DNA of 61,904 nucleotides from Dehalococcoidia bacterium (lineage in GTDB: Bacteria > Chloroflexota > Dehalococcoidia > DSTF01 > JACRBR01): positions 1-61,904 of the forward strand of contig JBBDXD010000027.1 of assembly GCA_040902535.1 (NCBI GenBank), in the 5' to 3' direction. The first letter of the stretch is position 1, and every line of letters starts with the position of its first letter. Below, in pieces: positions 1 to 61,904 of this stretch. The translations under genes were made by a program, and so were the position numbers. The notes beneath the pieces were generated by a model, which worked only from the letters and a program-made list of their open reading frames with translations, had not been told where the DNA came from and did no database searches.

Positions 1-20
1 CCCCCCCCCCCCCCCCCCCC
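1..20. other. Poly-C run at window edge, probable artefact
   Basis: The window opens with twenty consecutive C residues followed by ordinary sequence. A homopolymer of this length at a sequence end is typical of poly-G read artefacts from two-colour sequencing, seen here on the other strand. The rest of the stretch before the first gene (21-171) holds no gene I can support, only short imperfect palindromes near 34-52 and 127-150 and a possible leftward promoter-like TTGACA. Confidence 0.6.
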
Positions 21-171
21 GTATATGGAACAAGGCCGCCTGAAGGCAGCCTCGTTGGGCTCGTGACGGGTCGCCCCCCCACGAGGTGGTGTTGCCTGTG
101 AGTATCGACAACGACACCAATTGTCAATGCTGATGAGCATAATTGATAGGCGAACGGGGATCACTGCGCTC

Positions 172-2025
172 TCAGGATGACCGCGCCTTCGCCAGCGTCA
201 CCAACTCGCCCACCACCTCGACGCGTCCGAACGACGGCACGAGGTACGTGCCCTGTACCATCGACCGGCACGCTTCCAGCAGCTCACGCGCCTGCGTGAT
301 GCCCTCCGCGATGCCGTTCTCGCCCGCCAGGCGCATGCGCTCGCGCACGTCGTCCGGCACGAAGACGCCCGCCAGCTCGTTGTGAATGAACTCGGCATGC
401 CGATAGCTCTGCAGCGGCATGATGCCGACGAGCACGGGCACGCTGATCGCTCCGAGCCGCTCAAGAAAGTTCTCGAGCAGGCCGGCGCTGTAGATTTGCT
501 GCGTCATCAGCGCGTCGGCGCCAGCTTCGAGCTTGCGCCGCACGCGGTCGACTTCCAGGTCGAGGTTGTCCGCGGTGGGATTCGCCGCGCACGCCACCCA
601 GAAGTCCGTCCCCTTGCCGATCGAGTTGCCGGCCCAGTCCGTGCCGCTGTTGAGTTGCTTGAGGATCTTGATGAAGCCGATCGAGTCGACGTCCCACACG
701 CCCGTCGCCCGCGAGTAGTCACCCGACGACGGCGGGTCGCCCGTCAACGCGATCACGTTGCGAATCCCCAGCGCGTGCGCGCCGAGCAGGTCGCTCTGGA
801 TCGCCATCAGGTTACGGTCGCGCGACGTGAAGTGAATGATCGGCTCGATGCCGCAGCGCTGCTCGACGAGCACCGCCAGCGCGATCGCGCTCATGCGCAC
901 GCGCGCCATCGGGCTGTCGCCAATGTTGATCGTGTCGACGCCGAGGTCCTTCAGATACGCCGCGCCTTCCAGCACCTTGCGCGGGTTGAGTCCGCGCGGC
1001 GGATCAAGCTCCACGCTGACGACGAACTCGCCTGCGGCCAGCTTCTGCCGCAGTGTGCGTCGCTTTTCGCCTTCATCAGCCTTCTGCGGCGCCGGCGCGA
1101 CGGCCGGCACGGCGATCTGCGTCTTCGCGCGGCCGCGCGTGTTCCATTCGCCCGCGAGCGCTTCGCGCATGCGCGACGTGTGCTCCGGCGTCGTCCCGCA
1201 GCAGCCGCCGATGATGTTCGCGCCCGCCTCGACGAGCTTGCGCGTGTACTCGGCGAAGTATTCCGGCGTCGATGGATACACGAGGCGCCCGTCCATGAAG
1301 CGCGGCAGTCCCGCGTTGGGCATCGCCGACACGCGGATCGCCGTGTTTGCCGACATCTGCTCCACGACTTCCAGCGCCGACTGCGGCCCCAGGCTGCAGT
1401 TGATCCCCGCGACCTCGGCGCCTAACGACGCGGCGACGTTCGCCACCTCGTCAGGCGGTTCGCCGCCGATCGTCCGCCCGTCGCGCTGGAACGTCATCTG
1501 CGCGACGATCGGCAGGTCGCAGGCTGCCTTGATCGCGCCGATCGCCTCCGTCAGTTCGAGAATGTCCGGGAACGTCTCGAGGATGAAGAGGTCGACGCCT
1601 TGTTCGAGCAGCGCGTCGACCTGCTCGCGGAAGGCATCGCGCACCTCCTGCGGCTTGATATCGCCCAGCGTCTTGAGCATGCGCCCCGTCGGGCCCACCG
1701 CCCCGGCGATGAAGACCGGGTGGCCGCTGATCTCGCGCGCGTCGCGGGCGAGCTTGGCGGCGCGGAAGTTGATCTCGTGCACCTTGCCTTCGAGGTGGTG
1801 CTTCGCGAGCCGATACCGGTTCCCACCGAAGGTGTTCGTCTCGATGATGTCGGCGCCGGCGGCGATGTAATCCTCGTGGATCCGCCGCACGATGTCCGCG
1901 CCGTCGATCACCTGTGCTTCGAGACATGCCGACTGCGGGACGCCGCGCGTGTGCAGCAGCGTGCCCATGGCGCCATCGGCGAGCAGGACGCGTTCTTCGA
2001 GCGCCTTCGTGAACGGATGCTTCAT
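172..2025 (-). CDS. Bifunctional homocysteine S-methyltransferase / methylenetetrahydrofolate reductase
   Basis: This 617-residue protein joins two one-carbon enzymes. Residues about 1-290 are a homocysteine S-methyltransferase barrel: the N-terminal LADGAMGTLL, the INCSLGP segment with a zinc-ligand Cys, and the paired Cys of GGCCGTTPEH. Residues about 320-610 are a MetF-like 5,10-methylenetetrahydrofolate reductase, with VSVELDPPRG, FTSRDRN and IALTGDPP typical of the flavin/folate barrel. The fusion matches the YitJ-type proteins of Firmicutes and Chloroflexota, which couple reduction of methylene-THF with methyl transfer to homocysteine to make methionine. ATG start. No other methionine genes lie beside it. 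Family assignment is secure; the true methyl donor cannot be read from sequence. Confidence 0.93.
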   Translation of the reverse strand: MKHPFTKALEERVLLADGAMGTLLHTRGVPQSACLEAQVIDGADIVRRIHEDYIAAGADIIETNTFGGNRYRLAKHHLEGKVHEINFRAAKLARDAREISGHPVFIAGAVGPTGRMLKTLGDIKPQEVRDAFREQVDALLEQGVDLFILETFPDILELTEAIGAIKAACDLPIVAQMTFQRDGRTIGGEPPDEVANVAASLGAEVAGINCSLGPQSALEVVEQMSANTAIRVSAMPNAGLPRFMDGRLVYPSTPEYFAEYTRKLVEAGANIIGGCCGTTPEHTSRMREALAGEWNTRGRAKTQIAVPAVAPAPQKADEGEKRRTLRQKLAAGEFVVSVELDPPRGLNPRKVLEGAAYLKDLGVDTINIGDSPMARVRMSAIALAVLVEQRCGIEPIIHFTSRDRNLMAIQSDLLGAHALGIRNVIALTGDPPSSGDYSRATGVWDVDSIGFIKILKQLNSGTDWAGNSIGKGTDFWVACAANPTADNLDLEVDRVRRKLEAGADALMTQQIYSAGLLENFLERLGAISVPVLVGIMPLQSYRHAEFIHNELAGVFVPDDVRERMRLAGENGIAEGITQARELLEACRSMVQGTYLVPSFGRVEVVGELVTLAKARSS

Positions 2026-2130
2026 CGTGCCGTCAAGTATAGGAGATGAAGGAAGCGGCGCTTATCGGGGAATACGTGAGTAAGACATGCCCTGGGAGGC
2101 CGCAGATCAGGACCGAGAAAGAACCTGGAG

Positions 2131-2177
2131 CCTCGAACTTAGAACTGACAACTTATGACTGAGAACTCGACTCGAAC
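2131..2177. repeat. Degenerate heptad repeat (locus 1)
   Basis: Units of exactly 7 bp with a variable core (GAACTTA, GAACTGA, CAACTTA, TGACTGA, GAACTCG) run through the gap and into the last codons of the neighbouring PPOX-fold gene, so that its Ser-rich tail is written in repeat sequence. This is one of at least twelve such loci in the window. Confidence 0.7.
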
Positions 2178-2659
2178 CGCCAACGCGTCGCCGTGTTCGG
2201 AAAGTCGTGTTCGAGCCACGTCAGCGCTTTCGTCGGCGAGAGCGCGTACGTGATATTGCCGGGGTCATGCGGGTCCGGGCGCATGTCGTACTTCTTCTCG
2301 TACGCGTCGGCCATGCGCTCGAGTTGCGCCCGGCCTGTCATCTCAGCCACCTTGCCGTGCAGGATGACGACGTTATCGCCGCTTTCGAGGTGGACGATCC
2401 CGTCCGGACGCTCGGCGAGATTGCGCCCCTTGCGAGACTCGCGACTCGTCGCGAAGGCGGCGGCGCCGTCGAACCACAACCCCCACACCGGCATGGCATG
2501 TGGCGTGCCGTCGGCGTTGGTGCTGATAATCCAATAGTTGCGCGCGTCCCGCAGCCACTGCTCGATCTGCTCCCACGACAAGATCTCGGCGCCGCTCCCG
2601 TCGCGCGCGATGCCGTAGCCGTCGGGCATGTCTGGTCGATCTGCGCTCGGTGTGCTCAC
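2153..2659 (-). CDS. PPOX-class (pyridoxamine phosphate oxidase-like) protein
   Basis: The 168-residue product has the split-barrel pattern of flavin/F420-binding PPOX proteins: YWIISTNADGTPHAMPVWGLW near residues 41-61, followed by the FATSRESRKGRNL strand-loop that contacts cofactor phosphate in the family. Such proteins reduce or oxidise small substrates with FMN or F420; the substrate cannot be told. Start is GTG at 2659; an in-frame ATG lies ten codons on. The C-terminus (SSSQS) is encoded by heptad-repeat DNA, which suggests that the stop codon has drifted into the repeat. It is co-directional with the flavoprotein gene upstream. Confidence 0.8.
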   Translation of the reverse strand: MSTPSADRPDMPDGYGIARDGSGAEILSWEQIEQWLRDARNYWIISTNADGTPHAMPVWGLWFDGAAAFATSRESRKGRNLAERPDGIVHLESGDNVVILHGKVAEMTGRAQLERMADAYEKKYDMRPDPHDPGNITYALSPTKALTWLEHDFPNTATRWRFESSSQS

Positions 2660-2718
2660 GCCGCCATCGTATCAGGCCATAGACGATCGGAGATGAGCGG
2701 TTGAGCAGCAGCGCGGCC

Positions 2719-2750
2719 CCCAACTCCTAACGTCCAACCCCCAACCGCTA
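2719..2750. repeat. Degenerate heptad repeat (locus 2)
   Basis: Five successive 7-bp units (CCAACTC, CTAACGT, CCAACCC, CCAACCG, CTAGCTC) fill the gap between two minus-strand genes and end at the stop codon of the flavoprotein gene. Confidence 0.7.
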
Positions 2751-3704
2751 GCTCCGCTGCTCCGGCCTGTACAGCTCGTAGTTCGCCGTGCACGCGGCCG
2801 TCGAACCCTCGTGCGCGGCGGTGACGATCTGATGCGCGTATTCGCGCGTCACGTCGCCCGCGCCGAACACCATCGCTACGTTCGTGCGTTGCTCCTGGTC
2901 CACCTTGATGTAGCCCACCTGGTCGAGTTCGACGCCGAGCGGCCGCGCGAGCAGCGTGTTCGGGCGCGCGCCCTGCTGGCTGAACATGAAGTCGACATCG
3001 AGCGTGCGTCCATCGTCGAGTTCGACAACGTTCATGAAACCATCCTCGCCGTAGACCTTCTTCACGCGCCCCTCGATCAGCGTGATGTCCGCGGCGGCAA
3101 GCTGCTGCTGCTTCTTGTCGCTGATCAGGTTGCCGCCCGGCGGACGATTGGTGACCATCGTGAGCTGCGGCGTGAAGTTGAGGAACTGGAGCGTCGTCGT
3201 CGCCGCTTCATCGTCGCGCCCGACGACGACTACGCGCCGGTTGCGCACCTTGTGACCGTCGCATGTGATGCACCAGAACAGCGACCTGCCGAAAAAATCG
3301 TCGACGTCGGCGTTCTCGAACTCCGGCAGATAGTCACGCACGCCCGTCGCGAAGATCAGCGTACGCCCGTGCAATTCAACGCCGTCGCACGCGGCGCGGA
3401 AGCCATCTTCCGTGCGCGACACCTCCGCGATCTTGCAGTCGATGAACTCCGCGCCGAAACGCTCCGCCTGGCGCTTCCCAAGGTCGCGCAGCTCGGTCGA
3501 GCGGATGCCATCCGGAAAGCCGAGGTAGTTCTCGTTCGTCTCGTGCGTCGTCGAGCGCCCGCTGCCGTGGTCCGCGACGATCACGCTGCGGTTGTAGCGC
3601 GCGAGGTAGATCGCGGCAGAAAGTCCCGCCGGGCCGCCGCCGATGACGACGCAGTCGTAAGGCCGGTGTTGCGGCTCCATCTCGCCACTATGGCGAAGTG
3701 GCAC
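2748..3704 (-). CDS. Thioredoxin reductase-like FAD/NAD(P) oxidoreductase
   Basis: The 318-residue flavoprotein has an N-terminal FAD-binding GGGPAGLSAAIYLARY, a central redox CITC followed by DGHKVRNRRVVVVGRDDEA (disulfide plus NAD(P) Rossmann region), and a C-terminal GAGDVTREYAHQIVTAAHEG that binds FAD. This is the domain order of low-molecular-weight thioredoxin reductases, although CITC replaces the usual CATC. No thioredoxin gene is adjacent, so the partner could be another thioredoxin- or ferredoxin-like protein. Start taken as GTG at 3704, which has GGAG six bases upstream; an ATG at 3680 is possible. Confidence 0.88.
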   Translation of the reverse strand: MPLRHSGEMEPQHRPYDCVVIGGGPAGLSAAIYLARYNRSVIVADHGSGRSTTHETNENYLGFPDGIRSTELRDLGKRQAERFGAEFIDCKIAEVSRTEDGFRAACDGVELHGRTLIFATGVRDYLPEFENADVDDFFGRSLFWCITCDGHKVRNRRVVVVGRDDEAATTTLQFLNFTPQLTMVTNRPPGGNLISDKKQQQLAAADITLIEGRVKKVYGEDGFMNVVELDDGRTLDVDFMFSQQGARPNTLLARPLGVELDQVGYIKVDQEQRTNVAMVFGAGDVTREYAHQIVTAAHEGSTAACTANYELYRPEQRS

Positions 3705-3814
3705 GTGCCGCTCCGTAGAACCAGCCCGCCGGGGAGTGTCAGTTCGCTATCAGGCTGACGTTCCGCGTGCATCGAAGGCGGGCTGGCATGACTGAGCTGT
3801 GCCACCTAATTGTC

Positions 3815-4564
3815 CTACGGCCGGGGGGCGTTCTGCACCGGCTCCGGCATGGCGTCGTCAACGGCCAGCGGGCGGAACCGGGACCGCGTCAGTACGCCGG
3901 GCGACTCTCCGCGCGTGCGCTCGCGGAGCACGTTGTCGAGCCAGAGCGCCGGGATCAGGTACATCGATGCAAGCAGCAGCGAGCCGATGAGGTCGCTCGT
4001 CCAGTGCGCACCCGTGTAGAGACGCGCCGGCCCGCCAACGACGATGATGAACACGCAGAACATCCGCACAATCCAGACGATTGGCTGCCACGGCACGATC
4101 CGCGGGATAAACGCGAAGATCAGGCCGTACGCCAACACTTCACCCATGAACGTGCCGCTCGGAAAGCTGTCCTCATTCGGGAAGACGCGCACCGGTACCG
4201 GCGGCTCGTCCCACGAGAACGGGCGGTCGACGATCTCCCGCACGCCGAGCTGTGCGTATCGCATGGCGCCGGCGCCGAGCACCACCGCCGCCTCGAACAG
4301 GCGGCCCCGCACGACGAGCAGCCCGAATAGCGCGATCAGCGCGGCGGCGATCCACTGCAGGTCGCCAACGTCGTTGACGAAGCCGAACAGCCGATCCGCC
4401 GGCTCGCTTTCCAGGTCCTGCACCCAGATCGAGGGCTTCTTGTCGAACGGCAGGAAATACGTGCCATCGACCCACCGCGCGAGCGCGAAGAATGTCGCGC
4501 AGACGGCCAGCAAGGCGAGCAGCACGGTCGCGTGTAATGCGATACGGCCCACGTCAAGGCGCAT
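3815..4564 (-). CDS. PAP2-superfamily membrane protein with altered catalytic motifs
   Basis: About 249 residues with five or six membrane segments. The third PAP2 phosphatase motif is present (RLYTGAHWTSD, fitting R-x5-H-x3-D), but the second reads PSGT rather than PSGH and the first lacks the usual Lys seven residues before RP (REIVDRP). In the family the PSGH histidine is the general acid, so catalysis may be weak, altered or lost. I chose the ATG at 4564 (MRLDVGRIAL) because the longer open frame upstream is arginine/serine-rich and lies over the divergent gene's leader. Likely role: lipid phosphate or undecaprenyl diphosphate hydrolysis or binding. Function uncertain. Confidence 0.75.
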   Translation of the reverse strand: MRLDVGRIALHATVLLALLAVCATFFALARWVDGTYFLPFDKKPSIWVQDLESEPADRLFGFVNDVGDLQWIAAALIALFGLLVVRGRLFEAAVVLGAGAMRYAQLGVREIVDRPFSWDEPPVPVRVFPNEDSFPSGTFMGEVLAYGLIFAFIPRIVPWQPIVWIVRMFCVFIIVVGGPARLYTGAHWTSDLIGSLLLASMYLIPALWLDNVLRERTRGESPGVLTRSRFRPLAVDDAMPEPVQNAPRP

Positions 4565-4688
4565 TCGTCGAGTATTCGCGCGTGAGCCTCGACCGGCAAG
4601 TGCAAAGGCGGATCCCACCGTCAAGCTCACATCGCCCTTCGAGCAACTCCCACGGCTGACGTGCGAAGCTGCCCCGGTCGGCGATGCT

Positions 4689-5501
4689 ATGATTGAAGCG
4701 CGCCGGCATGTTGAATCTGCACACGGGAGTGAAGCCATCGAAGAGCATCGTCTGCGCGACCTGCTGACGTCGGTCGCCGAGGGCCGTCTGGCCATCGACG
4801 CGGCGGTCGATGAACTGCGCCACCTGCCGTACGAGGACCTCGGCTTCGCGAAGATCGACCATCACCGCGGGCTCCGCGACTGGGTGCCGGAAGTGATCCT
4901 TGGCGAAGGTAAGACGCCGGCGCAGATCGTCGAAATCGCCACGCGTCTGCTCGACCGCGCCGATCGGCTGCTCATCACGCGCATCTCGCCGGAAGCGGCA
5001 CGCGACGTGCTGGCCGCCGTCCCCGATGCGAAGCACCACGAGGCCGCACGGTGCATCACCGTCGAGCGCGCGACGCTGCTCAAGCAGCCCGGCGTGGCCG
5101 TGCTCTGCGCCGGCACCGCCGACCTGCCCGTCGCGGAGGAGGCGGCCGTGACGGCGGAAATCATCGGCAACGACGTGCGCCGCATGTATGACGTGGGCGT
5201 GGCCGGCATCCACCGCCTGCTCGATCAACTCCCCGCCATCCGCGAGGCGCGCGCGCTCGTCGTCGTCGCCGGCATGGAGGGAGCGCTGCCCAGCGTCGTC
5301 GCGGGGCTCGTATCGTCACCCGTCATCGCCGTGCCGACGTCCATCGGCTACGGCGCGAGCTTCAACGGACTGGCGCCGCTCCTCGCCATGCTCAACGCCT
5401 GTGCGGCCGGCGTCTCGGTCGTCAACATCGATAACGGCTTCGGTGCGGGCTACATCGCGGCGTCCATCAACCGTATTGCGGTGGCCGGCCGCCCGGACTG
5501 A
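4689..5501 (+). CDS. larB: LarB-family nickel-pincer cofactor biosynthesis protein
   Basis: The 270-residue product has the LarB layout: an N-terminal helical segment with RLAIDAAVDELRHLPYEDLGFAKIDHHR, a linker VPEVILGEGKTPAQI, and a C-terminal AIR-carboxylase (PurE)-like domain with AGTADLPVAEEA, VVAGMEGALPSVVAGLV and PTSIGYGASFNG. LarB carboxylates and hydrolyses nicotinic acid adenine dinucleotide to start synthesis of the nickel-pincer nucleotide used by lactate racemase-type enzymes. LarC and LarE are not in the window, so it is either unlinked from its pathway or works elsewhere. Start is ATG at 4689, chosen by family length; the PAP2-like gene is divergent. Confidence 0.85.
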   Translation: MIEARRHVESAHGSEAIEEHRLRDLLTSVAEGRLAIDAAVDELRHLPYEDLGFAKIDHHRGLRDWVPEVILGEGKTPAQIVEIATRLLDRADRLLITRISPEAARDVLAAVPDAKHHEAARCITVERATLLKQPGVAVLCAGTADLPVAEEAAVTAEIIGNDVRRMYDVGVAGIHRLLDQLPAIREARALVVVAGMEGALPSVVAGLVSSPVIAVPTSIGYGASFNGLAPLLAMLNACAAGVSVVNIDNGFGAGYIAASINRIAVAGRPD

Positions 5502-5507
5502 CTATCG

Positions 5508-5534
5508 GTCATCGGTCGCCGGACGCCCGGCGAC
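5508..5534. repeat. Short degenerate heptad repeat (locus 3)
   Basis: Four 7-bp units (TATCGGT, CATCGGT, CGCCGGA, CGCCCGG) lie between larB and the GNAT gene. Confidence 0.5.
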
Positions 5535-5541
5535 ACTATCC

Positions 5542-6333
5542 ATGACGACCATCTACAATCCGGCCATGGCGTTCGACCCCGTCGTGTCACTGCGGATCAT
5601 CAACAACGAGCGGCTGCGCAACGCCCAGGGCTGGGCGGAGCACCGCGACCTCGGCGGTGTGCTGGCCATGACATCCGATGCGCCTATCCCGGACCTCAAC
5701 TGCCTCGAAGCGTTCAATACGACGGAGGCTAAACTCGAAGGGCTGCTCGACATCGGCTTCGCACTGCTGCGGGCGTTTGACTGCGATCCCGCGGCGCAGC
5801 TCACGCCGCTCGACCGCCCGAAAAGCGTCGCGAAGCATCTCGAACGGCGTGGTCTCCGCGCCACCGACCGCTGGCACACCATGGTATTCCGCGGCGACGT
5901 TGCGTCGATCCCCGTGAACCCCACCATCGACGTGCGCCGCGTCGAGCCCGACGACGTGCCGCTGTTCGTCAGTCTCCACGCCGGCGGTGAGAAGTGGGTG
6001 CGGCGGCTGTCAATGTCATCGACGCTGGCGGCGATCAACGAACCCGGCAACAGTTTCTACCTGGCATACGTCGAAGGCCAGCCGGTGGCGACTACGCACC
6101 TGTTGGTCGACGGTGCCACGGCCGGCATCTACGCCGTCGGCACGCAGAAAGCGCACCGGCGCCAGGGCATCGCCACGACGCTGCTCGCCGCGGCGCTGCG
6201 CGACGCCCAGGCCGCTGGCTGCGACGTCATCGGCCTGCGTACGCTCGCGGGCAGCGACGCCGAACGCCTCTACCGGCGCCACGGCTTCGAACTCGCGCAC
6301 GAATCGCGGCTCTACGAGACCCCCACAGCGTAG
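5542..6333 (+). CDS. GNAT-family N-acetyltransferase
   Basis: The 263-residue protein carries a C-terminal GNAT domain: acetyl-CoA pyrophosphate loop KAHRRQGIATTLLAAALRDA near residues 206-225, then VIGLRTLAGSDAERLYRRHGFE, the usual GNAT ending. The N-terminal ~120 residues look like a degenerate extra GNAT-like or adaptor half. The substrate cannot be inferred. ATG at 5542 is used; a second ATG eight codons on is possible. Confidence 0.82.
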   Translation: MTTIYNPAMAFDPVVSLRIINNERLRNAQGWAEHRDLGGVLAMTSDAPIPDLNCLEAFNTTEAKLEGLLDIGFALLRAFDCDPAAQLTPLDRPKSVAKHLERRGLRATDRWHTMVFRGDVASIPVNPTIDVRRVEPDDVPLFVSLHAGGEKWVRRLSMSSTLAAINEPGNSFYLAYVEGQPVATTHLLVDGATAGIYAVGTQKAHRRQGIATTLLAAALRDAQAAGCDVIGLRTLAGSDAERLYRRHGFELAHESRLYETPTA

Positions 6334-6365
6334 AATCGATAACAATAGACAGCCGTCCGCGTCCC

Positions 6366-6400
6366 TCTGTTGTCTGCTCCCTGTTGTCTGTTGTCCCCTG
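6366..6400. repeat. Heptad repeat, TGTTGTC type (locus 4)
   Basis: Repeated 7-bp units TCTGTTG, TCTGCTC, CCTGTTG, TCTGTTG occupy the 119-bp gap before the acyl-CoA dehydrogenase gene. They are the reverse-complement form of the CAACAGA-like units seen elsewhere. Confidence 0.75.
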
Positions 6401-6452
6401 CGCTGTACCCTCTCCCTTACCCGAGGTCCGCGCAAACTGAGGCCAACGACGC

Positions 6453-7619
6453 ATGGAATTCCAGCTTTCCGAAGAGCATCGCCTGATCCAGGAGACGGCG
6501 CGCCGCATCGCCAAACAGAAGATCGCGCCGCGCGCCGCGGAGATCGACGAGACGCAGGAGTATCCGCACGACATCTTCGCTGCGTTCAAGGAGACCGGCC
6601 TCACCGGCCTGACGATCTCAAAGCAGTACGGCGGCAGCGGCGCCGGCATGTTCCCGCTCGCCCTCGCCGTCGAAGAGGCGGCGAAGTATTGCTGCGCCTC
6701 GGGGTTGATGCTGCTGCTGTCGGCCCTGGCATCGCAGCCAGTCATGATCGGCGGCGACGAACGCCAGAAGAAGTGGATCGGCGAAGGCATCGCGAGCGGC
6801 TCGATCAAGGGCGCGTTCTGCCTGACCGAACCCAACCACGGCTCCGACGCCGGCAACCTGGAGATGCGCGCGAAGAAAGACGGCGACGACTACATCCTCA
6901 ACGGCGAGAAGATGTACATCTCCGGCGGCACCGTCGCCGACTACGTCGTGGCGTTCGCGCGCACGAACGGCACGCCGGGCCCGAAGGGCATCAGCGCGTT
7001 TATCGTGCCGAGCGATGCGCCGGGCTTCAAGGTCGCCGGCCAGGACCGCAAGATGGGCGTGCGCGGCGTCCCGACGGCCGACATCGTCTTCGAAGACGTG
7101 CGCGTGCCCCGTGAGAACCTGATCGGCGGCGAAGAAGGCCAGGGCTTCAACCACGCGATGCTCACGCTGAACTCGTGCCGGCCCGTCGTCGGCGCCCGCG
7201 GCCTCGGGCTCGCCGAGGGCGCGATGTCGTACGCGCTGGAGTTCGCGCGTCAGCGCGAGGCGTTCGGCAAGCCGATCGCAGAGTTGCAGGCGATCCAGTT
7301 CATGTTCGCCGACATGGCGATCCAGATCGAAGCGGCGCGGCTGCTCGTCTACCAGGGCGCGTGGCGCGTCGACCAGGGCCTGTATGACCGCGAACACGCC
7401 GCCTACCTCTCGATCGCGAAGGCCTACGCGACCGAAGTCGGCGTGAAAGTGTCGAGCGACGCGATGCAGATCCTCGGCGCGCAGGGCTACATGATGGACC
7501 ACCCGCTCGAACGCCACTACCGCGACGCGCGCCAGCTCATGATCGTCGAGGGCACGAGCCAGATCCAGCGAGTCGTCATCGCCCGCGCGTTACTCGAACG
7601 GGAGATCGTGTATCCGTAG
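6453..7619 (+). CDS. Acyl-CoA dehydrogenase
   Basis: This 388-residue flavoenzyme shows the full family signature: AFCLTEPNHGSDAGNL (signature 1), GNGxYI-like NGEKMYISGGTVADY, and QILGAQGYMMDHPLERHYRDARQLMIVEGTSQIQRVVIARALL at the C-terminus, which carries the FAD-contacting and tetramer elements. The catalytic base region (IVEGTSQIQ) is that of short-/medium-chain enzymes. It oxidises acyl-CoA to 2-enoyl-CoA in fatty or branched amino acid degradation, passing electrons to ETF. It stands alone here, with no ETF or enoyl-CoA hydratase gene nearby. Confidence 0.94.
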   Translation: MEFQLSEEHRLIQETARRIAKQKIAPRAAEIDETQEYPHDIFAAFKETGLTGLTISKQYGGSGAGMFPLALAVEEAAKYCCASGLMLLLSALASQPVMIGGDERQKKWIGEGIASGSIKGAFCLTEPNHGSDAGNLEMRAKKDGDDYILNGEKMYISGGTVADYVVAFARTNGTPGPKGISAFIVPSDAPGFKVAGQDRKMGVRGVPTADIVFEDVRVPRENLIGGEEGQGFNHAMLTLNSCRPVVGARGLGLAEGAMSYALEFARQREAFGKPIAELQAIQFMFADMAIQIEAARLLVYQGAWRVDQGLYDREHAAYLSIAKAYATEVGVKVSSDAMQILGAQGYMMDHPLERHYRDARQLMIVEGTSQIQRVVIARALLEREIVYP

Positions 7620-7668
7620 ATTTCGCGCGGTCCCAACCGAGTATCGTCATGTGGCTTATACTGGCGCT

Positions 7669-7884
7669 ATGAAGACGGCCAAACAGGAACTTCGGGAACT
7701 CCTTGAACAATTGCCTGATGACGCTCCATTGGAAGTGCTCATCCTCGAGATTCAAAATCGGGCAAGCGTCAGGCGTGGCTTCGATGAGTTGCGGCGCGGC
7801 GAAGGTATCAGCCACGAAGAAGTCAAGGAGCGACTGCGAACGTGGCGCGAATCGTTTGGTCGCCAGAAGCCAGTCGACGCCTGA
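7669..7884 (+). CDS. Antitoxin of a ParE/RelE-type pair
   Basis: A 71-residue charged, helical protein (LRELLEQLPDDAPLEVLI, RRGEGISHEEVKERLRTW) whose C-terminal half resembles the toxin-wrapping region of RelB/ParD-type antitoxins. Its 3' end overlaps the next gene by 43 bp, the usual antitoxin-toxin arrangement. A TATACT hexamer lies at 7657-7662, just upstream of the ATG at 7669, so the transcript may have a very short leader. The exact antitoxin family is not clear to me. Confidence 0.7.
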   Translation: MKTAKQELRELLEQLPDDAPLEVLILEIQNRASVRRGFDELRRGEGISHEEVKERLRTWRESFGRQKPVDA

Positions 7885-8153
7885 TCGATATCGCGGCTTA
7901 CATGCTGCTAGCCGCTCCCGAGCATGCGGAGTCTGTCGTCGACCGCATCGTCCAGGCCACTGAACGTTTGGGCGACTTCCCGCGGATGGGACGAACACTG
8001 CCCCACACCCGCGACTTCGAAGCTCGCGAGATCATCGTTGATCGCTTTCACGTTGTGTATGCCATAGACGGAGAGACGGTCGAAATCTCCACCATCCTCC
8101 ATGGTGCGATGGATATCGCTACGCGCTTACATGAACTGCTAGGTGATGCTTAA
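7842..8153 (+). CDS. ParE/RelE-superfamily toxin
   Basis: The 103-residue product has the RelE/ParE fold pattern: an N-terminal IVWSPEASRRLIDIAAY strand-helix, ERLGDFPRMGRTL, then the beta-hairpin REIIVDRFHVVYAIDGETVEISTILH. ParE members poison gyrase and RelE members cut mRNA on the ribosome; the motif set is closer to ParE (PRMGR, VVYAID), but the activity is inferred. GTG start. It overlaps the antitoxin gene by 43 bp and ends directly before the ATG of the formyltransferase gene, so that gene may be co-transcribed with the module. Confidence 0.85.
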   Translation: MARIVWSPEASRRLIDIAAYMLLAAPEHAESVVDRIVQATERLGDFPRMGRTLPHTRDFEAREIIVDRFHVVYAIDGETVEISTILHGAMDIATRLHELLGDA

Positions 8154-9086
8154 ATGCGCATCGCACTGATCGGCCAGGCCGCCTTCGGCGAAGCCGTTTT
8201 TACCCGCCTCCGCGATCAGGGCGAGCAGATCGTCGCCGTGTCGTCGATCGAGGGCGCGCCCGGGCGTCCCGACCCGCTGTGGGCTGCCGCTGAAGCCGCC
8301 CGCCTGCCACCCTTCCCGACCGGCAAGCTCAAGAAGTCCTCTGTCCTCGACGCCTGGTCGGAGACGAAACCGGACCTCTGCGTCATGGCGTTCGTGAACC
8401 ACATCCTGCCCGAGCGCGTCCTGGAAGCGCCGCCGCTCGGCACCATCCAGTACCACCCGTCGCTGCTGCCCCGGCACCGTGGCCGCTCGTCGATCAACTG
8501 GGCGATCGCGCAGGGCGACGGCGTCACCGGGATCACCGTCTTCTGGGTCGACAAGGGCATCGATACCGGCCCTATCCTGCTGCAGAAGGAGGTCCCGGTC
8601 GGCCCCGACGATACCGTCGCTTCGCTGTACTTCGACCACCTGTTCCCGCTCGGCGTCGATGCCATGGCGGAAGCGGTGCGCCTCGTCCGCGAAGGCAACG
8701 CGCCGCGTATCACGCAGGACGAGACCCGCGCGACCTACGAGCAGCCCGCCGACGACACGACGAGCGCGATCGACTGGGCGCAGCCCGCGCAGGACGTCTA
8801 CAACCTCGTCCGCGGCTCCAACCCGCAGCCCGGCGCCCACGCCATGCTCGGCGACCTGCAGGTCAGGTTCTTCGACGCCCGTATGTCGCCCGAAGCCCCT
8901 CCCGAGCCGCCCGGCACGGTCCTCGCGGTCGGAGAGACGATCGACGTCGCGCTTGCGGGCGGCATCCTGCGCGCGATGCGGTTGCAAGCCGCCGGCGGCA
9001 AGAAGATCGCCGCGACGGAGCTCGCCGCAGCGCACGGCGTCACGCCACGGGTCCGCTTCGCGAACGGCGCTCTTCCCGCGCCCTGA
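8154..9086 (+). CDS. fmt: Methionyl-tRNA formyltransferase-like protein
   Basis: The 310-residue protein has a formyltransferase N-domain with the 10-formyl-THF motif HPSLLPRHRG near residues 102-111 and GITVFWVDKGIDTGPILLQ carrying the catalytic Asp. A C-terminal domain of Fmt type follows (LVRGSNPQPGAHAMLGDLQ). HPSLLPRHRGRSSINWAI is nearer to 10-formyl-THF dehydrogenase/ArnA-type domains than to classical Fmt (HASLLPRWRG), so it may be the genome's Fmt or a paralogue that formylates another amine. Its ATG directly follows the toxin stop codon. No def gene is adjacent. Confidence 0.8.
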   Translation: MRIALIGQAAFGEAVFTRLRDQGEQIVAVSSIEGAPGRPDPLWAAAEAARLPPFPTGKLKKSSVLDAWSETKPDLCVMAFVNHILPERVLEAPPLGTIQYHPSLLPRHRGRSSINWAIAQGDGVTGITVFWVDKGIDTGPILLQKEVPVGPDDTVASLYFDHLFPLGVDAMAEAVRLVREGNAPRITQDETRATYEQPADDTTSAIDWAQPAQDVYNLVRGSNPQPGAHAMLGDLQVRFFDARMSPEAPPEPPGTVLAVGETIDVALAGGILRAMRLQAAGGKKIAATELAAAHGVTPRVRFANGALPAP

Positions 9087-9162
9087 CCAGGACGCGATGA
9101 CTCGCTAGTTAACCTTTGCCCGCTCCCGGGCGTTTCCCCTTCGCAGGGCGCCGGAGAGACGT

Positions 9163-10005
9163 ATGACTGCACGATACCCTTGGTTGGCGGCCATCGTGAT
9201 TCCGTGCGCGCTGGCGACCGCCGCGCTCGCGGGCATCGCCTCACAGCCGCCCACGGCGCTTGCCTGTACCGGTGGCTGGCCCGGCGGTCCGATCGAAGCG
9301 ATGGCCAACGTCTCGCATATCGCCATCGTTCAGGCTTCAGCAGTCGGTAGCGCCAAAAACACGGCGCCCACCGTCACGCCTCAACTCTCGCCGACACCGA
9401 CCTCAACTCATGACTCCGCATTCCCCCCGGTGCGCACGCCAGCATCCCCACCCGTCGCGTCGCCAACGCCTGTGCCTCCGAGCGATTTCGTGTTGGAGGG
9501 AATTGGCGTGACGTTCAGCCTGCTCGAGAACATCGCCGGAAGCCCGGCCGCTACGATCGAACACGGTTGGACGCAGCGGCGCGACATCGAGGAAGCGCTG
9601 CGCCAAGGAGAAGGGGGTCGCCCCGTGATCACGTCGTGCGAACTGGACCGCTTCCTTCCACGCTATATGCTCGGGCGCACGTACTTGCTCTTCTACGCCC
9701 ACACGCCGGTATTCGATGATCTGTTCCCGTTCATGACGTTTCCGATCGATGGCACCGGCGTCGTGCTCGATGATCCCGAGCACATGCGCGCGTTCAGCGG
9801 CGTGCTGCTCATGATGCCCGACACGTACCACCGTTACTTCGAGGGCCTCGCATTCGAGAACTGGGGAGAAGGCGACGGCTACCACATCGCCGAGCCGCGT
9901 GTTGACTTCGCGCGCCTGATCGGCGCCGTACGGAACCTGCGCGGAGACCCATCGATCGCGCCGCCCGATGCCGGCAGCGCCGGTCTGAAGGACGTCGCGC
10001 GATGA
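9163..10005 (+). CDS. Secreted protein with Thr/Pro linker (paralogue 1)
   Basis: The 280-residue product starts with a hydrophobic signal segment (WLAAIVIPCALATAALAG), has an early Cys (ALACTGG), then a Thr/Pro/Ser-rich linker near residues 65-107, and a globular C-terminal region ending in PDAGSAGLKDVAR. It is paralogous to the next gene: same signal, Cys, linker, and a final P-x-x-GSAGL motif. I recognise no catalytic motif. The GSAGL ending is reminiscent of cell-envelope sorting tails, but no hydrophobic helix follows. GGAGAG precedes the ATG. Confidence 0.7.
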   Translation: MTARYPWLAAIVIPCALATAALAGIASQPPTALACTGGWPGGPIEAMANVSHIAIVQASAVGSAKNTAPTVTPQLSPTPTSTHDSAFPPVRTPASPPVASPTPVPPSDFVLEGIGVTFSLLENIAGSPAATIEHGWTQRRDIEEALRQGEGGRPVITSCELDRFLPRYMLGRTYLLFYAHTPVFDDLFPFMTFPIDGTGVVLDDPEHMRAFSGVLLMMPDTYHRYFEGLAFENWGEGDGYHIAEPRVDFARLIGAVRNLRGDPSIAPPDAGSAGLKDVAR

Positions 10006-10808
10006 AACTTTTGATCGCGCTGATCGGTGCGCTATTCGCGCCCGCGCTCGCCCTATCGTCCTTCGTTTCGCCGACGCGCGACGCCTTCGCCTGCAGCGTC
10101 GGCCCGCCCATGTTCGAGCAGATCATGGCTGAGACGAACGTCGCCGTCCTCGTCGACGTCACCGAGGTCGATGGCCCGCTCAACGCGCAGCCCACCGTGA
10201 CGCCTCGCGCTACGTCCACGCCTACCGCCACGGCCGCGCCCGCATCGCCCACGCCCACGATTGACCCCGTGTTCCCGCGCGTCCAATCGCCCACGCCGAC
10301 CGCAACCGCGATGCCGTTCGACCTCACCGGCTACGGCGCGACCGCCTCCGTCATCAAGACGTATCGAGGCAGCGCCGCCAGCACGATCACCGTCGATACC
10401 GAAGGACGGGCGCAATTGGAACGCGCCCTTCGCGCCGACGAGGCGCGACGGCCCGGCGACCCCTTCCCGCCGTGCCCCGCCTGGCTCGGCCACTTCCCCT
10501 ACACCGTTGGTCAGCGGTACGTGCTGTTCGGCCAGGGCAGCGCCGATCAGATCGAGACGGGCATCTACCACCAGTGGGAGGTGCACGTCGACGCGAGCGG
10601 CACGCCATACGTGCCCGCGCGCAACATGTACGTGACCCGCGTAGTGTACGAGACGTACCTGCGCGGCATCGATGCCGTCGCCGACGAGCGTTGGTACTAC
10701 ATCACCGCCGACCGCATTCCCCTGGCGACGTTCGAGCGCATGATCACCGGCGAACCGGCGCCGGACATCGTGCCGCCCGTCACCGGCAGCGCCGGCCTCA
10801 AACGCTAG
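10002..10808 (+). CDS. Secreted protein with Thr/Pro linker (paralogue 2)
   Basis: The 268-residue protein has a signal peptide (KLLIALIGALFAPALALSSF), an early Cys (AFACSVGPP), a Thr/Pro/Ala-rich linker near residues 63-104 and a globular domain with YTVGQRYVLFGQG matched by YMLGRTYLLFYAH in paralogue 1. It ends in PVTGSAGLKR. Its ATG overlaps the stop of paralogue 1 (ATGA), so the two are co-translated. Probably extracytoplasmic; function unknown. The pair likely arose by tandem duplication. Confidence 0.7.
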   Translation: MKLLIALIGALFAPALALSSFVSPTRDAFACSVGPPMFEQIMAETNVAVLVDVTEVDGPLNAQPTVTPRATSTPTATAAPASPTPTIDPVFPRVQSPTPTATAMPFDLTGYGATASVIKTYRGSAASTITVDTEGRAQLERALRADEARRPGDPFPPCPAWLGHFPYTVGQRYVLFGQGSADQIETGIYHQWEVHVDASGTPYVPARNMYVTRVVYETYLRGIDAVADERWYYITADRIPLATFERMITGEPAPDIVPPVTGSAGLKR

Positions 10809-10981
10809 AGCAGCGGGATGTCCCGCAGGTTCGCCGCACCGCGCAGCGCCTCGACGGCGACGTCCTGACGCTCGGCGATCCATTGCGGCGCCAGTTCGCG
10901 TTCTTCGTCCGGGCGGTTCATGACGAACGCCGCCACGACCGTCTCGCGGCGCTGCCACCACGCACTGAACGCGCGCCGTCA
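10805..10981 (-). pseudogene. C-terminal remnant of an FAD-dependent ferredoxin reductase-like gene
   Basis: Minus-strand frame ending at 10805 reads WWQRRETVVAAFVMNRPDEE and continues to a DIPLL terminus. That resembles the C-terminal reductase domain of NAD(P)/FAD-dependent ferredoxin reductases. The frame is closed by a TGA at 10981-10979, and no FAD- or NAD-binding domains exist upstream, so only about 56 codons remain. Its stop codon overlaps the stop of the convergent secreted-protein gene. Identified by motif resemblance only. Confidence 0.5.
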
Positions 10982-11372
10982 CGCCGGGTCGCGATGCTGC
11001 CCTTCGGGCCGCGCCTCTGGCCGGTGACCCGCATCTCCGTATCCCGTGCAGGGCAGCAACGGTTGGTCAGGGCCATCGATCTCGCGGCTAGAGCGGGCAT
11101 CCGCTTGAGTCCGCCCAGCGCGGCAGCCAGCCGCGGCACCTCCCGATGACGCCTGGCTCCAGGTTCGGACTTAGCTTCGCCGGCGGCTCGCCGGACGGGG
11201 GCCCATCTTGACGAAACTCTTTGATCTCCATTGGTAGCGGAGCGTATTCTGTCAACGTTCGCCCCGCAGCCGACGGTCCTACGGTTTTGACCTCATATAT
11301 CCCCGTCGGCCGAGTAATGACTCGGCTGTGCTGACGTTCCTCGGGATGTTGGTTGTAGGAAGGACACGCGCC
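10982..11372. other. Intergenic stretch without a supported gene
   Basis: About 390 bp between the remnant and the first glycosyltransferase gene. Open frames here have no start signal or recognisable content. A perfect hairpin, GCCGAGT-AATG-ACTCGGC, lies at 11309-11326, about 45 bp upstream of the cluster's first ATG, and could be a regulatory stem or a site in the leader of the cluster transcript. Confidence 0.5.
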
Positions 11373-12251
11373 ATGGACGAGCAAGCGCCCTCGCTTTCCT
11401 TCGTCATCCCTACGCGAAATGAAGCCGAGAACGTGCGTCCGCTGCTCACGAGTATCTGCGCGGCAGTCCCCGGCTCCACCAAGGAGATCATCTTCGTCGA
11501 CGACTCCGACGACAACACCCCCGAGGCGCTGCAGAAGGCGATTCGCGAGTCAGACTGCCGTGCGGCGGTCCTCCGTCGCAGCCAGCTCACGCGGTCCGGC
11601 GGACTTTCGACGGCGGTCGTGCGCGGCTTCGAACTCGCGCGCGGCAAGTTCGTCTGCACGATGGACGCCGACTTGCAGCATCCCGCGTCGGCCGTGCCCC
11701 TGATGCTGTCGGCTGCCATCCGCACGTCCGCCGATGTTGTCGTCGGCAGCCGCTATACGAACGGACTCACCCTCCGCGGCTTCAACGGCGCCGGCCGCTT
11801 CGCCGTATCGGCGATAGCGCGGCAACTCGCGCACAGCGCCCTGCCTTCGACGCGGCCGACGACGGACCCGCTCAGCGGCTTCTTCCTCCTGCGACGCTCG
11901 GTCGTAGCCGGCATACAGCTTCAGCCCATGGGCTACAAAATCCTCCTCGAAGTGCTCGTGCGCGGGCGCTGGAGCAAGATCGCCGACGTACCGTATGCGT
12001 TCCACTCGCGGAACGCCGGTGTGAGCAAGGCGACCGTCCGCGAAGGCCGCGTGTTCCTGCGTCATTTGATGGCGCTGCGCGCGGCCCATCGCGAACGCGC
12101 GCTCACGAATCCCGTGCCGCAGGAGTTCCTCACGACGCACATCGGCGTCCCGTCGCCCTCGGCTGCCGGAGAAGAGCTGTTCGTGGCGTACGGGCAACAC
12201 TACAACCCGGCCGCCGCAGTGCTCTCCGACGAGGCCTTGATTGAACGCTAG
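11373..12251 (+). CDS. GT2-family (polyprenyl-phosphate sugar) glycosyltransferase
   Basis: The 292-residue protein begins with the GT-A entry motif SLSFVIPTRNEAENVRPLL, has FVDDSDDNT, then the metal-binding CTMDADLQHP and the acceptor-region PLSGFFLLRRSV. This is the dolichyl/polyprenyl-phosphate mannose or glucose synthase pattern (DPM1/GtrB-like), but with no C-terminal membrane helices. It would load a sugar onto a lipid carrier. ATG at 11373 is preceded by AGGAAGG; a longer start at 11328 is less likely. First gene of a seven-gene cluster. Confidence 0.85.
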   Translation: MDEQAPSLSFVIPTRNEAENVRPLLTSICAAVPGSTKEIIFVDDSDDNTPEALQKAIRESDCRAAVLRRSQLTRSGGLSTAVVRGFELARGKFVCTMDADLQHPASAVPLMLSAAIRTSADVVVGSRYTNGLTLRGFNGAGRFAVSAIARQLAHSALPSTRPTTDPLSGFFLLRRSVVAGIQLQPMGYKILLEVLVRGRWSKIADVPYAFHSRNAGVSKATVREGRVFLRHLMALRAAHRERALTNPVPQEFLTTHIGVPSPSAAGEELFVAYGQHYNPAAAVLSDEALIER

Positions 12252-13146
12252 CGCCATCGTTCCCGCCCATAACGAGGAACAGAACATCATAGGGCTGCTT
12301 CGCCGGCTGACAGACGAAGCGCCGACGAGCGGTGTGGACGACATCGTCGTGGTCGCCAGCGGCTGCACCGACGCGACGCTCAGCCTCGCCCGGTCATTCG
12401 CGGAGACACACCCGTCTGTGCGTGTCATCGAGCAGGCGCGCCGCGAGGGCAAGGCTTCGGCGATCAACGCCGGACTGCACGAAGTACGCCACGATGTCGT
12501 CGTGCTGATCAGCGGCGATGTCATGCCGGAGCGCGGCGCAGTGGCGCTGCTCGTGCAACGCCTGGGCGACGAGACCGTGGGCGTCGTCGGCGGCCGCCCT
12601 GTGCCCCTCAACGACCCTTCGACCTTCGTGGGATTCGCCGCCCAGACCATGTGGCGCATGCACCACTGGATCAACGAACGCTCCGCCGAGGCCAAGTGCG
12701 GCGAGATGATCGCGTTCCGGCGCGCGCTCCATGGCCAGCCGATCGTGACCGCGATCCCTGCCGCCAGCGCCGTCGACGAAGTAAGCATCCAGGCGATCGC
12801 TCGGGAAGCCGGATTGCGGAGCGTCTACGAGCCCCAGGCCATCGTCCGGAACTGGGGCCCGAACAGCGTCCGCCAGTGGATGCGCCAGCGGCGGCGCATC
12901 AACGCCGGCCACCTCCTCGCCGCACGCGAGGGGTACCATCCCAGCACCTCCAGCTCGGCGCTCGTCATACGCGCGCTGCTGCACGATCGCCCGGGCCGTT
13001 CCCGCCCGCACTGGCTCTGTGCGGTCGCAGCGCTCGAGGTCGCAGCCAAGATCGCGGCGCGTCGCGACGTTTCGCGCGGTGAAGTCCACACGGTGTGGCG
13101 CGTCGCTGAGTCGACGAAGCGCCCGATTGAGCAGGAGTCGACCTGA
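12241..13146 (+). CDS. GT2-family glycosyltransferase
   Basis: The 301-residue protein has SAIVPAHNEEQNIIGLLRRL, VVASGCTDAT and EGKASAINAGL, followed by the divalent-metal position ISGDVMPERG; later NWGPNSVRQWMRQRRRINAGH corresponds to the usual RRR-type region of processive-like GT2 enzymes. The TTG start at 12241 overlaps the previous gene by 11 bp, giving coupled translation. It probably transfers a sugar in the same pathway as its neighbours. Donor and acceptor unknown. Confidence 0.82.
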   Translation: MNASAIVPAHNEEQNIIGLLRRLTDEAPTSGVDDIVVVASGCTDATLSLARSFAETHPSVRVIEQARREGKASAINAGLHEVRHDVVVLISGDVMPERGAVALLVQRLGDETVGVVGGRPVPLNDPSTFVGFAAQTMWRMHHWINERSAEAKCGEMIAFRRALHGQPIVTAIPAASAVDEVSIQAIAREAGLRSVYEPQAIVRNWGPNSVRQWMRQRRRINAGHLLAAREGYHPSTSSSALVIRALLHDRPGRSRPHWLCAVAALEVAAKIAARRDVSRGEVHTVWRVAESTKRPIEQEST

Positions 13147-14294
13147 TGTTTCAACTACTGCCGCAGGTCCCGCGTTACTGGATGTTCCGGCGGTTCGGCT
13201 GGCCGAAGGTCATGCCCGTCAACGTCGCCGTCAGCATCATCTCCACGTGCAATTCGCGCTGCCTCACGTGCAATATCTGGGCCGAGCACACGCCCGGCGA
13301 AGGCCAGGACCTGACGGTCGAGGAGTTCGACAAGATTTTCCAGTCCCTGGGCAAGACGCCGTACTGGTTCACCGTCAGCGGCGGCGAACCGTTCATGCGC
13401 AAGGACATCGTCGACATCTGCAAGAGCATCTACGATCGCTGCCGCCCGGCGCAGATCAACATTCCCACCAACTCGCTCGTCTGGCGGCCGATCGCCGAAC
13501 GCGTCGCCGCGATCGCCGACTACTGCAGCGAGAGCGAACTGGTGATCAACCTCTCGCTCGACGGCGTCGGCGAAAAGCACGACGAACTCCGCGGCATCAA
13601 GGGCAACTTCGACAAGGTCATGCTCGTCTATGAGCAGCTACGCGCGCTGAAGCGCCCGAACCTCACCGTCGGCGTCCACTCCGTCATCTCGAACTTCAAT
13701 ATCGATCACTTTCCGACGCTGCATGACTTCGTCGTGAACGAGATGAAGCCGGACTCGTTCATCTCCGAGATCGCCGAGGAGCGCGTCGAACTGGGCACCA
13801 TCGGCACCGGCATTACGCCGAAACGCGATGCGTACGCCAACGCCGTCGACCGGCTGATCGAGTCGAGCGCCATGCACGCGCACGAAGGCCGCTCGAAGGT
13901 GATCCAGGCGTTCCGGCGCAAGTACTACGACCTGGTGAAGCGCTACCTGGAGCGCGAGGCGCAGGCTGTGCCGTGCTACGCGGGCTGGGCTTCGACGCAC
14001 ATCGCGCCGAACGGCGACGTCTGGACCTGTGCCGTGCGCGCTGAACCTATCGCCAACCTGCGCGACTACGATTACGACTTCAAACGCATCTGGTTTGGCC
14101 ACGAGGCGAGCCCGCTGCGGCGCAGCATCAAGCGCGGAGAATGCGCCTGCCCGCTCGCGAACGCCGCCTACACGAGCATGCTCATGAGCCCCAGCACCAT
14201 GCTCGATGTCGGCGCAAACATGTGGCAAGAAAAGAGAAAGGAAGTGCGGCGTGGCAGTGTATCTGGCTCGACAGCCCCGGTACGACGTAACTGA
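13146..14294 (+). CDS. Radical SAM protein with SPASM-like C-terminus
   Basis: The 382-residue enzyme contains the CX3CX2C cluster motif (CNSRCLTC, residues about 39-46), VSGGEPFMRKD (the GGE motif for SAM methionine) and LSLDGVGEKHDELRG typical of SPASM/Twitch-type radical SAM proteins. Extra cysteines near the end (CYAGW, WTCAVRAEP, CACPLAN) could ligate a second Fe-S cluster. The ATG shares its A with the preceding TGA. Being among glycosyltransferases and an epimerase, it may modify a lipid, sugar or peptide in that pathway; the substrate is not predictable. Confidence 0.88.
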   Translation: MFQLLPQVPRYWMFRRFGWPKVMPVNVAVSIISTCNSRCLTCNIWAEHTPGEGQDLTVEEFDKIFQSLGKTPYWFTVSGGEPFMRKDIVDICKSIYDRCRPAQINIPTNSLVWRPIAERVAAIADYCSESELVINLSLDGVGEKHDELRGIKGNFDKVMLVYEQLRALKRPNLTVGVHSVISNFNIDHFPTLHDFVVNEMKPDSFISEIAEERVELGTIGTGITPKRDAYANAVDRLIESSAMHAHEGRSKVIQAFRRKYYDLVKRYLEREAQAVPCYAGWASTHIAPNGDVWTCAVRAEPIANLRDYDYDFKRIWFGHEASPLRRSIKRGECACPLANAAYTSMLMSPSTMLDVGANMWQEKRKEVRRGSVSGSTAPVRRN

Positions 14295-15399
14295 GATTCG
14301 CCAGAACCTGGAAAACGCGCTCGCGGCGATCGGTTCCGACCCGCGAGGCAAGCGCGCCGTCATCAAGCCGAACCTGGTCAACCAGTTCGGCGACTTGAGC
14401 GGCACCACCACGCATCCGGCGGTCGTCGAGGCGATCCACGATGCCTTGCGTGATCGCGGCTTCGATAAGATCGTCATCGCCGATGGCCCGTCGGTGAACC
14501 GCCCCGTCGAGCTTGTGTTCAAGAACTCCGGCATGACTGATCTCGCCGCCCGCCTCGGCGTCGACCTGGTCGACCTCAACCAGGCCGAGCGCCGGCCGAT
14601 CGAGTGGCCGTACGGGCAGCTCCCGCTCCCGACCGTCATCCTAGATGCGGACTTCTGGGTGAACGTCCCGAAGATGAAGACGCACGTCCGCTGCGGCGTC
14701 ACGCTCGGCCTGAAGAACCAGCAGGGCATCTGCGACTACGACGAGAAGAAGAACAATCACAAGCGCGGCGTCGATGAGCCGCTGGGCGTGCTTGGCAAAT
14801 ACCTCAAGCCGCACCTCCTGGTCCTCGACGGCGTCGAGGGCATGGAAGGCAACGGCCCCACGCATGGCACGCGCAACAAACCCGGGATCTTCGCCGCGGG
14901 CACCGACCTCGTCGAGTTCGACACGGTCGTCGCCGGCGTCATGGGCTTTCAGCCGGACGAGATTCCGATGCTCGCCTACGCTACGACCGAGGCGTGCGAT
15001 CCCGTTGTGGTCGGGATGCCAACCGACGAGATCCGCACGCCGTTCGTCCGCCCGAACCAGCCGGAGTTCGACAAGCTGATGGGATTGCGCATCTGGTCGA
15101 ACATCCGCTCCTGCAACGCCTGCGACCTCCACGTGACGACCGCCAAGGAGTCCGTGAAGTCGAACCCGTTGAAGCTCATGAAGTACGGTCCCGGCATCAT
15201 CCGGCAGGCCATGTTCGGCCGTGTCGACGTGCTCAAGGGCGAGCAATCGGTGGTGCCGCAGGACCACGGCCGCCTCGTCTTCATCGGCGACTGCACGGCC
15301 GAACTCGCGGAGAGCTACGAGGGTACGTTCGTGCCCGGCTGTCCGCCCGACCCGGACGAGATTCTCAACGCGCTGGCCAACGCCGGCGCCCTCGAGTAG
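14251..15399 (+). CDS. DUF362-domain protein
   Basis: The 382-residue protein matches DUF362: RAVIKPNLV, VIADGPS, VNVPKMKTHVRCGVTLGLKNQQG and LLVLDGVEGMEGNGPTHGT. Cysteines in NIRSCNACDLHV might bind metal. DUF362 proteins are predicted redox or Fe-S-associated proteins of unknown reaction. I chose the GTG at 14251, preceded by GAGAAAGGAAG, over the ATG at 14206, since conserved content starts at VYLARQP. It overlaps the radical SAM gene by 44 bp. The tight link suggests joint action. Confidence 0.82.
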   Translation: MAVYLARQPRYDVTEIRQNLENALAAIGSDPRGKRAVIKPNLVNQFGDLSGTTTHPAVVEAIHDALRDRGFDKIVIADGPSVNRPVELVFKNSGMTDLAARLGVDLVDLNQAERRPIEWPYGQLPLPTVILDADFWVNVPKMKTHVRCGVTLGLKNQQGICDYDEKKNNHKRGVDEPLGVLGKYLKPHLLVLDGVEGMEGNGPTHGTRNKPGIFAAGTDLVEFDTVVAGVMGFQPDEIPMLAYATTEACDPVVVGMPTDEIRTPFVRPNQPEFDKLMGLRIWSNIRSCNACDLHVTTAKESVKSNPLKLMKYGPGIIRQAMFGRVDVLKGEQSVVPQDHGRLVFIGDCTAELAESYEGTFVPGCPPDPDEILNALANAGALE

Positions 15400-15407
15400 G
15401 GACCGAA

Positions 15408-15920
15408 ATGGGTCTGCCGCCAGCCTTATCATCAGCCAGGAGCACCGCCCACGCGTTCTGGGACAGGGCGTGGGCCAACGGCGAGCACAAGCTGCTCACG
15501 CGCTACCTCCTCGTCAGCGGCGCCTTCGGCCTCCCGGCGTCGATCATCTCACTGCAGATCATGATCTGGGGATACGAATCTTTTGTCGGCGACTACAACC
15601 GCCTCACGCTCAACGCGATGTGGATCCTCAACTTCGAGATCGGGCTGATGCGCAACTTTTTCCTGCACTGTGCGTTTACGTGGAAGACAAACCCGACCCG
15701 CAAACGAATGGCGCACATCCACGTCGCCGCCATCGGCGCGTTCGTTATTGACCTCTCCGCGTTCAACATCGTACTGCTGGCAACCGAGACGATCCTTATC
15801 GCGCAAGTGATCGGGGCGAGTTCAGGCTTCTTCTGCAACTTTCTCTACAACCGCCTGCGCACGTTCGGCGCACCGCAGCGCGCGGCCGATGAGGCGCTGG
15901 TCGAAGGGAGCATCGTGTGA
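15408..15920 (+). CDS. GtrA-like membrane protein
   Basis: The 170-residue protein has four hydrophobic segments (LVSGAFGLPASIISLQIMIW, MWILNFEIGLMRNFFLHCAF, IHVAAIGAFVIDLSAFNIVL, IAQVIGASSGFFCNFLYNRL) and the WxFxN-like ending CNFLYNRLRTFG of GtrA proteins. GtrA members are thought to flip or support polyprenyl-phosphate-linked sugars made by a GtrB-type GT2 enzyme, which fits the first gene of this cluster. ATG at 15408; stop TGA overlaps the next GTG. Confidence 0.8.
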   Translation: MGLPPALSSARSTAHAFWDRAWANGEHKLLTRYLLVSGAFGLPASIISLQIMIWGYESFVGDYNRLTLNAMWILNFEIGLMRNFFLHCAFTWKTNPTRKRMAHIHVAAIGAFVIDLSAFNIVLLATETILIAQVIGASSGFFCNFLYNRLRTFGAPQRAADEALVEGSIV

Positions 15921-16969
15921 AGGTCCTCGTAACAGGCGCAACCGGATTCGTAGGCCAGCACGTCGCACGCCGGCTCGCCGCATCGGCGGACGTCGCGATC
16001 TTCGCGCGCCACCGCGACAAGGCGCGCGCCATGTTCGGCGACGCGGTCGAAGTGCGGCACGGCGACCTGAAGGACGCAGCGTCGCTGGACCGCGCGCTCG
16101 AGGGCATCGACAGGGTCTATCACATCGCCGCGCGTCGCGACCACTGGGGTATGCCATACGACGACTACTACCAGGCGAACGTCGTCGGCACGCGCAGTTT
16201 GCTCGAAGCGGCGCGCCGGCACGGCACGTCGAAGATCGTGTACTGCAGTTCGGTCGGAGTCTACGGCCACGGCTACCAGTACTTCCCGGTAGACGAAGCG
16301 CACCCCTTCGGCCAGCACCTCAGCTTCTATCACAAGAGCAAAGCGCTCGCCGAGGAGGTCGTCCGCTCGTACCCCGACCTTCCCGTCGTCACCGTACGGC
16401 CTGGCTGGATCTACGGCCCCAACGACGAATGGGGCGGCGTCACGCAGATGCTGATCAAGCTGGCGAAGGGCCAGTTCGCCTTCGTCGGCAGCGGCGAGAA
16501 CAGGCTCCACCCCGTGTTCATCAACGACGTGGTCGGTGGCATCGTCGCCGCGGGCGAGAGCGAGCGGTACGGCGAAGCGTACTTGCTGCTGGGCCCCGAG
16601 CACACGACATTTCGCAACTACGTCTACGCCATGTGCGACGCGCTCGGCGCGGAACGCCCGCGCTGGTCCGTGCCGTACCTTGCCGGACGCGCCGCCTGCT
16701 ACGCGCTCGAGCCCATGTGGCTCGTCAAGAATCGCGTGCTCGGCAAGAAGTTGCTCGGTGACAAGCCGCCGATGACGCGCGACACGCTCGACGGCGTCAG
16801 CACCCACCGCTACTTCGATACGTCGAAGGCCACGCGCGAGATCGCGCACACGCCGGCCGTCAGCATCGCCGACGGGCTGCAGACGACGGTGGAGTGGCTC
16901 GCGGGCACGGGGCGTCTTCCCGCCAGCGTCACGGAACGGATCAAACAACGCGGAGTGGTGACGGCCTGA
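15917..16969 (+). CDS. NAD-dependent epimerase/dehydratase (extended SDR)
   Basis: The 350-residue protein starts with the NAD-binding KVLVTGATGFVGQHVARRL, has the YHxSK active-site motif (FYHKSKALAEE) with CSSVGVYG carrying the catalytic Ser, and VRPGWIYGPND typical of extended SDRs acting on NDP-sugars or sterol-like substrates. GTG start at 15917 inside the previous stop (GTGA). It likely makes or modifies the sugar or lipid substrate for the cluster. The exact substrate is unresolved; hopanoid/sterol-type dehydrogenases share the motifs. Confidence 0.85.
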   Translation: MKVLVTGATGFVGQHVARRLAASADVAIFARHRDKARAMFGDAVEVRHGDLKDAASLDRALEGIDRVYHIAARRDHWGMPYDDYYQANVVGTRSLLEAARRHGTSKIVYCSSVGVYGHGYQYFPVDEAHPFGQHLSFYHKSKALAEEVVRSYPDLPVVTVRPGWIYGPNDEWGGVTQMLIKLAKGQFAFVGSGENRLHPVFINDVVGGIVAAGESERYGEAYLLLGPEHTTFRNYVYAMCDALGAERPRWSVPYLAGRAACYALEPMWLVKNRVLGKKLLGDKPPMTRDTLDGVSTHRYFDTSKATREIAHTPAVSIADGLQTTVEWLAGTGRLPASVTERIKQRGVVTA

Positions 16970-18861
16970 TGTCCAGGTCCGCGTCACTGCCGATAGCCGA
17001 CGACCGCCCCCGCGTCATGCAAGTAGCCGACGTGCGCCCTCTGCTGGCGCGCCATGCCCTCGCCATCGTGCTTGCGGTCGCGCTCGGCGCCCTGCTCGTC
17101 TTCCCGCGCTGGTGGATGCTCACCACCGACCCGCCGGAGGGCGCGCGCGTACCGGTCTCCGTCTGGGGCGCCTGGGGCATGGGCTCCGACGAAGCGCTGC
17201 AGACAGTAACGCTACGCGATGCGTACGACGGCGAGTTGCCCGTGCGCTCGCCGCACCTGGTGAACCACCGCAACGACTCGCTGCAGGCCGGCGCCGGCTG
17301 GCAGCAGTTCATCGGCATGGGCGGTCACGTGTTTGGCGGACCCTTCGAGTCGCTCGCGGTCGTCTCCACGGTGATGGGCATTGCGGCGTTCATGATGCTC
17401 TACGTGCTCGCGTACAACCTGACCGGCTCCAGGCTCGCCGCCGCGTCCGCGCTGCCGCTTGCGGCGCTCTTCGGGCTCGTCATGTACCGTCTCGACGAGT
17501 ACACGGCGCGCAACATGTGGCGGTACATCGAACCGTTCCTCACGCTTCAGACCGACCGTGAATTCTTGCCGTGGACGCGATTTCTGTCGCCGATCGTGAC
17601 GCTCGCGACGTTCTTCACGCTCGCGTGGTCACTTCCGCGCGCGGCGAAGACCGGCGAACTCCGCTGGTGCGTCGTTGCTGCCCTCGCGCTGGCGCTGCTC
17701 GTCTATTCCTACGTCTTCTACTGGTCGGCCGCCGCGCTCGCAATCGCGTTCTGGCTCGGGCTGCTGCTCGTGCGGCGCGACTTCGATGCCGCGCGGCGCG
17801 TGCTGCTCGTGGGCATCGCGGCGGTCCTCATCGCGCTGCCGGAGTTTGCGATCGTCGCCAACAAGAGTCTTACGTCGACGGAGGATATCCAGGGCCGGGT
17901 CGGCCAGGGCGAACTCGGCATCATCTGGGTAGAGACTTCGGAGATCTTGGCCCGGCTCCTGGCCGGTCTGCCATTTATGTTCGTGCTCCTGCGCCGCCGC
18001 ACGGTCGAAGGTGGCTTCTACGTCGCATTGTTCGTGGCGCCGCTGGTGCTCGCGATGTTCGACGGCGTCGTGCCGCAGTCATGGCACTTCCGTTCGCAGG
18101 TCTGGTCCGCGTTCGCGATTCCGGCGTTCATCGCCGGCGGCGCCGAGTTCTACCGCATGCTCGGCGAAGGCGGCCAGCGTTTTGCGATGCGCGGCCTCGC
18201 CGTCGCCGCCGTGCTCGCGTCCGTATACCTTGCGGCGTTCCAGGTGCGAGTGACGACCCTCGTCGACGACGCGTACGCCGTGAGCGACGACGAGCACGCC
18301 GCCTTCGAGTGGATCGAGGACAACGTCAGCACCCGTGAGACCGTCGCCAGTCCGAGCGTCATCACGACGCTCATGCTCGCCAACCTGACGCCGGCGTCGG
18401 GCTACATCATCGGTGGCTATAACCCCGTCGTGAGCGACGACGAGCTTATCGACCGCTTCCTCCGCATCCAGACGGCATACGGCTACGACGAAGCCGTGAC
18501 GTTCGAGCGGCTCGATCCGCGCTATTTCGGTGTCGAGAACGTTCCTTCGATCGAGCTTCAACGCCAGGTCGAAATGCGGGCCGCGTACTATAACTTCTAC
18601 TGGGAAGTCTTCACGCCGGACGTATACGAAGAGCGCATCCCCGCGTGGCGCGAGCGGTTCCGCGCACTCGCCGGAGAAGAGAACGTCCTCGCGGCGTATC
18701 CCGTCGAATACCTGTACTGCGGCCCGCGCGAGCGTTTCTGGCCGATGCCATCGCCCGCACCCGGCACCTACGTGCGCCCCGCCTTCGAGCGCGACACCGT
18801 CACCGTCTACGCCATCGTCGAGGCAGACGATCCGCAGGCCGCGCCCTTCGCCGGCTGTTAG
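16969..18861 (+). CDS. Large multi-pass membrane protein, probable GT-C-like glycosyltransferase
   Basis: About 630 residues, with a first membrane helix near residues 31-52 (LAIVLAVALGALLVFPRWWM), roughly ten further hydrophobic segments to residue ~430, and a soluble C-terminal domain of ~190 residues with NVSTRETVASPSVITTLMLA. The topology is that of GT-C enzymes, which use lipid-linked sugars outside the membrane, although a clear DxD/DxE in the first loop is not obvious (the first loop contains GSDEALQT). ATG overlaps the previous TGA. Its stop TAG (18859-18861) touches the left 61-bp dnaN-tail repeat, so this is the end of the cluster. Confidence 0.72.
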   Translation: MSRSASLPIADDRPRVMQVADVRPLLARHALAIVLAVALGALLVFPRWWMLTTDPPEGARVPVSVWGAWGMGSDEALQTVTLRDAYDGELPVRSPHLVNHRNDSLQAGAGWQQFIGMGGHVFGGPFESLAVVSTVMGIAAFMMLYVLAYNLTGSRLAAASALPLAALFGLVMYRLDEYTARNMWRYIEPFLTLQTDREFLPWTRFLSPIVTLATFFTLAWSLPRAAKTGELRWCVVAALALALLVYSYVFYWSAAALAIAFWLGLLLVRRDFDAARRVLLVGIAAVLIALPEFAIVANKSLTSTEDIQGRVGQGELGIIWVETSEILARLLAGLPFMFVLLRRRTVEGGFYVALFVAPLVLAMFDGVVPQSWHFRSQVWSAFAIPAFIAGGAEFYRMLGEGGQRFAMRGLAVAAVLASVYLAAFQVRVTTLVDDAYAVSDDEHAAFEWIEDNVSTRETVASPSVITTLMLANLTPASGYIIGGYNPVVSDDELIDRFLRIQTAYGYDEAVTFERLDPRYFGVENVPSIELQRQVEMRAAYYNFYWEVFTPDVYEERIPAWRERFRALAGEENVLAAYPVEYLYCGPRERFWPMPSPAPGTYVRPAFERDTVTVYAIVEADDPQAAPFAGC

Positions 18862-18920
18862 CTCACCACTGCACGAACATCGGCATGACGACGTGGACGT
18901 AGTTCTCGCTGTCCACGGGG
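18860..18920. repeat. Left 61-bp direct repeat, copy of dnaN 3' end
   Basis: These 61 bp are identical to 20575-20635, which is the last part of dnaN including its stop codon. On the minus strand this copy still encodes DSENYVHVVMPMFVQW and stop, but lacks the rest of dnaN. Weaker similarity continues for about 15 bp (AATGACGC). Together with the right copy it brackets hipBA exactly, like attL/attR of an element integrated at a gene's 3' end. Confidence 0.9.
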
Positions 18921-18942
18921 AATGACGCGCCGGATCCACACG

Positions 18943-20184
18943 TCAATGAGTGGAAGACATCGTGCGCAGAGCTTTCAGTTGATTGTCGAATACGGTGCGC
19001 AGTTCGGGCGGCATGTTCGGAATGTCGTTCTGTATGGCATCCGCCGAGGATGGCGCGCGCTGCACCATGTCTTGAACGATCTCGTTCGCTCGACGTTTTG
19101 AGAGCCCCCAACTCGATGCCTCGTTCACGAGACGCTCGCCCGCGACATGATCGATTCGCCGAACGTCGTCGATGAACATCGCCATCTCTCTTGTGGTGGT
19201 TGCGTACAGCAGTGTCGAGATCAGGTCATACAATGGTGCGAATCGGAGGACGCCAAGCTCATCATGCATGATCGAAAAGTTCTTTCCGTGGGCGTCCGCA
19301 TTGCCGATGATCACATTGAACGTCACTGCACGTAGCAACCTCTCGAGCGAATCCGTATCGGCAGACGCGCGAAGGATCGCCGCAACCTGGCGCAAGGAAG
19401 GGCCACCATCGGCCTGGTACTTTTTCGTTGGATGGATCCCGAGCGCCTGACAAAAATCCTCCTGATGGATCCGCTCGACGTTGCCATCCGGGTGGACTAC
19501 GCGGTCGTAGCGTTCGACGATCAACACCTCGCGTCCGCCGATGGTCGCAGTCTCGACATTCGCGACCTGCAGTCCCATGCGTTTCGCGACGCGCATGCAG
19601 AACGCCTCGTTTGCGACGGTGGCAGGATAAGCGGCGGTTTCGGGCTTGAATATGTGCGTCGAGGGCGTGCCGTCAACGGGTCTTCCCCACGATCCATCGG
19701 GCATGCGCGTGAGTACGAGTTTCTCCTGCACACCCGCGAGCGACAGACGCACTCGAGCATCCACGCCAAGCGGCGCATCCTTCAGACTTCTGATGCGCTC
19801 CTCTAACTCCCGCTGGCTCATCGGTTCGGCACGGAGCGTTGTCGGTGGCGGAGGTGCTGGCCAATCGACGGGTTGGATTACGAGTGCGCCCGCGCATTCC
19901 CGCCCCAATGCCTCTATGAGCGAGTAGGTATCACTCTCGCGCACATCCAGTTCGGCCGCGATGAGTCGCCGGACGTCGCCTTCGGGTAGTAAGCCGTCGA
20001 GGAACGAACGCACAACCGAATTCGGATAGTGGCTGGGCGTCAACGGTAGTGCCACGGAAAGCAGGGGGGTGCCGGCTTCGTACTTCCGAAGTGCCTCGTC
20101 GGTGTAGGTCAGGCGTAGCTGTGTCCGGTGACGTTCAATCATTGCGACCGCGGCGCCGTATAGCCAGACCGCAAGCCCCTGCAT
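18943..20184 (-). CDS. hipA: HipA-type serine/threonine kinase toxin
   Basis: The 413-residue protein is a full-length HipA: N-terminal subdomain with SVALPLTPSHYPNSVVRSFL and LLPEG, the SLAGVQEKL loop holding the autophosphorylated Ser, THIFKPE with the ATP-binding Lys, the catalytic NADAHGKNFS and the metal-binding APLYDLIST. HipA kinases phosphorylate glutamyl-tRNA synthetase or other targets and induce dormancy; HipB neutralises them. The ATG at 20184 overlaps the hipB stop (TGATG). Base composition looks lower in GC than flanking genes. Only 22 bp separate its stop from the left dnaN-tail repeat. Confidence 0.93.
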   Translation of the reverse strand: MQGLAVWLYGAAVAMIERHRTQLRLTYTDEALRKYEAGTPLLSVALPLTPSHYPNSVVRSFLDGLLPEGDVRRLIAAELDVRESDTYSLIEALGRECAGALVIQPVDWPAPPPPTTLRAEPMSQRELEERIRSLKDAPLGVDARVRLSLAGVQEKLVLTRMPDGSWGRPVDGTPSTHIFKPETAAYPATVANEAFCMRVAKRMGLQVANVETATIGGREVLIVERYDRVVHPDGNVERIHQEDFCQALGIHPTKKYQADGGPSLRQVAAILRASADTDSLERLLRAVTFNVIIGNADAHGKNFSIMHDELGVLRFAPLYDLISTLLYATTTREMAMFIDDVRRIDHVAGERLVNEASSWGLSKRRANEIVQDMVQRAPSSADAIQNDIPNMPPELRTVFDNQLKALRTMSSTH

Positions 20185-20414
20185 CACCAATCTGCCTTCT
20201 GCAATGTGATCCGGATCCCTAGATGCCTCAGTATCTCCAGCAGCCGGCGGACCTGCTCCGTCTCCTTACCCTGTTCCAGTTCCGAGAGGTAGTACCGGCT
20301 TACGCCGGAGAGCTCGGCTAGCTGGCTCTGCGTGAGACCAGCTTGCTTACGAAAGTGCCGTATGCCCGAGCCCAGTGATTGGGCGCTGTAGATTCGATAG
20401 GGATGGTCGCTCAC
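20184..20414 (-). CDS. hipB: HipB-type XRE-family antitoxin/repressor
   Basis: This 76-residue Cro/CI helix-turn-helix protein has IRHFRKQAGLTQSQLAELSGVSRYYLSELEQGKETEQVRRLLEIL, a clean XRE domain. In hipBA modules HipB binds HipA and represses the operon. GTG start at 20414 with AGGAGG eight bases upstream. Three operator-like repeats overlap its promoter, consistent with autoregulation. It is translationally coupled to hipA. Confidence 0.92.
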   Translation of the reverse strand: MSDHPYRIYSAQSLGSGIRHFRKQAGLTQSQLAELSGVSRYYLSELEQGKETEQVRRLLEILRHLGIRITLQKADW

Positions 20415-20434
20415 CGGTACCCCTCCTATTCAGA

Positions 20435-20527
20435 TGTGGGGATTTCCCGGCATTGTACACGCTCATCCTCAATGTGTCGATATTCTCACATTTAGGTCGG
20501 TGACAGTTATGTGAGGATATCCCGACA
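20435..20527 (-). promoter_or_regulatory. hipBA promoter with three operator-like repeats
   Basis: A minus-strand promoter reads TCGACA (20480-20475), 17-bp spacer, TACAAT (20457-20452). Three related near-palindromes surround it: TGTGGGGATTTCCCGGCA at 20435-20452 just downstream of the -10, TGTCGATATTCTCACA at 20475-20490 over the -35 in the opposite sense, and TGTGAGGATATCCCGACA at 20510-20527 upstream. A weaker fourth copy may lie at 20534-20549. The shared core GGATATCC-like palindrome and placement fit repression by HipB dimers. Confidence 0.72.
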
Positions 20528-20574
20528 CTCTCGTGTGGGGTTCGCAACAAACGTTGCCAGCACCAGGGGCCCTC

Positions 20575-20635
20575 AGCTCACCACTGCACGAACATCGGCA
20601 TGACGACGTGGACGTAGTTCTCGCTGTCCACGGGG
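20575..20635. repeat. Right 61-bp direct repeat (native dnaN 3' end)
   Basis: Identical to 18860-18920, at a spacing of 1,715 bp. This copy is continuous with the complete dnaN gene and contains its stop codon at 20578-20580. Confidence 0.9.
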
Positions 20636-21711
20636 CGAATGACGCCGGGCTGTGAAGGCCCCGTCGTCTCGAGCGCAACGCGCCCGCCATCGAGTACCTG
20701 CAGCACTTCCTGCAGGTACTTGCCGTTGAAGGCGATCTTAGAGGCTTCGCCTTCGACCTGCGCGTCCAGATCGCCGTGGTTGTCGCCGATCTCTTCGGCA
20801 CGGGCGGCGATCGTCATCTTGCCCGGCGCGCCGCCCTCGCCGCCTTCGAAGGTGATGCGGACGATGCCGCTGCCATCGCGCGCGAAGATCGAGGCGATCT
20901 TCGTCTCCTGCAGGAAGTCGCGCACTTCCACGACGGCGCGACTGCCCCACTCTTTCGGGATCAGGCGGCTGTAGTCCGGGAAGGTGCCCTGGATGAGCTG
21001 CGCCACCAGTTCGATGTCCTTGAGCTGGAACAGCACCTGCGTGCGGTTCGCGTTGAACGTCATCTGCACCGGGTCGTCCTGGTCCTGCAGCAGGCGATTC
21101 AACTCGGACAGCGCGCGCGCCGGCACGATCACTTCCTGCTTCTCGGCGACCTTCTTCTTGAGCTTGAGATGCCGCACGGCGAGCCTGAAGCCATCGGCGG
21201 CTGCCAACGTCAGCGTGTCACCATCGAGCACGACGTCGACGCCCGTCAGCACCGGCCGCGAGTCATCGGTCGCGGCCGAAAAGACGACCTGCGTGATCGC
21301 TTCGCGGAGCGCCTTCGGGTCGATCTCCAGCGTGCCGCCGTCCTCGATCGCCGGGATCGGCGGGAAGTCGTCGGCATCGATGCCGCCGATCGTCGCTTCG
21401 TTGCGGGCGCATTTCACCTTGAGTTGCTTCGACCGCGGCGCCAGCGTCAGTTCGATCTTGTCCTGCGGCAGCGAGTTCACGAAATCGCTCAGCAGCCGTG
21501 ACTGGACGGTGATCGCCCCTTCTTCCTCGATCTGGCCGCCAATCCAGCACGTCAGCGCGATATCGAGATTGGTCGCCGCGAGCTTGATGCGCCCGCCATC
21601 GGTCGAGATCAGGACGTTCGACGTTATCGGCAGCGTGCTGCGCACGGCCACCGCTCGCCCGACGATGCCAAGGCCTCTCGCCAGGTTTTCCTGGAGACAC
21701 GTCACCTTCAT
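20578..21711 (-). CDS. dnaN: DNA polymerase III beta subunit (sliding clamp)
   Basis: The 377-residue protein shows the three-fold clamp architecture: N-domain MKVTCLQENLARGLGIVGRAV with LPITSNVLI, middle domain with DFPPIPAIED and DSRPVLTGV, and C-domain with IQGTFPDYSRLIPKE and the terminal VVMPMFVQW, close to the canonical M-P-M-R tail. It tethers Pol III to DNA. I prefer the ATG at 21711, with AGGTGAG upstream, because the promoter would place the transcript start about 3 bp before the alternative start at 21732. Its 3' end is duplicated at 18860. dnaA and gyrase genes are not nearby. Confidence 0.95.
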   Translation of the reverse strand: MKVTCLQENLARGLGIVGRAVAVRSTLPITSNVLISTDGGRIKLAATNLDIALTCWIGGQIEEEGAITVQSRLLSDFVNSLPQDKIELTLAPRSKQLKVKCARNEATIGGIDADDFPPIPAIEDGGTLEIDPKALREAITQVVFSAATDDSRPVLTGVDVVLDGDTLTLAAADGFRLAVRHLKLKKKVAEKQEVIVPARALSELNRLLQDQDDPVQMTFNANRTQVLFQLKDIELVAQLIQGTFPDYSRLIPKEWGSRAVVEVRDFLQETKIASIFARDGSGIVRITFEGGEGGAPGKMTIAARAEEIGDNHGDLDAQVEGEASKIAFNGKYLQEVLQVLDGGRVALETTGPSQPGVIRPVDSENYVHVVMPMFVQW

Positions 21712-21741
21712 TGCGCTCACCTGTGTAATCACTTTTCGGGG

Positions 21742-21770
21742 AGTATACGATCGCGCTTAACAAGCGACAA
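21742..21770 (-). promoter_or_regulatory. dnaN promoter
   Basis: On the minus strand TTGTCG (21770-21765), a 17-bp spacer and TATACT (21747-21742) form a good sigma-70 type promoter. It places the transcript start near 21735 and supports the ATG at 21711. Confidence 0.65.
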
Positions 21771-21846
21771 TAGATCAACGCGCGTGATCAGATCTCATCA
21801 CTATGTCTACTTCTCCCATGGCAACTCGGGGGTGTACAGATGCACG

Positions 21847-22515
21847 TCACACGTCCCCAACAACCAGCTCCATCGGAAACTCCTCCAGCGACGCGATCAC
21901 CAGCGCGACGCCCGCCACCGGTGCTGCTGCCGTCTCCGTCGCGCGGAGCTGCACGACGTGCGTGCCCGCGCGCAACGCCGACGTAACGCCATTGACGCTG
22001 TCCTCGATGGCGACGCATTCGCGCGGCGCCAGGCCAAGCTTCGATGCGGCGAGCACGTACGGCGCCGGGTTCGGCTTGGTATGTTCGACCATCTCCGCGG
22101 CGGAGATCGCGTCGAAGAGCCCGTCGAGACCGGCGGCGTGCAGGATCGCATCCACCCAGCGCGAATACGACGCCGTGCACAGCCCGATCGGCACGCCCCG
22201 CGACTTCAGACGATCGATCAGTTCGCGCGCGCCGGGCAGCGGCGATCGTGGCCTGCGCAGGCGCTCCATGAGCGGCGCCTCGTACTCCTCGATGACGTCG
22301 TCGAGCGCGACGGGCAGCTGCTTCAGCTTGATCAGCCCGCCCCACGTGATCGGCGTCGCGCTGCCGATGAACTGCGCGTACTCTTCGGTGCCTACGCTCG
22401 TGCCGTAGCGCGCGAGGACATCGCTGATCGCTTCGAAGAACGCGGGCTCGCTGTCGGTGAGCACGCCGTCCATGTCGAAGATGACGCCGCGAAAGGGCTT
22501 CCGCGCTCCGCTCAC
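21847..22515 (-). CDS. HAD-superfamily hydrolase, beta-phosphoglucomutase/phosphatase type
   Basis: The 222-residue protein has HAD motif I VIFDMDGVLTDSEP, motif II GLCTASYSR, motif III Lys in EHTKPNPAPY and motif IV AIEDSVNGVTSALRAG, with a helical cap after motif I (subclass IA). Members are phosphosugar phosphatases or beta-phosphoglucomutases; the substrate is not readable. Start GTG at 22515 overlaps the dcd stop (GTGA), so it is co-translated with dcd. Confidence 0.87.
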   Translation of the reverse strand: MSGARKPFRGVIFDMDGVLTDSEPAFFEAISDVLARYGTSVGTEEYAQFIGSATPITWGGLIKLKQLPVALDDVIEEYEAPLMERLRRPRSPLPGARELIDRLKSRGVPIGLCTASYSRWVDAILHAAGLDGLFDAISAAEMVEHTKPNPAPYVLAASKLGLAPRECVAIEDSVNGVTSALRAGTHVVQLRATETAAAPVAGVALVIASLEEFPMELVVGDV

Positions 22516-23084
22516 TCGCCAGCTTCGAATTCGGTGAACGCGCGGCTCGGCGTCGGCGCCATCTGCCCCTGGTACTTGCTCCGGAGGCCGGGACTGCCGT
22601 ACGGCCGGTCGACCGGCGTCGACATGCGCAGGAAGCTCAGTTGGCCGATCTTCATGCCGAAGTGCAGCGCGATCGGCATCTTGGCGACATTCGACAACTC
22701 CAGCGTCAGCTTGCCCGTCCATCCCGGGTCGACGAACCCCGCCGTCGCGTGGATCAGCAGGCCAATGCGCCCGAGCGAGCTTTTTCCTTCGACCTGCGCC
22801 AGGATGTCGTCGGGCAGCGTCACCACTTGGAGCGTACTCGCCAGCACGAACTCGCCGGGATGGATGAAAAACGGGCGGTCATCGCCGATCACCACCTCTT
22901 CGGTCAGATCATCCATCTGCTCGCGCACGTCGATGTACGGACGGCTGCTCACCTTGAACACGCGAAACACGCGGTCCAGGTGCACGTCGACGCTGGCAGG
23001 CTGGATGTCCTGCTCGTCGAGCGGCGTGATGACGAGACGCCCGCCGGCGAGTTCTTCCTTGATCGTGCGGTCGCTCAAGACCAT
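22512..23084 (-). CDS. dcd: dCTP deaminase
   Basis: The 190-residue product starts at the ATG at 23084, preceded by GGAGGG. It has the dCTP deaminase core: SSLGRIGLLIHATAGFVDPGWTGKLTLELSN, holding the catalytic Glu region, and IHPGEFVLASTLQVV. The enzyme deaminates dCTP to dUTP, or in bifunctional forms directly to dUMP, feeding thymidylate synthesis. Which of the two is present cannot be decided here. A HAD phosphatase is translationally coupled downstream. Confidence 0.92.
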   Translation of the reverse strand: MVLSDRTIKEELAGGRLVITPLDEQDIQPASVDVHLDRVFRVFKVSSRPYIDVREQMDDLTEEVVIGDDRPFFIHPGEFVLASTLQVVTLPDDILAQVEGKSSLGRIGLLIHATAGFVDPGWTGKLTLELSNVAKMPIALHFGMKIGQLSFLRMSTPVDRPYGSPGLRSKYQGQMAPTPSRAFTEFEAGE

Positions 23085-23252
23085 GCGGCGCTGTCCCTCC
23101 GATCGGCGGATCGTACCGAAGTGAGACTGTTCGAACCACACGCGATACGAGCACCGACTTGGATACCGCGACAATGCTGCGATACCTGCCGGCCGAACGA
23201 CTCACGACCGGCGACCGATCGGCTATCGTGCAACGGCAAGGAGGTGACGGGC

Positions 23253-24058
23253 ATGGGTGAGCGGTACAGGGACCACGTCGTCGTGATCACGGGCGGCGGA
23301 CGAGGCATCGGCCGCGCGACCGCGCTCGAGTTCGCCGCCGAAGGCGCGACCTGCGTGCTCGCCGGGCGGCGCATGGACGTGCTGCACGTCGCGGCCCTGG
23401 AAGTGCGCAAGGCGGGCGGCAAAGCCGAAGTCGTGCGCTGCGACGTCATGCAAGACCAGGACTGCAGCACCTGGCCGGGTGGACCGCCGGAACGCTCGGA
23501 CGTATCGACGTGCTCGTGAACAACGCCGGCGTCGTGGCCGGCGGCCGCCTCGACGAGATCGAGAAGGAAGACATCGGACGCATGGTCGGCGTGAACGTCT
23601 GGGCGCCCCTGCGCCTGACGCAGATCGTCGTGCCGCACATGCGGGCACGGCGCAGCGGCACGATCGTAAACCTGTCGTCGATGGCCGGGCGCATCGGCGT
23701 GCCGTACTACGCCCCGTACAGCGCAGCGAAGTACGCGATGCGCGGGTTCAGCGAGTCACTGCGCCGCGAACTGAGGCCGGACGGCATTCACGTCATGGCC
23801 GTCTACCCCGGCGGCACCGCCACCGACATGATGGAGAACGTCGAGTTTGAGCGCTTCGGCATGGGCGTTGCCACCGCCGAACGGGTCGCGCGCGCCATCC
23901 TCAACGGCGTGCGATGGCGCCTGCCCGAGGTCTTCATCGGCATCAGCGAATCGATCGCCGCGCATCTCAATGACCTGATGCCGTGTGGCATGGACATCGG
24001 CGTGGACCTGTTCCGCGAGCAGTTCCACGACGCCGTGCGCAACCAACGGACGACGTAG
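23253..24058 (+). pseudogene. Short-chain dehydrogenase/reductase, interrupted by a frameshift
   Basis: The N-terminal part (ATG 23253, SD AAGGAGGTGA) carries VVITGGGRGIGRATALEF and runs to RCDVMQDQDC. A +1-type shift near 23460 moves the frame; the continuation LAGWTAGTLGRIDVLVNNAG is intact and runs to 24058 with NLSSMAGRIGVPYYAPYSAAKYA, holding the catalytic Ser, Tyr and Lys. Restoring one base near the GGACTGC sequence gives a complete classical SDR of about 268 residues. Either a recent pseudogene or a sequencing indel; all catalytic residues survive, which favours the latter. Substrate unknown. Confidence 0.75.
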
Positions 24059-24130
24059 CGGCTGCGCCGCTACGACAGACAGCAGAGCGGCCATGCCGCC
24101 ACAACAGAAAGGCTACGCCGCTCGCCCACC

Positions 24131-24190
24131 TCTGTTGTCTGTTGTTTGTTGTCTGTTGTTTCCCGGTCTGTTTTGTTGTGTGTTGTGTTC
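24131..24190. repeat. Heptad repeat, TGTTGTC type (locus 5)
   Basis: About eight 7-bp units (TCTGTTG, TTTGTTG, TCTGTTT, TGTTGTG) lie between the convergent SDR and hydrolase genes. The units are nearly the same as at 6366-6400. Confidence 0.78.
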
Positions 24191-24195
24191 CGTCG

Positions 24196-25068
24196 TCACG
24201 CCCCGTACTCCCCCTCCCCCCGCACGTCCCGCCCCGCCTCCACATCGTCGATGAACTCAAACACCGCCTGCTTCCAGAGCTGCGGCCGGTAGTCCGGCGT
24301 CGAGTGGGCGGCCCGCCGGACCGTCGCGAAACGCGAGGTGCGGATCAGGCCATGGTCGCGGCTCGCGCACGGGTAGAAGTCATCCCACTCGCCGCATGAC
24401 ACCAGCGTCGGCGCCACGATCAGCGGCGTCCGCGCCGTCAGGTCGGGCCGGTCGCGCACAGCGACGCACGCCGCGATGTAACCCTCGTCTGTCATCACTT
24501 CCAACTTCCGGCGGTTCTTCGCGTCCTGCCACTCGACGCTCATCTCGGCGAGCGCCGCGTACTGGTCGCGCTCGTGGCGGTAGCGCACTTCGCGCTCGAC
24601 CAGTTCCTTCATGCCATGCTTCTCGACGATCGTGATCCAGCGGTCGCACGTCGCACGAAAACCTTCCTCGACCTGTACCGTCTCCGGATCGCCTCCGCCG
24701 TTTCCTGCCGTCGTGTCGCAGAGGAGCAGCGACTGCACGCGCTCCGGGTAGTCGCACGCGAACTGCGCGCTGATCATGCCGCCCATCGAGACGCCGCCGA
24801 TGTGCGCGCGCTCGATATCGAGGTGATCGAGCAGGGCCGCCAGGTCCGCAGCGAACTGCGGCAGCGAGAACGTCGCCGGCGGCGGCACGCTCGTGCTGCC
24901 GTGGCCGCGCGCGTCGTACAGCACGAGCCGGACGCGTTCGCGGAATGCGTCGATGACCGGCGGCCATTGCGGCGTCGGCCCGGCGAAGCCATGCGACAGG
25001 ACGAGCGTCGGGCCGCTGCCCTGCGCGTCGTACCAGAGGTCGATGCCGTTGATGCGTGCGGTGGGCAA
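24196..25068 (-). CDS. Alpha/beta hydrolase
   Basis: The 290-residue protein has the oxyanion loop LVLSHGFAGPTPQWPPV, the strand LVLYDARGHGSTS, the nucleophile elbow GVSMGGM (Ser near residue 95) and a late acid/His region (CGEWDDFY, AAHSTPDY). This is the 3-oxoadipate enol-lactonase/esterase type. Start is TTG at 25068. It may be co-transcribed with the small membrane protein gene just upstream. Substrate unknown. Confidence 0.85.
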   Translation of the reverse strand: MPTARINGIDLWYDAQGSGPTLVLSHGFAGPTPQWPPVIDAFRERVRLVLYDARGHGSTSVPPPATFSLPQFAADLAALLDHLDIERAHIGGVSMGGMISAQFACDYPERVQSLLLCDTTAGNGGGDPETVQVEEGFRATCDRWITIVEKHGMKELVEREVRYRHERDQYAALAEMSVEWQDAKNRRKLEVMTDEGYIAACVAVRDRPDLTARTPLIVAPTLVSCGEWDDFYPCASRDHGLIRTSRFATVRRAAHSTPDYRPQLWKQAVFEFIDDVEAGRDVRGEGEYGA

Positions 25069-25074
25069 TCCGGG

Positions 25075-25407
25075 TCAGCCCTCGCGGCGGGCGGAACTCG
25101 CGGGGTGAGGGCCCTCGGTGCGGGGCGCCCACAAGGGATCGCCCGGCTTGCGGGCGGCGCCGGCCGCGTTGCGGCGTTGTGCGGCAGCGCGCGGGGGGAA
25201 TGCACCGTTCAGCGCGGCTATGGTCAGCAGGATCCCGGATACGGCCATCGAAGCGAAGAACAACAACACCCACGCCGCGAACATGGCGCCGCCGATGCCG
25301 AGCGCGCCGGGCGCCGGCGACCAGAGCACGATCGCTCCGAAGACGAGCCAGAGCCCGGTAAACAGGAAGCCGTTGAGCGCCTGCCGATACGTGACGGACC
25401 GCATCAT
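25075..25407 (-). CDS. Small two-helix membrane protein
   Basis: The 110-residue product has two membrane helices (LNGFLFTGLWLVFGAIVLW and MFAAWVLLFFASMAVSGILL) followed by a charged Ala/Arg-rich tail. I chose the ATG at 25407 because the frame upstream lacks hydrophobic or conserved content. No family recognised; it may be a membrane-anchored accessory protein. Confidence 0.6.
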   Translation of the reverse strand: MMRSVTYRQALNGFLFTGLWLVFGAIVLWSPAPGALGIGGAMFAAWVLLFFASMAVSGILLTIAALNGAFPPRAAAQRRNAAGAARKPGDPLWAPRTEGPHPASSARREG

Positions 25408-25588
25408 CGACAGGATCGTATCACATGCTGTTCGGGCATCTGTTCTAGTGTAAAGGCCGCGCACCCGACGCATCTCTGTGGGTGGCAATTTCATCCGCGA
25501 TGTGATCCGCGAGTGCGCTGCATGGACGTACACCGACGCGCGCTGCGATGAAGCAGGCTTTGCCCCTGTTGGCTGATTGCACCGAGGC

Positions 25589-26863
25589 TCAGTCCACGCT
25601 CAGCCCCGGTGCCGGGAACTGACGGCAGAAGTCCGCAACTTCGCGTCCGACGCGGTCGAGTGCGTCTTCGTCCTTCACGTTGTCGATGACTTCGTCCATC
25701 CAGCGGGCAACCTGGCGCATCTCGTCTTCCTTCATGCCGCGCGTCGTCACGGAGGGCGTGCCGATGCGCAGGCCGCTCGGGCTGAACGGCTTGCGCGGGT
25801 CGAACGGGATCGTGTTGTAGTTGCCGACGATGTTCGCCCGGTCGAGTGCTTTCGCCGCCTTCTTGCCGATCACCTTCTTCCCCGTGAGATCGATCAGGAT
25901 CAGGTGATTGTCCGTGCCGCCCGTGATCAGGTCGAAGCCGTGTTCGCGCAGTTCGGCCGCCATCGCCTTCGCGTTGGCGACGATCTGGGCGCCGTAGTCG
26001 CGGAACTCCTCCGTCGCCGCTTCCTTCAGCGCCACGCCGACGCCCGCGATCGTGTTTTCGTGCGGGCCGCCCTGCAATCCCGGGAACACCGCCTTGTCGA
26101 TCGCCTCGGCGTGCTCGGCCTTGCACATGATCATGGCGCCGCGCGGCCCGCGCAGCGTCTTGTGCGTCGTCGTCATCACGACGTCGGCGACCGGGGCCGG
26201 ATCGGGATGCACGCCCGCGATGATCAGCCCGCTGATGTGCGAGATATCGGCCAGGAAATACGCGTCGACCTCGCGTGCGATCTCCGCGAACCGCGCGAAG
26301 TCGTACTCTCGCGGATACGCCGTCGCGCCGGCGACGATGATTCGCGGCCGCTCCCTGCGCGCCAGTTCGCGCACGGCGTCGTAGTCGATGAGGTGCGTCT
26401 GCCGGTCGACTTCATAACGCACGGGCGTCCAGAACTTGCCCGTGGCGCTCACGTCCCAGCCGTGCGTCAGATGCCCGCCATGCGGCAGCGCCAGGCCCAT
26501 GATCTTGTCGCCGGGCTGCAGCAGCGCCATGTACACAGCGAGGTTCGCCGGCGAGCCGGAGTACGGCTGCACGTTCGCATGCTCGACGCCGAACAGCGCC
26601 TTCGCGCGGTGCTGCACCAGCGTCTCGATTTCATCGATGTACCGCTGGCCTTCGTAATAACGCTTGCCGGGATAGCCCTCCGAGTACTTGTTCGCGAGCA
26701 CGCTGCCCGTCGCTTCCATGACGGCGCGCGAGACGTAATTCTCGGACGGGATGAGGCGGACCGTGTCGACCTGGTATCGCTCTTCTTCCTTGATCAAGCG
26801 ATACAGCTCAGGGTCCGTGCGCTCGACTTCAACGAGGTACTGGTCGCCCACTTCGGTGGTCAC
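25589..26863 (-). CDS. glyA: Serine hydroxymethyltransferase
   Basis: The 424-residue PLP enzyme shows the SHMT signature: YSEGYPGKRYYEGQRYID, NVQPYSGSPANLAVY, SHISGLI, and the PLP-lysine motif VMTTTHKTLRGPRGAMI. It converts serine and THF to glycine and 5,10-methylene-THF, which links to the MetF-type fusion at the start of the window. Start GTG at 26863 is preceded by AAAGGAG with seven-base spacing. The upstream leader is about 160 nt. Confidence 0.96.
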   Translation of the reverse strand: MTTEVGDQYLVEVERTDPELYRLIKEEERYQVDTVRLIPSENYVSRAVMEATGSVLANKYSEGYPGKRYYEGQRYIDEIETLVQHRAKALFGVEHANVQPYSGSPANLAVYMALLQPGDKIMGLALPHGGHLTHGWDVSATGKFWTPVRYEVDRQTHLIDYDAVRELARRERPRIIVAGATAYPREYDFARFAEIAREVDAYFLADISHISGLIIAGVHPDPAPVADVVMTTTHKTLRGPRGAMIMCKAEHAEAIDKAVFPGLQGGPHENTIAGVGVALKEAATEEFRDYGAQIVANAKAMAAELREHGFDLITGGTDNHLILIDLTGKKVIGKKAAKALDRANIVGNYNTIPFDPRKPFSPSGLRIGTPSVTTRGMKEDEMRQVARWMDEVIDNVKDEDALDRVGREVADFCRQFPAPGLSVD

Positions 26864-27023
26864 GTCGGCACTCCTTTGGATTGGATTCGCTTGCGGTGAG
26901 AAACGAAACGGCCACGTCGCGCTGGGCTGACGTGGCTCGCGAGCATGCGGAGCGGCCTCAGCCTCAGCGGCGTGACCGGCGTCCAGCTCCCAATTGCATC
27001 GACGTCAGGTTCATGGCTTCGGC

Positions 27024-27053
27024 AGCGTAGCGAAGCCTCGCTTCAGGTGTCAA
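27024..27053 (-). promoter_or_regulatory. Probable glyA promoter
   Basis: On the minus strand TTGACA (27053-27048) is followed after 18 bp by TACGCT (27029-27024). The -35 is perfect and the -10 moderate. It implies a leader of about 155 nt before the glyA GTG; I see no glycine-riboswitch core in it. Confidence 0.5.
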
Positions 27054-27159
27054 TCGATGTGTCGCTACGCCACTTGCCGGTCGCCGGGCGCGCGCGTGGG
27101 CTATCCTGCAACGTCGGCCGACATGCGTCCGGCCCACAGCCCGGAGCGGAGAGCGCAGA

Positions 27160-27531
27160 TTGAACGAGCAGAGCGCCCCGCAGCTGACGTTCGAGGGCGT
27201 CGTCGCTTTTCCGGCGGACGACCCCGGCGAGGCCGCGCACTTCTTCGAGCACACGCTGGGGCTCGCGGTCACCGCCGAAGACGGCCCGCTGCGCTTCTAC
27301 ACCCTCGGCGAGGGCCTGGCGCTGGCCATCGATGGCTCCGGCCAGTCGGGCAACGACCCGTACCTTCTCTTCAGCGCCGCGGACCTCGCGGCGGCGGCCG
27401 AGCACTTCCTTCAGAGGGGGTGCCAGGTGCGTGAGCTTTCGTGGGCGCCCGGCGCGGGTTTCCTGGCGCGTTCGCCGGAGGGCCGCACCGTCTGCGTCGT
27501 GGATGTCGTCGCGCTGCAGGAGGCACCGTAG
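27160..27531 (+). CDS. Glyoxalase/VOC-superfamily protein
   Basis: The 123-residue protein follows the VOC half-repeat pattern: VVAFPADDPGEAAHFFEHTLGLAV, LRFYTLGEGLALAIDG, and the second module FSAADLAAAAEHFLQRG to SPEGRTVCVVDVV. The metal ligands of glyoxalase I are not clearly all present, so it may be a binding or resistance-type VOC protein. TTG start at 27160 with a purine-rich GGAGCGGAGAG upstream. Divergent from glyA. Confidence 0.8.
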   Translation: MNEQSAPQLTFEGVVAFPADDPGEAAHFFEHTLGLAVTAEDGPLRFYTLGEGLALAIDGSGQSGNDPYLLFSAADLAAAAEHFLQRGCQVRELSWAPGAGFLARSPEGRTVCVVDVVALQEAP

Positions 27532-27564
27532 GCCACGCCGCCTTTACGTAATCCCCAATGTTCG

Positions 27565-27594
27565 TTGCAAATGTTAAAAGGTCGCTGCTATACT
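27565..27594 (+). promoter_or_regulatory. Promoter of the zinc-ribbon gene
   Basis: TTGCAA (27565-27570), 18-bp spacer, TATACT (27589-27594), with an AT-rich spacer that stands out from the surrounding DNA. The transcript would start near 27601 and reach the ATG at 27649. Confidence 0.62.
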
Positions 27595-27648
27595 CGGCCC
27601 ACTTTCTATGCTGGCCGGTTGGCCAGTGGGTGGCGGAGGTGGCGTCGG

Positions 27649-27861
27649 ATGGACTTCTCCGGGTTTCCGAAATGCCAGAAGTGCAAGCAGGGCGACCTCG
27701 TCCCGCTTTCTGACTTTGGCAGCCAGGGCGCGGCGATCCAGTACAAGGCCTGGGCGTGCACCAATCCCGAATGCGGCTTCAACATCAAGATCCGCAACGG
27801 TGACCTCTATATCGATGAGCCGATCGCCAGCGGAGCGATGCACTCGCCGCGCCTGCGTTAG
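27649..27861 (+). CDS. Small zinc-ribbon protein
   Basis: The 70-residue protein has two cysteine pairs, CQKC and CTNPEC, separated by about 28 residues, as in a zinc ribbon, followed by FNIKIRNGDLYID. GGAGGTGG lies upstream of the ATG at 27649. Probably a nucleic acid- or protein-binding small protein; no specific family recognised. Confidence 0.7.
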   Translation: MDFSGFPKCQKCKQGDLVPLSDFGSQGAAIQYKAWACTNPECGFNIKIRNGDLYIDEPIASGAMHSPRLR

Positions 27862-27996
27862 CGCCTTCACCTGGCCGCCGTTGTCATGACGCGCAATCGC
27901 AAGCTTTGTCGCCTCCGCGCGTGCCGCGTATCATGTCGCGACCTCGACCAACATAACGAGCCGGCGCCGCGCGCGACGCGAGCATGGAGGACTGCC

Positions 27997-30711
27997 ATGC
28001 CTGACACACTTACGGATCATCTCGAACGAGAGCTGACCGGCTATGCGACCTGCTCTCGCGCGCTCGGCGCGCGCGCAGCGTCGAAGCCGTTCCCGCTTGC
28101 GGGCGATAAGCCCCAGTACGCGCGTGACCTCGTTGTCGACGTGCGGCACATCACGCTTGAGATCGCGATCGACCCGAAGGCGAAGCACATCGCCGGTACG
28201 GCGACGCATTACCTGCGGGCGATCAACGACGGCGTGCGCAGCATCGCGTTCGACGCCGCGGAGATGCAGATCACGCGCGTGACCGCTGGCGGCAAGCCCG
28301 TAAAGTTCGACTACAGCGACCCTGTGCTCCGTATCGACTTGCCGCGCGCGCTCAAGGCCGGCGCCGAGACGGAAATCGCCATCGCCTACTCGGCGTATCC
28401 GCGCCGCGGGCTCTACTTCACGGAGCCCGACAAGGACTACCCGAAGAAGCCGCTGCAAGCGTGGACCCAGGGCCAGGACGAAGACTCGCGCCACTGGTAT
28501 CCCTGCATCGACTACCCGAACCACCAGCAGACCTCCGAAGTCATCGTCACTGTGCCCGGCTCGATGATCAGCATCGGCAACGGCGCGCTGAAGTCGCTGA
28601 AGCAGAACAAACGCGCGGGCACGAAGACCTACCACTGGCAGCAGGACACGCCGCACGTCACGTACCTGCTCAGCCAGATCGTGGGCGAGTTCGCGGAGAT
28701 CCACCATCGCGCGGACGGCACGCCGCTCGAATACTTCGGTCCGACAGGTCGCGGCGTCGACCTGGAGCGCACGCTCGCCAACACGCCGGCCATGATCCGC
28801 TTCTTCAACGAAGCGACCGGCGTCAAGTATCCGTATGCCCGTTACGCGCAGACGTTCGTCGCGGACTTCATCTTCGGCGGCATGGAGAACGTCAGCGCGA
28901 CGACCCTCACCGATACGTCGCTGCTCGACAAGCGCGCATCCCTCGATGCCGACGCCGACGGCCTGCTTGCGCACGAACTGGCGCACCAGTGGTTCGGCGA
29001 TCTGCTCACCTGTCGCGACTGGTCGCACGGCTGGCTCAACGAAGGCTTTGCGACGTATTTCGAGGCGCTGTTCACCGAGCGCCACAAGGGTATCGACGAG
29101 TTCCGGTACGAGCTGTACCAGAACGCGCAGATCTACATGGGCGAGGACTCCGGCCGCTACCGGCGTCCGATCGTCCACAACGTGTACCGCGAGCCGATCG
29201 ATCTCTTCGACCGTCACCTGTACGAAAAGGGCTCGCTCGTCCTGCACATGATCCGCACCGCCCTCGGCGACGACCTCTGGTGGAAGTCGATCCGCGCCTA
29301 CGTCGCGAAGCACCGCAGCACGAACGTCACCACGCCCGACCTGCAACGCGCCATCTGGAGCACGACGGGACGCAACATCGACTGGCTCTTCGATGAGTTT
29401 GTCTATCGCGGCGGCCATCCGGCATTCCGCTTGACCTTCGACTGGGACGAAGACGCAAAGCAGGCGAAGCTCAACGTGCAGCAGACGCAGGATGAGAAGG
29501 ACTCATCGGTGTTCCGCGTGCCCGTCGAGATCGCGTTCACCGTCGATGGCAAGAAGCAGTCGTTCCGCGTCGACATCAACGAGAAGGTGCACAACTTCTA
29601 CTTCTCGCTGCCCGCAAAGCCGCAGCTCGTGCGCTTCGATCCGGGCAACAACATCCTCAAGACCGTCGAGTTCAAACGGCCGAAGGAGATGCTGCTCTTC
29701 CAGCTCAAGCAAGACGAAGACGCCGTCGGCCGCATCGACGCGGCGAAGGAGCTTTCGAAGCTCGGCTCGAAGGAAGCCGCCGACGCGCTCAAAGACGCCG
29801 TGCTGAAGGATGCGTTCTGGGGCGTGCAGGCCGAGGCGGCGCGCGCGCTCGGCGCCATGAAGAGCGCAATCGCGCTCGATGCGCTGCTGGCAACGACGAA
29901 AGTGCGCCACCCAAAGGCGCGCCGCGGTGTCTACGCGGCACTCGGACAGTTCCGCGACGACCGCGCGGCCGATGCGCTCATCGCGCTGCTGCGCAAGGGC
30001 GACGCCAGCTACTACGTCGAAGGCGCCGCCGCGCATTCACTCGGCACCACGCGTTCCGCGAAGGCGTTCGACGTCCTCGCGAAGGTCGCGATGCGCAAGG
30101 AGTCGCAGAACGACGTCATCCGCGCGTCGGCGCTGCTCGGCTTCGCCGACCTGAAGGACGAACGGGCGCTGCCGATCGCGCTCGACTGGACCAGGCGCGG
30201 CCGCTCGAACCCCGTGCGTGGCGTCGCGACGTCTGTGCTCGGCAAGCTCGGGCAACTCAGCGACCGCGCGAAGGATCAGGCCTTCGACCGGCTCATCGAG
30301 CTATTGCCTGATGAATGGCTGCGCGTGCGGCTCAATGCGATCACGGCGCTCGCCGAATTGAAGGACACCAAGGCGCTCGGCGAATTGAGCCGCACCATCG
30401 ACCGCGAGCTCGATGGCCGCGTGATCCGCACCGCCCGCGAAGCGATGCAGCGCATCCGCGAAGGCGCCGACAAGGGCGAAGAAGTCCGCAAGCTGCGCGA
30501 GGATCTCGACAAGATGATGGAAGAGAACCGCTCGCTGAAGGACCGTATCGACAAGATCGAAGCGCGCAACGGCGCCTCGCCGAAGAAGCGCGCGGCGGCA
30601 TCATCGAAGCGCGCCGCCGCATCATCGAACGGCGCCAAGCCAAAGCGCCCCGCCCCGAAAGCGACGAAACGCGCCCCCAAGCGAGTCGCCGCCGCCCGCT
30701 CGCGCCGGTAG
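27997..30711 (+). CDS. M1-family zinc aminopeptidase with C-terminal HEAT repeats and basic tail
   Basis: The 904-residue protein has an N-terminal beta domain, the substrate-binding GGMEN motif, the zinc motif HELAHQWFGDLL and the distal Glu in GWLNEGFATYFEAL, all intact. After residue ~560 come HEAT-like repeats (SKEAADALKDAVLKD, RAADALIALL, NAITALAELKD), a short coiled coil (KLREDLDKMMEENRSLK) and a Lys/Ala/Arg-rich tail. It cleaves N-terminal residues from peptides. The basic tail is unusual for the family. ATG at 27997 follows ATGGAGG; no signal peptide, so likely cytoplasmic. Confidence 0.93.
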   Translation: MPDTLTDHLERELTGYATCSRALGARAASKPFPLAGDKPQYARDLVVDVRHITLEIAIDPKAKHIAGTATHYLRAINDGVRSIAFDAAEMQITRVTAGGKPVKFDYSDPVLRIDLPRALKAGAETEIAIAYSAYPRRGLYFTEPDKDYPKKPLQAWTQGQDEDSRHWYPCIDYPNHQQTSEVIVTVPGSMISIGNGALKSLKQNKRAGTKTYHWQQDTPHVTYLLSQIVGEFAEIHHRADGTPLEYFGPTGRGVDLERTLANTPAMIRFFNEATGVKYPYARYAQTFVADFIFGGMENVSATTLTDTSLLDKRASLDADADGLLAHELAHQWFGDLLTCRDWSHGWLNEGFATYFEALFTERHKGIDEFRYELYQNAQIYMGEDSGRYRRPIVHNVYREPIDLFDRHLYEKGSLVLHMIRTALGDDLWWKSIRAYVAKHRSTNVTTPDLQRAIWSTTGRNIDWLFDEFVYRGGHPAFRLTFDWDEDAKQAKLNVQQTQDEKDSSVFRVPVEIAFTVDGKKQSFRVDINEKVHNFYFSLPAKPQLVRFDPGNNILKTVEFKRPKEMLLFQLKQDEDAVGRIDAAKELSKLGSKEAADALKDAVLKDAFWGVQAEAARALGAMKSAIALDALLATTKVRHPKARRGVYAALGQFRDDRAADALIALLRKGDASYYVEGAAAHSLGTTRSAKAFDVLAKVAMRKESQNDVIRASALLGFADLKDERALPIALDWTRRGRSNPVRGVATSVLGKLGQLSDRAKDQAFDRLIELLPDEWLRVRLNAITALAELKDTKALGELSRTIDRELDGRVIRTAREAMQRIREGADKGEEVRKLREDLDKMMEENRSLKDRIDKIEARNGASPKKRAAASSKRAAASSNGAKPKRPAPKATKRAPKRVAAARSRR

Positions 30712-30820
30712 GAGACAGCCATCACCACAGAGGCACAGAGGTTTTAATACGAGCGCGGGCTTCAGCCCGCGTTCTTCCACGTAGAACTTACAACTGAAAA
30801 CTTACAACTGAAAAACACAA
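30712..30820. terminator. Convergent gap with GC hairpin and heptad repeat (locus 6)
   Basis: Between the aminopeptidase and hemL genes, CGCGGGC-TTCA-GCCCGCG at 30754-30771 forms a perfect 7-bp stem followed by TTCTTCC, a plausible bidirectional terminator. At 30784-30818 heptads GAACTTA, CAACTGA, AAACTTA, CAACTGA follow. Two 8-bp CACAGAGG copies lie at about 30724-30739. Confidence 0.55.
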
Positions 30821-32116
<1,296 letters not shown>

Positions 32117-32165
32117 GCGTGAAGTGTAGGTGCGGTGATCGGTGCGAGCGAGACCCGTCGGCAGC

Positions 32166-33988
32166 TCACAGATTCAGCGAGTCCCGCAATTCGAGAAGAA
32201 ACTCAGACGGGCCATCAAAGCGAGTATTCCCCCAGCGGTCGGTTGTGAACCCTGAGTAGAACATGTGAACCTCGTGCATTGCGCGCGTAAAGCCAACATA
32301 GAACAGTCTGCGCTGCTCACGGCGAACAGCCGGTGTCCGCGCTGACCAACGCGGGATGAGCCCCTGATCCATCCCAACCATGATCACTGCATCGAACTCC
32401 AACCCCTTGCAACTGTGCATGGTAATAAGTCTTAGTTGCGACGGATCGCCCGACTGTGACGCAAACTGCTGAACGGTTGAACCCGCTAGCGCTCCGGCAG
32501 GTGAGTAACTCCCTATGAGACGTTCCCATACCTCGAATTCGTCGGGCCGTACTCCATCCTTATCGAGATGTGCCTCAAGCGCGACTCTCCAAAGGGCGTT
32601 GAGCCAGTCGAGGGCTGGTAGATCAGCTGAACGATGATTCCAGAGAAATTGGGTCAGGTTGGCCTTAGTGTCTGCCGCAATATCCGCTTCGTCGTCTACT
32701 CCTGTGAGTTGCCCCCAAAGCTCAAGGATGTCCCGAATCCGTTGGTTCCCGGTCCTCCATTCACCGCTACACCAGCGTGCGCAATCTTCTACCCACCGGG
32801 TCAAGGGCGTCTTGGGATAAGGGGCATTTCCATCGATGCGAACGTACCTGACATTATGCTCTCGCGCGACGTCTGCAATCACATCACCGACGTTCTTGTC
32901 AACATAGAGCACACCAATATCGCCAACCTGTCGGCCTTCGTGTCGACTCAAGATCTCGGGAATCGCGGCGATGGCACGCTGAGCTTGTTCGGCCAGCCCA
33001 CCGTCTTCGCAGAATACGAAGTCGATGACTGCATCTTCCTCGTCAGCTGCAATGTAGCCGCGATCCTCTTGTAGGATGATCTCGGCGGCATCGATTATTC
33101 TTTGACGAGATCTGTAATTGATGCGAAGGGCAATTGTCTCAAAGTCCGTCCGCTCCGCGAGTTCGCGAAGCAGGGTAGGTTGTGCACCAGAGAACGCGTA
33201 AATGGATTGATCCGGGTCTCCGACCGCAATGACCCTCACACCTACGCTTTCGGAAAGGATACGCACCAAGTGGTGAAGCTGCACTCCCAGATCTTGATAC
33301 TCATCGACGAGCAGGACGGGAAACTTCGCAGCGACCGCTTGGGCAACCCACTCCATACTAAGAAGCCGCAGGCCGGCAATTGTCATGTCATCGAAATCGA
33401 TGAACCCTGCCTTGTGGAGTAAGTCGGTGTAGTGGAGTGCTATGTCCGCTATCGGTTCCTTAACATCCTTCGACCAGTTGCGTCACGTCTCCAATTCATG
33501 CGGCGGTAGAGCTCGAAGGCCTCTCGAATCTCGTATACCGGCGTATTCTTTCCGAGAACTCTGTCCGTCGCTTCCTCAAGGCAAGAGTCTCGCTGGGACT
33601 TCGTCGCTACCCGAAATGGATTGGGAAGGTCTGGAGCGCCGATGGATGCGTAAGGGCGCACTATGTGCGAAAGGCAGAACCCGTGAACAGTGCCGACGAA
33701 AACCCTGCGGGACGGGTGAACGCCCAGTTGCGACGATCGCCTGGTAAGCTCGCGCGCGCATTCGCTGTTGTAAGTGATGCAGGCAACGCCCTGAGGAGGG
33801 GCGACATCCTCGTCGAGTACGCGCGCGAGCTTAATAGTCAACGCCTTGGTTTTACCTGTCCCAGGCCCTGCTAGAACTACGCAGTTCCGTGAAGACTCGT
33901 AAAGTTGCCATTGACCAGGGTTGGCTCGAAGATCCTCAGCGGCGGCAAGATACAACCGGTTATCACTGAGGTAGTTGTTGGGTGACAT
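32166..33988 (-). pseudogene. UvrD/Rep-like helicase (GajB-like), split by a frameshift
   Basis: The N-terminal part (33988-33449) has the Walker A VVLAGPGTGKTKAL and VGTVHGFC; the C-terminal part, open from about 33482 to 32166, has LLVDEYQDL, VGDPDQSIYAFSGAQ, LRINYRSRQRIID, TMHSCKGLEFDAV and YVGFTRAMHEV, i.e. all superfamily I helicase motifs. A single missing base between about 33449 and 33485 joins them into a ~605-residue protein. It overlaps the OLD-family gene upstream by 26 bp. That pairing is the two-gene Gabija layout, in which GajB is the helicase. Either an inactivated defence gene or a sequencing error. Confidence 0.8.
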
Positions 33989-35747
33989 GCTCTATAGCCT
34001 CTTTGATGTAAACCGGACAAATCGCGGCGTTCAGCTTTGAAGCGAGGCGTTGCGCAACACGACCCTTCCCAGCGCGCTCGATGGCCGACATGACAGAATC
34101 GAGCGGAACCGACTCGACAGTGCTCGCCCATTGTTTGAACCGCTGCCGTGATGCCGCGGTCTCCGCGAGTTCCTCCAGCGCTTGGCAAATCGGCCCTGCG
34201 GCTCCAGCCGTCCACAGCTCCCGTTCGAGGGTCGAACCGTTCACGAAGACTCCCTTCGATCGGCCCTCCTCAAGCAGCCGGTGATCCCCCTCTGCCTCAT
34301 CGACGTTCCTTCCCAGCACGGTCAGAAGGGCGCGGATCCTTGTCACCGCGCCCGCCGGTTCGTCCTCGCGTGGATCAAGATCCGTAATTACCGAAAAGGG
34401 GATGTCTAACCCCGCCTGCGACAACAGTTTGACGTACGCAGCGAAATGGGTTCCCTCAACGGAACACACTGTGATCCCGAGCTTGTCGAAGTCCGTCCCA
34501 AGGAGCTTGGCGAAGGCTGGAACCAAGAACGCCTCTGCCATCCCTTCAACCAAAATCACTCCGCGGGCAAACACAAGTTCGCTCCGGGTAACGTTCAGAT
34601 AGCGCTCGAGATCACTAACCTCATCGGCATCGAATTCGAGCGTCGCCGATGAGAGTGCAACCGTTTCGACAGGCTCCCCGATCCTCTTCAGGAGCACGAT
34701 CGATCGAACGGGAGAGACGCTCACGACGTGCGGTGAATGAGTCGTGAGGAAGATCAATTGATCGTGCTCTGGTGGCTGGTCTTGCTCAACTCGAGTTCTT
34801 AGGAAATCGCTGTATACAAGCCTTTGCAAGTGAGGGTGGAGGTGTGCTTCAGGCTCTTCGATAGCAAGGAAGACGAAGTTGCGCCTCTGCTGTTCAACCG
34901 TTAGTCGTAGTTCTAACGTCTTCAGCGCAAGGTACAGGAGGTTCGCAGACCCCAAGCTAGCGTCGGAAATCGAGCGCACGCCATTATCGAAGAACAGACG
35001 AAGTGATCGAACCAGTTTGTCTGCGTCCGCCTCAGTGGCGCTAAGTAGAAACTCAAGGCCGTGCCCAGCCCCGACCATCTCCATCAGACGCTCGTTGATT
35101 TCTCGAGCGACGCCCGCAACTTCAGGGATCGCGGCAAGTTGACGGCTTCCCGCTGTAATCGCGCCACTGATGCGCAGGAGCTCGTCCGGCTCGATCGTTG
35201 ACGCGGCCTGTTCCATCAGAGGACGCAACGGAGATGCCCTCCAGCGTTGGAGATCGCTCTCCGCGTCTCGTAGCGCCGGAAGAACGTCGACAGCTAATCG
35301 TCGGCGCGTTTCTAGCGGTATGACGTTGTCGGGCCTATCCCCACCGAAGATGGCCCACTTCAGCTCCACATCACTTCTGATCGCTTCGCCGGTGTCTTGT
35401 GACGCGGTGTAACGGTAAGTGAACCGGGACGTGAAAGGCTCCGTTTCAACCACCGAATCCGCGAGAAGGGATAAGAGACTCGGCCTCGTCTCGAAGTCAC
35501 GAAAGTCTAGAGCCACTTCGATTGCGTGGTCTCGAGCGAGCGGCCGCGGAAGACCGTCCCAAAAGTCATCTAGCCTTAGGTAACGAGCCGAGTCAGGAAG
35601 ACTAGGGTCGAGCACCAGCCGTATGGCATGGATTAGGTTCGACTTACCGACCTTATTCTCCCCAACGAACACGCTGTCGCCGCCGAGGGCGACGTCTAGC
35701 ATTCGAAAGTTCCTAAAATTCCTAATCTGTAGGCGCGAAACAAACAC
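33963..35747 (-). CDS. OLD-family ATPase/TOPRIM nuclease (GajA-like)
   Basis: The 594-residue protein has an N-terminal ABC-type ATPase with Walker A FVGENKVGKSNL, signature-like region near the middle, Walker B AIEEPEAHLHPHLQRL and LTTHSPHV, then a TOPRIM domain with VILVEGMAEAFLVPAFAKLL and the DxD VITDLDPRED. This is the overlapping-lysogenisation-defect layout. Length and the adjacent helicase gene fit GajA of Gabija, a nicking endonuclease held in check by nucleotides and released in phage infection. GTG start at 35747 after AGAGGG. GC looks lower than in flanking hemL and MFS genes. Confidence 0.87.
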   Translation of the reverse strand: MFVSRLQIRNFRNFRMLDVALGGDSVFVGENKVGKSNLIHAIRLVLDPSLPDSARYLRLDDFWDGLPRPLARDHAIEVALDFRDFETRPSLLSLLADSVVETEPFTSRFTYRYTASQDTGEAIRSDVELKWAIFGGDRPDNVIPLETRRRLAVDVLPALRDAESDLQRWRASPLRPLMEQAASTIEPDELLRISGAITAGSRQLAAIPEVAGVAREINERLMEMVGAGHGLEFLLSATEADADKLVRSLRLFFDNGVRSISDASLGSANLLYLALKTLELRLTVEQQRRNFVFLAIEEPEAHLHPHLQRLVYSDFLRTRVEQDQPPEHDQLIFLTTHSPHVVSVSPVRSIVLLKRIGEPVETVALSSATLEFDADEVSDLERYLNVTRSELVFARGVILVEGMAEAFLVPAFAKLLGTDFDKLGITVCSVEGTHFAAYVKLLSQAGLDIPFSVITDLDPREDEPAGAVTRIRALLTVLGRNVDEAEGDHRLLEEGRSKGVFVNGSTLERELWTAGAAGPICQALEELAETAASRQRFKQWASTVESVPLDSVMSAIERAGKGRVAQRLASKLNAAICPVYIKEAIEHVTQQLPQ

Positions 35748-35782
35748 GAATCCCTCTTCCGCATGATTCTATACGAATCACA

Positions 35783-37027
35783 TCAGGAAGGGCTGGGTTC
35801 ATGTTCAACCGGCTCCGCCGTCATCTCCTCCCCCACCTCCGCCGGCTCCCGCACTGTCAGCCACACCAACCCCGCCACCAGCACCAGCATCATGCCGATG
35901 ATCGGGAACGGCGCGTGGATGCCGAGCTGACGCGCCGTGATGCCGCCGAGCAGCGGCGCGATCGCGAAACTCAACGCCTGCGCGCTGCCGACGAGCCCGA
36001 ACGCCGAGCCGTGCTTGCCCGCCGGCGCGCTGGCGCCGATCAGCGCGTTCACCGTCGGCACCATGGCGCCGCTGAACACGCCGACGAGCGCCATCAGCAC
36101 CATCAGCGGCAGCAGGCTCTCCGCGATCGCCACGGGAATGTACGCCAGCCCCGCGCACAGCGTCGCCAGTACCAGCACGTTGCGATAGCCCGCGCGCGAC
36201 GTCAGCCGCGATGCGAAGAGCGCGGCGACGGCGCTCGTGACCGCGAGCGCTGCGAACACGAGCCCCGCCTGCGCCGCGGCCGAGTCTTCGTTCGTGAAGC
36301 TGCCGACGACCAGCGGAATGATCGGCCGCACGAACACCGATGCGGTGCTCACCAGGAACATCACGCTGATCAGCAGCAACATCGCCGGCGTGCGCATGAC
36401 GCTGCGCAGGTTCTCGACGTAGCCCGGCCGCTCGACATTCGGGTCCGGGCGCTTGAAGTCTTCCTTCACGAAGAAGAACACCAGCGCGAACGAGACGATG
36501 TACATCAGCCCGCCGACGGCGAACGTCAACCGGAAGCCGAACTGGTCGGCCATCGCGCCCCCGATCACCGGCCCCACCGTCTGCGATGTGAAGATGCCCA
36601 TCTGCAGCAGCCCCAGCGCGTACGCCATGCGTCGCGCCGGCGTCCCCGCCGCGACGAGCGCCGTCGCCGCCGGGATCGTGCCGACGAACGCACCCTGCAG
36701 CGCACGCAGCGCCACGAGCTGCCACACGTTCTGCACCAACGCCTGCAACGTCACCGTCACCATCGCCCCAGCGTGCGCGCGCAGCAGCATCATCTTGCGT
36801 CCGAAGCGGTCGCTGAGCGATCCCCACAGCGGCGACGACACGAACAGCATCACCCCGGTCGCCGTGTTGGCAATACCCGCCCAGAGCGCCGCATCGCCGT
36901 CGTCTTCGATGCCGATCTCCATGATGAAGAACGGGATGAACGGAAACACCAGATTGGCACCGGCGAGCGCGAGAAACTGCGCGGCCCAGACCGCGTACAG
37001 ATTGCGCTCCCACGGCTCGAGCTTCAC
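35783..37027 (-). CDS. Major facilitator superfamily transporter
   Basis: The 414-residue protein has twelve predicted membrane segments and the MFS loop motif GSLSDRFGRKMMLLRAHAG between helices 2 and 3, with a related GLVGSAQALSFAIAPLLGG in the second half. The shape is that of drug/metabolite:H+ antiporters (DHA1). Substrate unknown. GTG start at 37027. It ends 36 bp from the Gabija-like locus. Confidence 0.88.
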   Translation of the reverse strand: MKLEPWERNLYAVWAAQFLALAGANLVFPFIPFFIMEIGIEDDGDAALWAGIANTATGVMLFVSSPLWGSLSDRFGRKMMLLRAHAGAMVTVTLQALVQNVWQLVALRALQGAFVGTIPAATALVAAGTPARRMAYALGLLQMGIFTSQTVGPVIGGAMADQFGFRLTFAVGGLMYIVSFALVFFFVKEDFKRPDPNVERPGYVENLRSVMRTPAMLLLISVMFLVSTASVFVRPIIPLVVGSFTNEDSAAAQAGLVFAALAVTSAVAALFASRLTSRAGYRNVLVLATLCAGLAYIPVAIAESLLPLMVLMALVGVFSGAMVPTVNALIGASAPAGKHGSAFGLVGSAQALSFAIAPLLGGITARQLGIHAPFPIIGMMLVLVAGLVWLTVREPAEVGEEMTAEPVEHEPSPS

Positions 37028-37098
37028 GGCGTCCCTTCACGGTGCGATGTCGGTGGAAAACGTGAGTATAGAAGCGACAACCGCGAAGCGGGAGACGA

Positions 37099-37170
37099 GA
37101 TTGGAAGCTGGAGGCCAGACGCTAGAGGCTGCGCACGTCGCCCCCGCCGACTGACAACTGACGACTGCGG
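37099..37170. repeat. Two heptad-repeat blocks (locus 7)
   Basis: Units TTGGAAG, CTGGAGG, CCAGACG, CTAGAGG at 37101-37128, then CTGACAA, CTGACGA, CTGCGG- at 37151-37170, in the gap upstream of the MFS gene. Confidence 0.65.
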
Positions 37171-37194
37171 CGCGGAGCCGACGCCGCAAACAAA

Positions 37195-37217
37195 ACGCCC
37201 GGCCATCGGCCGGGCGT
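37195..37217 (-). terminator. Rho-independent terminator
   Basis: A perfect 10-bp stem ACGCCCGGCC/GGCCGGGCGT with a 3-nt loop is followed on the minus strand by TTTTGTTTG. It lies 28 bp past the stop of the small minus-strand gene ending at 37245, which it most likely terminates. Confidence 0.85.
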
Positions 37218-37244
37218 CTCCACGTCGTATGCAGTTGTCCGCGC

Positions 37245-37436
37245 CTAGGCGGCGATCGAGCGCTCCGCCTTCTTCTGCGCCGGCTCCCCGAACACGCGCG
37301 CCCGGATGCGGCTCACGGCCTCGGCGGTCGGCGCCTCCTTCGAGCGGGCGCGGGCCGGTGCCAGCGTGCGGCTGAGCCATCGCGCGGTCGAGGCCGCTTC
37401 GATGCTGTGGACGGTGGCGGGCTTCTCGTCAGTCAT
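37245..37436 (-). CDS. Small basic protein of unknown function
   Basis: A 63-residue, Ala/Arg-rich, helical protein (ARWLSRTLAPARARSK, EAVSRIRARVFGEP, AERSIAA). I favour the ATG at 37436, although a start at 37451 (MKVEAMTDEK) is possible. A strong terminator directly downstream supports it as a real transcription unit. No family recognised. Confidence 0.55.
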   Translation of the reverse strand: MTDEKPATVHSIEAASTARWLSRTLAPARARSKEAPTAEAVSRIRARVFGEPAQKKAERSIAA

Positions 37437-37756
37437 AGCTTCAACCTTCATCAATCTCAGAATCGGCGGGAAACCGGAGATCTTTGACCGTGCCTGCACC
37501 CCATCAGCTTCAGATTCAGATTCAACCCTGGGCGCAGACCGCCAAATACCTAACGCTCCGGAAGCCCGGGTGTTACAGATCCTGGCCCGAATCGGAGGCG
37601 GATTGGGCGATGCAGCGAATCTGAGATGCGGGGGGCTGTCTCAAGGCTGGAACGAGGCATCAGGCCACGTCATTGTGACTCAGGCGGGGCGCTGGCGAAG
37701 ATAAGGAGGGGTGACGTAGCTTCAATCCGAAGCTGCACGCGCGTGTCGAATAGCGG
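37437..37756. other. Intergenic stretch without a supported gene
   Basis: About 320 bp between two minus-strand genes. It holds a short 6-bp-period tract (TCAGCT, TCAGAT, TCAGAT, TCAACC near 37507-37530) and no tRNA-like cloverleaf or coding frame I can support. Confidence 0.5.
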
Positions 37757-38098
37757 CTAGCCTCCTCTGGCGAACACAACGTCTACCTCTCCGTCGAGTC
37801 CGTCGCGGGGAGGTAACCATCGCTCCAGCATGTACCCGATTGCAAATTGGGCCGGGAAGCAGTCGGCAGAGAACAGATAGATTTCCTCGCCGGATGCATA
37901 CACCTCGCGAGTGATCAGGTACCCAAAAGTCATCGTGGGCGAACCTGCTATGGCTATAGCCCGCTCGATGAATGCTCCGCGATGTTCCTGTGGGCGATGG
38001 CTGATGTGTCGGAGGCAGGAATCCCAGTAGTAGCGGACGGCGGCATTGAAGCGCGCTACGTCCTCGTTTACGTCATCCGTGTTTATCCGATAGGCCAC
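37757..38098 (-). CDS. Hypothetical protein
   Basis: A 113-residue soluble protein (RFNAAVRYYWDSCLRHIS, FGYLITREVYASGEEIYLF, GYMLERWLPPRDG) with no family I recognise. It overlaps the gene upstream by 26 bp, so the two form an operon. Codon use and lower GC than neighbours suggest transfer. Confidence 0.5.
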   Translation of the reverse strand: MAYRINTDDVNEDVARFNAAVRYYWDSCLRHISHRPQEHRGAFIERAIAIAGSPTMTFGYLITREVYASGEEIYLFSADCFPAQFAIGYMLERWLPPRDGLDGEVDVVFARGG

Positions 38099-38381
38099 CC
38101 TGGTTGCGCGCCTTCCTTCGGTACTGCGGGTGCGCCGCTAATGCCCGCCCTAGGGCGCGCTCAACCTCGGGGTCCTTCGCGATGTCCTGGTGAAGCTGGC
38201 GGCGTTCGCGCTCTGTGAGTTTGCGCGAGCGCATCTTAAGCAAAAGAGCATCTTTGACGTCAATGAGTATTTGCAAAACGCCCGCCCTCCGAGTTATCGG
38301 AGCAGACTTTTGACTGGGTACTGGATCAGGCATCGAATCCACGGCTGCATTCTCGACTTCGATGACTGGCAGCGGTCTCAT
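38073..38381 (-). CDS. Hypothetical charged protein
   Basis: A 102-residue protein with a strongly charged C-terminal half (RSRKLTERERRQLHQDIAKD, RALAAHPQYRRKAR). Start taken as ATG at 38381 (MRPLPVIEV); the frame extends to 38408. It is translationally overlapped with the downstream unknown gene. The lower GC and lack of recognisable family fit an accessory pair. Confidence 0.45.
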   Translation of the reverse strand: MRPLPVIEVENAAVDSMPDPVPSQKSAPITRRAGVLQILIDVKDALLLKMRSRKLTERERRQLHQDIAKDPEVERALGRALAAHPQYRRKARNQGGLSDKHG

Positions 38382-38408
38382 GGCAGAGTCCCTTCTTTGG
38401 GCGCACAA

Positions 38409-38868
38409 ACCCCTAAAGTCAGCCGATCAGCGGCTGGCAACGGTGCGACAACCTCAGAGACAAGTTTGCTGGCAAGGGCGGTCAGAATAGGACATTCCTA
38501 CCTCATGATCCAGCCGATCTGGCGAGTATGATCGCACCCCTTTGCGCTGTCAAGATGCAATGCGAGGACTCTCCGGTACTGTTTCTACCACATTTCACGA
38601 GTCCGCAACGCGTTGCACTTCGTTGCCAAACTGTTGCCACGACCCCCGGTTTACACCCGGTTAACACTTCCTTCGCAAAGTGTTGACAGTGGTTCCGGTA
38701 GCCTTGCTTCGTAGGGCGGACCGCCTGTGCGTCTGAAGAAGGCGTAGGGTGTGACTATCTTGAGGCAGGGAGTGAAGCAGGCGGTCCGCCCGATTTCTCC
38801 TCCCAGAATCCCCCCGGATCTCTACCCCGCTATAATGCCCCCGGCAACAATCGATAGAAGGTTGACAC
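38409..38868. promoter_or_regulatory. Complex regulatory region upstream of the two-component operon
   Basis: This 460-bp stretch has no gene. It holds three GTTGC(C/A) copies at 38612, 38622 and 38633; an 11-bp direct repeat GGTTTACACCC/GGTTAACACTT at 38648-38669, the spacing used by OmpR/PhoB regulators; an inverted repeat AACACTT/AAGTGTT at 38663-38684; and a perfect 14-bp inverted repeat GGGCGGACCGCCTG (38714-38727) / CAGGCGGTCCGCCC (38778-38791). A consensus TATAAT at 38831-38836, with no good -35, precedes the response regulator ATG by 32 bp. Confidence 0.65.
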
Positions 38869-39567
38869 ATGCCGGGAACCATCCTCGTCGTCGACGATGA
38901 GAAGAACATCGTCCAGCTAGCTCGGTTGTATCTGAACAACGAGGGCTTTCGCGTCGAGACGGCCCACGATGGCAAGCAGGCGCTAGAAAAAGCCCGCTCG
39001 CTCAAACCCGACCTCATCGTCCTCGACCTCATGATGCCGGAGATGGACGGCCTCACCGTCTGCAAGGAACTCCGCAAGACCAGCAACGTTCCCGTCATCA
39101 TCCTTACCGCCCGCGGCGACGACGTCGACCGCATCGTGGGGCTGGAGGTCGGCGCCGATGATTACATGGCGAAGCCCTTCAACCCCCGCGAACTGGTCGC
39201 CCGGGTGAAGGCCGTGCTGCGGCGCTCCCAGGGCGACCGCGATACACCGGAGGTCATCGAGGTGGAGGGCTTGCGGATCGACGCGGCGAGCCGCGAGGTG
39301 ACGCTCGACGGACGCTCGCTCCAGCTTCGCGCGAAAGAGTTCGAACTGCTGTCGGCCTTCGCGCAGCACAAGGGCACCGTGCTCGACCGTGAGCGCCTCC
39401 TGCGCATGGTGTGGGGCACGGACTATTACGGCGACTCACGGACCATCGATGTCCACGTCGCCTGGCTTCGCGACAAGCTTGGCGAGTCCTCGGTCAAGAT
39501 CCAGACCGTGTGGGGAGTCGGCTACAAGCTCGTGGTGGAAGAAGATGCTGGGAAGCCTCAGAGCTAG
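38869..39567 (+). CDS. OmpR/PhoB-family response regulator
   Basis: The 232-residue protein has a receiver domain with acidic pocket VVDDEKN, phosphoacceptor Asp in LIVLDLMMPEMDG, and Lys in YMAKPFNPREL, then a winged-helix DNA-binding domain (LRAKEFELLSAFAQHKGTV, RTIDVHVAWLRDKLG). It is most like PhoP/WalR/RegX3 regulators. The 3' end overlaps the kinase gene by 23 bp. The direct repeats upstream at 11-bp spacing may be its own binding site. Confidence 0.94.
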   Translation: MPGTILVVDDEKNIVQLARLYLNNEGFRVETAHDGKQALEKARSLKPDLIVLDLMMPEMDGLTVCKELRKTSNVPVIILTARGDDVDRIVGLEVGADDYMAKPFNPRELVARVKAVLRRSQGDRDTPEVIEVEGLRIDAASREVTLDGRSLQLRAKEFELLSAFAQHKGTVLDRERLLRMVWGTDYYGDSRTIDVHVAWLRDKLGESSVKIQTVWGVGYKLVVEEDAGKPQS

Positions 39568-41056
39568 GCTCGTCGTCTCGTTCGCCGCCGTCGTCGGCCT
39601 GGCTGTATTCCTGTCGGGCGCCGGCGCCCTCTTCCTGCTGCGCGACGAACAGGAAGCGGCCGCGCATGAGCGCTACGGCCGTCACGCTGAGCCGATCAAC
39701 GAACGCATCGCGTCCATGCTGGCGCTCGGCATGAGCCTCGCCGAGGTCGAGGAGTACGCCGATGCACGCGCTGGCGAACTCGACGTCCGGCTCCTCCTCA
39801 TCGATGAAGAACTCAACGTCGTCCACGACACGCTCGACAAGCTCCAGGGCACGTACATCCTGACCTTCGAGAATCGCCGCATCCCGCTCACCGAGGAGAA
39901 CGGCGCTCGCTACCGCGCCGGCGGCTACAGCGGCGAAGATACGCAGCTCACGTTGTTCGCACCGCCGCCCGACACCAACACCGTGCAGGGAGACTTCGAG
40001 CCGCGCCAGTACATCGCCTACGTCGCGATCCCGTCCGATGAGCTCGCATCGGCGTGGCTGGACCTGGCGCCACGGCTCGTGCTCGCAGGCGCCATCGCGC
40101 TCTTCGTGTCGTTCGGCGTCGCGTTCGTCATCTCGCGCTCGATCTCGGGGCCGCTGCGGCGCATCACGCAGGCGTCGCAGCAGATGGCGCGCGGCGAGTA
40201 CGACGTGCACATCCCGATCCGCGGCGAGGACGAAGTCGGCCGTCTTTCGGAAGCCTTCAACCACATGGCGCAGGAAGTCAGCCGATCGCAACGGATGATG
40301 AAGGACCTGCTCGCCAACGTCTCGCACGAACTGAAGACGCCACTCACGTCGATCCAGGGCTTCTCTCAGGCGATCCTGGATGGCGCTGCCACCGACGAAG
40401 AAGCGTCGAAGGAGTCGGCGCGCATCATCAACGAAGAAGCCAACCGCATGCGCGCCCTGGTCGAAGACCTGCTCCTTCTTTCGCAGATCGAGTCCGGCCA
40501 GGTGATGATGCAGCACACACACGTCGATCTTGGCGCCCTCCTCGAGCAGACCATGGAGCGCTTTCAGTTCGCGATCCGTGACGCCGATATCCGCACCGGC
40601 GTCAGCATTCCCCACCTGCCGATGGTCCATGGCGATGCCCGGCGCCTGGAGCAGGTCTTCTCCAATCTCATGGAAAACGCCGTCCGCCACACGCCAGCGC
40701 GCGGTGATATCGCGTTGAGCGCCAACGTCGAGCGGGACGGCGGCGTCAGCGTCCGCGTGCACAACAGCGGCTCGCACATCCCCGCGGAAGACTTGCCGCG
40801 CGTGTTCGAGCGCTTCTTCCAGGTCGACCGCGCCCGCGTGCGCAAGGGCGGGAGCAGCGGCCTCGGGCTCTCGATCGTCGCGGAGATCGTCGAGGCGCAT
40901 GGCGGCACCGTACGCGCCGTCAGCGATGCAGAAAGCGGCACGGACTTCATCGTCACGCTGCCGCCGGCGACCGGCGACCCGCCTCGCAACGGGCGTGCCC
41001 CGCAGAGCGGGCAGAAACCGCGGCGCGCCGAGCGCAAGCGAGAAGCGCCCGCGTAA
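39545..41056 (+). CDS. Sensor histidine kinase
   Basis: The 503-residue kinase has an N-terminal membrane helix (LVVSFAAVVGLAVFLSGAG), an extracytoplasmic domain to residue ~175, a second helix (LVLAGAIALFVSFGVAFVI), a HAMP segment, the HisKA box LANVSHELKTPLTSIQGF with the phosphorylated His, and the ATPase N, G1 and G2 boxes (NLMENAVRHTP, SGLGLSIVAEIVEAHGG). It is of PhoR/WalK type. Ligand unknown. The response regulator is its partner. Confidence 0.93.
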   Translation: MLGSLRARLVVSFAAVVGLAVFLSGAGALFLLRDEQEAAAHERYGRHAEPINERIASMLALGMSLAEVEEYADARAGELDVRLLLIDEELNVVHDTLDKLQGTYILTFENRRIPLTEENGARYRAGGYSGEDTQLTLFAPPPDTNTVQGDFEPRQYIAYVAIPSDELASAWLDLAPRLVLAGAIALFVSFGVAFVISRSISGPLRRITQASQQMARGEYDVHIPIRGEDEVGRLSEAFNHMAQEVSRSQRMMKDLLANVSHELKTPLTSIQGFSQAILDGAATDEEASKESARIINEEANRMRALVEDLLLLSQIESGQVMMQHTHVDLGALLEQTMERFQFAIRDADIRTGVSIPHLPMVHGDARRLEQVFSNLMENAVRHTPARGDIALSANVERDGGVSVRVHNSGSHIPAEDLPRVFERFFQVDRARVRKGGSSGLGLSIVAEIVEAHGGTVRAVSDAESGTDFIVTLPPATGDPPRNGRAPQSGQKPRRAERKREAPA

Positions 41057-41095
41057 CGTCTATACGCGCGCGACCGGCGCCTGTACTCTTTGGCC

Positions 41096-42184
41096 ATGCA
41101 TGCGGTGATCCTCGCCGGTGGCTCCGGTACGCGGCTGCGCCCCCTCACCTACTCGCTTCGCAAGGAGTTGATGCCCGTGCTCGGCAGGCCGCTGCTCGAG
41201 TATCGCATCGAGAACCTGCGCGACCACGGTGTCACCGACATCGTCCTCGCCTGCTCCGCGAAGGTGCGCGAGTTGCAGGCGCACTTCGGCGATGGCGCGA
41301 GCTTCGGCGTGCGACTCCAGTACAGCTACGAGGAGCAGCCACTCGGCTCCGGACGCGCGGTCAAAGAAGCAGCCCGCATGGCAGGCGCCGAGGGCACGCT
41401 CGTCGTGTGCAACGGCGACATCCTCACGAACATCGACCTGACAGCGATGCTGCAGGCGCACTGGAAGACGCGCGCGACGCTCAGCATGTCGCTGGCGCGC
41501 GTCGAAGATCCCTGGCACTTCGGCGTCGTCGCCATCGACGACGACTGGCGGATTTCGCACTTCGTCGAAAAGCCGCCGCAGGGGCAGCAGCCCAGCGACC
41601 TCATCAACGCGGGCACCTGGCTCTGGGAGCCTGAGATCCTCGACCGCATCCCCGACGACGACTCGGCGATCGTCGACCAGTTTTCGGAGCGCGTGCTGTT
41701 CCCGGGGATCATCGCCGATGGCATGCGCGCGCAGGGGTTCGAGGAGGACCTGTGGGTCGACGTCGGCGCGCCCGACCGCTACCTGCGCGCGAACGCGCTG
41801 CTCCTTGAGCGCGCCGCGGCCGCGCGCGGCACGCACGTGATGCTGGATGACGGGGCGAGCGTCGCGCCGGACGCCACGATCAACGGCATGGTGTACGTCG
41901 GCGCCGGTGCATCAATCAAACCGGGCGCGCGGATCGCGGGGCCCAGCGTCATCGGCGAGCGGACGGAGATCGGCGCTGGTGCGCTGGTCGAGGCGAGCGT
42001 GCTGTGGGACGACGTCGCGGTGGGCGTCGATGCGCAGGTGCGCGGGAGCATCATCGGCGCCCGTGTGAACATCGGCGCGGCTGCGCATCTCCGCGACGCT
42101 GTGCTCGCCGACCGTGCGAGCGTGCCGGACGGCATGCATCTCCCGACGGGCGCAAAGCTAGGCCCGGATGAGGTGGCGACCTGA
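41096..42184 (+). CDS. Sugar-phosphate nucleotidyltransferase with left-handed beta-helix
   Basis: The 362-residue protein begins with the nucleotide-binding AVILAGGSGTRLRPLT and has VVCNGDILTNID, FVEKPPQG, and VDVGAPDRYLRANA, then hexapeptide repeats (GASIKPGARIAG, GERTEIGAGALVE) forming a beta-helix. This is the mannose-1-phosphate guanylyltransferase/glucose-1-phosphate transferase layout. It would supply NDP-sugar for surface glycans such as those of the 11-18 kb cluster. Start is ATG at 41096. Exact nucleotide and sugar unknown. Confidence 0.88.
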   Translation: MHAVILAGGSGTRLRPLTYSLRKELMPVLGRPLLEYRIENLRDHGVTDIVLACSAKVRELQAHFGDGASFGVRLQYSYEEQPLGSGRAVKEAARMAGAEGTLVVCNGDILTNIDLTAMLQAHWKTRATLSMSLARVEDPWHFGVVAIDDDWRISHFVEKPPQGQQPSDLINAGTWLWEPEILDRIPDDDSAIVDQFSERVLFPGIIADGMRAQGFEEDLWVDVGAPDRYLRANALLLERAAAARGTHVMLDDGASVAPDATINGMVYVGAGASIKPGARIAGPSVIGERTEIGAGALVEASVLWDDVAVGVDAQVRGSIIGARVNIGAAAHLRDAVLADRASVPDGMHLPTGAKLGPDEVAT

Positions 42185-42201
42185 TCACGCAAAAGGATCG
42201 G

Positions 42202-43401
42202 ATGACGCATCCGCACTCGCGAGCACTTGCTCTGCGCGTGAGCGTACTCGCAATCGCTGCGCTGCTCACATTCCTCGCCGCGTGCGGCGGCGACGACGGC
42301 GAGCGCGATGTCGATATGCCCGACACCCCCGCCGGCGAGTCGACGCCGGCGGTAGACACGGTGCCACCCGGCACCGTCGCGCTCTTCGACATGGACGCGC
42401 TCACCGCCGAAGGACTCGACCTCGGACGCGCGATCATCCGCGCCGAATGGGTCGACGACGGCGAGACCATCGTCGCCTTCGACGCGAACACGCAGACGTG
42501 GGTAGCTCTCGGCATCGACGGTGCGCTCGTACGAGAGATCGCGCCGCAGGTGACGTCGTCGGGCGAAGGCAGCCCCGTCACCGTGCTTGGTGCTGTCGGC
42601 GACGGGCGCCGCGTCGCCATGGCCGACCTCCGAACGGGAAGCTTCGAGCTGATCGACGTAGCGTCCGGTGATTCAGAAGTACTCTTTAGTGGCGCTCGCG
42701 CGTTCGGATACTTCTCATCGCGCGGCGAGTACCTGGCGGGAGGCACAACGCCTGTCGATTCGACCGGCATGCTGGATCGCGAAGCATCGGTGTTCGGTGT
42801 CTTCGCGGCCGACGGCGACTGCGGCGACGCCACATCCTACGCCTGCATCGAGTGGGAGTGGCCGAGCGAGGAGAACATAGCGCGATTTCCGGCGAACAAC
42901 CCCTGGTCCGCCGACGGCGCGCATCTCTTACTCGCGCGCCAGGCGATCTGCCCGCCCGACGAACCGGGCGCGCCGCCGGAGCCGTGCTCGCCCGATCCCA
43001 CGTTCGAGGTGTACTCGTGGCCGCAGCGAGAACTCGTGCTCGCCGTTCCGTCCAGCAGCGGCAACGGCGCTCGGTGGGCCGGTACCGGCGCCCTCTTCAT
43101 CGACGGCTCGTTCGATGAGTCGATCGGCGCCGCGAGATATCTCATGACGCTCGACGGTGAAAAGCGCGCCCTGCCCGAGATTCTGCACGGCTTTAGCGTC
43201 TCCTTCTCGCCAGACGGCCGCCACGCGATCGCCAGCGCCATCCCCGGCGAAGACTGCTCGCTCATCGAAGTAGCGACGGGCGACGTGCTCGCATCCGTCG
43301 CGGCGGGCGCCGGCGACACGAACGACACGGGCATCTGCCAGCACGTGAGCTGGTCGCCGGACGGACGCTGGGCGATCGCCAGCGGCGTCAACACGCCGTG
43401 A
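42202..43401 (+). CDS. Lipoprotein with beta-propeller-like repeats
   Basis: The 399-residue protein has a signal peptide ending in the lipobox LAAC followed by GGDDG, so it is probably lipid-anchored outside the membrane. The rest shows PD40/TolB-like elements (SFSPDGRHAIASAI, SWSPDGRWAIASG) expected of a beta-propeller. No enzyme motif. Role unknown; perhaps a sensor or scaffold. Confidence 0.75.
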   Translation: MTHPHSRALALRVSVLAIAALLTFLAACGGDDGERDVDMPDTPAGESTPAVDTVPPGTVALFDMDALTAEGLDLGRAIIRAEWVDDGETIVAFDANTQTWVALGIDGALVREIAPQVTSSGEGSPVTVLGAVGDGRRVAMADLRTGSFELIDVASGDSEVLFSGARAFGYFSSRGEYLAGGTTPVDSTGMLDREASVFGVFAADGDCGDATSYACIEWEWPSEENIARFPANNPWSADGAHLLLARQAICPPDEPGAPPEPCSPDPTFEVYSWPQRELVLAVPSSSGNGARWAGTGALFIDGSFDESIGAARYLMTLDGEKRALPEILHGFSVSFSPDGRHAIASAIPGEDCSLIEVATGDVLASVAAGAGDTNDTGICQHVSWSPDGRWAIASGVNTP

Positions 43402-43402
43402 T

Positions 43403-43445
43403 CTCTGACCTCAGACCTCGTACCTCCGACGTCTGACCGCGAACC
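43403..43445. repeat. Degenerate heptad repeat (locus 8)
   Basis: Six 7-bp units, including GACCTCA, GACCTCG, TACCTCC, GACGTCT, GACCGCG, fill the gap before the M20 peptidase gene. Confidence 0.75.
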
Positions 43446-43469
43446 CCCACCCTGCTACCCTTACACGCC

Positions 43470-44669
43470 ATGACCACCACCATCACCGACGACACGTTGC
43501 CGCGCGCGCGGGCGTCCGTGCAGGCGCTGATTGCCGACGCCATCGCGTTGCGGCGCGACCTACACCAGCACGCCGAGCTTTCGACGCAGGAGCACCGCAC
43601 GCAAGCCGTTATTCTCGAACGCCTCACGTCGATCGGCGCCGATGACGTGCGCGATGTCGCCGACACGGGCGCAACCGCGATCGTGCGCGGCGCCCTGCCG
43701 GGGCCGAACCTGCTCTGGCGCGCCGACATCGACGCGCTGCCGCTCCTGGAGTCGACAGGACTGCCGTTCGCCTCGACGAATGGCGCCACGCACGCCTGCG
43801 GCCACGACGGCCACACTGCGATCGCGCTGACGCTCGCCGCGGTGCTGCAGGCGTCGCGCGATCGCCTCGCGGGCAGCGTGCGCTTCGCGTTCCAGCCGGC
43901 CGAAGAGCACGTCGGCGGCGCAAAACGCATGGTCGATGCCGGCGTCATGGACGACCCGAAAGTCGACCGCACGTTCGGGCTGCACATCTGGTCGAGCAGC
44001 CCGCTCGGGCACGTGCTCGTCACGCCGGGGCCGATCTTCGCGGCCGCGACGCACTTTCGCATCATCGTGCGGGGGCGGGGCGGCCACGCCGCGGCGCCGC
44101 AGGAGACGATCGACCCGATCCTCGTGGCCTCGCACGTCGTGGTCGCGCTGCAAAGCGTCGTCAGCAGGTCCGTCGATCCCGCCGCGACCGCCGTCGTTAC
44201 GGTCGGGCGGTTCGAGGCCGGCGTCCGCGGCAACATCATCCCGAACGAAGTGATGATGTCGGGCACGGTGCGTACGTACGAGAAGCCGGTGCTCGACCGC
44301 ATCCTCCAGCGCATGGATGAGATCGTCCGCGGCGTCACCTCGGCGTGGGGCGCGGAATACCAATTCGACCATTCGACGCTGCCCGCATGCACAAATGATC
44401 CCGATACGGCGGCCATGGTCGCCGGCGTCGCGGCGCGGTTCCTGGCGCCGGAGCACGTGGGCGAAACGCGCGTCACCGGCGCCGACGACATGTCGTATTT
44501 CCTCGACCGCGCGCCCGGCGTGTACTTCCTGCTCGGCGCCTCGCCGCGGCATGTCAAGCGCGTCGAGGCGCATCATCACCCCGGCTTCGACTTCGACGAG
44601 GCATGCATGCCCATCGGCGTCGAGCTGGCGCTCCGCATCATCGAAGAAGCCACCGGATCGACGCTCTGA
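43470..44669 (+). CDS. M20-family amidohydrolase/peptidase
   Basis: The 399-residue enzyme has RRDLHQHAELSTQEHRT, WRADIDALPLLE, the metal-binding HACGHDGHTA and QPAEEHVGGAKRMVDAG with the catalytic Glu, and a dimerisation insert with RGRGGHAAAPQETIDPI. This is the hippurate hydrolase/N-acyl-amino acid amidohydrolase type with two metals. It removes acyl groups from amino acids or related amides. Its stop overlaps the ATG of the next gene (ATGA), giving a three-gene operon. Confidence 0.93.
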   Translation: MTTTITDDTLPRARASVQALIADAIALRRDLHQHAELSTQEHRTQAVILERLTSIGADDVRDVADTGATAIVRGALPGPNLLWRADIDALPLLESTGLPFASTNGATHACGHDGHTAIALTLAAVLQASRDRLAGSVRFAFQPAEEHVGGAKRMVDAGVMDDPKVDRTFGLHIWSSSPLGHVLVTPGPIFAAATHFRIIVRGRGGHAAAPQETIDPILVASHVVVALQSVVSRSVDPAATAVVTVGRFEAGVRGNIIPNEVMMSGTVRTYEKPVLDRILQRMDEIVRGVTSAWGAEYQFDHSTLPACTNDPDTAAMVAGVAARFLAPEHVGETRVTGADDMSYFLDRAPGVYFLLGASPRHVKRVEAHHHPGFDFDEACMPIGVELALRIIEEATGSTL

Positions 44670-45772
44670 TGACGACCGCGCGCACCGGCAAGCCCATCGT
44701 CATCGCCGACTACGACCCGCAATGGCCGCAGATCTTTCGCGACGAACGCCAACTGATCTTCGACACGGTCGGCGATGGGCTGTTCGAACGCATCGAGCAT
44801 GTGGGCAGCACGGCCGTGCCGGGCCTCGCCGCGAAGCCGATCGTCGACATGATGCCCGGCGTGCGCTCCCTTGCGGACGTGACGCCCGACGTCATCGCGC
44901 GGTTCGCGAGCATCGGCTACGAGTACGTGCCCGAGTACGAGCAGCCGAACGACGTCGACGAGGGGGCGCCGGAGCGTCGCTACTTCCGCAAAGACCGCGA
45001 TGGCGCGCGGGCGTTGCACGTGCACCTCGTCGAAAAGGGGAGCGAGTGGTGGGTGAAGCACCTCCGCTTCCGCAACTATCTGCGCTACTTCCCCGAGGAT
45101 CGCGATGCATACGCGGACCTCAAGCGCGCCATCGCGGCGGACTACAACGCGAAGATGGGCGCAAGCTGGGGTTCGACGGAACTCAACATTTACTACACGG
45201 ACAACAAGACCGACTTTGTCGAAGGCGCCCTCGCGAAGTTCGCCGCCCAGATCGATGCGCACGCAAGGATCGTCGTCGCACCGTACGACGAGCGTTGGCC
45301 CCGGTTTTCGGCGGCAGAGCGTGCGCGGCTGGCGGCGGCGCTGGGTCCGCACGCGCTGGCGATCGAGCACGTGGGTAGCACCTCGGTGCCAGGGCTGGCC
45401 GCCAAGCCCACGATCGACACATGCGTCGGGGTGGCCGACATGCCTGTGCTCGACGAGTTCCGGCCGATCATGATCGCTCTCGGATACAAGGGCCTGCGAC
45501 TGAACGAGCATGACTGGGGATACGCGCCCCTCCGCACGCAGGAGATGAACTACAACACGCACTTCGTGCCGTACGGTGGCGAGCGCTGGAAGTATTACCT
45601 GGACTTCCGCGACTACCTGCGCGCGCACTCCGACGTGGCAGAGGCGTACGCCGCGCTGAAGCTCGCGAACGCCCAGGAGTTCGACCGCGACATCCTGGGC
45701 TACATCGAGGCGAAGGCGGAGTTCGTCGTCGATATGCGCACCCGCAGCGCCGCATGGCGCGCCGGTGGATGA
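44669..45772 (+). CDS. Tandem GrpB-domain protein
   Basis: The 367-residue protein carries two GrpB (UPF0157) domains in one chain. The first has VIADYDPQWPQIFRDE and IEHVGSTAVPGLAAKPIVDM; the second VVAPYDERWPRFSAAE and IEHVGSTSVPGLAAKPTIDT. The GSTAVPGLAAKPxxD motif is the nucleotidyltransferase-fold signature of GrpB. Most GrpB proteins have a single domain of about 180 residues, so this is an internal duplication. Function of the family is not established. It is coupled at both ends by ATGA overlaps. Confidence 0.85.
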   Translation: MTTARTGKPIVIADYDPQWPQIFRDERQLIFDTVGDGLFERIEHVGSTAVPGLAAKPIVDMMPGVRSLADVTPDVIARFASIGYEYVPEYEQPNDVDEGAPERRYFRKDRDGARALHVHLVEKGSEWWVKHLRFRNYLRYFPEDRDAYADLKRAIAADYNAKMGASWGSTELNIYYTDNKTDFVEGALAKFAAQIDAHARIVVAPYDERWPRFSAAERARLAAALGPHALAIEHVGSTSVPGLAAKPTIDTCVGVADMPVLDEFRPIMIALGYKGLRLNEHDWGYAPLRTQEMNYNTHFVPYGGERWKYYLDFRDYLRAHSDVAEAYAALKLANAQEFDRDILGYIEAKAEFVVDMRTRSAAWRAGG

Positions 45773-46494
45773 CGATCCGCGCGATCTTCTACGACGCAGG
45801 GCACACGCTCGTCAGGCCGCGACCGGACTTCGGCGAAGTGTGGGACTTTCTCGCGCACCAACTCGGCATCGATATCGCCATGGAACATCGCGGTGACTTC
45901 CCGGATGTCGGCGCATTCTTCTACAGCCGCCTCGGCGCCGATGGTCTGGGCTCGTACGCCTCCGACGCGGCGGCGCGCAGCTTCTGGTCCGAGTACTACG
46001 CGTTCGCATTGCGCGATATCGTCGGCGATCTCTCGCGCGATGAGGTGATCGCGGCCGGCGAGTCGCTGTACGACTGGTACAAGGACCCGCTGCAGTGGCA
46101 GCCGTTCCCGGAGGTGCTCGACACGCTTGCCCGCGTGAAGGAGCGCGGCCTGATCCAGGGGGTCGTGTCGGACTGGGGCAGCGACCTCCTGCCGATCCTG
46201 CACGCGCACGAGATCACGATCATGATGGACTTCGTCGTGGCGTCGGCGGTCGTGGGCTCTTCGAAGCCTCACCGCGAGATCTTCATGTATGCGCTGGGCC
46301 GCGCGGGCGTGCGCCCCGAAGAGACGATCTACGTCGGCGACTCCTACCTGGCCGACGTGCTGGGCTCGCGCGGCGCCGGCCTCCACCCCGTCCTGATCGA
46401 CCGCGACGGCAAGGCGCCCAAGATCGATGCGCCAGTAGTCACTTCGCTGCTGGATCTCCTGGACGTAGCAGACACGCTGAGCGCGGCCTCGTAG
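45769..46494 (+). CDS. HAD-superfamily hydrolase
   Basis: The 241-residue protein has a modified HAD motif I, IFYDAGHTLVRPR (D-x-G rather than D-x-D), motif II VVSDWGS, motif III Lys in GSSKPHREIF and motif IV YVGDSYLADVLGSRG. The second Asp of motif I, normally the acid/base, is Gly-replaced (DAGH), a change seen in REG-2-like HAD proteins whose phosphatase activity is uncertain. ATG at 45769 overlaps the stop of the GrpB gene. Confidence 0.82.
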   Translation: MTIRAIFYDAGHTLVRPRPDFGEVWDFLAHQLGIDIAMEHRGDFPDVGAFFYSRLGADGLGSYASDAAARSFWSEYYAFALRDIVGDLSRDEVIAAGESLYDWYKDPLQWQPFPEVLDTLARVKERGLIQGVVSDWGSDLLPILHAHEITIMMDFVVASAVVGSSKPHREIFMYALGRAGVRPEETIYVGDSYLADVLGSRGAGLHPVLIDRDGKAPKIDAPVVTSLLDLLDVADTLSAAS

Positions 46495-46751
46495 GGCGCC
46501 GGCGGCATGGCGGGGCCCTCCACAAGCAGCGCACACGAGCCTTCACGGCAGTTGACGTAAGTCTGCTGGCGCGTCACGACGGGTCCGCCGGGCCGATCAG
46601 CGGGTACATAAGGGCGCCACATAAAATCTCCGAATATTGACCGGTTATGCGTTTTGCTAACGGCTTATCGCCTTTACAATGCCCCTCGTCCTGGTGGTTG
46701 ATGTGGTGCCCCCCGCCACATATCGTTTTTGAACTGAACAACTGAATAACC
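46495..46751. promoter_or_regulatory. AT-richer promoter region of the GT-C-like gene
   Basis: The 257-bp gap is noticeably richer in A/T between 46620 and 46755. TACAAT at 46675-46680 is a likely -10, with a weak TTGCTA at 46654-46659. Repeats of AACTGAA and AACCGTGA lie just before the GTG start. No gene seen. Confidence 0.45.
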
Positions 46752-48266
46752 GTGAAGTACCCGATAACCGTGACCGCGGACGGGTTCGTCCTGCGCCGGC
46801 CACGGATCTCCGTGTCTCTGATCGTCAGCGACACGTGGCGATTCGTCCTCCGGCACTGGGGCATCCTTGCCGCCGTCGCCATCACATTCATCGTCCACGC
46901 GCCGACGCTCCGTTACTTCTTCGACGGGGATGATTTCGTCGTGCTCGGCAGCATCAACCACGACGGCACGGGCAATTACCTCAAGCACACACTGCTCATG
47001 CAGGACATCGTCCCGAACTGGCGACCGCTGACGGGACTGATCTACGCCGCCGAATGGCAACTCTTCGGCATGGACGCGCGCGGCTGGCGTGCGGTCAACC
47101 TCTCGCTGCACCTCGCATCGCTCGTCGTGCTGTACGCGCTGATGCTGCGCGTCACCCACCGCCCGATGATCGGCGCGGTGGCGGCGGTGATCTTTGGCGT
47201 CTCCGGCGCCCACTTCGACACCGTGACGTACATCACCGCGCTGCCGCACGTGCTGGCGACGGCGCTCGTGCTCGGTTCGCTGCTCGCCATCATCTCGTAC
47301 GTGCAGGACGGCGAGCGCACCGCCTGGGCATACTGGCTATCGTTCGGGCTCTTTGCGCTCGCATTCCTCGCCAACGAAGGACACTTCGTCTACGCGCCGC
47401 TGATCGCCGGCGCCTACGCGCTCTATGCGCGGCGCTGGCACAACGCGCCGCTGCGGCTGGTGCTCCACGCGCTGCCGTTCGCGATCGTCGCGGGCGGCTG
47501 GAGCGTGTACTACCAGTTCTGGGCCAGCGACCAGATCAAGTTCGAAGGCTACTACTGGGGCGAACACGTCATCACGAACTACGCCGTCTACCTTTCATGG
47601 CTCGTCGTCCCGATCAAGAGCATCCCCCACGATCCCAGCGGCATGCGATGGATCGTCGCCGGCGTGGTGATCGCGTTCGGCGCGTTCTTCGTCATCTGCG
47701 GCCCGAACATCGCACGCGTCGCGGTCGCCGGCGTGGCGCTGGCGCTGCTGCCGTACGTGCCGGTCGAGATCTGGACGGCGTCGCGTTACAGCTACTCCGC
47801 GGTGGCCTTCTTCGCGCCGCTCATCGCCATCGCTGGATACTACGTCTTCGACCGCGTGCGCTCCGTACACCGGGTCGCGCGCGCACCGGCGGCGATGCTC
47901 GCGCTGATCGCCGTCGCGACCGTCGCCTCGTTATACGGATGGCAGACGTACGCGCAGGACCGCCGCTCCGGAATCGCGACCGACCGCTGGCAACTGCTCG
48001 TGAACGAACTGCAGGCGAACTACGCGACGGTGCCGCCGGGCACGACGATCTACATCATCGACGGGCCCTGGACGAACCCGATGGAGCAATACACCTGGGT
48101 GCCCTCCGTCGCGCGCGCCCTCTACGGCGATGCGGCGGCGTTCAACCTGCCGCGCGCCGTCTTCGTCTCCGAGCCGCCCGCCGACTTCGACAACAAGCTG
48201 GTGCTCGAGTGGACGGACGACGGGCTGCGCCCCGTCAGCGCACAGCAGGTGCTGGCCCAGCAGTAA
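46752..48266 (+). CDS. Polytopic membrane protein, probable GT-C glycosyltransferase
   Basis: The 504-residue protein has about ten membrane helices. The first loop carries FFDGDDFVVLG, an acidic pair like the catalytic DxD of GT-C enzymes, and the first helices include RAVNLSLHLASLVVLYALM, common in protein O-mannosyltransferase-like proteins. The ~100-residue C-terminus is likely outside. GTG start at 46752. It would transfer a sugar from a polyprenyl carrier; acceptor unknown. Confidence 0.75.
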   Translation: MKYPITVTADGFVLRRPRISVSLIVSDTWRFVLRHWGILAAVAITFIVHAPTLRYFFDGDDFVVLGSINHDGTGNYLKHTLLMQDIVPNWRPLTGLIYAAEWQLFGMDARGWRAVNLSLHLASLVVLYALMLRVTHRPMIGAVAAVIFGVSGAHFDTVTYITALPHVLATALVLGSLLAIISYVQDGERTAWAYWLSFGLFALAFLANEGHFVYAPLIAGAYALYARRWHNAPLRLVLHALPFAIVAGGWSVYYQFWASDQIKFEGYYWGEHVITNYAVYLSWLVVPIKSIPHDPSGMRWIVAGVVIAFGAFFVICGPNIARVAVAGVALALLPYVPVEIWTASRYSYSAVAFFAPLIAIAGYYVFDRVRSVHRVARAPAAMLALIAVATVASLYGWQTYAQDRRSGIATDRWQLLVNELQANYATVPPGTTIYIIDGPWTNPMEQYTWVPSVARALYGDAAAFNLPRAVFVSEPPADFDNKLVLEWTDDGLRPVSAQQVLAQQ

Positions 48267-48350
48267 CCTGCCGATACTTCACCGATATCAGCGGGACGAC
48301 GCGAACCTGAGGCGTGTCTGCCCGCTGACTCGCTTTTCGCGGCTCTACCG

Positions 48351-48399
48351 CATCCCGCACCCAGCGTCCCGCCTCCCGCGTCCCGCGTCCTTCAGCGCC
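48351..48399. repeat. Degenerate heptad repeat (locus 9)
   Basis: Seven 7-bp units (CATCCCG, CACCCAG, CGTCCCG, CCTCCCG, CGTCCCG, CGTCCTT, CAGCGCC) lie in the gap before the monooxygenase-fold gene. Confidence 0.75.
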
Positions 48400-48464
48400 C
48401 CTTGCGTCTCTGAGCCAACCAGCGCAATCTTCGAGGAGAAGGCACGCACGAACAGGAGGCCGCC

Positions 48465-48773
48465 GTGGTCGTATCGACGCTCAAGCGCACCATGACCGTG
48501 CGCGAAGCCGGCGAGTTCGCGAAGCGCCAGCAGGCGCTCGAAACGCGCATCGCGCCGCTCATGCAGAAGCAGCCGGGCTTCGTATCGCGCGAGATGCGAC
48601 GCGACGGCGACGCCGGCGGCATGGTCGAAGTGACGACGTGGGAGACCGACGCCGACTGCCGCAATTACCTGCGCAACGGCGGCGCTGCCATGGCCGCGAC
48701 GCTCCTCGATGCGTTCTTCCCCACCGCGCCCTATCCCGACGGTAACTGGCTGCGCGAGAACGTCGAGCAGTGA
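48465..48773 (+). CDS. Antibiotic biosynthesis monooxygenase-fold (ABM) protein
   Basis: The 102-residue product fits the dimeric ferredoxin-like ABM fold: KRTMTVREAGEFAKRQQALE, QKQPGFVSREMRRDGDAGG, VEVTTWETDADCRNYL. Such proteins are small monooxygenases or haem-interacting proteins. GTG start at 48465 with AGGAGG nine bases upstream. Gdh follows after 7 bp, so they may be co-transcribed. Confidence 0.72.
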   Translation: MVVSTLKRTMTVREAGEFAKRQQALETRIAPLMQKQPGFVSREMRRDGDAGGMVEVTTWETDADCRNYLRNGGAAMAATLLDAFFPTAPYPDGNWLRENVEQ

Positions 48774-48780
48774 TGGCGCG

Positions 48781-50052
48781 ATGACGCAGGCACCAGCATC
48801 GCAGGCGCCCGCCGACAACCCGTTCGAGAACGCCATCGAGCAGTTCAACGATGCCGCGGAGCGCCTCGGCGTCGACGAGGGGCTGCGCGAGATCCTGCGC
48901 CACTGCCAGCGCGAATTCACCGTGAACTTCCCGGTCGTCATGGACGACGGCTCGATTCGCGTGTTCACCGGCTACCGCATCCACCACAACGAAGCGCGCG
49001 GCCCCGTCAAGGGCGGGCTGCGCTACAGCACCAACGTATCGCTCGATGAGGTGCGTGCGCTCGCGATGTGGATGACGTGGAAGTGCGCCGTCGCCGGCCT
49101 GCCGTACGGCGGCGCCAAGGGCGGCGTCATCGTCGACCCGAAGTCGCTCAGCCGCCGCGAACTCGAAAAGCTCACGCGACGCTTCGCCGCCGAGATCGGC
49201 CTGCTCATCGGCCCGGACGAAGACGTGCCGGCGCCCGACATGGGCACCGACCAGCAGGTCATGGCGTGGATCATGGACACCTACAGCATGATGCACGGCC
49301 ATTCGACCCCCGCCGTCGTCACGGGCAAGCCGGTTACGATCGGCGGCAGCAGCGGCCGCTTGGAGGCGACCGGCCGCGGCGTGCTCTTCGTGACGCAGGA
49401 AGCGTGCCGCCATCGCGACGTGGCGCTCGAAGGCGCGACGGTCGCCGTGCAGGGCTTCGGGAACGTCGGCAGCGTCAGCGCGCGTCTCCTCCACGAAGCC
49501 GGAGCGAAGGTCGTCGCGATCAGCGATACCAACGGCGCCATCTACGATCCGGCGGGGCTCGACATCAGCGCGACCCTCGCGTCGACGCGCGAGCATGGTC
49601 TGATCCCACCGGGTCATGCCGGCCAGCACGTCACGAACGAGGAGATGCTCGAACTGCCCGTCGACCTGCTCGTCCCGGCCGCCCTCGAAGGCCAGATCCA
49701 CGGCCGCAACGCCGCCCGCATCCAGGCGAAGATGATCGTCGAAGGCGCCAACGGCCCGACGACGCCGGAGGCCGACCGCATCCTCAACCAGCGCGGCGTC
49801 TTCGTCGTGCCCGACATCCTGGCGAACGCCGGCGGCGTCATCGTGTCGTATTTCGAGTGGGTGCAGGACCTGCAGTCATTCTTCTGGGAAGAGCAGGAAG
49901 TCGTGCTGCGCCTGGAGAAGATCATCAAGCGCGCCTACAAGGAAGTCGCCGACCTGCAAGAAGCGCACGGCGTCACCATGCGCGAAGCCGCGTACATGCT
50001 CGCCGTGCAGCGCGTCGTCGATGCGACGACCGTACGCGGAATCTTTCCGTAG
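48781..50052 (+). CDS. gdhA: Glutamate dehydrogenase (Glu/Leu/Phe/Val family)
   Basis: The 423-residue enzyme has GYRIHHNEARGPVKGGLRY, the catalytic Lys region LPYGGAKGGVIVDP, DVPAPDMGTDQQVM, NAD(P)-binding AVQGFGNVGSVSARLLHE and PDILANAGGVIVSYFEW. It interconverts glutamate and 2-oxoglutarate plus ammonia. The fingerprint GFGNVG does not settle NAD versus NADP. ATG at 48781. Confidence 0.95.
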   Translation: MTQAPASQAPADNPFENAIEQFNDAAERLGVDEGLREILRHCQREFTVNFPVVMDDGSIRVFTGYRIHHNEARGPVKGGLRYSTNVSLDEVRALAMWMTWKCAVAGLPYGGAKGGVIVDPKSLSRRELEKLTRRFAAEIGLLIGPDEDVPAPDMGTDQQVMAWIMDTYSMMHGHSTPAVVTGKPVTIGGSSGRLEATGRGVLFVTQEACRHRDVALEGATVAVQGFGNVGSVSARLLHEAGAKVVAISDTNGAIYDPAGLDISATLASTREHGLIPPGHAGQHVTNEEMLELPVDLLVPAALEGQIHGRNAARIQAKMIVEGANGPTTPEADRILNQRGVFVVPDILANAGGVIVSYFEWVQDLQSFFWEEQEVVLRLEKIIKRAYKEVADLQEAHGVTMREAAYMLAVQRVVDATTVRGIFP

Positions 50053-50059
50053 CTCACTT

Positions 50060-50295
50060 CACATGAACCGCGCTCCGATCGCCACTCCGCGATCGTAGGG
50101 ACGTAGCTTTAGCTGCGTCCGAGCCCCGCGCGTCAGCGCGACATTCACATGACCCGCATGCCCATCGCCACCCGCGATCGTAGGGACGTAGCTTTAGCTG
50201 CGTCCGAGCCCCGCGCGTCAGTGCGACATTCACATGACCCGCACGCCCATCGCCACCCCGCGATCGTAGGGACGTAGCTTTAGCTGCGTCCGAGT
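50060..50295. repeat. Three tandem ~85-bp repeats with hairpin core
   Basis: Units starting at 50060, 50146 and 50231 each contain CACATGA, CCCATCGCCACC-like sequence and the hairpin GGGACGTAGCTTTAGCTGCG followed by TCCGAG. The 10-bp stem GGACGTAGCT/AGCTGCGTCC has one G-U-type mismatch and a TT loop. A second palindrome, GCGCGTCAGCGCG, sits in units 1 and 2. The array fills the gap between convergent genes and could terminate both, or be a mobile palindromic repeat. Confidence 0.85.
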
Positions 50296-50333
50296 GCGCG
50301 CTGGCGCGACACCTCCCACCGACGACCCCGCCC

Positions 50334-51986
50334 CTACGGCGGCCCCACGGATCTCCCGTCTTCCACCGCCGGCAACACGTACGCGTAGAACTCGATCTTG
50401 CCGTCGCGCGTTGCTTCGACGGCACGTCCGCCCGGGTAGCGCGCTTCGATCTGGGGCAGCAAGTCGAAGTACGGCTCCAGCAGCACGAACACCGCCTCGC
50501 GGCCACGGTCGATGTCCTCGATCGACGCCTCCGCGTTGCTGAACTCGAACGATCGGTCCTCACCCTCCGCGTCCGGAGCCAGGTACTGCCGCGTCTCCTG
50601 GCTGAGCGGCGCGCGATCGCTGTAGAGGTAGAAGTACGCGTCGTCCCCAAAGCCGTCCATGAACGTCGACACCGTGGTGAACTCCGAGAAGTAGATCTCG
50701 CGCACGAACGGATGCTCGCGCCACGTCCAGAAGTAGTCACGCACCGTCGTCGCGGTCAGCACGGCCAACACCACGGCGACCGAGCCGAACGCGATCGTCC
50801 GCCGGCGGCGATCATCAAGACCAGCGCGCCACACTGCGGCGAGCGGCAGCGCGGCGATCAGCATCACGAACGGCGCCGCCGCGACGGGCTGTCGCATGAT
50901 CGAGCCGTTTTGCGTCACGGCCGGAAGCGGGATGATCAGCGCGCAGCACAGCGCGGCGATCACCACAGGGTCGCGGCGATGACGCCACGCGAACAGCAGC
51001 CCTGCGACGATCAAAATGAGCGTCAGCGGGTCAAACACCGGCCTGATCCCGTTCGCGTCGACGATGTCCCAGTCGGCGTCGTGGGTGTAGGTGCGAAAAA
51101 ACGTCCACGCCTGCTCGCCCGTCAGCCGAATCTTGCCGGCGAACGAGGCGTCATCCCACTCCGCCGACCTCGCGACGCCGACCTCCTGGTAGTTGTCGAT
51201 GTGCTTCCAGTAGTACGCGTCGGGGTTCGAGAGATAGATGAACATCGGCAGCGCGACGACGAACGCCGCGGCGCCGAACGCCAGCGTCGAACCCAGCCAC
51301 CACCTGCGGTCATCGCGATTCCGCCAGTCGATCAGCCACATGATGCCGATGAACACAAGCACCGCGACGACGGCGATCGGATAGATGTTGTACGTGTAGA
51401 TGCCCAGCCCGAGCAGCACCCCTCCCGCGACGAACCACCACCGCTGCTTCGTGTTGCGTCCGAGCATGGTGCAGAGCAGCACCGCCAGGATCACCGTGCC
51501 GTACGAGATCGACCAGTGCGCGACGCGGCTGTACAGCAGGTGCCAGTACGAAAGCGCAAGCATCGCGCCGGCGAAAAACGCCTCCGTGCGCCCGAACGAC
51601 GTCCGCACGAACGCGTAGAGCAGCGGGATCGCCGCCAGTCCGACGAGCGCCAGCGGCAACCGCAGCGCAAACGCCGTGTCGCCCAGCAGCCAGATCGAAG
51701 GCGTCGAGAAGTACGCGTGCCCCGTCGGCTGCCCGAGGGCGGCCGTCGTGTACACCGCCCAGAGGTCGCCATCGACGATCCTGTGCGCATCCGTGCCGAC
51801 CTGCGCTTCGTCCGGGTGTACGCCGTACGGGATGTCGCCCAGCAGCACGAGCCGAAGCACGCCGGCGATAATCAACAGCACGGCGATCAGCACCGCGTCG
51901 AGCGCCCACCAGTGCTGATCGACAAACTCGCGCACACGATCGACAAGCGTGCCGGGCGTGGCGGTCGCGCGCACTCCGCTCGTCAC
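50334..51986 (-). CDS. ArnT/GT39-like membrane glycosyltransferase
   Basis: The 550-residue protein has about eleven membrane helices and, in the first external loop, GDIPYGVHPDEAQVGTDAHR, the DE motif common in ArnT-like GT-C enzymes. Its second-helix region contains ALRLPLALVGLAAIPLLYAF, also typical. The last ~110 residues are soluble. It likely transfers a sugar from a lipid donor to lipid or protein. It overlaps the upstream gene by 4 bp. Confidence 0.83.
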   Translation of the reverse strand: MTSGVRATATPGTLVDRVREFVDQHWWALDAVLIAVLLIIAGVLRLVLLGDIPYGVHPDEAQVGTDAHRIVDGDLWAVYTTAALGQPTGHAYFSTPSIWLLGDTAFALRLPLALVGLAAIPLLYAFVRTSFGRTEAFFAGAMLALSYWHLLYSRVAHWSISYGTVILAVLLCTMLGRNTKQRWWFVAGGVLLGLGIYTYNIYPIAVVAVLVFIGIMWLIDWRNRDDRRWWLGSTLAFGAAAFVVALPMFIYLSNPDAYYWKHIDNYQEVGVARSAEWDDASFAGKIRLTGEQAWTFFRTYTHDADWDIVDANGIRPVFDPLTLILIVAGLLFAWRHRRDPVVIAALCCALIIPLPAVTQNGSIMRQPVAAAPFVMLIAALPLAAVWRAGLDDRRRRTIAFGSVAVVLAVLTATTVRDYFWTWREHPFVREIYFSEFTTVSTFMDGFGDDAYFYLYSDRAPLSQETRQYLAPDAEGEDRSFEFSNAEASIEDIDRGREAVFVLLEPYFDLLPQIEARYPGGRAVEATRDGKIEFYAYVLPAVEDGRSVGPP

Positions 51987-52414
51987 AGCTCGAACGTCAG
52001 GCGCACGCGAGCATCGCGCCCCGCCGCCCAGCGCGCCATCGCGCCGAGGTCGCGCAGGCGCGGCAACACGCCCGGCGTTCCGGCGAACAGCGCGTCGATG
52101 CGCTCATCGCCCGATTCCAGCGCTTCGACGACGGCGTCGATCGTGGCCGCGAGCGGCGCCGCTGGCTGCCAGACGCGCTCGAGTTCCAGCCGATCCGCAT
52201 CGACCTCGACATTGCGGTCGGCGAAGGTGAGCAGCGGCGTCAGGTCGATCTTGCGCTCGCCCCTGAGCAGCATCGCCAGCTTCGTCAGGTCGTGCTGCGC
52301 GCCGTACCGCGCGGCAAACGCGAACGACAGGAACGCGACGAGCGGGTCGGTCGCGCCGCCGAATTCGATCGGGCACGGCTCGCTGGCATCAGACTCGAAG
52401 AACAGGCGAGACAC
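51983..52414 (-). CDS. Hypothetical protein coupled to the ArnT-like gene
   Basis: A 143-residue soluble protein (FLSFAFAARYGAQHDLTKLAML, VEALESGDERIDALFAG, LGAMARWAAGRDARVRL). Its 3' end overlaps the start of the ArnT-like gene by 4 bp, indicating an operon. No recognised domain. Confidence 0.6.
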   Translation of the reverse strand: MSRLFFESDASEPCPIEFGGATDPLVAFLSFAFAARYGAQHDLTKLAMLLRGERKIDLTPLLTFADRNVEVDADRLELERVWQPAAPLAATIDAVVEALESGDERIDALFAGTPGVLPRLRDLGAMARWAAGRDARVRLTFEL

Positions 52415-52510
52415 GGTTGGAAGACTAACAGAGGATCGCTGCGAATCTGTGCTGAGGCTGGACCTGCGAGGGTGAAGTACCCCAGCATGATGCGTCCGCT
52501 CCTAACGGCC

Positions 52511-52536
52511 GCAAAGACGACTGACCCCTGACGACC
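52511..52536. repeat. Short heptad repeat (locus 10)
   Basis: Units GACGACT, GACCCCT, GACGACC sit directly before the ATG of the site-2 protease gene. Confidence 0.5.
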
Positions 52537-52540
52537 CGCA

Positions 52541-53302
52541 ATGCTAGACTTCACCCGCGACGCGCGCTACGGGGGACTCCGCCTTTTGATCCTCATCCAC
52601 AGTGACCTCATCGACCAGAACTTCGGGCTGTTCCTGGTCCTCGTCAGCACCACCGTGTTCGCGCTCCTCATCGGCATCGGCTTCCACGAAGCCTGTCACG
52701 CGTACACGGCAAACGCGCTCGGCGACAAGCTGCCCGCGCGCCAGGGCCGCGTCACGCTGAACCCCATGGCGCATCTCGACCCGGCCGGCTCGCTCCTGAT
52801 GATGCTCGTCGGGTTCGGGTGGGGGAAGCCCGTGCAATTCAACCCCTACGGCCTCAACGTCAGCCCAAAGACCGCGTCCTTCCTCGTAGCCGGTGCCGGG
52901 CCGCTGTCGAACTTCGTCATGGCGGGGCTGCTGGCATTGCCGATCCAGTTCGGCATGGTGCCATACATCAACCCGATTGCGAACCTGCCGGCGTTCATCT
53001 GGGAATTGCGCGTGCAGGAGTTCGAGGACTACGTCGGGCTGTTCCTGACCGGGGCGGTCTACCTCAACTGCATCCTGGGCCTCTTCAACCTGATCCCCAT
53101 CCCGCCGCTCGACGGCTACAAGGTCGCGCTCTTCCTGCTGCCGGACAGCCTCGCGCGCGAGTTCGCCAAGCTCGACCAGTATGGCTTCGCGATCCTGCTC
53201 GTTGTGCTGTTCGGCATCCCGTTCTTGACCGGCTACAGCCCGCTCGCCGATATCCTGGGCCCATCCGTGCGCTGGCTCGTGCATCTGTTCACGGGCGCCT
53301 GA
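52541..53302 (+). CDS. Site-2 protease-like membrane metalloprotease (M50)
   Basis: The 253-residue protein has five or six membrane helices, the zinc motif HEACH in IGFHEACHAYTANALGD, GAGPLSNFVMAGLLALP and the distal NLIPIPPLDGYKV with the third metal ligand. It is a small rhomboid-unrelated M50 protease without a PDZ domain, as in the archaeal/bacterial FtsH-type minimal group. It would cut membrane-embedded substrates; none is evident nearby. Its stop overlaps the next ATG. Confidence 0.88.
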   Translation: MLDFTRDARYGGLRLLILIHSDLIDQNFGLFLVLVSTTVFALLIGIGFHEACHAYTANALGDKLPARQGRVTLNPMAHLDPAGSLLMMLVGFGWGKPVQFNPYGLNVSPKTASFLVAGAGPLSNFVMAGLLALPIQFGMVPYINPIANLPAFIWELRVQEFEDYVGLFLTGAVYLNCILGLFNLIPIPPLDGYKVALFLLPDSLAREFAKLDQYGFAILLVVLFGIPFLTGYSPLADILGPSVRWLVHLFTGA

Positions 53303-53796
53303 TGCTTCCGCGCATCACCCACCGCGTCCGCCAGTTCTTCGGCGCATTGCGGCCGCGCGTGACCGCCGACGACCGCGCCGACGCCTACCGATATCTCAAT
53401 CCGCCGCTGCGCACGGTCTTCGAGGCGATGACGCTGCGCGACCAGCAGCATGGCATCGTCGTCTATCAGCGGGTCCGCGAGGCGGCGCAGGGCGACGATC
53501 CGGCGCTCTTCGCGGCGGCGCTGCTCCACGATTGCGGCAAGGGCGATGTCCGGCTCTGGCACCGCGTCGCCTACGTCATGCTGGGGCCGCTCCCCGGCGC
53601 GCAGGTGCGCGCGGCCTCCGAGCACGCGACGTCGTGGCGCCGGGCGATCTGGCGTCTGCTGCACCACCCGAGGCTCGGCGCCGAGATTGCGGCCGCCGCG
53701 GGCGCGGAAGCCGACGTTGTGCGTATGATCAGAGAGCAGGAGTCGGCGGCGCCCGACGCGCGGCTGGCGCTCCTGCAGGCCGCCGACGAAGCTTGA
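53302..53796 (+). CDS. HD-domain protein
   Basis: The 164-residue protein contains FEAMTLRDQQHGIVVYQRV and the HD pair in ALLHDCGKGD, with a later H in SEHATSWRR and HHPRLG, as in metal-dependent phosphohydrolases. Usual substrates are nucleotides. It is coupled to the protease gene upstream (TGATG) and followed by tyrA after 14 bp. Confidence 0.82.
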   Translation: MLPRITHRVRQFFGALRPRVTADDRADAYRYLNPPLRTVFEAMTLRDQQHGIVVYQRVREAAQGDDPALFAAALLHDCGKGDVRLWHRVAYVMLGPLPGAQVRAASEHATSWRRAIWRLLHHPRLGAEIAAAAGAEADVVRMIREQESAAPDARLALLQAADEA

Positions 53797-53810
53797 GGAC
53801 GGGAACTGAC

Positions 53811-54806
53811 ATGGAACGCATCGCGATTATCGGGCTGGGGCTGATCGGCGGCTCGATCGGGCTGGCGCTCAAGCAGGCGAATCTCACCGGCGTCCAGATC
53901 GCCGGCACCGCACGTTCGCGCGATACGGTCCAGCGCGCCAAGAAGCGCGGCGCCATCGACGAGTTCGCGCACACGCCCGAAGAGGCGGTGCGCGGCGCGA
54001 AGCTGGTCATCGTCGCTTCGCCGATCATGACCATCCCGTCGATCTTCGACGAGATCGCGCGCGCGCTCGAGCCCGGCGCGGTCGTCACGGACGTCGCGAG
54101 CACGAAGGGCGAGGTGATGCGCTGGGCGCGCGAGAAGTTGCCGCGGAGCGCGCACTTCGTCGGCGGCCACCCGATGGCCGGCAAGGAAACAAGCGGCATC
54201 GATGCGGCGGAGGCGGATCTGTTTCGCGGCCGGCCGTGGGTGATCGTGCCGTCCGTCGACGCGCCGGAAGCCGCCGTGACGACGGTGATCTCCCTCGCGC
54301 ACACAGCCGGCGCGACGACGTTGTTCATGGACGCCGACGAGCACGACAGCTACGTCGCCGCGATCAGCCACTTGCCGCTGACGCTGGCATCGGCGCTCTT
54401 CTCACTCGTGTTCGGCAGCGAAGCATGGCCGGAGATGGCCGGGCTCGCATCGAGCGGCTTCCGCGACACGACGCGCCTGGCGTCCGGCGCGCCGGAGATG
54501 GCGCACGACATCGTCATGACGAACCGGGAAAACGTGCTGCACTGGCTCGACCGCATGCAGGCCGAACTCGCGCGTTTCCGCGAAGCGATCGCGTCCGGCG
54601 AGAGCGAACGCGTCATCGAAGCGTTCACGCGGGCACAGATCGAACGCGACAACTACATGATCAACGGCCCGCCCTCCAGGGAGACGGGGGACGAAGTCGA
54701 AACGATCAGCCTCGGTGACATGCTGATGGGGACGCGGCTCAAGCAGTTCATGAAGAAGCAGGAAGACATCATCCGCGCGCAGGAAGATCGCGCGAAGAAG
54801 CGGTGA
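53811..54806 (+). CDS. tyrA: Prephenate dehydrogenase
   Basis: The 331-residue enzyme has RIAIIGLGLIGGSIGLALKQ for NAD(P), DVASTKGEVMRWA, GGHPMAGKETSGIDAA with catalytic residues, and SHLPLTLASALF. It oxidises prephenate, or arogenate, to 4-hydroxyphenylpyruvate or tyrosine. No ACT domain is fused. ATG at 53811. First of a tyrA-aroA-remA-gmk run. Confidence 0.93.
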   Translation: MERIAIIGLGLIGGSIGLALKQANLTGVQIAGTARSRDTVQRAKKRGAIDEFAHTPEEAVRGAKLVIVASPIMTIPSIFDEIARALEPGAVVTDVASTKGEVMRWAREKLPRSAHFVGGHPMAGKETSGIDAAEADLFRGRPWVIVPSVDAPEAAVTTVISLAHTAGATTLFMDADEHDSYVAAISHLPLTLASALFSLVFGSEAWPEMAGLASSGFRDTTRLASGAPEMAHDIVMTNRENVLHWLDRMQAELARFREAIASGESERVIEAFTRAQIERDNYMINGPPSRETGDEVETISLGDMLMGTRLKQFMKKQEDIIRAQEDRAKKR

Positions 54807-54813
54807 TCGCGCG

Positions 54814-56112
54814 ATGACCGAACGCGTGATCAAACCGGCGCGGCGGCTGCGAGGCACCATTCAGCCTCCCGGCGACAAATCCATCTCGCACCGTGCCGCG
54901 ATCCTCAACGCGATCGCCGATGGTGAGGCGGTCGTGCACAACTTCCTGCCCGGCGAAGACTGCCGTTCGACGCTGACCGTCTTGCGCGCGCTCGGCGTCG
55001 AGCACGAACTCGACACCTCCGGCGATGTCTCCGTGCTGCGCATCACCGGCGCCGGCATCGATGGTCTGCGCGAACCGCCGGGCGTGCTCGACTGCGCCAA
55101 CTCCGGCACGACCATGCGCCTGATGGCCGGTGTGCTCGCGGGCCAGCCGTTCCTCTCCGTGCTCGATGGCGACGATTCGCTGCGCTCGCGGCCCATGGCG
55201 CGCATCGCCGAGCCCCTGCGCCGCATGGGCGCGCGCATCGACGGCCGCGACGGCGCCCGGTTCGCGCCGCTCACCGTGCGCGGCGGCGGCCTGCACGGCA
55301 TCCGCTACAAGCTGCCGATGGCGAGCGCGCAGGTGAAGTCCGCCGTGCTCCTCGCCGCGCTTTATGCCGAAGGCGAGACGATCGTCGAGGAGCCGGGCCC
55401 GGCGCGCGACCACACGGAGCGCATGCTCGATGCGATGGGCGCGCACATCGAGCGCGAAGGCCCCGCCGTGCGGATCACGCCCGGTACTCGCCTCGAAGCA
55501 CTCTCCATGCGCGTGCCCAACGACATGTCCGCGGCGGCGTTCTGGATCGTCGCCGCCACCGTACACCCGGACGCTGAGCTGCGGATCACAGGCGTCGGCA
55601 TCAACCCAACACGCACCGGCATCATCGACGCCCTCCGCGCGATGGGCGCCGACCTTGCCATCGAAGAGGAGCGCGTCGTAGGCGGCGAGCCGGTGGCGGA
55701 CATCGTCGTGCGGTCGTCGCAGCTTGAAGGCACAGTCGTCGAAGGCGACCTCGTGCCCCGACTGCTCGATGAGGCGCCGGTGCTCGCCGTGGCGGCGGCG
55801 TTCGCTCGCGGCACCACGGAAATCCGCGATGCGGGGGAACTTATCGTCAAGGAGTCGAATCGGGTCGCCACAACAGCTTCACAATTGGCGGCGCTCGGAG
55901 TACGCATCCGAGAGCGTCCGGACGGCATGATTATCGAAGGAGGGAACGGGATCGCGGGAGGAAACGCGCGCTCCTTCGGCGATCACCGCCTCGCGATGGC
56001 GCTGGCGGTCGCAGGAGTCGCCGGGGCCGGCGCCGTCACCATCGAAGGCGCCGAATGCGTCGGCGTCTCCTATCCGGGATTCTGGCGCCACCTGGAGGCG
56101 ATCTCCCGGTGA
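54814..56112 (+). CDS. aroA: 3-phosphoshikimate 1-carboxyvinyltransferase (EPSP synthase)
   Basis: The 432-residue protein shows LRGTIQPPGDKSISHRAAIL, NSGTTMRLMAGVLAGQ, LPMASAQVKSAVLLAALYAEG, PNDMSAAAFWIVAA and GDHRLAMALAVAG, all EPSP synthase motifs. It condenses shikimate-3-phosphate with PEP. The NSGTTMRLMAG loop and SAQVK resemble class II enzymes. It starts 8 bp after tyrA and is co-transcribed. Confidence 0.95.
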   Translation: MTERVIKPARRLRGTIQPPGDKSISHRAAILNAIADGEAVVHNFLPGEDCRSTLTVLRALGVEHELDTSGDVSVLRITGAGIDGLREPPGVLDCANSGTTMRLMAGVLAGQPFLSVLDGDDSLRSRPMARIAEPLRRMGARIDGRDGARFAPLTVRGGGLHGIRYKLPMASAQVKSAVLLAALYAEGETIVEEPGPARDHTERMLDAMGAHIEREGPAVRITPGTRLEALSMRVPNDMSAAAFWIVAATVHPDAELRITGVGINPTRTGIIDALRAMGADLAIEEERVVGGEPVADIVVRSSQLEGTVVEGDLVPRLLDEAPVLAVAAAFARGTTEIRDAGELIVKESNRVATTASQLAALGVRIRERPDGMIIEGGNGIAGGNARSFGDHRLAMALAVAGVAGAGAVTIEGAECVGVSYPGFWRHLEAISR

Positions 56113-56162
56113 GAATCGTACATACGGAAAGGGGGAGCACGGACGAGGGTCAAGGTGAAGGC

Positions 56163-56444
56163 ATGGCTAGCACTGATTTGATACACATCGGCTTCGGCAA
56201 CTACGTGGCCTCGAACCATATGGTCGGGATCGCGTCGCCCGGCTCCGCGCCCGTGAAGCGCCTGGTGCAAGAAGGCCGCGGCAAGAGCAACACGATCGAC
56301 ATGACCAGCGGGCGCCGCACCAAGGCCGTCGTGTTCATGGACAACGGCACCATCGTCCTCGCCGCCATCACCCCGGAGACGATCGAGGGCCGCGCTCGCG
56401 GCAGGCGCCTGCAGCGCGTGCACGGCGATGAGGACGTTGCGTGA
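56163..56444 (+). CDS. remA: RemA-like regulator (DUF370)
   Basis: The 93-residue protein has DLIHIGFGNYVASNHMVGI and NTIDMTSGRRTKAVVFMDN with TIVLAAITPETIEGR, the DUF370 signature. In Bacillus RemA is a DNA-binding activator of matrix genes and lies next to gmk, the same order as here. SD GGTGAAGG precedes the ATG at 56163. The 4-bp overlap with gmk gives coupling. Its targets in this organism are unknown. Confidence 0.92.
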   Translation: MASTDLIHIGFGNYVASNHMVGIASPGSAPVKRLVQEGRGKSNTIDMTSGRRTKAVVFMDNGTIVLAAITPETIEGRARGRRLQRVHGDEDVA

Positions 56445-57040
56445 CCGAGGCTGAAGCCTCGAGCGCTGCGCCGCTCCTCGTCGTGCTCACCGGCCCGTCG
56501 GCGGCCGGCAAGGATGCCGTGCTCGACGAACTGGCGCAGCGCGGGCGCCGGTTTCACCGCGTCGTCACCGCCACGACGCGCGCCCCGCGCGACAACGAAC
56601 GCGATGGCATCGACTACTTCTTCCTCACGGACGCCGCGTTCGACGAGTTGATCGCCGGCGACGGCTTGCTCGAATGGGCGCAGATCTACGGTCACCGCTC
56701 CGGCGTGCCAAAGCAGCAGGTCGAAGACCGGCTGAGCGAAGGACTGGATGTCTACGTGCGCACCGACGTTCAGGGCGCGGACTCGATCAAGCGACTCATG
56801 CCCGGCGCCGTGCGCGTCTTCATCGCACCGTCCAAGTTCGAGGATCTCGAGCAACGGATACGCGCGCGCGGCTCTGACGACGAGGAGCGCGTCACGCGCC
56901 GCGTGGAAGCCGCGCGCGGCGAGATGGCCCGCCAGGACGAGTTCGAGCACGTCATCATCAACGAATCCGGCAAGCTCGCCGAAACCGTCGACCAGCTAGA
57001 AGCGATCTTGGAGCGCGAACGCGCAGCCCGCGTCCTGTAA
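56441..57040 (+). CDS. gmk: Guanylate kinase
   Basis: The 199-residue kinase has LTGPSAAGKDAVL (P-loop with an AAGK variant), VTATTRAPRDNERDGIDYFF for GMP, LLEWAQIYGHRSGVP and IRARGSDDEERVTRRV in the lid. It phosphorylates GMP and dGMP. GTG start at 56441 overlaps remA. The common follower rpoZ is not present; a heptad array follows instead. Confidence 0.94.
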   Translation: MTEAEASSAAPLLVVLTGPSAAGKDAVLDELAQRGRRFHRVVTATTRAPRDNERDGIDYFFLTDAAFDELIAGDGLLEWAQIYGHRSGVPKQQVEDRLSEGLDVYVRTDVQGADSIKRLMPGAVRVFIAPSKFEDLEQRIRARGSDDEERVTRRVEAARGEMARQDEFEHVIINESGKLAETVDQLEAILERERAARVL

Positions 57041-57054
57041 CACCGTTCCGCACA

Positions 57055-57197
57055 CCTCCAACTTCCAACCCCCCAACGACCAGCAACCAGCAACCAACCA
57101 CCAGCAACCAACCACCAGCAACCAGCGACCAGCGACCAGCGACCAGCGACCAGCGACCAGCAACCAACCACCAGCAACCAGCGACCAGCGACCAGCA
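57055..57197. repeat. Long heptad-repeat array (locus 11)
   Basis: About twenty consecutive 7-bp units (CCAGCAA, CCAACCA, CCAGCGA in varying order) fill nearly the whole gap between gmk and the cysteine synthase gene. It is the longest array in the window. Seven is not a multiple of three, so it cannot keep one reading frame, and no start signals appear. Confidence 0.88.
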
Positions 57198-57211
57198 TCT
57201 ACACTGCCCCC

Positions 57212-58147
57212 ATGCACCATCTCCACCTGGTCCAGAACATCGGCAGCACGCCGATGGTCGAACTGCGGCATCTCTCCCCGAAGCCCGACGTCCGGCTGTT
57301 CGCGAAGCTCGAAGGCTGGAATCCGACCGGCTCGGTCAAGGACCGCATCGTGCGGCACATGCTGGTGCACGCCGAACGCGACGGGATCATCGTCCCCGGC
57401 GACACCGTCATCGAAGCGAGCACCGGCAACACCGGCATCGCGCTGGCAATGATCGGGCGCGCGCTCGGCTACCGGGCGAAGATCGTTATGCCGGAAAACG
57501 TCTGGCCCGAAATCCCGCGCTCGCTCGCCGTCTACGGCGCCGAGGTGCACTGGGTGCCCGCCGAGGCCGGCGTCACCGGCGCCATAAATGCCGCGCGCAA
57601 GCTGGCCGCGTCTGAACGCCGCTTCATGCTCGACCAGTTCTCCAACGAGCACAACGCCCGCGCGCACTACGTCTGGACCGGCGCCGAGGTCCTGGAAGAC
57701 GTGCCGGACGTCGATATCTTCGTCGCCGGGCTGGGCACGGGCGGCACGCTCATGGGCACCGGCCGCCGCCTGAAGGAAGCCAACCCATCGACGAAAGTGA
57801 TCGCCGTCGAGCCGCATCCCGGCAACCAGTTGCAGGGCCTCAAGTCGCTCGCCGACGGCTTCATCCCGCCGATCCTCGACCTGCACTTTCTCGATGGCAA
57901 GATCCTGGTCCGCAGCGGGCACGCGTTTCGCGCCGCCCGCCTGCTGATGGAGCGCGAAGGCATTTTCGGCGGCATCTCCGCCGGCGCCGTGCTGCACGCT
58001 GGTCTGCGCTTCGCCGAACGCATCACGAACGGGAACATCGTCATGATCTTCGCCGACAGCGGCTGGAAATACCTCGATACGAACCTCTGGTCGCGCGGCC
58101 TGCCCGAAGAGGACGAGGAGGACCTTGATGACATCATCTGGTGGTGA
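57212..58147 (+). CDS. Cysteine synthase-family PLP enzyme
   Basis: The 311-residue enzyme has NPTGSVKDRIVRHM with the PLP Lys, EASTGNTGIALAMIG, GLGTGGTLMGTGRRLKE and GISAGAVLHAG, typical of O-acetylserine sulfhydrylase/cystathionine beta-synthase group enzymes. It would make cysteine from O-acetyl- or O-phosphoserine and sulfide; donor not certain. ATG at 57212 follows the heptad array closely. It overlaps the GNAT gene by 20 bp. Confidence 0.93.
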   Translation: MHHLHLVQNIGSTPMVELRHLSPKPDVRLFAKLEGWNPTGSVKDRIVRHMLVHAERDGIIVPGDTVIEASTGNTGIALAMIGRALGYRAKIVMPENVWPEIPRSLAVYGAEVHWVPAEAGVTGAINAARKLAASERRFMLDQFSNEHNARAHYVWTGAEVLEDVPDVDIFVAGLGTGGTLMGTGRRLKEANPSTKVIAVEPHPGNQLQGLKSLADGFIPPILDLHFLDGKILVRSGHAFRAARLLMEREGIFGGISAGAVLHAGLRFAERITNGNIVMIFADSGWKYLDTNLWSRGLPEEDEEDLDDIIWW

Positions 58148-58657
58148 AGCTTTGAAGGACCGCGCGGTTGTCGAAATCGTCGACGCTACGGACGAGGAGT
58201 ACAGGCGCGTGCTCGGCCACCTCTTCGAGCTGTACGTCTATGACTTCAGCGAGTACACCGGCTCCGACGTGCACGACAGCGGATCGTACGAGGTCGTCGA
58301 GAAAGACTACTGGTGCAACGAGTTCCCGCATCGTTACATCGCCAGGGTCGACGGCAAGATCGCCGGCTTTGCGCTCGTCCGGCGCGGCAGCCCGCTCGAT
58401 GCGGATGCGCTCGCAGCGTACGTCGAAGAGTTTTTCGTGCTCCGCAAATATCGCCGAAGGGGCGTCGGTGCGCAGCTCGCGAGGCACGTGTTCGCGCAGT
58501 TTCCCGGACGCTGGCAGGTCGCCGTGCTGCGCAACAACCTGCCCCCCAGGCCTTCTGGAGCCATACGATCGGCCCGCTCACAGACGGCAACTTCGAAGAG
58601 CGCCAGTGGGACGACGAGAACTGGCGCGGCCCGGTGTACTTTTTCGATAATGCGTAG
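58128..58657 (+). pseudogene. GNAT acetyltransferase with homopolymer frameshift
   Basis: From ATG 58128 (SD GAGGAGG) the frame runs through YEVVEKDYWCNEFPH, VEEFFVLRKYRRRGVGAQLARHVFA and GRWQVAVLRNNLPP, then shifts at a C6 tract near 58543-58548. Adding one C continues with AFWSHTIGPLTDGNFEE to RGPVYFFDNA, stop at 58655-58657, which is the usual end of this GNAT subfamily. Without it, the frame runs to 58736 with low-quality content. The homopolymer context suggests sequencing error, though true loss is possible. Overlaps the cysteine synthase gene. Confidence 0.8.
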
Positions 58658-58671
58658 CGCAAGGGCGTGCC

Positions 58672-59178
58672 TCAGGATCCAACCAGAAAGGGATTGGGGC
58701 GCAGCCTTTCACGCTCGTAGAGTTCCTTGGCGGTAATGCCTTCTCGCACCGCAACTTTCTCGACGCCTTCATTCCAAGGGTTGAGCGGCGATTTCGACGG
58801 AGACCGACGAATAATCCACAGCTGCGCCTTCCGTGGAACGAGCTGTCTGCTGATGTATGGCAGATGAATCATGAGAAGCCCGGTTGCTACTAGCGGATCG
58901 TTGTCCACGTCCTCGAAGACAATCATCGAAAGCCGCGACTGACATAGGACGACCATTTCCTTAGCAAGGTTGAGCATCCTAGAGTCGAGCGTGATGAATG
59001 CATCTACCCCGCCTCGCAACCGCAGTTCTCGCAGCACTTCCCAGTCGTCGTGATCCTTGACCAGATCAGGGTGTAGGTTCCTGAGTCCGGCGATTCTTAT
59101 ATGGTCAGGCCATGGTAGTAGTGCCATGACGTTCGTAGGGAAGTCGTGATCAAGAACGAACAGCCGCGAATCCGGCAT
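58672..59178 (-). CDS. PIN-like (DUF5615-type) putative toxin
   Basis: The 168-residue protein has acidic positions spaced as in PIN/Mut7-C-type nucleases: LFVLDHDFPTNVM near the N-terminus and GGVDAFITLDSRMLNLAKEM in the middle. The gene lies 5 bp downstream of a DUF433-type gene, the usual antitoxin partner. Likely an RNase toxin. GC is clearly lower than in the neighbours, suggesting transfer. Family placement is by motif and context. Confidence 0.65.
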   Translation of the reverse strand: MPDSRLFVLDHDFPTNVMALLPWPDHIRIAGLRNLHPDLVKDHDDWEVLRELRLRGGVDAFITLDSRMLNLAKEMVVLCQSRLSMIVFEDVDNDPLVATGLLMIHLPYISRQLVPRKAQLWIIRRSPSKSPLNPWNEGVEKVAVREGITAKELYERERLRPNPFLVGS

Positions 59179-59183
59179 TCGCG

Positions 59184-59879
59184 TCAGGCAACCTTGAGGA
59201 GGTTGCGCTTCAACTGCTGTTCCAAATCAATGGCATCAGTCAGGGATGTCGCGGACAAGTCTGGATACATCTCAAGAATCTGCCTGTCGCCGTACCCCTT
59301 GGATGACAGAGCGTCCAGCACACGCGTCTCGATCCGCGTATCCTCAACATGTGGTTCCCCCGCCAACTTACCGGGAACAATCCGGAGGGTAGCTCGAGGT
59401 CGGCGCAAATCAGGTCCGCTAACAAAGCTATCGACAAAGAACTGCTCAAGCGGATCCAGCATTTCTCTGCCGAGGAGTCTCAGTCGATCCGTTGGTGTGA
59501 CTAGTTCAGACCCTTCGCCCGAATGCGTGTACGTCTTTCCAGCCCGATCCACATAGATCGTGACTTCGCCCTTCGAAAGAGCATCTCCCATCCGGGACGA
59601 TGTGGTTTCAATCGCCTTAATCATGCCTTTGACACGGCGCATACTAGTGGCGGATCGATCCTCCGGATCTATTGGATGCCTCAACCAATAGATCGCGCGC
59701 AACGCAACTAGGTCCGACCACGACCAAAGCATGATTCGCTCGGCGGAAACGTTTGGCGTGAGGATATCGTGGCGCGCCCAGAAGTAGACCGTCCTCTTTG
59801 GGACGCCAGCCAGAGAGCTCGCCCGTTCGGCGGTATAGACGCCTCGGAGGAGTTCATTCTCCATCGCGTATGGGAGCAT
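59184..59879 (-). CDS. MerR-like HTH plus DUF433 antitoxin
   Basis: The 231-residue protein has an N-terminal MerR-like helix-turn-helix (YTAERASSLAGVPKRTVYFW) and a C-terminal DUF433 domain (RIVPGKLAGEPHVEDTRIETR, LSSKGYGDRQILEMYPDLS). Most DUF433 antitoxins are about 75 residues; here the domain is fused to a DNA-binding half and a ~100-residue middle region. It would bind its own promoter and the PIN-like partner. ATG at 59879 or 59864. Confidence 0.75.
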   Translation of the reverse strand: MLPYAMENELLRGVYTAERASSLAGVPKRTVYFWARHDILTPNVSAERIMLWSWSDLVALRAIYWLRHPIDPEDRSATSMRRVKGMIKAIETTSSRMGDALSKGEVTIYVDRAGKTYTHSGEGSELVTPTDRLRLLGREMLDPLEQFFVDSFVSGPDLRRPRATLRIVPGKLAGEPHVEDTRIETRVLDALSSKGYGDRQILEMYPDLSATSLTDAIDLEQQLKRNLLKVA

Positions 59880-59980
59880 ACACCCTCAGGCGAGGCGCCG
59901 ACACCTGAATTCCGCAGCTTTTTGATTCATTCTTGACGGTGACCGAGCGAGCTACCATGACATCACACGGAGGGACCGCC

Positions 59981-60190
59981 ATGGCAGATCAGACGATGCG
60001 CGACGAACTCAACGACGTCAAACAGCACGCGAAGGATGCCGCCCGCGCCTCGCTCATGGCCGTACGGGGCGCCGTCGACTTCGTGCTTAACAAGCTCGAC
60101 GGTGACGACGCGCCCGCGAAAGGCGATCCCGCGGACCGCATGACGCCCCGCGACACGGCGCCACCGCCGCCATCCCACGACGACGCCTGA
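59981..60190 (+). CDS. Small acidic/helical protein
   Basis: A 69-residue protein with one amphipathic helix (DELNDVKQHAKDAARASLMA) and an acidic Pro-rich tail. GGAGGGA lies eight bases upstream of the ATG at 59981. The following gene's GTG starts directly after its stop, so they form an operon. No family recognised; pattern is like small stress or envelope-associated helical proteins. Confidence 0.6.
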   Translation: MADQTMRDELNDVKQHAKDAARASLMAVRGAVDFVLNKLDGDDAPAKGDPADRMTPRDTAPPPPSHDDA

Positions 60191-60889
60191 GTGGCGCCTC
60201 GCTTCACGTCGTTCGACGACGCGTGGCGCTGGTTCGAGGACGGCGGCGCGCTCGTGCCCGTCGCCGAACAGCGCGAGCAGCTGCTCGCCGGCCGGGCGCA
60301 GTTCCTCGTGTTTCACGCGCACGTCACCGACCGGCGCGTGCTGGATATCGCGCAGGATGTGCTCGACGCGCTGAGCGATGTGTCCGGGCTCGTGCCGATG
60401 GATCCGGACCAGCTCCACATCTCGATCCGCGCCGTCGGCTTCCAGGTGATCGAGAAGCGCCGCGACGATGAAGTCCTGCGACAGGACGTCGGCGCGATCG
60501 GCGACCGCGCAGCGAAGATCGCACGGCGCGCGAAGGCCGCGCGCGCCGAAGCCGGACCGGTGAACGTCTTCCCGGAAGCGCTCATCCTCGAAGTACACGA
60601 CGCAGGATCCGCGTTCGCAACGCTGCGACGCGATCTCGCAGCCGCAGTCAGCGCCGATGCGTTCGGCATCGATGACGCGCAATACCTGCCGCACATCACG
60701 ATCGCGTGGTTTGAGTCTGCCGCAGTTGCCGACGCGCTCCGCGAACGGCTGCCTGAGGTGCGCGCGAAGATCGAGCCGGTCGAGACGCTTGTGCGGCACA
60801 TCCAGCTCGCGCGCTGGTGGTTCACCGGCCTCGACGACGACGCAGCGCCAGAGCTGGACGTCGTGCGCGACTACGGGCTCCGCGGTTAA
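60191..60889 (+). CDS. 2H phosphoesterase/2'-5' RNA ligase-like protein
   Basis: The 232-residue product has two HxS/T motifs about 127 residues apart, LHISIRAVGF and LPHITIAWFE, the hallmark of 2H phosphoesterases (LigT, CPDase). These open 2',3'-cyclic phosphates or join RNA ends. GTG start at 60191 follows the stop of the small protein gene. A 35-bp stretch at its 3' end recurs 66 bp downstream. Confidence 0.78.
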   Translation: MAPRFTSFDDAWRWFEDGGALVPVAEQREQLLAGRAQFLVFHAHVTDRRVLDIAQDVLDALSDVSGLVPMDPDQLHISIRAVGFQVIEKRRDDEVLRQDVGAIGDRAAKIARRAKAARAEAGPVNVFPEALILEVHDAGSAFATLRRDLAAAVSADAFGIDDAQYLPHITIAWFESAAVADALRERLPEVRAKIEPVETLVRHIQLARWWFTGLDDDAAPELDVVRDYGLRG

Positions 60890-60958
60890 CGCACCGCGAA
60901 CACGCGCACCGGCTCCTCGATGAACGTCGTGCGCGAATACGCCCTGCGCGGGTGACGC
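60858..60958. repeat. Imperfect duplication of the gene's 3' end
   Basis: The segment 60858-60892, encoding VVRDYGLRG and stop, is repeated at 60924-60958 with 29 of 35 positions matching, in the same frame (66 bp apart) and encoding VVREYALRG and stop. The second copy has no start of its own. A partial tandem duplication of the gene tail. Confidence 0.65.
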
Positions 60959-61007
60959 TAGCGGAGGACGGGCTGGATCTCGATCCGTGTCCGCGAACGG
61001 CCGCCGC

Positions 61008-61676
61008 CTACGGCGCCGCGAGCAGCCCGTCGAGCCCCACCCAGCCCTCCATCCCCGCCAGGTGCGCGACGTCGTTCATGCGCTCGACCCCCGGCTCGCC
61101 GAACCGGTCGCGGACGAGCGTCGTGACGCCTGTCGTGTGCGCGGCAAATCCGATCAACTCCAGCGCCTCCGGCGTCAGCCGCAGCCAGCGCGCGATGACG
61201 CACTCCATGCTGGCGCCGTGCGCCACAACCACGGGCAGGCGACCATCACCATCCAGCTCATCCAGAAACGATGAGGCGCGCTCATACAGTTCGCGGCGCG
61301 ACTCGCATCCCGGGAACGGCCGGTCGTCCATCAGCCACGGCCGCGCGAAAGCCTCCGCATAGCGTGCCCGCGCGTCATCGAGCGTCATGTTCGCGGCCGC
61401 GCCGTTGTTGTGCTCGCGCAAGCGCGCATCCGCGATCGGCTCCACCCCGAACTCCGTCGCGATGTGCGCCGCCGTCTGCATCGCGCGCTGGAAGTCGCTC
61501 GTGTACAGCGCGACCGGCGTGTCGCCAAGCTCCGACTTGAGCCGCGCCGCGAGCCTTCGCGACTGCTCATGCCCGAGCGACGTCAGCGGCGTATCCGTCC
61601 AGCCGCCAGTCAGCCGCCGCACATGATGCTCCGACTGCGCATGCCGCACGACGATAACCAACGATGGCTCAGGCAC
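61008..61676 (-). CDS. Histidine phosphatase-superfamily protein
   Basis: The 222-residue protein has the catalytic RHA variant of RHG in VIVVRHAQSEHHV, YTSDFQRAMQTA, LREHNNG with the acid region, and VVVAHGASMECVI with the second His. It is of the phosphoglycerate mutase/alpha-ribazole phosphatase type. I use GTG at 61676, with GAGAGGAG upstream, over an ATG at 61703. Substrate unknown; alpha-ribazole or phosphosugar are possibilities. Confidence 0.85.
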   Translation of the reverse strand: MPEPSLVIVVRHAQSEHHVRRLTGGWTDTPLTSLGHEQSRRLAARLKSELGDTPVALYTSDFQRAMQTAAHIATEFGVEPIADARLREHNNGAAANMTLDDARARYAEAFARPWLMDDRPFPGCESRRELYERASSFLDELDGDGRLPVVVAHGASMECVIARWLRLTPEALELIGFAAHTTGVTTLVRDRFGEPGVERMNDVAHLAGMEGWVGLDGLLAAP

Positions 61677-61703
61677 AAGACGCTCCTCTCGCAAACGGAG
61701 CAA

Positions 61704-61904
61704 CTATATCAACCGGACCAGATCCAACCATCGCTCTCTGGGAGATCCCGTGCCGACAATCAACGACTAGTCACCGCTCCCCTCCCAGATCACCATCTGC
61801 GACCATCTTTCCCATCTGCGGACACCGCTCCTCAACCGCCCCTCCGACATCCGACCTTGTATCTCCGAAACGCCGTACTCTAGTCGTCGTACACGGGCGG
61901 TTCG
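61704..61904. repeat. Intergenic end of window with heptad repeat (locus 12)
   Basis: No gene seen. From about 61840 to 61884 7-bp units CCTCCGA, CATCCGA, CCTTGTA, TCTCCGA, AACGCCG are visible; a looser CCATCTG repetition lies around 61793-61818. Confidence 0.55.

Follow-up and report, generated by a model that had tools for sequence, protein, structure and literature searches.

A probably horizontally acquired Gabija locus with a gajB reading frame broken as assembled in a Dehalococcoidia bacterium

In this study we identify a two-gene locus, within a window comprising the whole 61,904-nucleotide stretch of contig JBBDXD010000027.1 from a Dehalococcoidia bacterium, that is Gabija by descent and that we do not file as an intact system, since the frame of its gajB gene is broken as assembled. 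The account that we favour, and regard as reasonably probable, is that of a Gabija locus gained by horizontal transfer whose gajB is broken as assembled, such that defence should fail. Gabija is a known type of system, and the locus described here adds a pair in a bacterial class in which its subtype is rare.

Results

A first-pass annotation had proposed that an OLD-family ATPase/TOPRIM gene and a UvrD-like gene overlap by 26 bp and that the catalytic motifs of both proteins are in place, and both points hold. The two genes lie on the minus strand. The UvrD-like gene, which falls in the GajB clade, directly follows the nuclease gene and overlaps it by 26 bp (33963-33988), and this arrangement, often with an overlap, is a feature of Gabija. 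The upstream gene, gajA (33963-35747), encodes a class 2 OLD protein of 594 amino acids with an ABC ATPase and a TOPRIM nuclease, and begins with a GTG at 35747, upstream of which the sequence reads GGAAGAGGG. GajA matches the PADLOC model PDLC00070 over its full length (696 bits, E 1e-209, profile positions 1-594 of 596), and Pfam assigns AAA_15 and OLD-like_TOPRIM with scores above gathering. Inspection of the sequence located the Walker/ABC and TOPRIM motifs, and across 13 aligned GajA proteins the catalytic set E401, E405, D456, D458, T506, E508 and K561 is complete (7/7) and invariant; the catalytic and metal-binding residues of the Burkholderia pseudomallei OLD protein are E400, E404, D455, D457, T506, E508 and K562 (PMC6755086). 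The nearest solved structures by sequence are the class 2 OLD C-terminal regions 6nk8 and 6njv, followed by GajA of Bacillus cereus, and a structure model built with six sequences, whose only usable portion, the TOPRIM and helical part, begins at about residue 390 (the ATPase half is of low confidence, mean pLDDT 52), returned 6nk8 and 6njw as the best structure matches for its C-terminal fold. By its PADLOC and structure matches, the nuclease is a member of the class 2 OLD / GajA group. A search of the genome found no further GajA.

The downstream gene, gajB, comprises two pieces. The first (33449-33988, minus strand) runs for 179 amino acids from an ATG preceded by AGAGG and carries helicase motif I (GPGTGKT); about 171 of its residues are native and are followed by out-of-frame residues up to the stop. 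The second (32166-33482, minus strand; 438 codons stop-to-stop) carries motifs II (DEYQD), III (GDPDQSIY) and VI (FYVGFTRA), and thus the SF1 motifs I, II, III and VI are all present in gajB, but spread over two frames. Both pieces match the profile PDLC00117, the first at 203 bits (E 3e-60, profile positions 2-166) and the second at 474 bits (E 2e-142, profile positions 170-600 of 604), with coverage running continuously from one to the other. Pfam assigns UvrD-helicase and UvrD_C with scores above gathering, GajB is the top match of both pieces by a wide margin over Rep, PcrA and UvrD, and the NCBIfam equivalog models for these three helicases score far under their cut-offs. Profile placement of the two genes was run as a test of the earlier proposal of a Gabija-like pair, and the proposal survived it. 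The rest of the helicase matches in the genome are 29-38% identical, and no close GajB able to replace the broken copy was found there. The word helicase calls for caution when applied to GajB, because the B. cereus protein showed no unwinding in vitro (PMC10681800).

The frame break lies at 33449-33485 (minus strand), the 37 bp between the stop of the first piece and the stop upstream of the second ORF, where the longest homopolymer is of 2 bases. From motif I to motif II gajB measures 563 nt, where 188 codons would need one base more; the corresponding stretch in 12 intact related gajB genes is of 186-190 whole codons. Since 563 is not a multiple of three, the net change is of one base, which bears out the one-base frameshift previously assigned to this interval. 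The two pieces overlap and stand in a -1 relation, and the earliest ATG, GTG or TTG of the second frame is at 33386, about 100 bp into the frame and about 60 bp beyond the first-piece stop. No second lesion was found in gajA or gajB, and the earlier view of the break as either very recent or an artefact stands.

The related pairs used for comparison number 12, of which one is from a genome of the same class (G420), two are from the same phylum, two from named MAGs and seven from a plasmid collection. In every one gajA is followed by gajB in one unbroken frame, and a 13th related gajB, incomplete and near a contig end, is in frame over the break site. The genes of relatives that match PDLC00108, a PADLOC GajB model of 445 amino acids, are intact frames of 601-608 amino acids. 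Many relatives of the pair are carried by plasmids, and on two Rhizobium plasmids (L050 and L053) a Shedu-type nuclease gene lies directly downstream of the related Gabija pair. A related gajB on contig 60 of G012 (L105) is matched no further than profile position 349 and ends close to the start of the contig, which reflects either a cut by the contig end or a break at another place.

The pair is placed, as had been annotated, between hemL (30821-32116) and an MFS gene (35783-37027), and its lower GC content is likewise upheld: GC is 0.55-0.57, below that of the surroundings, and GC3 falls to 0.63 for gajA and to 0.58-0.60 for the two parts of gajB, whereas hemL has 0.905 and the MFS gene 0.918. 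None of the other seven family genomes searched carries this GajA subtype, and one other among the approximately 393 class genomes has it. The MFS gene retains, in relatives, the genes that flank it on one side (a small gene at 37248, a response regulator and a histidine kinase), hemL retains a neighbour on the other, and the Gabija pair sits at a synteny break, that is, at a change of gene order. The low GC3, a subtype missing from the other family genomes searched and a location where synteny breaks together point to horizontal acquisition of the pair. The hemL and MFS blocks lie on different contigs in the relatives, and a clean insertion boundary or empty site was not obtained from them; a search for repeats flanking the pair returned weak, chance-like matches only, and a promoter scan gave nothing above chance.

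Elsewhere in the window, a second low-GC patch (58675-59879, minus strand; GC 0.56-0.60) contains two small genes, one of them with DUF433, and has no PADLOC match. A 415-aa protein encoded at 18946-20190 (minus strand), in DNA of slightly low GC, shows weak matches (43 bits) to the PADLOC candidate-defence family PDC-M03A. At 44603-45769 (plus strand) a GrpB-domain protein is matched by PF04229 in two stretches, and in L098 both halves of this protein match one and the same PF04229 stretch, a pattern that suggests a tandem duplication of the domain.

Frame breaks were surveyed with a codon model in about 447 kb, made up of the window plus 20 further stretches. The survey yielded about 150 frame changes on the same strand, and the majority of these should simply mark gene boundaries. 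A strict filter recovered 3 of 60 simulated deletions and was discarded, and junctions were judged by Pfam matches on both sides; the survey covers part of the approximately 150 junctions, and its count of split genes is not to be read as an error rate. Among the junctions checked with Pfam there were two split genes. In the short-chain dehydrogenase gene of the window (22641-24055, plus strand), adh_short positions 2-65 end the first ORF and positions 80-190 start the second; the window thus contains two frame breaks, this one being in a host-like gene. The other is a pyridine nucleotide-disulphide oxidoreductase (Pyr_redox_2) gene at 4816-5905 (minus strand) of contig 3 of G000 (L076), whose profile positions 35-179 and 180-291 are on different ORFs and which possibly has a further break near its start.

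Discussion

The mechanism considered here is taken from studies of Gabija in B. cereus and P. aeruginosa, and is carried over to the present locus on the basis of conserved residues. In its intact form, the system would assemble as a complex of four GajA with four GajB subunits and recognise vulnerable phage DNA. The TOPRIM domain of GajA would cut through two-metal catalysis, regulated both by the ATPase domain of GajA and by the ATPase of GajB. Gabija of P. aeruginosa acts early, on phage DNA ends (PMC12407980), and phage resistance needs both Gabija genes in B. cereus and P. aeruginosa (PMC10822852, PMC10781630, PMC12407980); GajA alone cuts DNA in vitro (PMC10781630). With gajB net one base short, translation would end soon after motif I, giving a product of about 179 amino acids that would keep motif I and lose motifs II to VI, leaving it without the DExQD box and the 2A part. 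Translation of the second piece from 33386 would give a product without motif I, and neither piece alone should hydrolyse ATP. GajA should still be produced; without GajB, defence should fail. Because both genes are needed in vivo according to the literature, the locus is probably inactive as assembled. We infer both the loss of defence and the recency of the break.

A sequencing or assembly error, with the organism itself carrying an intact and working Gabija pair, is a possibility that we take seriously while holding it to be somewhat less than probable. Apart from the break, the motifs of GajA and of both gajB halves are perfect, no second lesion was found, and the split over two frames recurs in two ordinary genes of the sampled assembly. 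However, none of the three breaks lies in a homopolymer of more than 3 bases, which, if long reads were used, argues against their commonest error, and the few split genes per approximately 447 kb, or about 400 genes, fit a real level of pseudogenes, a few of which are normal among that number of genes. The contigs are moreover long (up to 296 kb), and genome completeness is 96% at a contamination of 0.6%. We lean slightly towards a real mutation.

The overlap of the pieces in a -1 relation, and the observation that PDLC00108 covers the second part of the protein only, would fit programmed ribosomal frameshifting or a GajB that is naturally split into two cooperating pieces. Yet the genes matching that model in relatives are themselves unbroken, a single frame runs through each of the 12 full relatives and is also kept over the site in the 13th, and the second frame holds no start codon before 33386. 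A search around and after the break found no stimulatory RNA structure, folding there being no better than that of shuffles (z 0.36), and no obvious slippery heptamer was seen at the break. A programmed -1 frameshift was rejected, with slippery site, stimulatory structure and conservation in relatives all wanting. Given the 13 relatives that read through, the lack of RNA structure and the late second start codon, we regard a programmed shift or conserved split as very improbable, and we give next to no credence to a gajB made in two reassembling pieces through frameshifting or reinitiation, or to a reversible on-off frame amounting to a silent, recoverable Gabija. It is equally hard to believe that the genes form an OLD-helicase pair with another job, such as DNA repair: OLD proteins act in other systems as well, and the relatives of GajB include Rep/PcrA-type repair helicases, but the best 25 of the 126 PADLOC matches of the nuclease are all GajA models, the gene order and overlap match the class 2 OLD/Gabija arrangement (PMC6755086), and many relatives are on plasmids, two of them adjoining the Shedu-type gene.

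The reading that we prefer, a horizontally gained Gabija locus with a broken gajB, is possibly an example of the decay of a defence system shortly after its acquisition, with the nuclease gene still intact next to its broken partner. A real break would accord with the view of a rapid turnover of defence genes through gain and loss.

In comparison with characterised systems, the locus shares with the type Gabija system of B. cereus VD045 its two genes in the same order, an ABC ATPase plus TOPRIM nuclease with the catalytic glutamates, DxD aspartates and lysine, and the SF1A helicase motifs. GajA of B. cereus VD045 is the nearest characterised full-length protein and is distant from GajA here (58 bits by phmmer), and the mechanism is therefore carried over a long distance; GajB has about 600 amino acids here versus 494 in B. 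cereus VD045. The class 2 OLD proteins of B. pseudomallei and Xanthomonas campestris (6nk8, 6njv), of which the solved part is the nuclease C-terminal region only, are about 40-43% identical to GajA over that region, and GajA has the same predicted C-terminal fold together with the seven catalytic residues of the B. pseudomallei protein. The pairs on plasmid pRCB133 of Rhodobacter capsulatus, in G420, in a Clostridia MAG (L008) and in HGW-Chloroflexi-3 (L009) belong to the same subtype, with GajA proteins 45-48% identical, and have the gene order found here, with a short overlap in the annotated plasmid pairs; in all four gajB is intact, whereas in the locus described here it is broken as assembled.
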